Source: Chrysophaeum taylorii
Lineage: Eukaryota; Sar; Pelagophyceae; Pelagomonadales; Pelagomonadaceae
Direction of reading: 5' to 3'
NCBI GenBank assembly: GCA_029834535.1
Contig: JAQMWT010000073.1
Span: 1 to 45,972 of the forward strand
DNA: 45,972 nucleotides
Within the stretch, counting starts at the first letter, position 1; the number at the start of each line of letters is the position of its first letter. Under the pieces are notes generated by a model, which searched no databases, had not been told where the DNA came from, and saw only the letters and a list, made by a program, of their open reading frames with translations. Position numbers and translations under genes: made by a program. Shown one piece after another: positions 1-45,972 of this stretch.

Positions 1-1
1 C

Positions 2-885
2 CCACTGCCGCAGACTCCTGAGCATGTCAAGGACAACGAAGCAATGAAAGTTAAAATTCCTACGAAGGAAGAAGTTGACAAGGTTGTGCAGGAGCTGGGA
101 ATTCCTGACAATCCGCACTTAGATGACGAGGCGAAACTGATGCTCCGTCACTGTGTGCAATATTCTTGGGCCTTTTTCGACCCGATTATGAGACCTGTGG
201 ACTCGCCTCCTGTGTCTCTACGATTCAAAGACGCGAATCCGCGACCGATTAAGATGACGCCCTACCGATTGACGCCTGCGAAGCTCGATTGTCTCCGCAA
301 GCAGATCAGCGAGTGGTGCCGGGATGGAGTCATTCGTCCGGCCAACTCACCTTGGGGCTTTCCTGTGTTGATGCTTCCGAAGAAAGGAGCTGAGATTGGA
401 ACGTCAAACGCGTTCCGTGCTGCAGTTGACTTACGTCAGCTCAACGATCAATTGGTCAATGACAGTTGGCCAAACATTCGACAAGATGATGCTTTAGCCT
501 TCTCGCGATGAGACGATGGCGGACATGCATTGATATTAGATGGGGATACCACAACCTTCGTCTGGATCCGGCAGCGCAGGACGCTGTCACGATGGTTAGC
601 CCACTTGGCGCTCATAGTTTCTTGCGATTACCTCTAGGTGTGAAGACGGCCGGAGCTCTTTTCTGCAAGCAAATGGCGAGCGACCTTTCGAAATGGATGT
701 ATCAAGACTTGGTTGCGTTTGTTGACGATATTATGATGGGATCCGACGATCTTCATCGACATTTACAAGTTTTGATCGAAGTGATGTGTCATTTAGCACA
801 GAGAGGGTGCGGTCGAACCGCGAAGTTCCACCTTCTCAAAGATGATATAGAATTTCTGGGACACATTTCTACCCCAGAGGCTTGA
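2..885 (+). pseudogene. Reverse transcriptase relic of the Ty3/gypsy element
   Basis: The first segment (frame of base 2, to 511) carries the RT N-terminus: PYRLTPAKL, then GVIRPANSPWGFPVLMLPKK and the first palm motif AVDLRQLN. The second segment (508-885, a different frame) carries IDIRWGYHNLRL and the catalytic box FVDD at 718-729, with PLGVKTAGALFCKQM between them. This is the normal Ty3/gypsy order. The frame change falls at about 505-511. A second change at about 872 moves the C-terminal thumb/connection into a third frame. The catalytic aspartates are present, so the damage is by frame breaks rather than loss of active-site residues. Confidence 0.85.
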
Positions 886-1560
886 AGCCGAATCCAAAGA
901 CGCTGGAAGCACTGCAGAAGATGCCGATTCCAGGTACTTTACCGAATACTTCCCCGAAGACAGATACGCTCTTTCATCTGTATGAGTAATTACTGCCGGC
1001 GATATGTGAAGGGCTACTCGAAGATTGTGGAACCGTTGAGACGATTATGCCTCGAAGGTGTAAAGTTCGAGTGGACGCCCGAGTGTCAGAAAGCTTGGGA
1101 TACGATTATTGAAGCTTTGGTTGATTCCCGTGGAGTCTACCACGCCGATTATGATCTGCCTTTTCAGATCCGATCCGATGCTTCCAGGATGGACTTGGAG
1201 CATATCTCTTCCAGATTGTCGAAGTCAAGGACGATGCCGGAAGAGTGACTCGAGAAGAACGAGTGATTGAATATTGGAGCCGAGCTGTGCCGAAGGAGAT
1301 GCGGAATTATGAGCCCCGTCGGCTAGAGCTGCTGGCAGTTATACTTTCTCTAGAGCACTTTCGAGCCTACATCGAAGGGCACCGGACTGTTTTGGAGACC
1401 GATCACCGAAATTTGACGTTTTTACGTAAGGCGACGCACTCGTCTGGGCAGCTTGCTCGTTGGGCGATGCGCCTCGCCAATTTTGACCCTGAACTTGGTT
1501 ACAAGCCGGGAAAGTCACCGGGAATGAGTATCCCTGACTGTCTCTCCCGCAACCCGATAG
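870..1560 (+). pseudogene. RT connection and RNase H relic of the Ty3/gypsy element
   Basis: From about 870 the frame reads the usual RT-to-RNase H linker (PRGLKPNPKTLEALQKMP), then shifts near 982 into NYCRRYVKGYSKIVEPLRRL. That resembles the gypsy segment in which the element is fixed against the RNase H fold. FQIRSDAS is the first RNase H aspartate region. After another shift near 1245 come ELLAVILSLEHFRAYIEG (Glu helix) and VLETDHRNLTFL (third acidic residue). The domain ends near IPDCLSRNP at about 1530-1557, a typical gypsy RNase H end. Neighbouring segments overlap by few bases, which suggests point indels rather than large losses. Confidence 0.8.
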
Positions 1561-3568
1561 ATCATGTCATCGAGACTGACGAGTTTGGAGAACCTTTGAA
1601 CCACGCGTATTTAGTGTTCCAAGAGCTTCCCCGACCTGTTGATGACCGAGGAGTTCCCGTCTCTGGCTGCCACTTCATAATGTCGTTTATTACGACCGAA
1701 CTGCCGGAAGACGGAGACGAAGACCCTGAAAAGGATCCGATGAAATTGGCTACGTCTCACGCTACGAGACAACGTCGGAAGAACCGTGCGCGTGATGAGC
1801 CACAGATCTTCAAGGACGCAGCCGCTTACAAAGATTATATCGATAAGATACCCGATAATATGACGCTCGCTGAGATCGCACGTGAGCAAGAATCTGATGC
1901 TACGTGCGAGGATATTCGCTACCGAATGGCCCAAGGTCAGACGCCGCGACGTTCCCGAGCGAACGAACGATTCGAAGTCGTTAAAGATGTTCTTTACCGC
2001 ATTTCTGCTGATTTGCACCCGATGATTGTTGCACCTGCTACGTTGCGCAAGCGCATTATTCGACTCTACCATGACACTCCGGTTAACGGTGGTCATATGG
2101 GACGTCACAGTACCGTCCAGGCTATCCAAGAACGATTTTGGTGGCCTCACATGTCGAACGAAGTTGGAGTCTTCATTGCTGAATGCTTAGTTTGCCAGAA
2201 AGCTCGTACGCCTGAGCCGAAACGAGCTGGACTCTTGCAGCAGCCGTCTACGATGGTGATGGTGCTGTTCTTTGCATGGATTTATTTGGACCCTTGCCCA
2301 GCGCTGGTCCCGCGACGTATCTTCTAGTTTTTTTGATCCGTTCTCGCATTTCTTGATTCTGGATGTTTTGAACGATAAGACTGCTGAGTCTGTCCTCGAG
2401 TCTTTTGTCATTAACATTCTCCTCGAGGGCTACTTGCCCCAGATGATTCGTACCGACAACGGTAAAGAGTTCGTGAACAAGTTGATGCGCGAGTTTTGCC
2501 ATCTCTTTAACACACGATACCAAACTACGATTCCTTATCATGCCCAGTCGAACCCGGCTGAGCGTGTCAACCGATTTATCAAGGCCTTCCTCCGTGCTTG
2601 CCTTCAGGGCCGGAACATCACGGATTGGCCTGACTTTGCTCATTATATTGCGTTTTGCTACAACCGCAAGTTTATTCCAGGCACGCAGATTTCTCCCTTT
2701 ATGCTGCGCCTGAACCGTCAGCCGATGCTACCGACTGACTACACGCTCATGGATTTTGATACGATTATTGCCGAAGACTCGCTCTGATGCAGTCGCCGAG
2801 ACTCGCGAACGATTGAAATATTATACAAAGATCGTCCGCGAGGCTCGTGATAAAGCTTTGAAGAAACAACGATTGGCTTACAATGCTGATCATGTTGATG
2901 TTGAATACAAGGAAGGATCGCACGTTTTGCTCTACATCCCTTTCCTTCAGAACAAACTTCGACCGGAATGGCGAGGGCCGTTTATTATCAAGGAACGCCT
3001 CTCCCCGGTCACCTATAGGATTGAGTCTCTCGACTCTCCGCCCGAAGAACGACGTGTTCATGTAAGTCAGATCACGCCGGTGATGGTACCTCCGATCGTT
3101 GATCAAACCATCCGCAAACCCGAAGAAACCTTCCGTGATGATTATCAGCACGGTAAGTTTGTTGTTTTCCGGATTCCTGACCGGAAGCGCTCTGATTGGC
3201 GCAAGAAGATTTATGTTGCCGAAGTTTACGAGCCTTACGATTACCAAAATGATCGTGTTGCTCTACATTTCTATTCCGATTTGGGTCCGAACGATGATGT
3301 CGCTTATTTCAAGCCGACCTCTCACCTTTCGCACCGCAAGCTCAAGCCCGAATTCAAGGACGTTGAAGGTCGAAGTTTCACCGACAAGTCCCGAATTTCC
3401 TCCAACACAACTCCTTGTGTCACGGATTTCGCTCCGCACGAGATTGACGTGTTGGTCCCCAAGTTTACTTTACGCAGTGGTCGAGTTCCTGAACCGATCA
3501 TCACCCGCGTTTACCAGAAGATTCGTTCACGAGATGCTCGTAAGGCGAAGCCGCGCTCCTCGCGCTAG
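1561..3568 (+). pseudogene. Integrase relic of the Ty3/gypsy element (zinc-binding, DDE core, GPF/Y C-terminus)
   Basis: An HHCC zinc-binding module lies at 2067-2205 (YHDTPVNGGHMGRHST, then CLVCQKAR). The core follows with TDNGKEFVN (second Asp, about 2446-2475) and PYHAQSNPAERVNRF (catalytic Glu region, about 2530-2575). The first Asp of the core (DLFGPLP) is readable from 2276 in a short third frame. It is separated from the rest by a T7 run at about 2327-2334. The C-terminal part (2756-3568, shifted again near 2775) has an SH3-like GPF/Y module (RPEWRGPFIIKERL) and a second basic domain of about 130 residues ending at the tag stop at 3566. No clear chromodomain was recognised. Confidence 0.8.
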
Positions 3569-3686
3569 CACCTCGCTGGGGCAGCTCGAATTCTTAACAG
3601 GGGAGTCCTGTGGCGGCAACTCCCGCCTCCTAAGGCTTACCCCTCTTCTAGGGCCCCCCATTATCAGGGGCACCCTACTCCGTTCC

Positions 3687-3716
3687 GATGATGTCAGAGT
3701 TTTCTCTGACATCATC
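3687..3716. other. Perfect hairpin downstream of the retroelement pol
   Basis: A 13-bp perfect stem (GATGATGTCAGAG, 3687-3699, and its reverse complement, 3704-3716) encloses a TTTT loop. A second small palindrome (GTGACA-TG-TGTCAC, about 3726-3739) follows. Both lie where the 3' LTR would be expected. They could be LTR promoter or polyadenylation structure, or the remains of a small inserted inverted repeat. Confidence 0.7.
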
Positions 3717-3937
3717 TTCCTTTTCCGTGACATGTGTCACCCTGATTTCTGATGTCGATTATCCTTGATCATAAAGCAACAGCCGATCCTCAAGTTGAGA
3801 GGACCAGGCGCAGGAGTTGTTTGTGGTCGCGTGGCGGGAGAACGGCCATCCTCGTCCAGTGATCCCACCAAGGGCACGGACGCGATCGGCGAGTCAGGAT
3901 TCGAAGGCACGCCAGGTAGCCCCCAAAATTCTCCTTA

Positions 3938-4177
3938 CGCCACACTCCCCACACACCCCCCTCTCTTAGCAGTCGACATTTAAAGACAGACAGGCGATGA
4001 CCCCGACTAGGTCCCGCGTACTTATCTCCGCCCGTCAGGCACATCCCTCATACCCCACAAACCCACCCACACCCTTCATGCTCCCCACACACACCCCCCT
4101 CTTAGCAGTCGACATTTAAAGACAGACAGACAAACAGACAAACAGACATACAAACATCTGTCGATTAGTAGTTAAGA
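3938..4177 (+). mobile_element. Right-end fragment of family X element
   Basis: This block has two copies of the family-X right-end module (TTAGCAGTCGACATTTAAAG plus the preceding CCCACAAACCCACCCACA tract). It ends in CAGACAAA-type repeats and the terminus CTGTCGATTAGTAGTTA. It includes a scrap of the nuclease-gene tail (CCCCGACTAGGTCCCGCG). The element body is missing. Its terminus faces the terminus of the next copy across a 73-bp spacer (4178-4250) in which I see no gene or repeat. Confidence 0.75.
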
Positions 4178-4250
4178 CAAGGGGAAAAAAGTCAAGTTTC
4201 CAACCACCATATAGAAGTTTGGTCACCGTAAATAAACCCTCAGCAAGTTT

Positions 4251-5540
4251 CTTAACTACTAATCGACAGATGTTTGTTTGTCTGTCTGTTTGTCTGTCTG
4301 TCTGTCTTTACATGTCGACTGCTAAGAGGGGGTGGGGAGCATGAAGGATGTGGGTGGGTTTGTGGGGTATGAGGGATGTGCCTGACGGGCGGAGATAAGT
4401 ACGCGGGACCTAGTCGGGGTCATCGCCGAGGCGTGGGGCAGGCGAAGAGAGGACGGGCCCCGCCCGTAGGTCGTACGCATGCTGCCGCCGGACGTAGACA
4501 GTCTGTCTGTCTGTCTTTAAATGTCGACTGCTAAGAGGGGGGGGGTGTGTGTGGGGAGCCTGTCTGTGTGTCCCTCGATTTAGGGTAAGGATCAGGTAGG
4601 CGCGAGAGTAAGGATCAGGTAGGCGCGAGAGCCAGACAGTGATCCTCCAAGCCGTCTACGGCGACCTCGCAGACTATTTTCACGACCCGCGGCGGCTCTT
4701 TCAGCGCGCCATTCTCACGCCCCGTCGAAACGATGTTGTCGATGCTGACAACGCGCGCATGACCGCGGCCTTTTTTTCCCGGAGACGAGGCGTCGGAGTT
4801 CTTTTCGGCTGACTAGGCTGGGTCGGAAGACGACGCCTCGCTCTTTACAGTAGAGTTTTAAACTCCCTGACAACCAACGGCATGCTGACTTTGATCGCGA
4901 GCTTAAAGTCTTTGCAACCTCGACCCGTCGCACGGCCACTGCAACGGTACCAGATACATGATCGATCGTGTCGTTGTCACCGAGGCTCCTCCAACCTGTA
5001 TCGCTTAAGGCCCGCCTACGCCAAACGATCAACAAGAGCCAGGGCCAGACGCCCCGCGAGGTCGACGTCCTCTTTCCCAAGCCCGTCTTCTGCCACGTCC
5101 AGCTCTACGTGGCTCTCTGTCGATCGGCATCCCCGAGGATATACTCATCTGGGTCGACGACTCCACCCTACCCCACACGTGCTGCGCAGTACCGATAAGC
5201 CCCCTCACGGCGTCTACACGCGCACTGTAGGTGAACTTACTGGGACCAGGTGAACTTGCTGGGGTTGGGGATTGGGACTAGGTGAGCTGAGTGACCAGGT
5301 GAAACTGGGACCAGGTGAACATACTTGGGTTTTTAGAGTAAAGGGTTTTTAGAGTAAACTCAAAGGTTGGCGGCGCGTGCGGATCAAAGCAGCTTAGATT
5401 GGCGGAGGCGAGAGCGACGAGCTCAAAGGAGTTGGTGTGAGCTAGGTGAACTTACTGACCAGGTGAACTTATATGACACTTACTGGGACCAGGTGAACTT
5501 ACTGGGATTAGAGATAGGTGAACTTACTGGCCTGCACTTG
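4251..5540 (-). mobile_element. Family X element, copy 1
   Basis: Orientation is named by the terminus CGATTAGTAGTTAGGA, taken as the right end; here it lies at 4251 on the minus strand. Reading from the right end there are CTGT repeats, the right-end module, a 90-bp scrap of the nuclease gene (about 4400-4495), a second internal right-end module (4496-4560), a helicase relic (4639-5220), then degenerate repeats of AAGTTCACCTGGTCCCAGT. The left terminus CAAGTGCAGGCCAGTAAG is at 5540 (minus strand). The repeated internal right end suggests one element inserted into another or unequal recombination. Confidence 0.75.
4639..5220 (+). pseudogene. PIF1/Helitron-type helicase C-terminal relic (family X copy 1)
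   Basis: Three short frames together spell the end of a PIF1-like helicase as found in Helitron RepHel proteins. VILQAVYGDL and RAILTPRRNDVV come first, then [19 protein letters not shown], then [15 protein letters not shown] (motif V region) and VFCHVQLYVALCR (motif VI region). An in-frame TAA and two frame changes break it. The residues normally seen as [12 protein letters not shown] are altered to FCHVQLYVALCR. Walker A and B motifs and any Rep domain are absent, so this is a fixed C-terminal fragment with no activity expected. Confidence 0.75.
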
Positions 5541-6495
5541 TGGTCACCTAATCATCAAGCTTTATAAGCGGTTCTGCACGTCGCGCTGTGACTGACTGAC
5601 TGACTGACTGACTCCGGAGCGTCCTTCGACTTCGAAACGAACGACGAGGAGGACGGTATCGATGCGGGTTTCGTCGTCGCTCGGGTCGCGTGGTGGTGGT
5701 AACACGCCGACGTCGGTTGACCACGACGCCGAGAAAGAAAACAACAAGTCTAAGCGTGCCCAGACGAAGGTGGTAAACGATGATGAGAGATCGCTGTCTA
5801 CGCTGTCGCAGCAGCTCGGAGCGCGCAAAAAATACGAGGGTAGTCCACTTTTCTCGACCTAATAACCAAGATGCCAAGTTCAGCACGTGTGTTCTCGAGG
5901 CCGACTTGCAGCAGCATCTGATGTTCGACGCGGGCGGCAAGGTTTAAGACGGCGCGTACAACAACAACAACAACATGGTCTACAGCGCGACGACAGCGCT
6001 GTCGTTCAAGTGCTATATGCAAGATGCAGCTTTTGTGTGCGTGCTGCTCGTTGCGATGTGCAAGTAGACAATATCGTCACGCGTGTTGTAAAAGGCACGC
6101 CTGCTCTCGGAACCTTCGTGCCGACAAAAAAAGATCCAGCTATCGCGCGAAGAAAATCACGAGGCCGTGTCGGTCCTCATCAAGGGCTTTTTTATGGAGG
6201 GCAAGTCAGGCGGCGGCTCTTCTCGGCATATGCGTTTGATGGACATCTGCAACAATGTCATCCGCTAAAGGCACGAGATGACGACGAAACCGGGATCGTT
6301 CGCTGTAGTCTGTCATAAACATCGAACTAAAAAGGTGCATGCATCCGAAAAATCTTGGGCGACGACGAAAAGAAAACAGCGCGGTATCAGCGCTGTCTTG
6401 CGCAGGCAGGCCTTGACCCTTGTTTGTGGATGTTGTTCTGCGAGTGTTCGCATGTTGATGCGTGTATATGTGGTCGGAGGCTTGTGCCCAAACTC
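5541..6495. other. Intergenic, no supported gene
   Basis: A (GACT)n microsatellite lies at 5589-5613, and a CAA repeat at about 5958-5975. Short frames on both strands are 60-140 codons long and overlap each other. None shows a domain or consistent codon use. It may hold decayed coding sequence (for example the acidic run SFDFETNDEEDG near 5620-5660 on the plus strand), but I cannot name it. Confidence 0.5.
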
Positions 6496-6499
6496 TTTG

Positions 6500-7835
6500 T
6501 GATCAAACTTGCGGCTCACACTTTAATTAAAGTAATCTAACTTACACAAAAGTGTGTACAAAACTTGTAGCTTTTTCGTGATCAAACCTAATTCAATTTG
6601 GTGTGATCAAATTTCGAACAGTCACATCGAACTTGTCATATTTGAGACTCGTACTGATGACTTGGTTTGAATTGAAGTCCAGGGGTGGTGTCAGCGACCT
6701 TCCAGTGCGAGGTGGTTAACATCTTTTGAGATGCCGCGATTTGCCGACTTAAATTCTCGTGCAGTGCTCGACGGTCCAGCAGCAACTCCCGGGGAGGATC
6801 TTGCGGCGGGGTGGGGTTAACGAGATGCTCGATGAGGAGGATAAACAAGGAAAGTGTTCCGTTACGGTCGTGCGAGTTGTTTATAACGGGCGTAACGGGA
6901 CGTGTTCACGTTGCCATCCCATGTCCAAGCTGGAGAGGTAACTCCGGATCGGGTACGCGATGGTGAGGAACTCCTGAACGGTTTGCGTGGTCCTGCCCAG
7001 ACTCGCGCAGGTGTGGGACTACAATCTTCGGGTGCTCCCTCCCTCCCTCCCTCCAGGAGCGTTGCCTCTCGCAGTTTTGTCGAGGCCGTCGAGTTTCGCG
7101 TTCTCGTCGACTCGCAAAGACGCTCTCCCTCTCGGAGAGATTTTGGGATCCAGCACGAGGTTTTCTCGCGCAGACTATGAACCTCTGGCGTGATGTCCGC
7201 TTGTTGCTGAAGAATGGCGGACTACCACGGCAACTGCTCCACGACGAGTCTCGGCTCGGGGTGCTTCTACGAACGATGATGGAAGGTGCGAGAATAAATG
7301 GGCCCAGCTTAAGCACGCCAAGCCGTGGGAATCTGCTCTCGAGGCCGCGCGTCGCTGCCCTCTCTCCTTGCGTATCGCCGCGCTGTCTTAGGATCTCCTT
7401 CTAAGGCGGTGGTCACGGGGGGTGCCCATGCCGTGCGCGTAACGCCACGGTAGGATCTCCATAGCTGCAGCACCTAGCTCTCGTTTTCAAAGCATTCTTT
7501 TTCGCGCCAAAAGCGCTCACGCACCCCCTTAAAAATCCTTCTTATTAAAGTTCGATTGTAAAAGCCAAAGTTTTTCAATACCGTTGGAGATTGAGGCGTA
7601 GTGATCAAACTTGTTGACCAAAAAGCTTTGGGTAGGAATGACTAAATTTCCAAGGTCATTAATCAAACTTTTGAAGGGTCGATTGATCAAACTTAATGCA
7701 CTTTCGGAGTGACCAAACTTAGCTGATCAAACTTTTTAGCTGAAGTGACCAAAAACTTGTGAATTTTCCCACAAACATACACCAAAACTGATCAAACTTC
7801 AAGAAATTGACCAAACCTTTTTTGATGAAACTTGA
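6500..7835. repeat. Two clusters of the short motif TGATCAAACTT flanking about 1 kb of unknown sequence
   Basis: Copies of TGATCAAACTT and the variant TGACCAAACTT occur at about 6501, 6579, 6603, 7601, 7661, 7684, 7709, 7724, 7745, 7789, 7807 and 7823, all in the same orientation. The clusters are AT-rich in a GC-rich background and sit on either side of 6640-7590. That placement resembles the subterminal repeats of some DNA transposons. No transposase and no terminal inverted repeat were found. ORFs inside (for example 6902-7180) have no recognisable domain. Confidence 0.55.
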
Positions 7836-7976
7836 CCGATCCCTTATTAATTGGTCGCCTTGGGTGACGGACTTCGTTATGTAAAAAGTTCTACTTTACC
7901 ATCGCTTTTTGGCGCAACAGTAAACCAATAGTAAAGTAAAATAGGTAAAGTAAAGGGATTCGGTAATTTTTTCAAG

Positions 7977-8806
7977 CAGCGTGTTGGGAATTCACTGGGC
8001 TCACTTCACTAGGTTCACTGAAATTCACTTCACTTCACTTCACCGATTTGTTTTGGTGTCCGAAGAAGTGCAGTGTTCACTTCATATTCATTCACTTTGG
8101 CTGACGGCCCCGTCTCTGGTGAGCGAAGTCGAGCCGCGCTACCTGGAGGTGGAGGATAATGTTGATGATGAGGATGAAAACGCGGAACATAAGGAGGAGC
8201 ACAAGAAAAAGCCGATGTCGATGCTGACGTCGAACACGCCCGGCAAAACTGGATGATAAACCAGGGAAACAAACGTGTCTTGCTCGGCGCTGACGAGGCG
8301 GACAAAGTTGCCCTAATGCGCATGAAGAAGAATTTCCTTGCGGCGGCGGCCCGGATCAAGCACAGCGACCTCGGACACGAGACCGAGTTTTTCAAAAACG
8401 CCGGAAGCACTATGATTCCCCGACGACTCTGCGGGTATGGAGGTTGAGGAAGGAAGAACGAGACGAAGATACCGAGGTCGTTCGTTCACATCGCCTAAAG
8501 TAAGAAACACCATCCATGGTGACTGACTGACTCCTCCTTCGCCCCGAAGTTGTAGCGCGAATGGATCTAAGAGCACCACCAGACCTAGGAGGCAATAGCG
8601 GGCGGGCGGCACGGAACTGACGGGACGCGGTAGGGGGCACTCTCTGGCGTTAAAAAAAAAAAAAAAAAATGGCGTTCACTTCACCAAGGTTCACGATAGC
8701 CAGCCACGCAGGGCGACGTGTTCACTTCAAATCACATCACTTCACCAATATTGCGTGGCTGGTGAAGTGGCTCACGTTCACTTGCTGAAGTGAATTCCCA
8801 ACGCTG
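7977..8806. mobile_element. hAT-like non-autonomous element with terminal inverted repeats
   Basis: The left end CAGCGTGTTGGGAATTCACT (7977-7996) and right end AAGTGAATTCCCAACGCTG (about 8788-8806) are inverted repeats with one small indel. Inside each end are clusters of TTCACTTCAC (8000-8095 and 8670-8790). TIRs beginning CAGNGTTGGG are common in hAT elements, so hAT is the best guess. Flanks give only an imperfect 8-base match, so the target duplication is not certain. The interior has short frames, including a 64-residue ORF at 8253-8447 that resembles nothing I know, and a poly-A run at 8653-8670. Confidence 0.6.
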
Positions 8807-8854
8807 AATTTCTTTTACTGTTGTAACGTTTGAGCATTTGCACAACCTCGCAAA

Positions 8855-8887
<33 letters not shown>

Positions 8888-9349
8888 CCTTCTGACTTGC
8901 GTTCACGCTCATCATCATGGTCTAGCGTGTCTCGTGGATACGTAGACTTACATGGTGTTTTAAAAAGTAGGTTTAGTTCTACGTGTCGTCTGTCGTGTGC
9001 GCTGAGGCTAGAGGGACTAAAATGTTCACTGAACTCCAAAACCTGCCGGACTCACACGGAGAGACGGGATGGTTATTCATTCGGTGACTTTATACCACTG
9101 CCGTGCGGAAGAATACTCTGCACACAGGCGTCGTAAAGTCTGCAGCTAGCGATAGCGAGGTCGGTCATCTATTGCCCCAAATTTGGAGGGGGGCTGACCA
9201 CAAATGTGTCGCCGGACGGATGGTATGGGCGGCGGCGTCGTCAGCGCGGTGATCGTTCGTTCGTTGGTTCGTTCGTTCGTTCGTTCGTTCGTCCAACTTT
9301 TTTTTTTTTACTAAGAATTCATAAAACATACACCCGAAGCACGTTAGTT
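8807..9349. other. Intergenic with tetranucleotide microsatellites
   Basis: An (AAGT)n array lies at 8855-8887 and a (CGTT)n array at 9253-9292, followed by a T10 run at about 9298-9310. No gene is supported. The stretch is the 3' flank of the minus-strand sulfotransferase. Confidence 0.6.
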
Positions 9350-10284
9350 CTAGCCGCTAGTGCAAAACTCGTGGACCTTTGGCTGGTTCTCGACGAACTG
9401 GTCGTAGAAGCAAGAGTGATTCGCTTTCAAGAAAGCGGCGACATCATCGTAGTTCGCGATGACGTCGCGGAGGTCGTCGTCGGTGATCTTGACGGAGCGC
9501 GCGGTCGGCCTGACGGTGTCGGCAGGCATCCCTATCCACTTGAAGAGGCGGCGGAGCTCGGCGTCGAGGTCGAGGCAGAGAGCCTCGTATTTAAGAAGCA
9601 AATAACTTTCGTAGCCTAGAGTAGTATTTAAGGCGAGCAGGTCGCGGATCACGACGTGGGTAAGTCCCGCAGCGGACCTCGCGAGGCTCTCTGGATCGAC
9701 AGTCAGGAGGTCGTGAACTCGCGCGAGGCAGGCTTCTTGCTCCGGGCCAGTCTTGTAGACCTTATGAGTACCGCACTCTTCCTCGAGCCTATTCACGCGA
9801 ATGAAGCTCACCGACCACTTAATCACGTTGGTTCGCGCGTAGAAAACAAGGGAAACGCCAGCAGTCCACGTCGAGGCCGGCATCTGCAAAAAATCGGAGT
9901 GGTGAGCGAACGACATGCCTATCGCGCGACCCTGCAAGTTGCACGCTCGCGCGACCGGGTTGCATTTCCGGGTGGCGTTCGGGCAAGACGGGCTTATCTG
10001 GAGAGCGCGCAGCCGCTCTGGCGTCCAGGGATCCCCCGAATGGCAAGCTTCGTGCACGAACCAAGCAAACCGCTTATCGTCTTCGAGCGTTCGCGCGAGG
10101 AAGGTCGACCCCGTCCGTGCGAATTTCAGCACCACCACGACTTTGTTTGGGGTATCTGCTCTTCCTTGTTCTTCGTAAAACTCGACATCGACTTTGGGAG
10201 CTCATCCGCGGCCACCAGAACCATCAGGACACAGGATAACATTATCATACCGCAAAAGTTTTGGAAGAGCAGCATATTGCACAT
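9350..10284 (-). pseudogene. Membrane-anchored sulfotransferase-family protein, one frame break
   Basis: Likely a Golgi-type carbohydrate sulfotransferase using PAPS. The best start is the ATG at 10284. It gives a short cytoplasmic tail and one hydrophobic anchor (about residues 4-26, LLFQNFCGMIMLSCVLMVLV), then a stem. After a one-base frame break near 10150 the catalytic part continues to the stop at 9350. FARTGSTFL is the 5'-phosphosulfate loop near its start, FYARTNVIKWSVSF is the 3'-phosphate Arg/Ser motif, and YEALCLDLDAELRRLFKWIG is the usual C-terminal helix region. The downstream frame has no ATG before the PAPS loop, only a GTG, so the two frames must belong together. Cysteine-rich spacing in the first 60 residues fits a lumenal enzyme. 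The break is a missing base beside CCCC/AAA. It could be a real null allele or an assembly error. Confidence 0.72.
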
Positions 10285-11786
10285 CCAACTTAATCCAGTT
10301 CTTGACAGAGTAAAAGTGGGGCAAAAAGCAACCACAAAGTGTGGCAAATAATATGAGATACTGATTTTTTTTTACTTGAGGCCCGATTTTTGGTCCCAAA
10401 CTTTCTCTTCCCATTTGTTTTGAAAAATTAAGGTTGCCAACAAACAAACAATTTTTGCCAAGTTCCCACATATTTTTTAGGAGGGATGATGGTCCGGCTG
10501 AAGAAAGCGGGTGCATTGGAAAGAATCCCAGCGGCGGTGGGCGGCGAGGCGGATTCGTCGCAACTAGTCCGTCCAAGATGAACGCCAGGTCGTGGGTGCC
10601 GAAAGAATCCAAGCCGCAGATCAAGCACTTGCGCGACGAGATCACGAAGCGGCGCGCGTGACGAAGGCAGTTATGCAAACGGCGCGGTGCAGCAACTTTG
10701 GAATTGGGAACGCTGTTGGGAAGGTTGTCTGGAGCGGCTCGAGAAAATATAACGACTAACCCCCTGGCTATAACGATGGCGAGCGACGACACCAGAGGTG
10801 CCGCCCTCTGGGGAGCATCCGACGTGCTCCCCCCCGTTCGACCAGAGCCACCCGCACGCTATAAAGGCAACAATCGCGCGACGACGACGCCGGATCTTCG
10901 CGGCAAGTAGTACGTACCTGCGCGTCAGTCTCGGAGTCACACTCGAAGTGCTCGAGTTGCTCGATGCGACGAGGAAGAAGGGGAACGACGGTCGTAGATG
11001 ACGCGATGTCTTGTCCCAAAAACTTGACGCTTTTCAGTGACGGGCCCTCTGGCGGACGCCGCCGACGAGGTCGACCAGATTTCTCGACGCTCGCCCTCGT
11101 GTACCACCCACCTTTCAAACGCCCACTGGACCTCCCTAGAAGCATTGCCGAGCGAACGCGGGTTCGAGAGGACGCGGGTCGACAACGGTAACTGTAGGGC
11201 AACATCACCAAGGCTCGGGAAGTGCTATAACCAAGGTGGTCGCGCGTGCCCAGCAGCAAGGCCCCACTCCGTCGCATGTACGTCCGGCGGCAGGATGGGA
11301 TGCGTACGCTCCGCGGGCTCAATTCCTCTCTGCTCGTTGAATGGAATGCCCCCAGGTAGTCGGCCGGCGCGGCGCTCCTGCTCCTCTCCGGGCGCAGCTG
11401 TTGATACCCTCGTAATGACCTCCTCTGAAACCCGCTTCCCACACGACGAGAGTCGACTCTTGTGCGAAAGCCATGAGCATTTTTCTTAGTCTTAAAGGGG
11501 CGTACCGAAACGACACTACTAAAGGAAGAAACACTGAACCACGACATGGTTCGCGTTCGACGCGCGAACTCGGTCCGCGTTCGCTGTGGTTCGCATCTCA
11601 ACAGCGCGCGAACGCATTCGAAACCACGGCCATCGCTGCGTGTGTGCCTTCGAGTGCCTGCTGGCTGCGCGGTGAGTTCGCGTTCGCGACGGGTTCGGGT
11701 TCGCGGCCAGTTCGGGTTCGCTACGGGTTCGCGTTCGCGGCGAGTTCGCGAGTCGTACGTATATCCTTAGCTCCCTACACGTAGTG
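10285..11786. other. Intergenic, no supported gene
   Basis: Both strands hold overlapping frames of 60-277 codons rich in Arg and Ser, with no domain. They look like GC-driven open frames. A 27-residue plus-strand segment ending near 10660 (KPQIKHLRDEITKRRA) is the only piece that reads like protein, and nothing around it supports a gene. The right-hand 200 bases are the GTTCG-rich repeat listed separately. Confidence 0.5.
11548..11755 (+). repeat. Degenerate GGTTCGCGTTCGCG minisatellite
   Basis: Units such as GGTTCGCGTTCG, GGGTTCGGGTTCG and GCGAACTCGG recur about every 12-20 bases. There is a more regular block at 11680-11755. It lies immediately before the right terminus of family X copy 2. 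Not a telomere repeat. Confidence 0.6.
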
Positions 11787-11959
11787 TCCTAACTACTAAT
11801 CGACAGATGTTTGTCTGTCTGTCTGTTTGCTTGTCTGTCTGTTTGTCTTTAAATGTCGACTGCTAAGAGGGGGGGGTGTGTGTGGGGAGCATGAAGGATG
11901 TGGGTGGGTTTGTGGCGTATGAGGGATGTGCCTGACGGGCGGAGATAAGTATGCGGGAC

Positions 11960-13140
11960 CTAGTCGGGGTCATCGCCGAGTCGTGGGGCAGGCGAAGAGA
12001 GGACGGGCCCCGCCCGTAGGTCGTACGCATGCTGCCACCGGACGTATGTGCGACGACGGGTGACGTCCTGCTGGGATCGGGCGGCCTGGGTGGTGTTCCC
12101 CGAGGCGGCGACATGGGTGAGGGCGGTGAGGGCACAGCGAACCCGGCCTAATGCGTTGGCGATCCCCCACTCACGGTAGATGCGGCGAGATTTTTTTGCG
12201 CCGCCTTTGCCTCTGTGAAGTTGGCGCAGCCGCATGCCACCCAGGTTCGCGCAGCGATGCGCTCTGCGCATGTTTGGGCGAGAGCGTGGCACGCCGCGCT
12301 GGCCTCACCGAAGGCACCACAGACGAGGCCGGCGACGGTGCCGTAGCTACGTAGCCGCTGTTCGACAGGGCCCAAGAAGCCAGGCGGTGGTGCTGTACCC
12401 GGCTGGGGGATGATGGCGTCGATGCCGCGGGCGTGAGCGAGGTATTCGGAGTGGACTTGCGCTGCGCGCCGATCGACAGGCGACGGGTGGGAGGGATGGA
12501 ATGGGCGGTATAGAACGAACCCCATGCATGTGACTCGGGTTTTGATGTCGTAGAGTTGCTCCTTGTTGTCGAGCGTGGTGAGGATGTCTGGGACGACTTG
12601 GCGTCGGGCGAGATTGCCTCGGTACCGGCCGTAGAGGCGCGTGCGAATGGTAGGGGCGACGACGTCAGCAAAGATGCCGAAAACCTCGGACAGGGCTGGG
12701 ATGCCGGCCTCTCTGACGCTGCAGTGGACGCAGTCGAGCTGGCCGTCATGCCAGGTGGTCCGCGCTCCTCCGCGGTTGACAAGGTTGGCCCGCGTGAGAA
12801 GCACCTTGCCGTGAGCGTCGAGAACGACGTCAGTGCCCAGAATGCGAGTGCCCACGAGGCCCAAAGAAGCTGGAGAGGGGTAGCCAAAGTACTGGGCACA
12901 CATCTCAGCCCAGCAGCGGTTGGGGATTTGAAGGGCAGAGCTGGGCCACGAGCTTATGAGCGTGGTCGAGAAGCGATCCCATGAGGACGCCGCTACTCGA
13001 AGTGCTTCGGTGATGGGAAGGGTGGCCGCAAGGCGCTGGAGTGCAGTGGCCCGAGCTGTCTCGCGTTGGGAGGTTAGAGCACGCTGGAGTTGGGGTATGA
13101 GCACGGGTGTCGAGATGGTGGGGCCGACGAGGACGCCCAT
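11960..13140 (-). CDS. PD-(D/E)XK nuclease-like protein of family X, probable C-terminal part, with -1 frame transition
   Basis: The zero-frame ORF runs from the ATG at 13140 to 12148 (330 residues). A zinc-knuckle-like patch (HDGQLDCVHC, residues 131-140) is followed by a restriction-endonuclease-like signature: E152, PD at 184-185 and DIK at 198-200 (VVPDILTTLD, then QLYDIKTR). After the conserved GPVEQRL and GLVCGAFGEAS segment the frame reaches A AAA AAT at 12196-12190. The -1 frame continues for about 75 residues (KSRRIYREWGIANALGR, ending RLGDDPD) to a stop at 11960. The zero frame stops after 21 more codons. From memory, the two frames together resemble one conserved protein family of haptophyte and dinoflagellate genomes often linked to retroelement-like proteins. 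No search was run. The 5' side is truncated: coding-like sequence (PLSHEFVF) precedes the ATG in a neighbouring frame. Confidence 0.6.
12190..12196 (-). promoter_or_regulatory. Candidate -1 ribosomal frameshift heptamer A AAA AAT
   Basis: In the zero frame of the nuclease ORF the codons are CAA AAA AAT. That matches the X XXY YYZ slippery pattern. The -1 frame opens exactly into the conserved C-terminal extension. The second copy has the same seven A residues at 28738-28744. A single lost A in the common ancestor of both copies would look the same. Confidence 0.4.
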
Positions 13141-13359
13141 GGAAGACGAATTCGTGGGAGAGAGGACCGTCGACGAGATGAACGTTGGCGGGGTCGCCGG
13201 AACTGTCTGTTTGTCTTTAAATGTCGACTGCTAAGAGGGGGGTGTGTGTGGGGAGCATGAAGGATGTGGGTGGGTTTGTGGGGTGTGAGGGATGTGCCTG
13301 ACGGGCGGATGGTTTCCCCCGATTTAGGGTAAGGATCATGTAGGCCCGCGAGCCAGACA

Positions 13360-13630
13360 TTGATCCTCCAAGCCGTCTGCGGCGACCTCGCAGACTGTTT
13401 CCACAACCCGCGGCGGCTCTTTCAGCGCGCCATTCTCACGCCCCGTCGAAACGATGTTGTCGATGCTGACAACGCGCGCGTGATCGCGGCCTTTTTTTCC
13501 CGGAGACGAGGCGTCGGAGTTCTTTTCGGCCGACTAGGTTGGGTCGGAAGACGACGCCTCGCTCTTTACAGTCGAGTTTTCAACTCCCTGACAACCAACG
13601 GCATGCTGACTTTGATCGCGAGCTTAAGCG
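13360..13630 (+). pseudogene. Helicase relic, N-terminal half of the family X fragment (copy 2)
   Basis: Begins TTG ATC CTC CAA (ILQAVCGDLADCFHNP) and reads RAILTPRRNDVVDADNARV, then loses frame after AAFFSR as in the other copies. It stops matching them after about 13630, before the motif V and VI regions. Confidence 0.7.
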
Positions 13631-13849
13631 ACGGCGGACCGCCACGCGGCTCGGGATGACGAGACAAACCGTCCGGCGGTCAACGAGGCGGGAGACCACC
13701 CGCCGCCCATCGCCGACCCGAACCCGCGCCTCGCCGTCCCGCTTGCGCACCGCCTCGCCAAAGGCGTCGCCATCGCCCAGCAAAAGCTTGACCTCGGAAG
13801 CGCGTCTGACTTGAACAGGCTGTGTTCTATAGTTTCTTATAAGATACAA

Positions 13850-14909
13850 CAAGTGCAGGCTAGTAAGTTCACCTAGTCCCAATCTCTAACCCTAGTAAGT
13901 TTACACCTGGTCTCAGTAAGTTCACCTAGTCCCAATCTCTAACCCCAGTAAATTCGGCGTAAACCCAATCTCTTACCCCAGTAAGTTCGACGTAAACCCG
14001 CACCCACTCACCCCACTCTCCTTCGAGCTCGTCGCGCTCACCCCCGCCAATCTAAGCTGCTTTGATCCGCACACGCCGCTAAGCTTTGAGTTTACTCTAA
14101 AGCCCCAGTAAGTTCACACTTGGTCTCAGTAAGTTCACCTGGCCACTAAGTTCACTTAGTCCCAATCTCTAACCTCAGTAAGTTCACCTGGTTCCAGTAA
14201 GTTCACCTGGTCCCAGTAAGTTCACCTATAGTGCGCGTGTAGACGCCGGGAGGGGGCTTGTCGGTATTGCGCAGCACGTGTGGGGTAGGGTGGAGTCGTC
14301 GACTCAGAAGAGCATATCCTCGGGGTTGCCGATCGACAGAGAGCCACGTAGAGCTGGACGTGGCAGAAGACGGGCTTCGCCAAGAGGACGCCGACCTCGC
14401 GGGGCGTCTGGCCCTGGCTCTTGGTGATCGTTTGGCGTCGGCGGGCCTTACGGGATACAGGTTGGAGGAGCCTCGGTGACAACGACACGATCGATCATGT
14501 ATCTGGTACCGTTGCAGTGGCCGTGCGACGGGTCGAGGTTGCGAAGACATTAAGCTCGCGATCAAAGAAAGCATGCCGTTGGTTTTCAGGGAGTTGAAAA
14601 CTCTACTGTAAAGAGCGAGGCGTCGTCTTCCGACCTAGCCTAGTCAGTCGAAAAGAACTCCGAAGCCTCGTCTCCGGGAAAAAAAGGCCGCGGTCATGCG
14701 CGCGTTGTCAGCATCGACAACATCGTTTCGACGGGGCGTGAGAATGGCGCGCTGAAAGAGCCGCCGCGGGTCGTGGAAATAGTCTGCGAGGTCGCCGTAG
14801 ACGGCTTGGAGGATCACTGTCTGGCTCGCGGGCCTACATGATCCTTACCCTAAATCGAGGGACAAACAAACAGACAGACAGACAAACATCTGTCGATTAG
14901 TAGTTAGGA
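13850..14909 (+). mobile_element. Family X element, copy 3 (short form)
   Basis: The left end CAAGTGCAGGCTAGTAAG is at 13850 and the right end CGATTAGTAGTTAGGA ends at 14909. Left-subterminal AAGTTCACC repeats fill 13865-14230. The helicase relic (minus strand) fills 14236-14817. The right side is reduced to CAGACAGACAAA repeats without the nuclease module. Copy 4 starts 10 bases further on. Confidence 0.75.
14236..14817 (-). pseudogene. Helicase relic (family X copy 3)
   Basis: Same broken PIF1-type C-terminus as copy 1, read leftward from GTG ATC CTC at 14817. TITKSQGQTPREVGVLLAKP and VFCHVQLYVALCR are present in one frame, and [19 protein letters not shown] in another. It shares the altered motif VI residues with the other short copies. 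Confidence 0.72.
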
Positions 14910-14919
14910 TTTGTATATA

Positions 14920-16068
14920 CAAGTGCAGGCCAGTAAGTTCACCTACTCCCAATCTCTAACCCCAGCATTTTCACCCTGTTAAGTTCACCTTGTCCCAATC
15001 TCTAACCCCAGTAAATTCGGCGTAAGCCCACTCGTGCTCACACCCACTCACCCCACTCTCCTGCGAGCTCGTCGCTCTCACCCCCGCCAATCGAAGCTGC
15101 TTTGATCCGCACACGCCGCTAAGCTTTGAGTTTACTCTAAAAGCCCCAGTAAGTTCACACTTGGTCTCAGTATTCACCTGGTCACTAAGTTCACCTAGTC
15201 CCAATCTCTAACCTCAGTAAGTTCACCTGGTTCCAGTAAGTTCACCTGGTCCCAGTAAGTTAACCTATAGTGCGCGTGTAGACGCCGGGAGGGGGCTTAT
15301 CGGTATTGCGCAGCACGTGTGGGGTAGGGTGGAGTCGTCGACTCAGAAGAGGATATCCTCGGGGTTGCCGATCGACAGAGAGCCACGTAGAGCTGGACGT
15401 GGCAGAAGACGGGCTTCGCCAAGAGGACGCCGACCTCGCGGGGCGTCTGGCCCTGGCTCTTGGTGATCGTTTGGCGTCGGCGGGCCTTACGGGATACAGG
15501 TTGGAGGAGCCTCGGTGACAACGACACGATCGATCATGTATCTGGTACCGTTGCAGTGGCCGTGCGACGGGTCGAGGTTGCGAAGACATTAAGCTCGCGA
15601 TCAAAGTCAGCATGCCGTTGGTTGTCAGGGAGTTGAAAACTCTACTGTAAAGAGCGAGGCGTCGTCTTCCGACCTAGCCTAGTCAGTCGAAAAGAACTCC
15701 GAAGCCTCGTCTCCGGGAAAAAAAGGCCGCGGTCATGCGCGCGTTGTCAGCATCGACAACATCGTTTCGACGGGGCGTGAGAATGGCGCGCTGAAAGAGC
15801 CGCCGCGGGTCGTGGAAATAGTCTGCGAGGTCGCCGTAGACGGCTTGGAGGATCACTGTCTGGCTCTCGCGCCTACCTGATCCTTACTCTCGCGCCTATC
15901 TGATCCTTACCCTAAATCGAGGGACAAACAGACAGACAGACAGGCACATCCCTCATACCCCACAAACCCACCCACATCCTTCATGCTCCCCACACACACC
16001 CCCCCCTCTTAGCAGTCGACATTTAAAGACAGACAAACAGACAAACATCTGTCGATTAGTAGTTAGGA
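14920..16068 (+). mobile_element. Family X element, copy 4
   Basis: The left end CAAGTGCAGGCCAGTAAG is at 14920 and the right terminus ends at 16068. AAGTTCACC repeats lie at 14935-15270 and the helicase relic at 15275-15856 (minus). This copy keeps the full right-end module between the helicase and the CAGACAAA repeats (15945-16030). It therefore shows how helicase and nuclease-side modules belong to one element. Confidence 0.78.
15275..15856 (-). pseudogene. Helicase relic (family X copy 4)
   Basis: Nearly identical to copy 3: the same three frames, the same FCHVQLYVALCR motif, and the same frame losses. It begins GTG ATC CTC at 15856. Confidence 0.72.
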
Positions 16069-17256
16069 CTTTCAACCAACCTAGGGCCCTGCCGCGCCGG
16101 CCACTAATTATAAATACGATAAGGGCCAACTCTCCGGAAGCGCAGTCCCAACGACGCTTCGAATCGCATGATTCCGCTGGTACCATAATGCATAGGGCCC
16201 GTTTCGATGTAGAAATGTGAGATAGCGATTACAATATGACCTTGGCCGACCACCTGGTCGTCCCGAAACCCGCATGCATAGAAGTGGCGGGTGGTAAACA
16301 TCTAGGGATCTATCACGCCCGAAACGCCCCACGAAGCTCATCAAGCTCGCCCCTTCCTTGCCTCCAAATCTGACAGATGATTGGCCTCATTCGTACTACG
16401 AAAATTTTGGACACGCCAACACGACGACGACGACCCTACGTCGTGGTGGTGTTTCGATTCCGAGTACATGGTTCCTACATGAGCTATATTGAAACATGGC
16501 GCGCGCGTTTGCGTTTGCGTTTGCGTCTGCGTTTGCGTCTGCGACCGACCGGCCTCTGATTGGTGCTTTGGGAGGAGAACAAAAGGAGTGTCGTCAGCCG
16601 GGGATGATTCGCGGGGAACGAGAGGCATTATTAGCCTAGCCGAATAAAGAAGTTAGGTGGTCGGAGCTCGAGGTGGTTGGTTTGGCGGCGAAATACTCTT
16701 TCATGGATTGAGGGAGTATGCTCGGAGGAGCTCGTCGGTCGAAAAAAAGGTTCTTCGAGTCGAGAGGGGGTCGATCGCAATCTATACTACGAGCTGTAAT
16801 GATAATAAATAAACGATGCTCTTCATTGTTGTACTATGTACGGATGTCACAGCATCATGAGGCTCTTGCAGAGGCATATGGTGCGCATAACGCTGCGTTG
16901 TTGTTGGTGACTGCGTCGTCGTCGTCGTGGCGCGCGTCAGTCAACAAGTTGCTCGGACTCTGACTGTTGCTGATGTGTTCGTTGGTGTTCGAGTAAAAGA
17001 AAGGAGAGAAAGAAAGTAATTGTGCACTTTCTTCTCGCACAATAATTGAGACAGTGGATCATCTCGCGCACGCGGGTTTGTTTTTTTTTTTTGGGTGGTC
17101 GCGGACGCGTACGCGTACGCGTGCGCGCGGGGGGCTCGGCGGGTGGCTTCTACTACAGGTCGTCGACGGGGGGATGCGGGGCTCTCCTGGTGGTTCCTTG
17201 GCATCGTCGCTGCCGCCACATCTATTCAAGATTTGTGAAGAACGACACAAACCAAG
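16069..17256. other. Intergenic with simple repeats, no supported gene
   Basis: A GCGTTT minisatellite lies at 16498-16545, a T12 run near 17080, and an ACGCGT run at 17104-17125. The small frames here encode only low-complexity peptides (for example alternating Q and T). This is the 3' flank of the large minus-strand ankyrin gene. No clear polyadenylation signal was identified. Confidence 0.55.
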
Positions 17257-20200
17257 TCAGCGAATTAAGCAGCAGCCGGTTTGCGACATAGCTGCCGCCT
17301 CCATTAGAACCTGTCGGACCGCCACGGTTTGCGCCAGGTCGCGCGGCGTGGACTTCTGGCGCGTCTTGGCTCTGATGTCGGCACCCTTCGCGACGAGGAG
17401 CTGCACGCATTCGACGTGGGAGTTTTGAGACGCGAGGTGAAGCGCGGTCGAGCAGTCGGTGGTAGTCGGCCTGTTGATCTCGGCACCGTTTTGAACCAAG
17501 AGCCGAACGCACTCGACGTGGCCATTTTGGGAGGCGAGATGAAGCGGAATCGCGCCATCGCTGGTGGTCGTGGATTTTTTTCTAGATGATCGCGGCTCGG
17601 TCAGCTCGGCGCGCTCGGCGTCCTTGGTCTCGTCGGGGGGAGACGAAACGTCGACCTCGACCTCGTATCGACGTTTGTTGACCTCCGCACCGTTCGCGAT
17701 CAGGAATTTCATGCAGTCGATGTGACCGTTCTGGGACGCGAGGTGAAGCGCGGTGGAGCCGTCGTCGGTGGTGGTCTTGTCGACTTCGGCGCAGTTCGCG
17801 ATCAGGAGTCGCACGCACCCGACGTGGCCGTTCTGGGCTGCCAAATGAAGCGGGGTAGCGCCGTTATCGGTGCGCACGACGTCGACCTCGGCGCCCATCT
17901 CAACCACGAGTTGCACGAGAGTCGTCTTGGACGAGCGATTGGTGGTGTTGGTAGTAGCAGCAGCAGCATTCGCCGCCGCGGCCGCCTTGTCGTCGTTATT
18001 ATTATTATTGTTATTATTATCTTCGGCGCCCTCGGCGTGATGACGGAAAATGGCCCCGTTCTGCGTTTTGTCGACGTCGGCGCCTTTCTCGATGAGAAGG
18101 CGAATGCACTCTTCGTGGCCGTACTCCGCCGCGAGGTGGAGGGCGGTGGCTCCGTCGTCGCTCCGCGCCTTCTCTTCGACGTCGGCGCCCATCCTCACGA
18201 GGAGCCGGACGCAGTCGACGTGGCCGTTCTGGGACGCCAAATGAAGCGCCGTCGCGCCGGCGGTACGCGGTTTGTCGATGTCTGCGCCCTTTTCGATCAA
18301 GTGGCGCACGCACGCGACGTGGCCGTTTTGGGACGCCAAATGCAGCGGGGTCGCGCCGTCGTCCGCGCGCGGTTTGTCAACCTCGGCGCCCTTTTCGATC
18401 AAGACCCGCACGCAGTCGACGTCGCCGTTTTGCGATGCCAATTGGAGCGCCGTGGATCTGTTTTCGGCATTCTCCTTGTCGACTTTCGCGCCCATGTCGA
18501 TCAGGATCCGCACGCTCTCGACGTGGCCGTTCCAGGAGGCCACGAAGAGCGGGGTCATGCGGTTGTCGATCGTCGGTTTGTCGATCTCGGCGCCGTTCTG
18601 GATCAAGAGCCGCACGCAGTCGACGTGTCCGTAAAGAGAGGCCGCGTGCAGCGGGGTCGCGCCGCTGTCGGTCCGCGGTTTGTCGACCAGCGCGTTTTTG
18701 AGGAGCAAGAGGCGCGCGCAGTCGACGTTGCCGTATCGCGCGGCCAGCGAGAGCGGGGTCGCTCCGTTGTCGGTCCGAGGTTTGTCGACGTCGGCGCCCT
18801 CGTCGATCAGAAGCTGCGCAGTTTCGACGTGGTCGTTTTCCGCCGCCAGGAGGAGCGGCGTGAGGCCGTCGTTAGATCGCGCCCTGTTGACTTGGGCGCC
18901 TTTCTCGATCAACGCCTGGACGCACTCGACGTGGCCGTTCCAGGAGGCCACGTGGAGGGGCGTCGAGCCCTTGCCGGTGGTTCCGACGTCGATCTCGGCG
19001 CCTTTCTCGATCAACGCCTGGACGCACTCGACGTGGCCGTTCCAGGAGGCCACGTGGAGAGGCGTCAAGCCGTTGTCGCTCGTCCGCTTGCCGATTTCCG
19101 CGCCCTTTTCGATCAAGAGTCTGGCACATTCGACGTGTCCGTTCCACGACGCGAGATGGAGAGCCGTGGACCCCTTTTCTGTGATGGTCGCTCTGTCGAC
19201 CTGGGCCCCAGTATCGATCAAAAACTGGACGCACTCGACGTCGCCGTTCCACGACGCCACGTGGAGCGGCGTGGATCCGCTGTCGATCGCGGCCTGTTCG
19301 ATCTCGGCGCCCTTGTCGATCAACAGTCTCGCGCAATCCAGAAATCCGTATTGCGCGGCGGAATGGAGGGCATCGCCCAGAAAATCCTCGCCGTGCTTGA
19401 CTTTCTCGAGGAGCAGCGCGAGGGCCTCGGACCGATTAAGCCTCGCGGCGAGCGCCAACGCCGTTTTTCCGGCGGCGTCGTCGACGCGCGCGCCTCGTTC
19501 GAGCAGAATGTTGAGGGCGTCCGTGCACGAATTGACGACCGCGAAGTGAAGCGGCCTGCTGCTGTTGCTCTCGGGGGAGGAGGGGGGACTTTTGTGATCC
19601 TTTGCGGCGGCAGCGGCAGCAGAGAGACTGCCGTTGACGTCGACTGAAAAAGCCAAGGTTGTTGCCGCCCTATAGCGTCTTCGGTGACAGGCCTGCGCGA
19701 AGGCGTAGGAACGAACGTCGTCGTCCCAGTCCTCGTCGTCCGGAATCTCGTCCAGATCGTCGTTCGAGTCGAGCCACTCGATAACCCCCGGTACGAACGG
19801 ATGGGCGGCGAGATCCTCGTCGCACTTTGGCGGGTGGAATACCCGGACCATCTCGGCTCGAAGGTGGACGTCGATGACGCACGAGACGCTGAGGTCGCGC
19901 GGGGTCGAGCCCGACTTGTTGAGGCCGCGCGACCAGGCGCCCGCGGCCAGCAGGAGTTGCGCGCACTCGGCCCGACCCGCTCGCGCGGCCGCGTGGAGCG
20001 CGCTGTCTTTGGTGGCGGGGTCGACGGGCGTGATGAGGTCCGCGCCGCGGTTCACGAGCCCGGCCGCGAGCGAGGTCTCGCCATCCGCAGCAGCGCGACG
20101 CGCAAAGGCCGCCACCCCGGCGACGTCCCGCCTCACCCTTTGCACTGGAACGAAGCGCGTCAACGACCACGAATGTTTGCCGCCAATCCTACCGCCAATC

Positions 20201-21165
20201 TTGTTGTTAGCAGAGTCGATCTCGACGATCGTGCACGGAAAGTAGGTCATGTATTTGCCCAAACAAATCTCGGCCTGCTCGCCGACGCGGAGCTTGGGTA
20301 TCCTTTCGGCGAGCACGTCGAGGGCTCGGTCTCGCATCCGCGCGTCCTCCTTTGCTAGCTGAAACGCGAAGAGCGCGGGCGCCTGCCACCACGGGTCCCC
20401 GAGGTCGAACGCCTCGTCGTCGGCGAGCAGGTTGTCGGGGCCCAATATGCTCGCGACGTAGAGTTCTTGGAAGGTGAGGTGGAAGAAGGCCACGGAGTCG
20501 GTGCCGCGCGGCACCAACGGCGGCAGGCGACCAGCCCGCGCCAGGACCCAGATCGCGGCCGCGAGGCGATTCGTTTTTAAACCTTCAAAGTCGGACCGTT
20601 GGAGCAGTATCCGCTGGTTCTCGTGAGCAGCGAGGGCGAGCCACTCGAACGCGCGACGCACCTCCAGAACCCCGCAGTCGCGAAGGACGTCGCGCGCGAC
20701 CGTAAGGACGTCGTCTTCGGCCGCGCGCTCGACGGCCCGGCCCATAAATACCTCGTCCGCGACGCGAAACAAATCTGATCGATCTCTGATTTCTCGTCCG
20801 GCTCCCAGCAGCGCGAGCCGCAGCGCGAGCGGCGTCTCGACGTGAGCGGCTGCGTCTAATTCAATCCCAAACCCCTCCACGACGCGCTCGCGGTCGACTC
20901 TAGCGATGCTCAGGAACACGAACCCGCGCGGGCCGAGGTCGTCGATGTTCTCGACGCTCGGTCTCGACGCGACGACCACAAACGCGCAGTTCTCGGCGCG
21001 TTCGACGATCGCGTCGACCACCGAGCGTCGACGGCTCGGAGAAATCTCGTCGAGGCCGTCCAGGCACAAAACGACTCGGCGGTTATCACGAATCATGCCC
21101 CAGTCCCCCGCGGGATCTTCGATGCTCGAGAGCGACACGAGCAGCGGGAGAAGAGCAGGCTCGCT

Positions 21166-21197
<32 letters not shown>

Positions 21198-21607
21198 GGG
21201 CGTCGCAGAGCGCTACGACGAGGGCGCGGAGGGTCCAGCCCTTGCCCGAGCCCGCCTCGCCTTCGAGGACCACGCGACCCGTGCGCATAGCCGGCTCGAC
21301 GCACTCCTTCGGCAACACGGCGCCGAGGGCCTCTTTGATGATAGCAGAGTGGTGGGAATGGCCGCCGCCGCTGCTCCCAGCGACTTTGACTTCTGTGCGG
21401 TGAAACACCCGCGGCGGGAGGTCCCGGACGCAGGCCGAGACCGAGACGTTCTGGTTTGTGATGGGGTCGCGCGCGTCGTCGGCCTCGCGCCTTGCCGCTT
21501 CGAGGTAGGAGGATGACGTAGTATCGTTGCTGCTAGGCGATGCCGGCTGCTGCTGCTGCTGCTGCTGTTTCGAGCGGCGAATGACCTCGGCGAAGAGGTC
21601 GTCCCCG

Positions 21608-21639
<32 letters not shown>

Positions 21640-24270
21640 GCTGCTGTCGGGGTCGCCGCGGCGCGCGGCCTCGGCCTTGGCCAACAATGCTCCCGCGTGC
21701 GAGGGATCGTGCTGGATAGCCTTGTCGCTCGCGACCGCCGCGGCTTCCTCCCAGTTTTGGTCGTCGTCGTCGTCGTCGTCGTCGTCGAGGTGGGCGCACG
21801 CGAGGAGCGCAAAACATTCGGCGAGGTCGGCGCCGGGCTCGGCGACAGCAGATTCCAACGCCGCGCGGGCCGCGGGAATATCACCAAAATAAAAAAAGAA
21901 GGCGCGGCCGAGATTCAGCAGCGTTTCGCCGCCAAAGCGCGGCGGCGAAAGTTTTGAGGAGACGACGAGGGACGCGGGGGGCCGTATCCACTTGAACAAA
22001 TCCGCGCCGCAGGCCGGTCGTTGGTTTCTGACTGCCAAGCACGCGCGCAACAAGAGGTTCGCGTCCGCGTCCGGCGCTAAGAGGAGCCGCCTCAACTTGG
22101 CGCGGTCTCGCTTTTTCTTGATCCACCTCGAAGCGTCGCGGAGATTGTTCGGGTTGAGGTGGAAGAGCGAGGCGCCGTCGAGCTTGTAGGAGTGGATGGT
22201 GTGGAGGTGCCTCTGGAGCCAGACGTCGACGTCGACGCGCGACCAGGCGTCGTCCGGCGGCTGGAGGTTGACGATTTCCTCGAGAGCGACGCGAGCCTCT
22301 AAGGGAAAGGTATCGTCGTCCGCGTAGTACAACCGGAGCGCGAGCACGCCAAACGCCCAGATGTCGGTCTCGGCGGGCGAAACCATAGGCTCGTCGTGTC
22401 GTTTCGTGGCGGCTAGCACCTCGGGCGACGCGTAACCAGAACCTCCTCCTACGAGCGGCGCGCGGAGCTGCGCGCCGACGCCGTCGCCTTTTCTCGCGCT
22501 CCCGAACCCCGTCAAACGAGCTCTGTTGTTGTTGTTGTTACCGCCGCCGACCAGGACGTTTTCGAGCCTGAGATCTTGATGCAGGACGCCGCGGGAGTGA
22601 CAGAACGCGAGACCGGAAGCTACTTGCTGAAGCAACGAGAGTATCGAATCCCTGACACCTTTAAGATCGCCGTCGTACAAGTCGCCGCTCGACGCGAGGC
22701 GTTCGAGGTCGCGGCCGCCGTCGACAAGGGTGAAAAATTCGAAAAATTCGCCTTGGACGACCGCGCAGTACTCTAGAGAGACGACGCAGGGATGCGACCC
22801 GAGCTCGGCCGCGACCATCGCTTCGCGACACGCGTCCTTCGAGAGGCTCCGCCGTCGCATCGCGGAGCGCGCCCCGTACGACGACGACGACGACGACGAT
22901 GATTTTGCGATGTATATGTCTCCGAATTCGCTGCGAGCCATGAGCTCCTCGACCTCGAAGAAGCGGAAGAAGCGACCCCTCGGAACTACTCGTCGTTTTT
23001 CTTCTTCTTCTTCTTCTTTTGAGGAGGAGGAGGAGAAGAAGTCCACCTCGCGCCTCGGGGGGGCGCGCGGGGCGATCGGCTTGGCGAGCCTCTTGGCGCC
23101 CTCCAATGCTTGGACAACTTCCACGTGGCCGCGGCAGAAGGCAAGGTCGACCGCCGTCTCGTCGCCGCGCGAAAAGCCGGCGTCGACGTCGACCGCGGCG
23201 CGAAGACATTCAACTACGTCCACGCGTCCCGCGTACGCGGCGACCATCAACGCCGTCCGGTCGTCGCAGTCTTTAGCTTCCAAATCCACCACTTTCTCCA
23301 CCAAAAAGCGAACAACTTCGACTTGTCCTCTTGCGGCGGCGTGATGGAGCGGGGTGCGGTCGCGCGCGTCCCTCACTTCGAAATGACCCAACAGCTCGAG
23401 CGTATCGAGGTTTCCGCGAAAGGCCGCGACGTGAGGCGCCGCCCACGGTCCGAGGGTCTCGTGGACGATGTCCGGGGCCTCCTGCAAAACAGCTTCGACA
23501 ACGCGCGTGTCGCCCAAGAAGCTCGCGGCCACCAACCGAATCGCGAGCGCCGGCTCGGTCAGGGTCCGATGCTCGGTTTTCTCGGCTTTCTCGGCCGCCG
23601 CGACGACCGCGACTTCGTCGTTCCGCTCGATCGCTCGCATCAGCTGCTCGGCGGTCGCCTTGAAGACCGCGTAGTTCTTCTCGTCCCCCGCGAGCGCCGC
23701 GAGCGCGACCCGCGATTCTTCCGCGTCGACACCCCCCTCTCTCGCAACCTCCTCCAAAGCTTTCGCGTCCGAATCGAATTCTTCGCCCGAAAACCGTCCC
23801 AACGCCTCCTCGAGCTTGTAGACGTGCGTTCTCAACAGCAGCTCGACGTGCGAATCCCGCACGACCCCGTAAGCCTGGGTCAAAAATTCCAGCTTGTCGC
23901 GTATCTTTTCGTCGACGAGAGATATCTTCGACCCCGCGTGCCTTCGCTGCCGCCACATCCGCTTCAAAAAGCCGCTCTTCCCGTACTCCCGGACGGCGTA
24001 CTTGAGGTCCTCCAACAGCTGCTCGAGCTCCAACAGCGTATCTTCCTCGTCGACGCGTCCTCTCGCCAAAAGCAGAAAATCCAGAACATCCACCACGCGC
24101 CGCCCAGCCTGGGCCACGTCCTTCGCGCGGCTCCGCAGCCTTCGCACGTCCAGGAGAATCTCCTTCGCGACCCCGCAGATCCCCCACTGCGGCAGGCTCG
24201 CGACGATCTCGAGCCCGGCCTCGAGCCCAGCGTTCGTGACCACTGCGCGCTGACGATCCCTGCGCTTCAT
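17257..24270 (-). CDS. NLR-like giant protein: helical N-terminus, ankyrins, pseudokinase, NACHT NTPase, about 20 C-terminal ankyrins
   Basis: 2337 residues, one exon, ATG at 24270. Residues 20-160 are an amphipathic helical region resembling MLKL-NTD/HeLo four-helix bundles (EILLDVRRLRSRAKDVAQ; LLELEQLLEDLKYAVREYGK). Ankyrins: about 240-395. Kinase fold: about 435-755, with the catalytic-loop HQDLRLEN (564-571), SPE (615-617) and DIWAFG (636-641). The glycine loop is poor, the beta-3 lysine is replaced (AMRR, 470-473) and DFG is GFG (588-590), so it is probably a pseudokinase. Residues 780-870 are TPR-like. NACHT: Walker A GEAGSGKG (1004-1011), Walker B LCLDGLDE (1068-1075), ASRP (1101-1104), FFHLTFQELY (1262-1271). 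A small tudor-like beta region lies at 1325-1380. Ankyrins: 1395-1460, then about 20 from 1570 to 2310. Tracts of S, E, D, N and Q lie between domains. Family knowledge suggests a STAND-type sensor and switch; a cell-death or signalling output is inference. Divergent from the SLC35B1-like gene. Confidence 0.88.
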
Positions 24271-24435
24271 ACTATATTATTGCCACTACTCCTACTCCTA
24301 AAGGCTCCTTGTCTTGTTGTTGTTGTTGTTGTTGTTGTTGCACACTCTTCCTGTGTCTTTTTAACGGACGGGTCCGGCTGCCAAACGGACGATGCTTTTT
24401 TCTTGGAACAACAACTTTCAATGTATTTTTTTTCT

Positions 24436-24472
<37 letters not shown>

Positions 24473-25461
24473 TCGTCGTTGGCTGAGCCCTTCATAATAA
24501 CATGCAGCGGAACACTCTATTGTAGGGACACGACACCGAGTTTGCGGCGCCGGCCGATAAATACCCGAGGATTTGATTTGCACCGGCAAACAAACACGTA
24601 TCAAACAAGGTGTCAATGCAGTCTCCAAGGACGACCTTTTTTTCTCGTCGGAGCTCCGAAACCAGCCATATCGTCGTGACCGCGCAACACGCCAGATGTT
24701 TCGATCACGGTGATGCGACCAACAATGTCGGCGCCGGCCTGCGTGATGCTCTCGCCGACATCCTCCTGGCAGCGAACCGACACCACGGCCGCGCCGGCGC
24801 GCGAGGCCGTCGACGGCGCACCACGGCCGACCTACAGGTGCTCCTGTTATCGATCGATACACGCAACTAGCAGCCAGCACGTACGTGCGTCGCCGCGCCG
24901 AATTGGCCTCAGAGTTAGTCGAGTCACTACCGGACCCGTCGAACGCGGATGCCGCAAACCGTACGCGAGCTGCAGGCTGCTATTGCGATACCTTCTGGGA
25001 AAGTCGGGCATGAACTCGTAGCGAACTTGGCTGGTGATCGGAGAGTTGAACTTTTGATGATCGAGAGTGGAGAGCTGCTTTCTCGGGGCCGTGCCGCGTT
25101 CCATTCGAACGCGCGTTCGTCGCGTACGCCGCGGGCTCGACGTCGAGACGCTTGCCTCTAGAGGCCGTAGCGAACTCACCCCAGCGAGACGGCACCCCGG
25201 TGGTTTCTATGAGCTTGCCTCCACACGTTCGAGATCTTCAAGCTCCTCCACCACCACCAAGAGACTTCTGTGACTGACAACTTTCTAAGTCGAGGACGTT
25301 CGCGGACCTCCAGATCTGCCAGTTCCTAGTCGAGGTCGACTCCTCGACGCGAACACGAGCAGAAGGGCTCAACACCGCGAACAACACGGAGGTGAATGTC
25401 GGCGGAAGCTCCGGACGACGTCTGATCGGCCGTCATCCCCCCCCGTAAAACCCCAACAAAG
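24271..25461. other. Divergent intergenic region between the NLR-like gene and the transporter gene
   Basis: Contains a (TTG)n run (about 24316-24340), a (GA)n microsatellite at 24437-24469, and (CAC)n near 25247. It must hold both promoters. No clear TATA box was found, though TATATTATT occurs 6-14 bases upstream of the minus-strand ATG. A plus-strand frame from 24949 (MPQTVRELQAAIAIPSGKVG, 70 codons) reads like protein but has no recognised domain and no support. Confidence 0.5.
24437..24469. repeat. (GA)n microsatellite
   Basis: About 16 uninterrupted GA units, in the shared upstream region of two divergent genes. Confidence 0.95.
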
Positions 25462-26475
25462 ATGATCACTTCGTCGTCGTCGTCAATTCTTCAGAGGCCG
25501 TTCCGAAAATCCGTTATTGAAGGACTCATGAGCGAGACCCTGATTTTCTTTGTGCTCGCCGCCGGCGTGATCGGGAGCTTCACCGCCTTTGGGTTTGCGC
25601 AGGAGGCCGTGACGAAGACGGATTTCGATGGCGAACGGTTTCAGTTCTCGACCTTCCTCGTTCTTCTCCAGTCCCTCGGTAACGCGACGGTCGCCGGCGT
25701 CGTGTTGCTAGCGCGCAACAAGTCGCTCAGCGGCGATGTCCCCGTTTCCGAGTGGCTCGTCGCCGCTCTCGGGTACTTTGGCGCCCATAAATTCGGTCTC
25801 ATGGCGCTATCCTACATCTCGTTCCCGATGCAAACCGTCTGCAAGTCGTGCAAGGCGATACCGGTCATGGTCGGCGAGAAGATATTTGCGAAGAAACGCC
25901 ATTCGCTGGCCAAGACCCTCGGGGTTCTTTGCATGTGCGTTGGGGTTGTGATGTTCACGCTCCTCGGACCTGCGAAAGCGTCCAAAAAAGCTGAATCTCC
26001 TGCGATTGGTTTGCTTCTGGTGTTGGCCGCTCTCGCCTGCGACGGCCTCTACGGTCCGTACCAAACCGCGATCCAGACTAAGGCCAAAGACCTCACGGCC
26101 TGGCACCTCATGTTCAACATGAACCTCTACCAAGGCTTGCTGTCGTTGGCCCTCTCCTACGACGACCTCCCCAAGGCGATCGCCTTTTGCGCGAGGCATC
26201 CTCGCGTGATCCACCTTCTCGCGCTATTCTCGGCCGCGATGGCCCTCGGCAACATCTTTATCTACCAGCTCCAAGCGGCCTTCGGCAGCCTCGAGGTCAC
26301 CAAAGTTACCACCACGCGCAAGCTCGTCTCCGTCCTCGCCAGCGTCTTCTTCTTCGGACACGCCCTCACCCTACCCCAGTGGCTCGCCGTCTTCATCGTC
26401 ATCTTTAACAAGCAGGAGGGCACCGCCCTCGCTGCCCTCTTCTCCCCCCTCACCAAGAAGCATAAATCCGTCTAA
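25462..26475 (+). CDS. SLC35B1: SLC35B1-like ER nucleotide/nucleotide-sugar transporter (UAA family)
   Basis: 337 residues, single exon, ATG at 25462. Multi-pass membrane protein of the drug/metabolite transporter superfamily. Family marks in order: GFAQEAVT in TM1-2, SYISFPMQTVCKSCKAIPVM (typical of SLC35B), CDGLYGPYQT, MFNMNLYQG, and KVTTTRKLVSVLASVFFFGH near the C-terminus. In animals SLC35B1 exchanges ATP/ADP across the ER membrane; related members move UDP-galactose or PAPS. The C-terminal KKHKSV has lysines at -3 and -5, an ER-retrieval signal of the KxKxx type, which supports ER location. The length fits the family (about 320-350). PAPS transport (SLC35B2/3-like) cannot be excluded, which would connect it loosely with the sulfotransferase at 9.35 kb. 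Confidence 0.85.
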   Translation: MITSSSSSILQRPFRKSVIEGLMSETLIFFVLAAGVIGSFTAFGFAQEAVTKTDFDGERFQFSTFLVLLQSLGNATVAGVVLLARNKSLSGDVPVSEWLVAALGYFGAHKFGLMALSYISFPMQTVCKSCKAIPVMVGEKIFAKKRHSLAKTLGVLCMCVGVVMFTLLGPAKASKKAESPAIGLLLVLAALACDGLYGPYQTAIQTKAKDLTAWHLMFNMNLYQGLLSLALSYDDLPKAIAFCARHPRVIHLLALFSAAMALGNIFIYQLQAAFGSLEVTKVTTTRKLVSVLASVFFFGHALTLPQWLAVFIVIFNKQEGTALAALFSPLTKKHKSV

Positions 26476-26485
26476 TACTCCTTCT

Positions 26486-26741
26486 TACCTTACCTTGCCT
26501 TACCTTACCTTTCTTGCGGGGCACTTCCATTTTCTCTCGTCCGTCCGTCCGTCCGTCCGTCCGTCCGTCCGTCCGTCGTCGACACACATCCGCGCGCGAC
26601 CCTCCTCAATATTCTTGGTTGGTGGCGTCGGCGGTGCGTATTTCATTTCGGCGGCTTTGATGAATGAATGACTGAATGAATGAATGACTGAATGAATGAA
26701 TGAATGAATGAATGAATGAACGAAAGAATGAATGAATGAAG
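26486..26741. repeat. Microsatellite cluster: (CCTTA)n, (CCGT)n, (TGAA)n
   Basis: (CCTTA)n lies at 26486-26512, (CCGT)n at 26538-26577 and an imperfect (TGAA)n at 26660-26741. All follow the transporter stop codon. Minus-strand ORFs here encode only repeats of FIHS and DGRT and are not genes. Confidence 0.9.
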
Positions 26742-27167
26742 GTTTTTTCTCCTTATCCATAGACAGAGCTCTAGAGCTCTGAGGAGGACGGTACAAAGAT
26801 ACAAGGCTCCTGTCCGTCTTTGAGCCCTGGACCGGCCGCCGACGTGTCGAGGTTCGATTCCCCTGTCTGGCTGGACGCCCGTAGTAATAGGCGGCCCAAG
26901 TCCCGTTGTTATTATTATTATGCGCTTTCCGTGCTTGGTAAGCGGCGATCGACTAGGGTCGTCGCTCAAGCGGCAAAGAGGACCTTTCTTGGTATTGGTC
27001 GGGACATCAGGGCAGCCTTTGTGCCCGAAACAAAGTCCTAGTCCTCCGTCGATGCCGTCTCGACACGGCGCTTAAGCTTAAAGTCGGGAACGAGGCGAAA
27101 GTGCAGCGGCCCTTGGGCAGCAGCAGGCTTGGGTGAAGCAACGGCACTCGCGACGGATCGACAACGA
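26742..27167. other. Intergenic, no supported gene
   Basis: Nothing recognisable. A GAGCTCTAGAGCTC palindrome lies at about 26765-26778 and a GGTTCGATTCC motif at about 26850-26860 (see rejected items). Confidence 0.5.
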
Positions 27168-27389
27168 GAGTACTATGTGCCGCTTATTCTTTGTTGATTG
27201 AAGCGAGTACTATGTGCCGCTTATTCTTTGTTGATTGAAGCGAGTACTATGTGCCGCTTATTCTTTGTTGATTGAAGCGAGTACTATGTGCCGCTTATTC
27301 TTTGTTGATTGAAGCGAGTACTATGTGCCGCTTATTCTTTGTTGATTGAAGCGAGTACTATATGCCGCTTATTCTTTGTTGATTGAAGC
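27168..27389. repeat. Tandem array, exactly 6 x 37 bp
   Basis: Six head-to-tail units with no spacers. The unit starts GAGTACTATGTGCCGC and ends GTTGATTGAAGC. The first five are identical as far as I can see; the sixth has one change (GTATAT-like near 27360). The array ends where family-X copy 5 sequence approaches. The uniformity suggests recent expansion. Confidence 0.95.
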
Positions 27390-27477
27390 TCGATGCTCTT
27401 TTTCGCTTGACAACTACAATTGGGTTTAAGAGCGAACAAGCGCAGGCTATACGTTCACTTGGTCGAATATCTCACAA

Positions 27478-27620
27478 AGTTTCGTGCTGCGGGAGAGAGG
27501 GCGCGGCTACCCGAGGACTTAGCGGTAGACGACATAGCTCGTGTAGACGAGTTTCGTGCTGCGGGAGAGAGGGCGCGGCTACCCGAGGACTTAGCGGTAG
27601 ACGACATAGCTCGTGTAGAC
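27478..27620 (+). repeat. 72-bp direct duplication at the left boundary of family X copy 5
   Basis: Two abutting copies (27478-27549 and 27550-27620) of a sequence that stays open in one plus-strand frame ([18 protein letters not shown] twice). 72 is a multiple of 3, so the frame is preserved. The plus-strand frame continues left to 27420 (LYVHLVEYLTK). It may be a fragment of an unrecognised gene fused to the element. Confidence 0.85.
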
Positions 27621-28185
27621 GCCGGGGGGTTGTCGATGTTGCACAGCACGAGGTTGGGTGGAGTCGTCGACCCAGATGAGTATATCCTCGGGCTGGCCGA
27701 CTCGGCTGAGAGCCACGTAGAGCTGGCCGTGGCTGAAGACGGGCTTGGGTAAGAGGACGCCGACCTTGCGGAGCGTCTGGCCCTGGCTCTTGTTGATCGT
27801 TTGGCGTCGGCGGGCCTTAAGGGATACAGGTTGGAGGAGCTTCGGCGACGCGACGCGATCGATCATGTATCTGGTACCGTTGCAGTGGCCGTGCGACGGG
27901 TCGAGGTTGCGAAGACTTTAAGCTCGCGATCAAAGTCAGCATGCCGTTGGTTGTCAGGGAGTCGAAAACTCGACTGTAAAGAGCGAGGCGTCGTCTTCCG
28001 ACCCAACCTAGTCGGCCGAAAAGAACTCCGACGCCTCGTCTCCGGGAAAAAAGGCCGCGGTCATGCGCGCGTTGTCAGCATCGACAACATCGTTTCGACG
28101 GGGCGTGAGAATGGCGCGCTGAAAGAGCCGCCGCGGGTCGTGGAAATAGTCTGCGAGGTCGCCGTAGACGGCTTGGAGGATCAAT
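27621..28185 (-). pseudogene. PIF1/Helitron-type helicase C-terminal relic, best preserved copy
   Basis: One minus-strand frame (27591-27866) reads [20 protein letters not shown], then [13 protein letters not shown] and [13 protein letters not shown]. These are canonical PIF1-superfamily motif V and VI sequences of the Helitron RepHel type. The other copies share altered residues (FCHVQLYVALCR). This copy is therefore closest to the ancestral coding sequence. Upstream segments (VYGDLADYFHDP; RAILTPRRNDVV) lie in other frames. No ATPase motifs remain. Confidence 0.8.
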
Positions 28186-28547
28186 GTCTGGCTCGCGGGC
28201 CTACCTGATCCTTACCCTCAATCAGGGGACAACCCACGACTCGGCGGGTGGGGCCCGTCCTCTCTTCGCCTGCCCCACAACTCGGTGATGACCCCGACTA
28301 GGTCCCGCGTACTTATCTCCGCCCGTCAGGCACATCCCTCATACCCCACAAACCCACCCACATCCTTCATGCTCCCCACACACACACCCCTCTTAGCAGT
28401 CGTCATTTAAAGACAACCCACAGGTCCCGCGTACTTATCTCCGCCCGTCAGGCACATCCCTCCTACCCCACAAACCCACCCACATCCTTCACGCTCCCCA
28501 CACACACCCCCCTCTTAGCAGTCGTCATTTAAAGACAACCCACACCA

Positions 28548-28975
28548 CCGCCTGGCTTCTTGGGCCCTGTCGAACAGCGGCTACGTAGCTACGGCACCGT
28601 CGCCGGCCTCGTCTTTGGTGCCTTCGGTGAGGCCAGCGCGGCGTGCCACGCTCTCGCCCAAACATGCGCAGAGCGCATCGCTGCGCGAACCTGGGTGGCA
28701 ATCGGCTGCGCCAACTTCACAGAGGCAAAGGCGGCCCAAAAAAATCTCGCCGCATCTACCGTGAGTGGGGGATCGCCAACGCATTAGGCCGGGCTCGCTG
28801 TGCCCTCACCGCCCTCACCCATGTCGCCGCCTCGGGGAACACCACCCAGGCCGCCCGATCCCAGCAGGACGTCACCCTTCGTCGCACATACGTCCGGCGG
28901 CAGCATGCGTACGACGTACGGGCGGGGCCCGTCCTCTCTTCGCCTGCCCCACGCCTCGGCGATGACCCCGACTAG
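28548..28975 (+). pseudogene. C-terminal fragment of the family X nuclease protein (second copy)
   Basis: Starts abruptly within PPPGFLGPVEQRLRSYGTVA and matches the last part of the 11960-13140 protein almost residue for residue, including AAARTW-like and FTEAKAAQ segments. The same CAA AAA AAT run (28737-28745) leads into the -1 frame REWGIANALGR and ends RLGDDPD at 28975. The catalytic PD...DIK part is missing, so it is a fragment. Several of the few differences from copy 2 change amino acids, so there is little sign of purifying selection. Confidence 0.7.
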
Positions 28976-29506
28976 GTCCCGCATACTTATCTCCGCCCGT
29001 CAGGCACATCCCTCCTACCCTACAAACCCACCCACATCCTTCATGCTCCCCACACACACCCCCCTCTTACTAGTCTTAGCAGTCGACATTTAAAGACAAA
29101 CAAACAAACACACAAACAAACAGACAAATGCTCCCTACACACACGCCCCCCTCTTAGCAGTCGACATTTAAAGACAAACCCACCCACATCCTTCATGCTC
29201 CCCACACACACCCCCCCCTCTTAGCAGTCGACATTTACAGACAAACATCTGTCGATTAGTAGTAAGGACATGTCTTTTTTATTATATGTAGAGTAGGGTC
29301 GGATAAGAAGACGAGACTAGCCCGCGCCGCAACGACGGGTCCTACAACGCGTGGGCTTTTTCCTTTTTTTGCGTGAGGGGGCGAAAGGATGCCGACTTCA
29401 CTATGGGGACTAGTTCCATCGCGACGATCTCGCGGCGTGGCGGCACATACTGCTTGAGTACAAATGAACATAGCTCAGCGATCCGTTGAGTATGTCTTAG
29501 TACAAA

Positions 29507-30535
29507 CAAGTGCAGGCCAGTAAGTTCACCTAGTCCCAATCTCCTCTAACCCCAGTAAGTTCACCTGGTCCCAGTAAGTTTCATATAAGTTCACCTGGTC
29601 AGTAAGTTCACCTAGCTCACACCAACTCCTTTGAGCTCGTCGCTCTCGCCTCCGCCAATCTAAGCTGCTTTGATCCGCACGCGCCGCCAACCTTTGAGTT
29701 TACTCTAAAAACCCTTTACTCTAAAAACCCCAGTATGTTCACCTGGTCCCAGTTTCACCTGTTCACTCAGCTCACCTAGTCCCAATCTCCAACCCCTGTA
29801 AGTTCACGTGGTCCCAGTAAGTTCACCTACAGTGCGCGTGTAGACGCCGTGAGGGGGCTTATCGGTATTGCGCAGCACGTGTGGGGTAGGGTGGAGTCGT
29901 CGACCCAGATGAGTATATCCTCGGGGTTGCCGATCGACAGAGAGCCACGTAGAGCTGGACGTGGCAGAAGACGGGCTTGTGGGCAAGAGGACGCCGACCT
30001 CGCGGGGCGTCTGGCCCTGGCTCTTGTTGATCGTTTGGCGTAGGCGGGCCTTAAGGGATACAGGTTGGAGGAGCCTCGGTGACAACGACACGATCGATCA
30101 TGTATCTGGTACCGTTGCAGTGGCCGTGCGACGGGTCGAGGTTGCGAAGACTTTAAGCTCGCGATCAAAGTCAGCATGCCGTTGGTTGTCAGGGAGTTCA
30201 AAACTCGACTGTAAAGAGCGAGGCGTCGTCTTCCGACCCAACCTAGTCGGCCGAAAAGAACTCCGACGCCTCGTCTCCGGGAAAAAAAGGCCGCGGTCAT
30301 GCGCGCGTTGTCAGCATCGACAGCATCGTTTCGACGGGGCGTGAGAATGGCGCGCTGAAAGAGCCGCCGCGGGCCGTGGAAATAGTCTGCGAGGTCGCCG
30401 TAGACGGCTTGGAGGATCACTGTCTGGCTCTCGCGCCTACCTGATCCTTACTCTCGCGCCTACCTGATCCTTACCCTAAATCGAGGGACAAACAGACAGA
30501 CAAACAGACAAACATCTGTCGATTAGTAGTTAGGA
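29507..30535 (+). mobile_element. Family X element, copy 6 (short form)
   Basis: The left end CAAGTGCAGGCCAGTAAG is at 29507 and the right end CGATTAGTAGTTAGGA ends at 30535. AAGTTCACC repeats lie at 29519-29835, the helicase relic at 29840-30420 (minus), and CAGACAAA repeats at 30487-30515. The next copy begins at the following base. Confidence 0.8.
29840..30420 (-). pseudogene. Helicase relic (family X copy 6)
   Basis: Same broken C-terminal helicase fragment, reading leftward from GTG ATC CTC at 30420 (VYGDLADYFHGPRRLFQRAI). It carries [17 protein letters not shown], then diverges through an extra three bases near 29980. Confidence 0.72.
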
Positions 30536-31508
30536 CAAGTGCAGGCCAGTAAGTTCACCTAGTCCCAATCTCTAACCCCAGTAAGTTCACCTGGTCCCAG
30601 TAAGTTTCATATAAGTTCACCTGGTCAGTAAGTTCACCTATCTAAGCTGCTTTGATCCGCACACACCGCCAGCCTTTGAGTTTACTCTAAAAACCCTTTA
30701 CTCTAAAAACACCAGTATGTTCACCTGGTCCCAGTTTCACCTGGTCACTCAGTTCACCTAGTCCCAATCTCAAACCTCTGTAAGTTCACGTGGTCCCAGT
30801 AAGTTCACCTACAGTGCGCGTGTAGACGCCGGGAGGGGGCTTGTCGGTATTGCGCAGCACGTGTGGGGTAGGGTGGAGTCGTCGACCCAGATGAGTATAT
30901 CCTCGGGGTTGCCGATCGACAGAGAGCCACGTAGAGCTGGACGTGGCAGAAGACGGGCTTGGGCAAGAGGACGCCGACCTCGCGGGGCGTCTGGCCCTGG
31001 CTCTTGGTGATCGTTTGGCGTCGGCGGGCCTTACGGGATACAGGTTGGAGGAGCCTCGGTGACAACGACACGATCGATCATGTATCTGGTACCGTTGCAG
31101 TGGCCGTGCGACGGGTCGAGGTTGCGAAGACTTTAAGCTCGCGATCAAAGTCAGCATGCCGTTGGTTGTCAGGGAGTTCAAAACTCGACTGTAAAGAGCG
31201 AGGCGTCGTCTTCCGACCCAACCTAGTCGGCCGAAAAGAACTCCGACGCCTCGTCTCCGGGAAAAAAAGGCCGCGGTAATGCGCGCGTTGTCAGCATCGA
31301 CAACATCGTTTCGACGGGGCGTGAGAATGGCGCGCTGAAAGAGCCGCCGCGGGTCGTGGAAACAGTCTGCGAGGTCGCCGTAGACGGCTTGGAGGATCAC
31401 TGCCTGCCTGGCTCTCGCTCCTACCTGATCCTTACCCTAAATCGAGGGACAGACAAACAAACAAACAGACAGACAGACAGACAAACATCTGTCGATTAGT
31501 AGTTAGGA
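30536..31508 (+). mobile_element. Family X element, copy 7 (short form), abutting copy 6
   Basis: The left end is at 30536 with no base between it and copy 6. The right end is at 31508. It is about 55 bp shorter than copy 6 in the left repeat region. The helicase relic is at 30820-31400. Same orientation as copy 6, so the two form a head-to-tail dimer. Confidence 0.8.
30820..31400 (-). pseudogene. Helicase relic (family X copy 7)
   Basis: As in copies 3 and 6: VILQAVYGDLADCFHDPRRL from 31400, then the frame change after [26 protein letters not shown], and VFCHVQLYVALCR. Confidence 0.72.
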
Positions 31509-33033
31509 CTGAAACATAGTTAACGGCTCGTACGAACTTTCTTATCCGACCCTATGTAGAGCTCTACTGACGTAGACTCTTGATTTGGTGCGTGGAGCCA
31601 CGGGGCAGTACCTCCGTGTTGGAGCTATATATGTGCATACGACGCAGTCTATACATGCACGTTGCCCGCATTCCCTCGCATCGCCTTATTCGGAAAATGC
31701 TCACCTCCCGGTGCGCCTCCAAACGTCCTCGCCGGTCCCCACGTCTCACGTACGGCCGTGGTCTCAACAAGGCACTCACTCCGCAAGTTCAATTTATACT
31801 CACAAAGACCTGGCACTCCCTCGCTCAAACCGGTGAGAACTGGCGACACCAATTCAACTCGACCTCAATCCCCCACTCTACCCACCCCGCCTCATCGCCG
31901 AGTGACCCTGATCCCACCCGCCATGGCTAGTCAGGAAGTTAGTTAGTTAGTTATATTTACATGGGGGGTGTGAGGGCCTCATAGCCGTGGCACGCTTGAA
32001 GTGCTGGTGTGAGCGCGAGCATCTCGTGCTTGGTGTCGTGTAGCGCGATATCTTTTGTCTCGTGGACTTTGGCAGCAGTGTCTTGCGGTTCGCACCGCAA
32101 CAACGGTGACATTGTATATGACAACAACGATGGCCTCTGGTATCATGCAGATCACGAGATCTTTGTCTCGTGGACTTTGGCAGCAGGGTCTTGCGGTTCG
32201 CGCCGCAACAGCGGGTCTGGTACCCACACATACCCATACAGACGATGGCCTCCGCCATGGTGCAGCCTCCGCCCTGCGACGCGATCGTGAGTCTCATGCA
32301 TTCCTTGCGCTCGGCGTTGTAACCCCAACGCTGGCGATGCTTTTGCCAGGTCGTGATCGCCGCAGAGGTTGGCGACTGGTCCCGACGCGCCACACCGTGG
32401 TTGTCGTCCACTACCTGGTTGTCATCCTCGCATTCATTCACCGCATCATTTTCACCGGTGGTGGTGGTGAACGCATTGTCGTCTTTGGCTTCGATCGTGG
32501 AACGTGCGTCGCCGGGACTTGCCGCGTTGCATTCCTCGTCCTTGCAAATCGTAACGACAGCAGCCTGGTTGTCATAATCGAGTTCATCTACGGCATCACT
32601 TTCGCCGCAGTGGTGCCGAGCTTCGGGATGAACTGGATCTCGGACCGGCTCGACCAACTCTACGAACTCAAGGACCCTCCTCACAAGAAGCGCATTGTGG
32701 CTACTCCCCAAAACTTCGCCGACTTTCACGCGGCCTCCCCGGGAGGTCGGAGAACGCCCGCGCAGCCGAAAGGCAAAGGACCTCTTCCTAAAGTGTCTCT
32801 GCTCAGCCGCGGTTCTCTCTCCTCGTTTGCCCCCGAGTTCGGGATGAACAACTGGATCTCCAGCTCTACAAGCTCTAGGACCCTCCTCGCAACTTGCACA
32901 TTCATTCTGGCCACTCCCCAAACCTTCGCTTCAAGAGCGCGCGCGCTCCTGAAAACTCAAGAAAAAGTGAAACAAAGCCAACGGCTCTCTACGGTGTGAT
33001 TTATTTTCGTTCGTTGTTGCAGGTAGAAGAAGA
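31509..33033. other. Unidentified region between family X copies, open on both strands
   Basis: From about 31947 to 32999 both strands hold frames of more than 300 codons (minus 31947-32921; plus 32055-32999). Neither has a domain I know. Segments recur inside it: 32056-32107 is repeated at 32163-32214 (offset 107), and about 32630-32725 resembles 32835-32930. The plus frame reads FGMNWISDRLDQLYELKDPP near 32620-32690. The minus frame has an acidic middle. Which strand codes, if either, is undecided. Confidence 0.35.
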
Positions 33034-34094
33034 CAAGTGCAGGCCAGTAAGTTCGCCAGTAAGTTCACCTGGTCCCAATCTCTAACCCCAGTAAGTTCAC
33101 CTGGTTCCAGTAAGTTCACCTAGTCCCAATCTCTAACCCCAGTAAGTTCGGCGTAAGCCCACTCGTGCTCACATCCACTCACCCCACTCTCCTTCGAGCT
33201 CGTCGCTCTCACCTCCGCCAATCTAAGCTGCTTTGATCCGTACACGCCGCTAGCCTTTGCGTTCACTCTAAAAACCCCAGTAAGTTCACTTGGTCCCAGT
33301 AAGTTCACCTGGTCACTAAGTTCACCTAGTCCCAATCTCAACCCCAGTAAGTTCACCTGGTCCCAGTAAGTTCACCTACAGTGCGCGTGTAGACGCCGGG
33401 AGGGGGCTTATCGGTATTGCGCAGCACGTGTGGGGTAGGGTGGAGTCGTCGACTCAGGAGAGGATATCCTCGGGGTTGCCGATCGACAGAGAGCCACGTA
33501 GAGCTGGACGTGGCAGAAGACGGGCTTCGCCAAGAGGACGCCGACCTCGCGGGGCGTCTGGCCCTGGCTCTTGGTGATCGTTTGGCGTCGGCGGGCCTTA
33601 CGGGATACAGGTTGGAGGAGCCTCGGTGACAACGACACGATCGATCATGTATCTGGTACCGTTGCAGTGGCCGTGCGACGGGTCGAGGTTGCGAAGACTT
33701 TAAGCTCGCGATCAAAGTCAGCATGCCGTTGGTTGTCAGGGAGTTCAAAACTCTACTGTAAAGAGCGAGGCGTCGTCTTCCGACCCAACCTAGTCAGCCG
33801 AAAAGAACTCCGACGCCTCGTCTCCGGGAAAAAAAGGCCGCGGTCATGCGCGCGTTGTCAGCATCGACAACATCGTTTCGACGGGGCGTGAGAATGGCGC
33901 GCTGGCTAAAAGAGCCGCCGCGGGTCGTGGAAATAGTCTGCGAGGTCGCCGTAGACGGCTTTGAGGATCACTGTCTGGCTCTCGCGCCTACCTGATCCTT
34001 ACTCTCGCGCCTACCTGATCCTTACCCTAAATCGAGGGACAGACAGACAGACAAACAAACAAACAGACAAACATCTGTCGATTAGTAGTTAGGA
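33034..34094 (+). mobile_element. Family X element, copy 8 (short form) with possible target duplication
   Basis: The left end is at 33034 and the right end at 34094. AAGTTCACC repeats lie at 33047-33380, the helicase relic at 33385-33971, then CAGACAAA repeats. If the element is taken as ACAAGTGC...GTTAGG, AAGAAG flanks both sides, which would be a 6-bp target duplication. The other copies do not show one. Confidence 0.8.
33385..33971 (-). pseudogene. Helicase relic (family X copy 8)
   Basis: Same fragment as copies 3 and 4, with a small insertion (GGCT) near 33904. It carries TITKSQGQTPREVGVLLAKP and the FCHVQLYVALCR variant. Confidence 0.72.
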
Positions 34095-34469
34095 AGAAGC
34101 TGTCAACGGCTCGCACGACATATTATTCCGAGACCGTTCTCGGAATCTATCTTTTTCAGTCGTTATTTGCAACGACTAGCAGTTGCATAATTCAAAATCG
34201 TCAACGGCTAGGGTTTGAAGATGGATTATTAGGTTCGGGACGCCCAAAAAAAATAATAAAATCACGAAAGCGATTAGAGGGCAAAAAAACTCCCGAAATG
34301 AATTATCTGCTGCTTTTTGGGTCCGGTAGTAGATTTTCTACGAGGAACCTCCCTCCTCTATAACTTTTATTATTATATGCGAGCCCGACGGTCGACCCAG
34401 TCAGACAGATATAATATTTCCCAATATTGAATTTTTTGCGAGGTTCTGTTGGAGAATGAACCGAAGCAC
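34095..34469 (+). promoter_or_regulatory. 5' flank of the Patched/NPC1-like gene with two hairpins
   Basis: A 9-bp perfect stem ATTCCGAGA with loop CCGT lies at 34125-34146. A 7-bp stem AGTCGTT/AACGACT follows at about 34158-34177. An AT-rich stretch with TATTATTATATG lies about 100 bases before the ATG and could be a core promoter. No gene is seen here. Confidence 0.4.
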
Positions 34470-37400
34470 ATGAAGAGCATCAGCAGCTCCAAGGCGGAGG
34501 AGGAGGAGGAGGAGTATGGTAGTGCGTTGCTGAGTCGGGGGTTCGAGTGGCTCGGGTGCGCCTGCGGGAAGCGGCCCGTGGTGGCATGGGCGTTCGTGGT
34601 GGCGGTGTGCGCCGCGTGCGCGTCGGGGTTGTTCGTGCGACAACACATCGTCGACCATCGGCTGTTCGAATCGCTGCTGATTCGACCCCGCACGCGGCTG
34701 CAGCGCGAATCGGATTGGGTCCAGAAGAACGAGGATCCCGGGTACGCGACGGGGAGCGAAGCGACGAACGGGCGCGCGACGAGGGGCGGGAAAGACGTGT
34801 TGACGCGCAAGAATTTGGAGCAGGCGGCAGCGTTCTTCGAGGACGCGAATCTGCTCGACGTTGCTATCGAACGACGCGGGGTCCGGTACACGACTCGGAA
34901 CGTCTTGAGTTGGGCGGGGTCGCAGCCGTACCGGTTCACTGTTTTGGACTGTTTTCAGGAGGGCGCGTACGACTACGAGGGCGACGTGTCGGCGCTCGGT
35001 ACGGCTGGACTCGTCGCCCTCGTCGTCCAGGAATACATGGCTCCCTTTGTCGCGGCTTATGGGGGAAACGTGACCGTGACGCCCTATAATTGGTGTCTGT
35101 ACCTGAGGGTCGGAATCCCGTACGCGCCGTCGACGCTGTTCGATCCACTATCTTTTGGCAGGTGCCGGAAGTTTATTCGCGAAGATCCGGGGGGTGATTA
35201 CGCGGCCCTCCGAGAAGCCTACGACTTCCACCGTTTTCTCGCGTATGATAGGGTCAAGAGGTCGCCCTCGACCTACGTGACCTGGGGCTGCGACCTGGAC
35301 GTCGAGGACTGTCACGCGCTCATGACGTGCTGCGAGGTGTCCGAGCTGTACGCGAGGTGCGCCGAGGGCCAAGGCACTTTTCCCGATTCTTTTGGGGGCG
35401 GCGCGAACTCGACCACCACCCTGCTCCCCACCGGGAACGTGACGCAGGAAAAGTGCGACGCGGCGGCCGAATTGCTGGGGATTACGGACTGGTTTGAGAA
35501 CCCTTACTACGACGCGGCTTACGCGGCTCTTTCGACGTGCGACGCCGTCGACTTCTACCCGATGTCGAGCCTCTACGGCTCGCTGGTCGGTTCGTCCGCG
35601 AGCATCGCGACCACCACCGTACTCGAAACACCTAACTGCGAACAGCGCAGGGCTGCATATTCTGACGACGACGACGACGATTCGACGTCGACGTCAGAGA
35701 TCGTGGAATTCGCAGTCCGCGAAATATTCTGCAAATTCGACGGAGCGACGGATTCGTGTCCGTCGACCCTCGAATCCCAAGACGTGGAGTGGGACTTCGA
35801 GGCGACGATTGCCACCGAAGAGGAACTGTACCAGACAGCGACATCGAGGGAGTGCGCGCACTGGGACGGCGGGCCCGCGGGATCCGTCCGTCTGCTTCCC
35901 TACCAGCAAATCGAGGTCATTCTCGGGGATCTCGGAGCGAAGATCAAGGCGATGCAGGTAGTGTACGTGAGCCGGGGATACAAGGAAGTGCGCGACGAGC
36001 TGGGTGTCTCGACCGAAGACGCGAGACTCGGCGCGTTGGACTTTACGCGGAAATGGGGAAACGCGCTGCACGGACGTCACCGCGGCGGATCGATGAAGTT
36101 TGGGACCTACAGGTCGGACGACGCCGAGTCGGCCTCGGCGGCTCAGACCTTTCCGGAAACGTATTTGGTTATTGTCGCGTACGCCCTCATTCTCGGCTAC
36201 ACGTTGTTTGTGGTGATTTGTAGCGGCCGGAAAATAGTCCTCGACGCCATTCTCGCGGTCGCGGGCGCGTGCTTCGTCTTTATCGGGTTGGTCGGCGGCG
36301 TCGGCCTCGCCGTCTACGCCAACGTCAAGTTTAACCCGGTTTCGGTCCAGGTGTTGCCCTTTTTGGTGTTGGGATTGGGGATCAACGACCTCTTCGTCTT
36401 CACGCACAGGTACCTCGAACTCCCCGCGGCCCTAGAAGGGTGGGTGATGGCGGGCCAGGTTGCGAAGGACGCGGGAGCTTCCGTGACGATCACGACCGCG
36501 GCCAACGTCTGCGTCTTCCTCGTCGCCGCCATCACCATCAGGATGCGCATGATAGCCCACTTCTCGCTGCTGGCGGCCTGCGCTCTCGCCGGAACGTGGG
36601 TGGCGATCGTCTTCGGGTACACTGCGGTTCTCGCCGTTCACGCGGACGTCTCGGCGCGCCTGGATCGAAACAACAAGAAGAAGAAGACGACCACCACCAC
36701 CGCCAAGGCTTCTTCTTTCGCCGCCGCCGACGACCAACCACCTTCCCGATTGTCACAGCAGCCCAGGGACTCGAGAATCTCGGAATTTGCCGCGAGCAGG
36801 AAGCTGCGCGCCGGGGCGTACGCGCGGGTCGTGACGGGCCGCGCGAGACTGATCGTCGCTTGCGTGTTGGCGACCGCGGCCGTGCTCGCGAGCCTGGGAA
36901 TCCCACGAGTCAAGCTCGACTATCACGTGAATTACGTGTTCGAACGAAGATCGTCGGCCGACGCGTTCTGGCAAACTAAGTTGAAGTACATCAGCTCGAA
37001 TTTTTTCAAACTCTACACGGGCAAATCGGATTTCGCTCGACTGCACCCGTTGCTCGCCTCGGAGGCCGACCCGTCGAGGTACTCGTTGATGCGTCGGGTT
37101 ATGGATTCGAAGAAAATTATTTCTGGCGGCCAAGAAAACTGGTACAATTACTTCGTAAGATTTAACTACCCCTGCGGCGCCGGGAGCTTCTCGTCGGACC
37201 TCGCCGACGGCGAGGTCGCCGCGAAATGCTTGGAAGATCCGTTTTACGCGCCGTTGGGTGGCCTTTACAATTCGAGGTGTTCTGAGGACGACGCGTTGAC
37301 GCGACCGCCCGGCGCCTGCGGCCGCGCAATCTCGGAGCACTTTTTAACCCAATCCGAATTCGTCCACGCCGACACCAAGGCGGATATTTACGACCGAGGG

Positions 37401-38546
37401 TCTTCGGACCTGAGCTCGCCTCTCGTGCCGGCGTGCACGGCGTGGCCTGTCCAGTACTTTCGGTGTTCCGGCGACTACTGCTTTGGCCCCGACGAGCTCA
37501 CGCCAAACCTGTTTGACGCTGTGATCAACAACGAGACGACCGTGTACGGGATCCATCCCTCCTACTTTTACGAGTGCTTGAACCTCTTCCTCCGGCACGA
37601 CGACGCCCACGAGCTCACCTCGCCCCAATTCAATTGCCAAGAACTGGGGGAAAAAGAAAAGAGAAAACCTTGCGTCGCAATCCCCAAAGCAAACAGATCC
37701 GTCTGGCTCGCCCAAGGCGACATGGACTTCTCGAGCGTGCGGATCTGGGCCACGAACATCGGCCAAGGCTCGAGCTGGCTCGCGATGTTCGACTCGTTGC
37801 GCCCCAAGCTCGACGACTTCGTTGCCGACACGGGTCTCGACGCCTACCCCCACGGCACTTTCTGGGTCTTTTATTACCAATTCCGCTTCATCGTCAAGGT
37901 CATCTTATTGGCCTTTGGATTCTCGGCCCTCTGCGTCTTCGCGATTGGCTCCGTCTTCTTCGTCGCGGCCCAAACGGGAGCTTTTCGGACTCGAATCAAA
38001 GAGGCGTCGCGGCTTTCGCTTTTGGTGGTTTTGGCTATTGCGGTCCAAATCCTTCTCTTCGTTGCCTTGATGGGCCTCGTCGATCTCTGGGTCAACTGCT
38101 TCACGATGGCCACCGTCATCGTCTCCTTCGGGATTGCCGTCGAGTTCGTCGCGCACACCGCCTTTGGCTATCTCGCCTCCCGCGGAGATTCTAAACACCG
38201 GGCCGCGGAGGCCCTCAAGACCTACGCGATGCCCATCCTCGACGGCGCCTTCACCACCTTCCTCGGCTTCGCACCCATCGCCGCCTCAAAGTACCTCTAC
38301 GTCGTCGTGTACTACTTTCTCATATACGCGATTTTGGTCGCCGTCGGCTTCGTCTCGGGGATCCTCTTTTTCCCCGCCTTGCTAGCGGCCGCGGGCCGCA
38401 ACAACGGCCCAAACCCACAACACCTCTTCTTCGACGACCTCCCCAAATCATCATCACCTCCTCACGAAGATGATCGAGACCCTTCGCGGAATAAGATTGT
38501 GATGAACGACCACGACGAATCGAAGCTCGACGCACGCACTGCTAAC

Positions 38547-38591
<45 letters not shown>

Positions 38592-38645
38592 CATCTGGGG
38601 GGGAAAGAAAAAAAGTCTCCACCAATGCTCATCTCGATGTCCTAA
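34470..38645 (+). CDS. Patched/NPC1-like RND-family membrane protein with sterol-sensing domain
   Basis: About 1391 residues, single exon. I place the start at the ATG at 34470 (MKSISSSKAEEEEEEYGS); the open frame reaches 34449 but only through a TTG. TM1 is at 37-56 after KRPVVAW. A Cys-rich exoplasmic domain of about 500 residues follows. The sterol-sensing five-helix block is at about 562-735, with LPFLVLGLGINDLFVFTHRY near 628-648 at the RND TM4 position. A charged low-complexity loop (about 730-770) and a seventh TM (about 790-810) precede a second exoplasmic domain. The last five TMs are at about 1130-1310, with SFGIAVEFVAHTAFGY (near 1221) and GAFTTFLGFAPIAAS as in NPC1. The family moves sterols or other lipids across membranes using ion gradients. 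The N-terminal sterol-binding domain of NPC1 was not recognised. It ends with an acidic tail containing a (GAT)n-encoded D14-type run (about 1359-1373). Confidence 0.85.
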
Positions 38646-41600
38646 TATTTTTGGCGCTTTCTTTGTTTTCTCGTGTGTTGTTGGAACATCATCATCTATG
38701 AACCGTGGATTGTTTTTTTTTAATCCGCTCCACGAGTACTACTACTGCTGCTGCTAAATAATGAAACCTGAGTCATCTCATTGAACTTGCATACCATTTC
38801 CTTGCTCGTTGCTTGTCTTTAGCAACAGCAAAAGTCGCGAGGCGGGGGTCGGACAACAACACCGAGCGGCGTCCCGTGGTGAACGCATGGGATAGAGAAC
38901 AAGATCACGACCAAGATCGGCGAGATGATCAGGGAGATCGTCTTCTTCTTATAGCCCCTCTTTACGAAAGCCCAAGCTCGACTATCTCTCTTACAATCGC
39001 AAGCAAAGTTGGTGTGCGCCAGCACGAAGAAGAAACTTGATAAAAAAAACAAAATGTCGGCGCCATTATGTCATCCTAAGCTGGCCGCCATAATTTATAT
39101 TCCATAACTCAACCACCGCCGTTTATAAGCGACTCGGTACGAGCCGCACCAAAACACCGCACGCGCAACCAAAGTAGCCACCGCCAACGTTGTTGTTGTT
39201 GGCTAAGACTTGGACGCCCCAGTACGCAAGTCTGGGCGTTCGGGGTGGCGGAAGTCGGCAAAGATAGTGCAGTTGTTCTCATCCCAAAATCTCGCCGCCA
39301 TCAATGATGTCGACGTCGCCGTCGCCATCGAGTCACGACCGAAATTACCCCGTTGGCTGTCGAGTCTGCTCTGCAGCGCCGTCAATCTCATGTCCTCCCG
39401 GGCTACCGCATCCTCACAATTCCACCACTTAATATATAAATTGCTCTCTGAGGTTCTGACACAACGCTCCCATCCCATCATCTAGAAAGAAAGTCGCCGA
39501 ATCTTCTGTCTCTCGTTTGAATTCTTTTTGGCGATATTTTTAGCCGGAAAGAAAGGCGTGCTCGAAATAGGCACTAAAGTTGAGCAGGAAGGTGCCTATC
39601 TTCTGCCGTAGCTCGCGGATCCGCAACGCGGCTTTCGCGACATCGAGCATAATTCCCGAAAAGGGGATGATTCACGGATACGCTGCGGATTGTCAGAGGA
39701 TGCGGAACCAGCAGACGCAGATACCAATCACACGCAGACGCCTGCGGAGTAATTGCTGGAGTGTGTTCGCCGCGTCTTCGATGCTCAACAATACGGAAAC
39801 TGATGAATCAGCATTTGAGCCAGTCGTCTTCTTCTCAAATCATCAAGACTGGCCAACTTCACGCGGGCGATAACTCGCGAAACATTTCATCGTCGACGAT
39901 GGAGTTCGCGGCAAGCGTCTCGAGATGTGACGACGACACGAACTCCGCCATCATTTGAGATCAAGGCCTGGGCACAGATCACTCGTGCTCGCGAGAAGCG
40001 CGTCTCGTTCAGGTTTTTTCGCGACGTTGTTGATCAAGACTGCGCTCTCGGCTCGGGCCCAAGTTGTTGTTGCGTAGGGCCTTGGTGATTATCGAACGTA
40101 AATTCCCCATCTGGATGAAGAAAGTCGACGGCGGCATCGACATCTGGTTGCGTCTAGTCCTCGCACCTCCTCTGGAGTGGTCCTCTCGCTCGGCTCTTGA
40201 TGACGTAACTCCTCTTTTCGATGCCTCTTACCCGCTTGCGGCCCGCGCATCCGCAAACACGAATACCAACTCCTCTCGGCACCTGCTTCGTGATTTTCCA
40301 CTGCGCCTCGTCTGCGGCTCCCTCGCTGCCTCGTGCTCTTATCACCGTCTCCTTTTCGAGCCGCGAGCCCCGCGTCGCTCTCGAGAGAGCATTTCCTGGC
40401 TCGCCCCCTTTATCCCGGCAGGCTTCAAGATCGCGTGCCATGCGAAATAGGTAGGCTCCCGGTCTCGATGAAGCAAGGTCGCCACATTTATGAATTTGAT
40501 GCGCGTAACTTCTGTGGCAAGCATCGATCAGAAACTCGCCCTGTTATTATTAGGCGCGGAGACACCCAGCAGACTCGGAGCAGCCGCGGATGTGCCTTGA
40601 ACGACGGACGCAGACACAGCTAGCCGCCAGGCACAAAGGTATACCGCGAGTGCAGCGTCGTTCATGAGCTATACGCCTCGGATTCGCGCGCTCGGGCTGC
40701 TGTAGAGAACCGTTCGACTCGCCGGAGAGCACGGCGGAAGCGAGCGTCGCTGGCGCGCCGAGAATCAATCACCTCTGTTCCTTTAGAGATACCGTCGAGA
40801 GATCTGATCTTCAATGCGGCACCTTTTCCGGGAGATTCTTCACAACCGCTTCTTCGCGGTTCTCGCGTCGTCAGTGCGTTGTTTCCCGGCGCCGCGGCGT
40901 ATTGACAAGAGATGAAAGCGATTTCGCGTTCGACGCGTGCACTTTCGTGTGTTCTCGGTGCTGCCGACCAACGAGGGCACCGTCGAGACGACGACCAGAG
41001 TCGTGAGCCGATACGACCGCGCGACGAGAGGCTAGTCGAAGGAGGATAGCGAAAACGACGTTCTCCTAGCCCTCGTTGGCGGTGCTTGGTGAATACGGAA
41101 GGCGGCGTTCGTTGATGGGGTCAAGAGCGAAGAAGAAGGCACCGCCGCTCGTCGTCTGCGAGTTTCCCAAAAAGAAAAGTCTCTCGCCCCGACATCATCC
41201 ATAACGCGGCAACAACAACATACCGCCGACGGTGACCAGCTCGCGGTATCGTCGTCGTTTCTTGCCTGTTGGACGGCTCGCTTTGTCGTCGAGGATACGG
41301 ATTTTAATGATGCCTCAACTCCGCGGCGGCGGCGGCGGCGAGCCACACTCCCGGAATGACTGCTGCTGCTGCTGCTGCTGCTGCTGCATCACAAAAAAAA
41401 CTGATTTCTCGCCAGCCTGAGGAGTGGGCGAGTTCAATCAAGTCCGTTACAAACCAGCAACGGTCGGTCGGTGATCGACCCACAACAACTACCACTCCGG
41501 CCTTTTCAGCCACGACTCCAACTGCGCGCGGTCCTCGCCGCCGCCGCCGCCGCCGCTCCAGAGGATTCGCAGCAGAATCGTGCCAAATGTTGCCACCGAA

Positions 41601-41719
41601 GTCAACGGACGCCAAAAAAAAGAAGAATCACCAGAACGTTCCTAGACTTACAATAAATAAAAATATATCGCAGCGCCGCCGCCGCGACAGCTAGGCGGCT
41701 ATAGGGAGGTAGGTAAAAA
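38646..41719. other. Long intergenic region, mostly no supported gene
   Basis: Besides the possible small spliced gene at 39540-39954, I see no convincing coding sequence. Minus-strand segments upstream of it (about 39960-40140) read like protein in short frames (for example SAVLINNVAKKPERDALLAS and AAVDFLHPDGEFTFDNH). They are broken, so an older decayed gene may lie here. Repeats: a (CTG)n tract at about 41359-41387, (GGC)n at 41322-41340 and (CGC)n at 41537-41556. Near 39060-39120 it is AT-rich. Confidence 0.45.
39540..39954 (-). CDS. Possible three-exon small gene or 3' end of a decayed gene, unknown function
   Basis: Three protein-like segments line up in phase if two short GT-AG introns are removed. 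Exon 1 is 39954-39863 (MMAEFVSSSHLETLAANSIV, ending ELSPA), intron 79 nt. Exon 2 is 39783-39734 (IEDAANTLQQLLRRRL), intron 102 nt. Exon 3 is 39631-39540 (ALRIRELRQKIGTFLLNF, ending HAFLSG, stop TAA). Total 77 residues, mostly helical. A TGA lies in frame just before the first ATG, while another protein-like segment ends there in the next frame, so the true gene may extend upstream with a one-base break. I do not recognise the family. The other genes here are intronless, which argues against the model. Confidence 0.28.
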
Positions 41720-44700
41720 ATGGAGTTGGCCATTCGGCGCTTGCTGAGGCACGGCGGGCGCGAGGAGGTCCGGTCCGCGTACGGGGAGCTCCGGCATCCA
41801 AGGCGGGAGGTGCTCGTGCTCGCGGCCGAAGCGTTGGTGCGCGTTGGGCTCGAGGACGTCGCCCGCGACGCCGTCCGAAGATATTTTCTGGATTTTTGGC
41901 CCGACGCGAGATCCCTCCTTGTGCTCGCGGTTGTCGATCGCAAGCTCGCCCCCGCCCTGGAGGCGCTGCGGTTGTCCGCCGAGCCCTACAACGCGTGCCT
42001 CGCGATTTGGAGGATTGCGGGACCAATGCTCCGACCCGGAGCGGCGAGGACGACGATCGAGGCGCTGCGAGCGGCGAGCGAGGCGCTCGAGGAGGACACG
42101 GAGCTGCGCGTCCGGCTGCTGCGGGGACTCGCGGTGGCGCACGAGGACGCGGGGGACAGGGCGGGGGCGGTCGCGTGCGTGGAGAGGGCAAAGGAGATCG
42201 CGGGAGCGCGGAGCGAATTGGAAGAGCACTCGGCCGCGCTCGTGCGGTTGCCAGACGATTTCGAAGATGCCACGCCCGAACAAGCCGCCGATATGGGGAT
42301 AGCGCGCTCCGATCGAAGATGTCTCGAGAAAGCAGTTGCTGGAAAGGTGTGTAGCGTGAAGACGGACTATATCCGCGCGATCGCGGACGGGGACGTCGGA
42401 TTGTTGGAGCGGGCGTTGCGAACGGCCCGGCGTCGCGGGGACGCGACGCTCACGCAGGCGGGGTGCGTTCTGGTCTGGAATTTGGGGTGTCGCCGCGCCT
42501 TTCGGCTCGCGAGTCAGTTTCTGGAAGATTTGAAGAGTCCGTTGCACGACCTGCGCGCGCGTTTACATTTCGAAATAGCTCGAACCGAAAGCGATTCGAG
42601 CGAGGCGCTCAAGGTAAAAGCCCTGCACAGCGACATGGACCGCTTCGCAGACCCTTTGATAGAGCGGCTGACGACGCGAGAGGACGAGGCGGAGATGATG
42701 CTGGACTTGCTGCCGTCGCGAGGCGCGACGTTCGAGCGGGTGGCCGCGTCGTTGCGACGCGAGGATGAGGAAGAAAAAGAAGAAAAAAAGGGTCCCACCC
42801 CGCGCCAGCTGCGGCTGTGGTCGAGACTCGTGGACGGGGATAAACGCATGGCCCGGGACGCCGCGGAGATCGTGCTGCGAAACGAAGAGGTTGATGATGA
42901 TGCGGAGCTCGCGGCGATCCGGGTGAAGGTTTTGTACGCGCTCGGCGAGACGGAGCACGAGCTGGAACATATTACCGCCGGAATCGAGCGAGCCATGAAG
43001 AACATAAATCTGCCGCGGCGTCTCGCGTTGAACGGCGCGAAGCTCGTCTACAACCTCGGGCTCCGCGGGGAAATGGGCCGCGCATTGGCCGCGCTACAAA
43101 AAGACGATAATAATCATCATCATCCGCGTCTGTTCTGCGGCCTCTGGCGCAGGTGCGCCGAGTTTCGGGCGGAGCGAGGCGACCTCAAAGGTGCGATCGA
43201 GGCCTGCGCCGCGGCGCCCAAGGACGACCCGAAGGCACTCAAACAGCTCGTGGAACTTCATGCGAAGTTTTCGGACAAGCCGCTCGTCTCCGAGCCGCCG
43301 ATTTTGGCGGCGCTGCACGGTTTGGTAAGAGCAACCGACGACGTTCAGCTCGGGGCAGTTTGCAGTAGTAGTAGTAAGGCCCTCGAGGCGGACGGCGGTC
43401 CGCTCCGAGCCGAGCTCTTGGCGCGCCTCGCCGCCAAGGCCCTCGCCTTTGGCTCGACGGCGCGCGCCCGCGAGTGTGCCGACCGCTGCTGCTGCCTCGC
43501 CGCCTCGTCGACGGGTTGTCCGGGAGATGATGATGATGTTGTTGAAAAGCGATGGGTGGCGTTGGCCGAATTGGTGAGAGGACGTGCTGCAAAGGACGAG
43601 GAGGCTGCCCCAAGCCATCTCGTCGCCGCGATGCGGCTAGGGGGCCCGCGAATCGCGTTTCAGGCGGCACAGTCCCTCTGCGACTCGACCGCAACGACCG
43701 GCGCGTCGCGCCGTCTGCTGCTCGAGGACGTCGTAAAATATGTTCCCGAGCTCAGGAGTCGAGTTCTGGAGCCGCTCCTCGAGTGCTACGAGAAGGACGG
43801 GGCCTGGGACGCCGCGCTTCAAGTCCTGCGGCGAGAAGAAGAAGAAGAAGAAGAAGAGCCCACGCCAAGTTTGACGAAATGGAAAATCAGGGCGCTCGCG
43901 AGGCTCGGGAAGCCAAAAGAAGCATCGCGCGTCGCGGCGATCGGAAGAAAACCCGAGTATTGGGCGACGCTCGCGCGCGAGGGGTACGTCGGTGCCTACG
44001 AGCAGGTTCTCCGAACCTCAAAATTCGACCCCGCGTACCTCGTCGAGCTCGCCGAACGCGTTCCTACTTATCCGTCGGTGGCCGTTCGAGCTCTACGAAT
44101 CGCCGTCGACCGTTGTTGTTGTTGTTCCTCCTCCTCGGAGACGAGCCAATGCGCCCTTTTGGTGCGCGCGGCAAGCATGCTCGCTGAGCTCAGCACGACC
44201 CTCGAAGACCGACGGACCTGGCTTCTGTTGGGTCGCCACTACGCTCCACCTCGAGGAACGTCGTCTTCGTCGTTGACCGCGCACCATCTCGCGAAAATTG
44301 CCGACGGCCTGGTCGATCTCGGACTGCTCGACGAGGCATTACCGGTAATCGACCTTCTCCCGCACCCTCTCGGCCCCCTCAAGCGCGCGAGATTGGGGGT
44401 TGGCGATCCCGTGACGCCAGAGATGATCGGCGGCCCCCTTTTTTCAGCAGAACGTAGCGAGTCGACGATGATCGCGGTCGCCGCGGAGCTCGTCGCGCTG
44501 GGGGATGCCACCTGGAGGATGCCGAAACTTATCTTCGCGCTGCGCGCTCCGAGGACACGGCAGCCCGGTGCGCCGAGGTAGCCGCCGGCATCGCAGAGGC
44601 GCGCGGCCTCGAGAGAGAGGCGAGGGATCTGCGCCGCGCCGCGCTCGCGCGCGCCCAGGACTTCGGGACGTGCGCGCGCCTCGCCGGCGCGCTCCGCCTT

Positions 44701-45768
44701 CCCCCCACGTTTGAAGTCACCACCTACGAGCACGAGATCGCGAGGGCGCAGCTGGGAGGACCGCCGCCACGACCCGCCGACCCGCCGCACCCGCTCCACG
44801 TCGACGACGCGCACGGTACCGACCTCGAACGTATCGACGAAGCGCGCGACGCCGCGCGCCGCCTCGCTGCCGTATCCCCGCTCTCGCTGAGCACGCTTTA
44901 CGACCTCTCGGCCAAGGCGGCTCGAGTGCGCCTCGATAATAATGCCCCCATCTCAAAAAAAGACGACGACGACGACCGGGTCAGTCGATGGCTCGAAGAG
45001 ACAAAACCGCTCGCGCCCGCGGACGCGTCTCCGGCCGAAAGCGCGGCCTTCTGCGCCGCCGGGACGCCGGCGGCGAAAACTACCCTAGGACGAGCTCTCG
45101 GCGACAAGCAAATCCTAGAGGCCGCGGTGCGCGAAGGGCTCGAGCGCGGCTGGTACGACCACGTCCGGGACGCCGCTCTCGCCCTCGTGCCCCTCCTTCC
45201 CGACGCCCTCGACGCCGCGTGCGCCCTCGCGCTGCACCAGTCCTGCGAAACAATTCAACTGCACGGTGGTGGTTCTTCTTCCCGCAAACAACAACGAGGG
45301 CTCGGGGGCGGGATCCTCTACGCTGGAGCGGCGCCGGACTACCCTTCCACAAAACCGCCGCGACTCGCGCTCGAGGGGGTTCCAGTAAAAGACGCGCTTC
45401 GCGACCTCGGGCTCCCCGTGCTCTGCGCGCAGATCGCCGGCGACCGCCTGTACTGCGCGATGGTCGTCGACGACAACGCGGAGGTTGCCGCGCGAGATCT
45501 CGGCGACCTCGCGGAGATCGAGCAGGATCTGGATTCTGCGGTAGTCCCTCGTCTCGAGGTTTTCCTCGAACCTATTTTTGCCCGTTTCGACACCCTCTTG
45601 CGACAGCAGCTAAACGGGTCTGACAACATTCCGGTGCTCTGCGTGCTCGCCGACCTCCGCATCCAACGCCTCCCGCTCGAAGCCCTCGGTCGCCTCGCAC
45701 CTTTTCCTCGCATAACCCGCGACTTGTCCCTCCACGCTCTAAAATCCCGTCTAAGCGAGGACTTGTGA
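41720..45768 (+). CDS. CFAP46: CFAP46-like flagellar central-apparatus protein, one frame break
   Basis: The ATG at 41720 opens 953 codons of helical TPR-like repeats. A second frame, open from about 44521 to the TGA at 45766, continues the protein (AETYLRAARSEDTAARCAEV onward). One missing base near 44511 explains the switch; together they give about 1350 residues. The N-terminal part matches CFAP46 in order: a VLAAEAL repeat, then YNACLAIWRIAGPMLRPGA, then the LGDATLT...VWNLG segment. The end has the CHAT-like stretch CVLADLRIQRLPLEALGR followed by RDLSLHALKSRL, also typical of CFAP46. CFAP46 belongs to the C1d projection of the axonemal central pair and controls beating, so the host probably makes motile flagella. 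Animal CFAP46 is much longer and continues past this point. Glu, Asp and Cys runs (EEEEEEEE, CCCC) come from triplet repeats. Confidence 0.82.
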
Positions 45769-45972
45769 ACTAACCGTTTCTCCATCGTCGACCTCGCCGG
45801 CTTGGAGCCAGCTGTCTGGCGGCGTTTACTGCCGCGCCCCAACTTTCGTCTCTACTTTAGAACGAATGCGAGGGTTGATGATATGGATGAACCCTATATT
45901 TGGACTGTCAACTATGCTCTCGTTGGCCCCGCTAGCGCTATGGATTACCTACCTCGCGCACTATTGCTTCCC
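45769..45972 (+). other. Open frame continuing in phase after the CFAP46 TGA to the window edge
   Basis: The 68 codons after the TGA stay open in the same frame (for example IVDLAGLEPAVWRRLLP and YIWTVNYALVGPASAM). Third positions become less GC-rich than in CFAP46. It may be the rest of CFAP46 behind a premature stop, a different gene, or an inserted element. Confidence 0.35.

Follow-up and report, generated by a model that had tools for sequence, protein, structure and literature searches.

The window, i.e. the whole 45,972-nucleotide stretch of Chrysophaeum taylorii (a pelagophyte alga) DNA that was analyzed, carries an open frame of 2337 codons at positions 17257..24270. The single uninterrupted 2337-residue frame described in the first-pass annotation is indeed present and lies on the minus strand, running from 24270 to 17257; plus-strand frame 1 over the same interval contains many stops. 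The frame corresponds to the NCBI model CTAYLR_010308 (2321 aa), and the database protein P0002 is identical to it apart from 16 residues. The NCBI model omits 48 bases (16 codons) at 20146..20193 of the minus strand, where a GT..AG pair can be fitted by shifting one base, and in four paralogues coding sequence is aligned at this stretch. From its N-terminus the frame encodes a helical bundle, ankyrins, a kinase fold, a weak TPR-like stretch, a NACHT domain, a helical region and about 20 further ankyrins. Neither Rfam nor tRNA scanning gave a match in the window.

The N-terminal helical bundle spans residues 1-225 (23596..24270, minus strand), and residues 26-177 (23740-24195) superpose on the bundle of MLKL. 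AlphaFold2 models this region with confidence as a helical bundle (pLDDT 88.5), and MLKL is the top structural match of the model; unrelated bundles, however, score almost as high. The assignment made from the letters is weak for the window copy itself, which reached 12.9 bits against Pfam MLKL_N (E 0.08; cut-off 27), but it holds at the level of the family, as paralogue C309 scored 29.1 bits, above the cut-off, while the second C324 locus (23.9) and C529 (21.8) stayed under it. Together, the profile match of C309 and the structural ranking support a predicted bundle that is MLKL-like at family level. A Foldseek search of the bundle against the PDB returned 155 matches at E<=10; not one reached E<=0.001, and designed helical proteins were among the leading ones several times. 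A PDB profile search with a bundle alignment, for which 16 of the 30 genome matches were taken and broken, partial and near-duplicate ones excluded, gave 20 matches, none significant (best E 0.14). MLKL 4btf appeared in that search at E 1.8 and was collinear, which we regard as a lead only.

Scanning for ankyrins revealed 21 units over threshold in the window protein, compared with a mean of 0 in 20 shuffles, and Pfam assigned 20 Ank stretches to the whole protein (Ank_2, 580 bits). The first group, at about residues 233-400 (23071..23574, minus strand), had been placed between the bundle and the kinase and is found there, with a single over-threshold unit at residue 306 and clearer units in paralogues. 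The C-terminal array, residues 1420-2310 (17341..20013, minus strand), holds 20 units over threshold, in agreement with the roughly 20 repeats expected after the NACHT domain. Selection on the ankyrin contact columns is no more than suggested, and only in C309 and C534, where random column sets were equally high in 18/200 and 16/200 cases, respectively; the window copy gave no such sign, and the columns were chosen after the entropies had been seen. The TPR-like repeats proposed between the kinase and NACHT domains correspond to a weak stretch at about residues 780-880 (21631..21933, minus strand) that depends on paralogue L069, whose match to TPR_16 (20.3 bits) lies under the cut-off of 32.7. 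An NCBIfam scan listed 15 families, all far under their cut-offs and mostly ankyrin or kinase cross-matches.

The kinase-fold domain occupies residues 432-765 (21976..22977, minus strand), and its fold is borne out by a Pkinase match of 63.2 bits over residues 474-649 (cut-off 31.7). It is not joined directly to the bundle, as ankyrins lie in between; direct bundle-kinase joins occur only in shorter kinase relatives. Alignment of nine members showed that the window kinase carries HQD in place of HRD, retaining the Asp, and GFG in place of DFG. The beta3 Lys is apparently replaced by Arg (SAMRRR), a position placed by eye that the automatic alignment gaps. By motif the window kinase thus looks dead. 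Of the 11 family kinases that are readable, the DFG Asp is lost in six (the window and five others), including all five with an uninterrupted full frame, and both Lys and DFG are retained in the remaining five, four of which are at full-order loci. We considered whether the whole family consists of pseudokinases and rejected this because of these five intact kinases.

The NACHT ATPase core, residues 996-1110 (20941..21285, minus strand), includes GEAGSGKG at Walker A, LCLDGLDE at Walker B and VASRP. The window copy scored 20.8 bits as part of the whole protein, 24.5 as a cut-out piece and 28.2 in the genome scan, where its neighbours were included (cut-off 26.7), and the profile was matched by all six members, the best at 6.5e-8. 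The NACHT assignment and the intact Walker B (LDGLDE) therefore stand; an intact Walker A was rejected on the basis of the alignment, as Gly replaces the S/T that follows Lys in the canonical GxxxxGK[S/T]. GKG is found in eight of the 10 members read, the window included, while C74 has GKT and C437 a shortened motif; an N in C27 and an R in C437 alter the last acidic pair of Walker B. The model of the NACHT region is poor (pLDDT 54.9). VIA structural matches were not used as proof of a NACHT; apart from one AVAST5 entry, those listed were chiefly clamp loaders, dyneins or AAA+ ATPases of other kinds. The NACHT alignment, run as a profile against the PDB, gave no NLR match and a single chance match (E 0.84). 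The helical region that follows, residues 1111-1334 (20269..20940, minus strand), is modelled at low confidence and contains a motif conserved in the alignment, FFHLTFQE, which may be NLR winged-helix-like. Preceding the second ankyrin array is a small beta-rich segment, residues 1335-1385 (20116..20268, minus strand), modelled as strands at low confidence and found in all five members whose alignment extends that far.

Exploring the C. taylorii genome, we found the order bundle-kinase-NACHT at 11 loci, five of them in one uninterrupted frame. The domain order exceeds chance because the same order recurs at these 11 loci. Protein database searches recovered the full chain only from C. taylorii (P0002 and P0004; P0003 is a model without the bundle). 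Each architecture search scored about 8000 candidates sharing most words and the first was swamped by ankyrins, so that these results do not imply absence outside C. taylorii.

Given this architecture, we consider it about an even call that the protein is an all-in-one NLR-type (STAND/NACHT) receptor executing through its MLKL/HeLo-type bundle. The C-terminal ankyrin array, perhaps with the first ankyrin group, would sense a protein ligand; the NACHT module would be switched on by nucleotide exchange and oligomerize the chain. The window kinase fold, dead by motif, may be a docking platform or a latch instead of an enzyme, whereas paralogues with intact kinase motifs could phosphorylate. Oligomerization would release the N-terminal bundle, which, once freed, would putatively act on the membrane and kill or disable the cell upon infection or encounter with non-self.

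A distinctly less probable but serious reading keeps the architecture and makes the bundle an oligomerization or adaptor module that recruits the kinase to a complex or membrane, the chain being a NACHT-controlled signalling scaffold (kinase relay) and no killer. Consistent with this, among C. taylorii and other database proteins P0025, P0026, P0027 and P0029 have the bundle flanked on one side by a hydrophobic segment resembling a membrane helix and on the other by a kinase domain, other C. taylorii proteins join it to a ROC GTPase (L013) or to TPRs (L037), and five readable kinases keep Lys and DFG. However, loss of the DFG Asp from six of the 11 kinases, and from every uninterrupted full frame, argues that catalysis is not what the family keeps, and the first helix of the bundle is hydrophobic in several members, in line with membrane action of the HeLo/CC-R type. 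Decay of the window copy within a family that is otherwise alive, leaving it inactive or a decoy, seems improbable to us. The bundle of this copy lacks a helix segment relative to the family and its NACHT lacks segments in the alignment, the DFG Asp and probably the beta3 Lys are lost, its branch length is 0.78, its ankyrins have diverged, and stop-bearing sister copies indicate birth and death in the family. Nevertheless, its 2337 codons remain open, and dN/dS between window and paralogues was far under 1 in the four segments tested, at 0.18-0.31 where it could be estimated; these values average the whole divergence and show past purifying selection, but do not date recent decay. It is very unlikely that several genes or introns have been read together here, for although NCBI took out the 48 bases as an intron and the C534 and C529 frames are interrupted internally, the NCBI model retains a single chain across the bundle-kinase-NACHT-ankyrin joins, its pipeline having drawn on both protein homology and RNA-seq according to the available part of its description (PMC10366177), and identical joins recur in the five uninterrupted frames.

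Returning to the receptor reading, we propose tentatively, as the less probable extension of it, that a single polypeptide of this stramenopile algal family amounts to a complete necroptosis-like device, with an array for the ligand, NACHT as the switch, the (pseudo)kinase as the latch and the MLKL-type bundle as the executioner. Since kinases with active motifs and dead ones coexist and all five full-frame members lack the DFG Asp, conversion of a kinase to a latch would be traceable within one genome. The parallel fusions of the bundle to kinase, ROC GTPase and NACHT suggest an old shared pool behind MLKL and NLR executioners. The bundle fold is common to necroptosis and NLR executioners, yet these are usually studied as separate systems; here one genome joins it to kinases, a GTPase and kinase-NACHT-ankyrin chains, with active-looking beside dead kinases, and would permit tests of assembly order and of the pseudokinase role. 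It would also extend MLKL-type NLRs to stramenopiles. As far as our searches show, bundle, kinase and NACHT in one chain, in a stramenopile, are new; a literature search of open-licence papers found none that deals with the three-part chain or with C. taylorii NLRs.

The claim that a chain holding all parts is unlike known systems is upheld for the three together, but not for pairs: according to the available parts of the sources, fungi have both NLRs with a HeLo/MLKL bundle and (pseudo)kinase proteins with a HeLo-like one (PMC12881547, PMC9815663), and plants have kinase-NLRs (PMC11218826). The fungal all-in-one NLRs, with a HeLo, HeLo-like or basidiomycete MLKL_NTD N-terminus, NACHT and ankyrin, WD or TPR repeats, resemble the C. 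taylorii family in MLKL-type bundle, NACHT, ankyrin arrays and multiple copies; an extra N-terminal bundle helix is shared with the basidiomycete MLKL_NTD NLRs, and internally conserved repeats in some members with fungal NLRs (PMC9815663, PMC4986451, PMC12881547, as far as the available text goes). Ankyrins and a kinase between bundle and NACHT are a feature of C. taylorii that those portions do not note in the fungal proteins. Animal and plant MLKL and fungal HeLo-like-kinase proteins likewise unite an MLKL-type bundle with a kinase or pseudokinase (PMC12881547, in part), whereas the C. taylorii chain has ankyrins between the two and, in addition, a NACHT-ankyrin half. Plant Pkn-NLRs (Tsn1, moss) and fungal kinase-bearing NLRs also combine a kinase domain with an NLR in a single chain (PMC11218826, PMC12258605, PMC4986451); the plant proteins use NB-ARC, the accessible sections mention no preceding MLKL-type bundle in either group, and they interpret a Sordariales NLR kinase resembling CHK2 as an integrated decoy. 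The hosts also differ, a stramenopile for the C. taylorii family and fungi for the HeLo-type all-in-one NLRs. For brown algae, NB-ARC-TPR is a candidate receptor type beside ROCO, and we know of no bundle or kinase in the ROCO or NB-ARC-TPR receptors, whose NTPase differs from the C. taylorii NACHT. As described in the available part of PMC11378527, the brown-algal ROCO proteins are likewise stramenopile candidate immune receptors with repeats, and the C. taylorii bundle-ROC protein (L013) links the brown-algal receptors to the bundle family.

The uninterrupted 2337-residue frame reported in the first-pass annotation is present on the minus strand of contig C73 (24270 to 17257) in the 70.8-Mb genome of Chrysophaeum taylorii and, as estimated from base composition at ~63% GC, 2337 codons without a stop lie far beyond chance. 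The NCBI model of this frame (CTAYLR_010308, Chrysophaeum taylorii, 2321 aa) lacks 16 residues (1360-1375), excised as a 48-base intron with a fitting GT..AG pair; because coding sequence aligned at this site in all four paralogues extending that far, the intron may be an annotation artefact. The chain is single with or without the cut. The intron site falls in a small, conserved, beta-rich segment (20116-20268, minus strand) that separates the NACHT half from the ankyrin array and is possibly Tudor/SH3-like. The plus strand carries retroelement pieces (1245-3568), with matches to RNase H of reverse transcriptase and to the zinc-binding and C-terminal domains of integrase. Neighbouring genes on that strand encode a UAA-family transporter (25462-26475), oriented divergently to the NLR gene, and a sterol-sensing/Patched-type protein (34449-38645).

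Pfam analysis of the window protein confirmed the claimed ankyrins and kinase fold (63.2 bits for the kinase, cut-off 31.7), and an ankyrin scan detected 21 units vs a mean of 0 in 20 shuffles. The protein's own NACHT match was below threshold; given that all six family members examined match the NACHT profile (best 6.5e-8) and that C27, C324 and C534 each pass the cut-off alone in a genome scan with 16 matches, we consider the NACHT assignment secured by sequence comparison through the family. The TPR-like repeats fared less well, with a weak match found in a paralogue only. Walker B is intact as claimed. Walker A is not: it reads GKG, Gly replacing the usual Ser/Thr after Lys, as it does in eight of the ten members read (window, C309, C27, C538, C324, C529, C534 and C207), the others having GKT (C74) or a shortened motif (C437). 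In the window, ~15 residues are missing between the two Walker motifs; the FFHLTFQE motif after the NACHT is presumably like the NLR winged-helix region, and structure prediction of the NACHT region gave a poor model.

The N-terminal region hit the genome 26 times at E<=0.001 and 30 times at E<=1; the kinase region gave 90 matches (11 at E<=1e-50) and the NACHT region 25. Combining these lists, we found the order bundle (N-terminal helical region, residues 1-225), kinase, NACHT at 11 loci, five of which hold it in one uninterrupted frame (C73, C309, C27, C538, C74), while the remainder contain in-frame stops (C207, C551, C358), a frame break (C534, C529) or several frames (C366). The NACHT region of C74 shares just 36% identity over the matched part (query 232-408) yet the whole order is kept, so this domain arrangement has a long history in the lineage. 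C437 runs from kinase to ankyrins in the fetched stretch, with no bundle match in the N-terminal genome scan. At C324:77911-82956 (database protein P0003), kinase, NACHT and ankyrins follow leucine-rich-type repeats (by eye) that replace the bundle in the NCBI model, reflecting either a swapped N-terminal domain or an incorrectly annotated start. Between the window and C27, C309 and C538, dN/dS was 0.18-0.31 across the first ankyrins, the kinase and the NACHT; the bundle gave 0.31 against C309, and another bundle pair was saturated. All are rough figures since dS often exceeds 1.

The window kinase reads HQD for HRD, retaining the Asp, as in all nine aligned rows, and GFG for DFG in the alignment with paralogues; the beta3 Lys is Arg by eye (SAMRRR vs FAMKRV), at a position gapped in the automatic alignment. 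Among 11 readable kinases, a set differing from the 11 full-order loci by including C324 and C437 and lacking C551 and C358, the DFG Asp is lost in six (window, C309, C27, C538, C437, C74) and kept together with the Lys in five (C324, C529, C534, C207, C366), indicating that the family is a mix of motif-intact and apparently dead kinases. All five members with an uninterrupted full frame fall among the six losers, though numbers are small, and a nine-row tree requires at least two changes.

The bundle also occurs elsewhere in the genome, upstream of kinase domains (L020, L021, L023, and L034, whose first half is in another frame), upstream of TPRs (L037) and fused to a ROC GTPase domain (L013, C324:98865-99443; Roc 30.9 bits). 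ROCO-type receptors are known in brown algae, and the latter fusion ties the bundle to them. By eye, the kinases of L020, L021, L023 and L034 retain HRD and the DFG Asp (DFA in L021). The bundle-kinase family extends to database proteins P0025-P0029 (P0028 without kinase) and to other database sources; P0026-P0028 share 68-76% identity with the bundle of L020. In each of P0025-P0029 a hydrophobic, membrane-helix-like stretch precedes the bundle (by eye), and the bundle-kinase proteins with this stretch appear receptor-kinase-like. These fusions and hydrophobic stretches keep viable the alternative that the bundle is an oligomerisation or adaptor module of a NACHT-controlled signalling scaffold rather than a killer; what we say of mechanism past domain order, we infer. 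Three separate NACHT proteins of the same genome (L001, L003, L007), in which WD40-like repeats follow (by eye), probably form a second STAND family.

Seven further frames, some incomplete, carry 16 to 43 ankyrin units. Internal homogenisation marks the C309 and C534 arrays (45/231 and 48/105 unit pairs at least 85% identical), and their pN/pS at seven likely contact columns, chosen post hoc, was 1.68 vs 0.38 and 1.24 vs 0.42 elsewhere. Contact-column pN/pS was below 1 in C27, C538 and C437. The window ankyrins showed no contact-column excess (0.63 vs 0.49) and no pair reached 85% identity (0/55); we judge this array to be older. With the same post hoc columns, the pattern in C309 and C534 resembles that of fungal NLR repeats (PMC4986451).

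In the portions of the literature searched, fungi have NLRs that carry HeLo-type bundles, termed 'all-in-one', as well as (pseudo)kinases that carry HeLo-like ones (PMC12881547), kinase-domain NLRs are recorded in fungi (PMC4986451, PMC12258605) and kinase-NLRs exist in plants (PMC11218826). That literature yielded no description of one chain with bundle, kinase and NACHT, and the main text of the C. taylorii genome paper uses none of the words NLR, NACHT, ankyrin and kinase (PMC10366177). Two-part combinations are thus known in fungi and plants, and what is new, as far as this literature goes, is the joining of all three parts in one chain.
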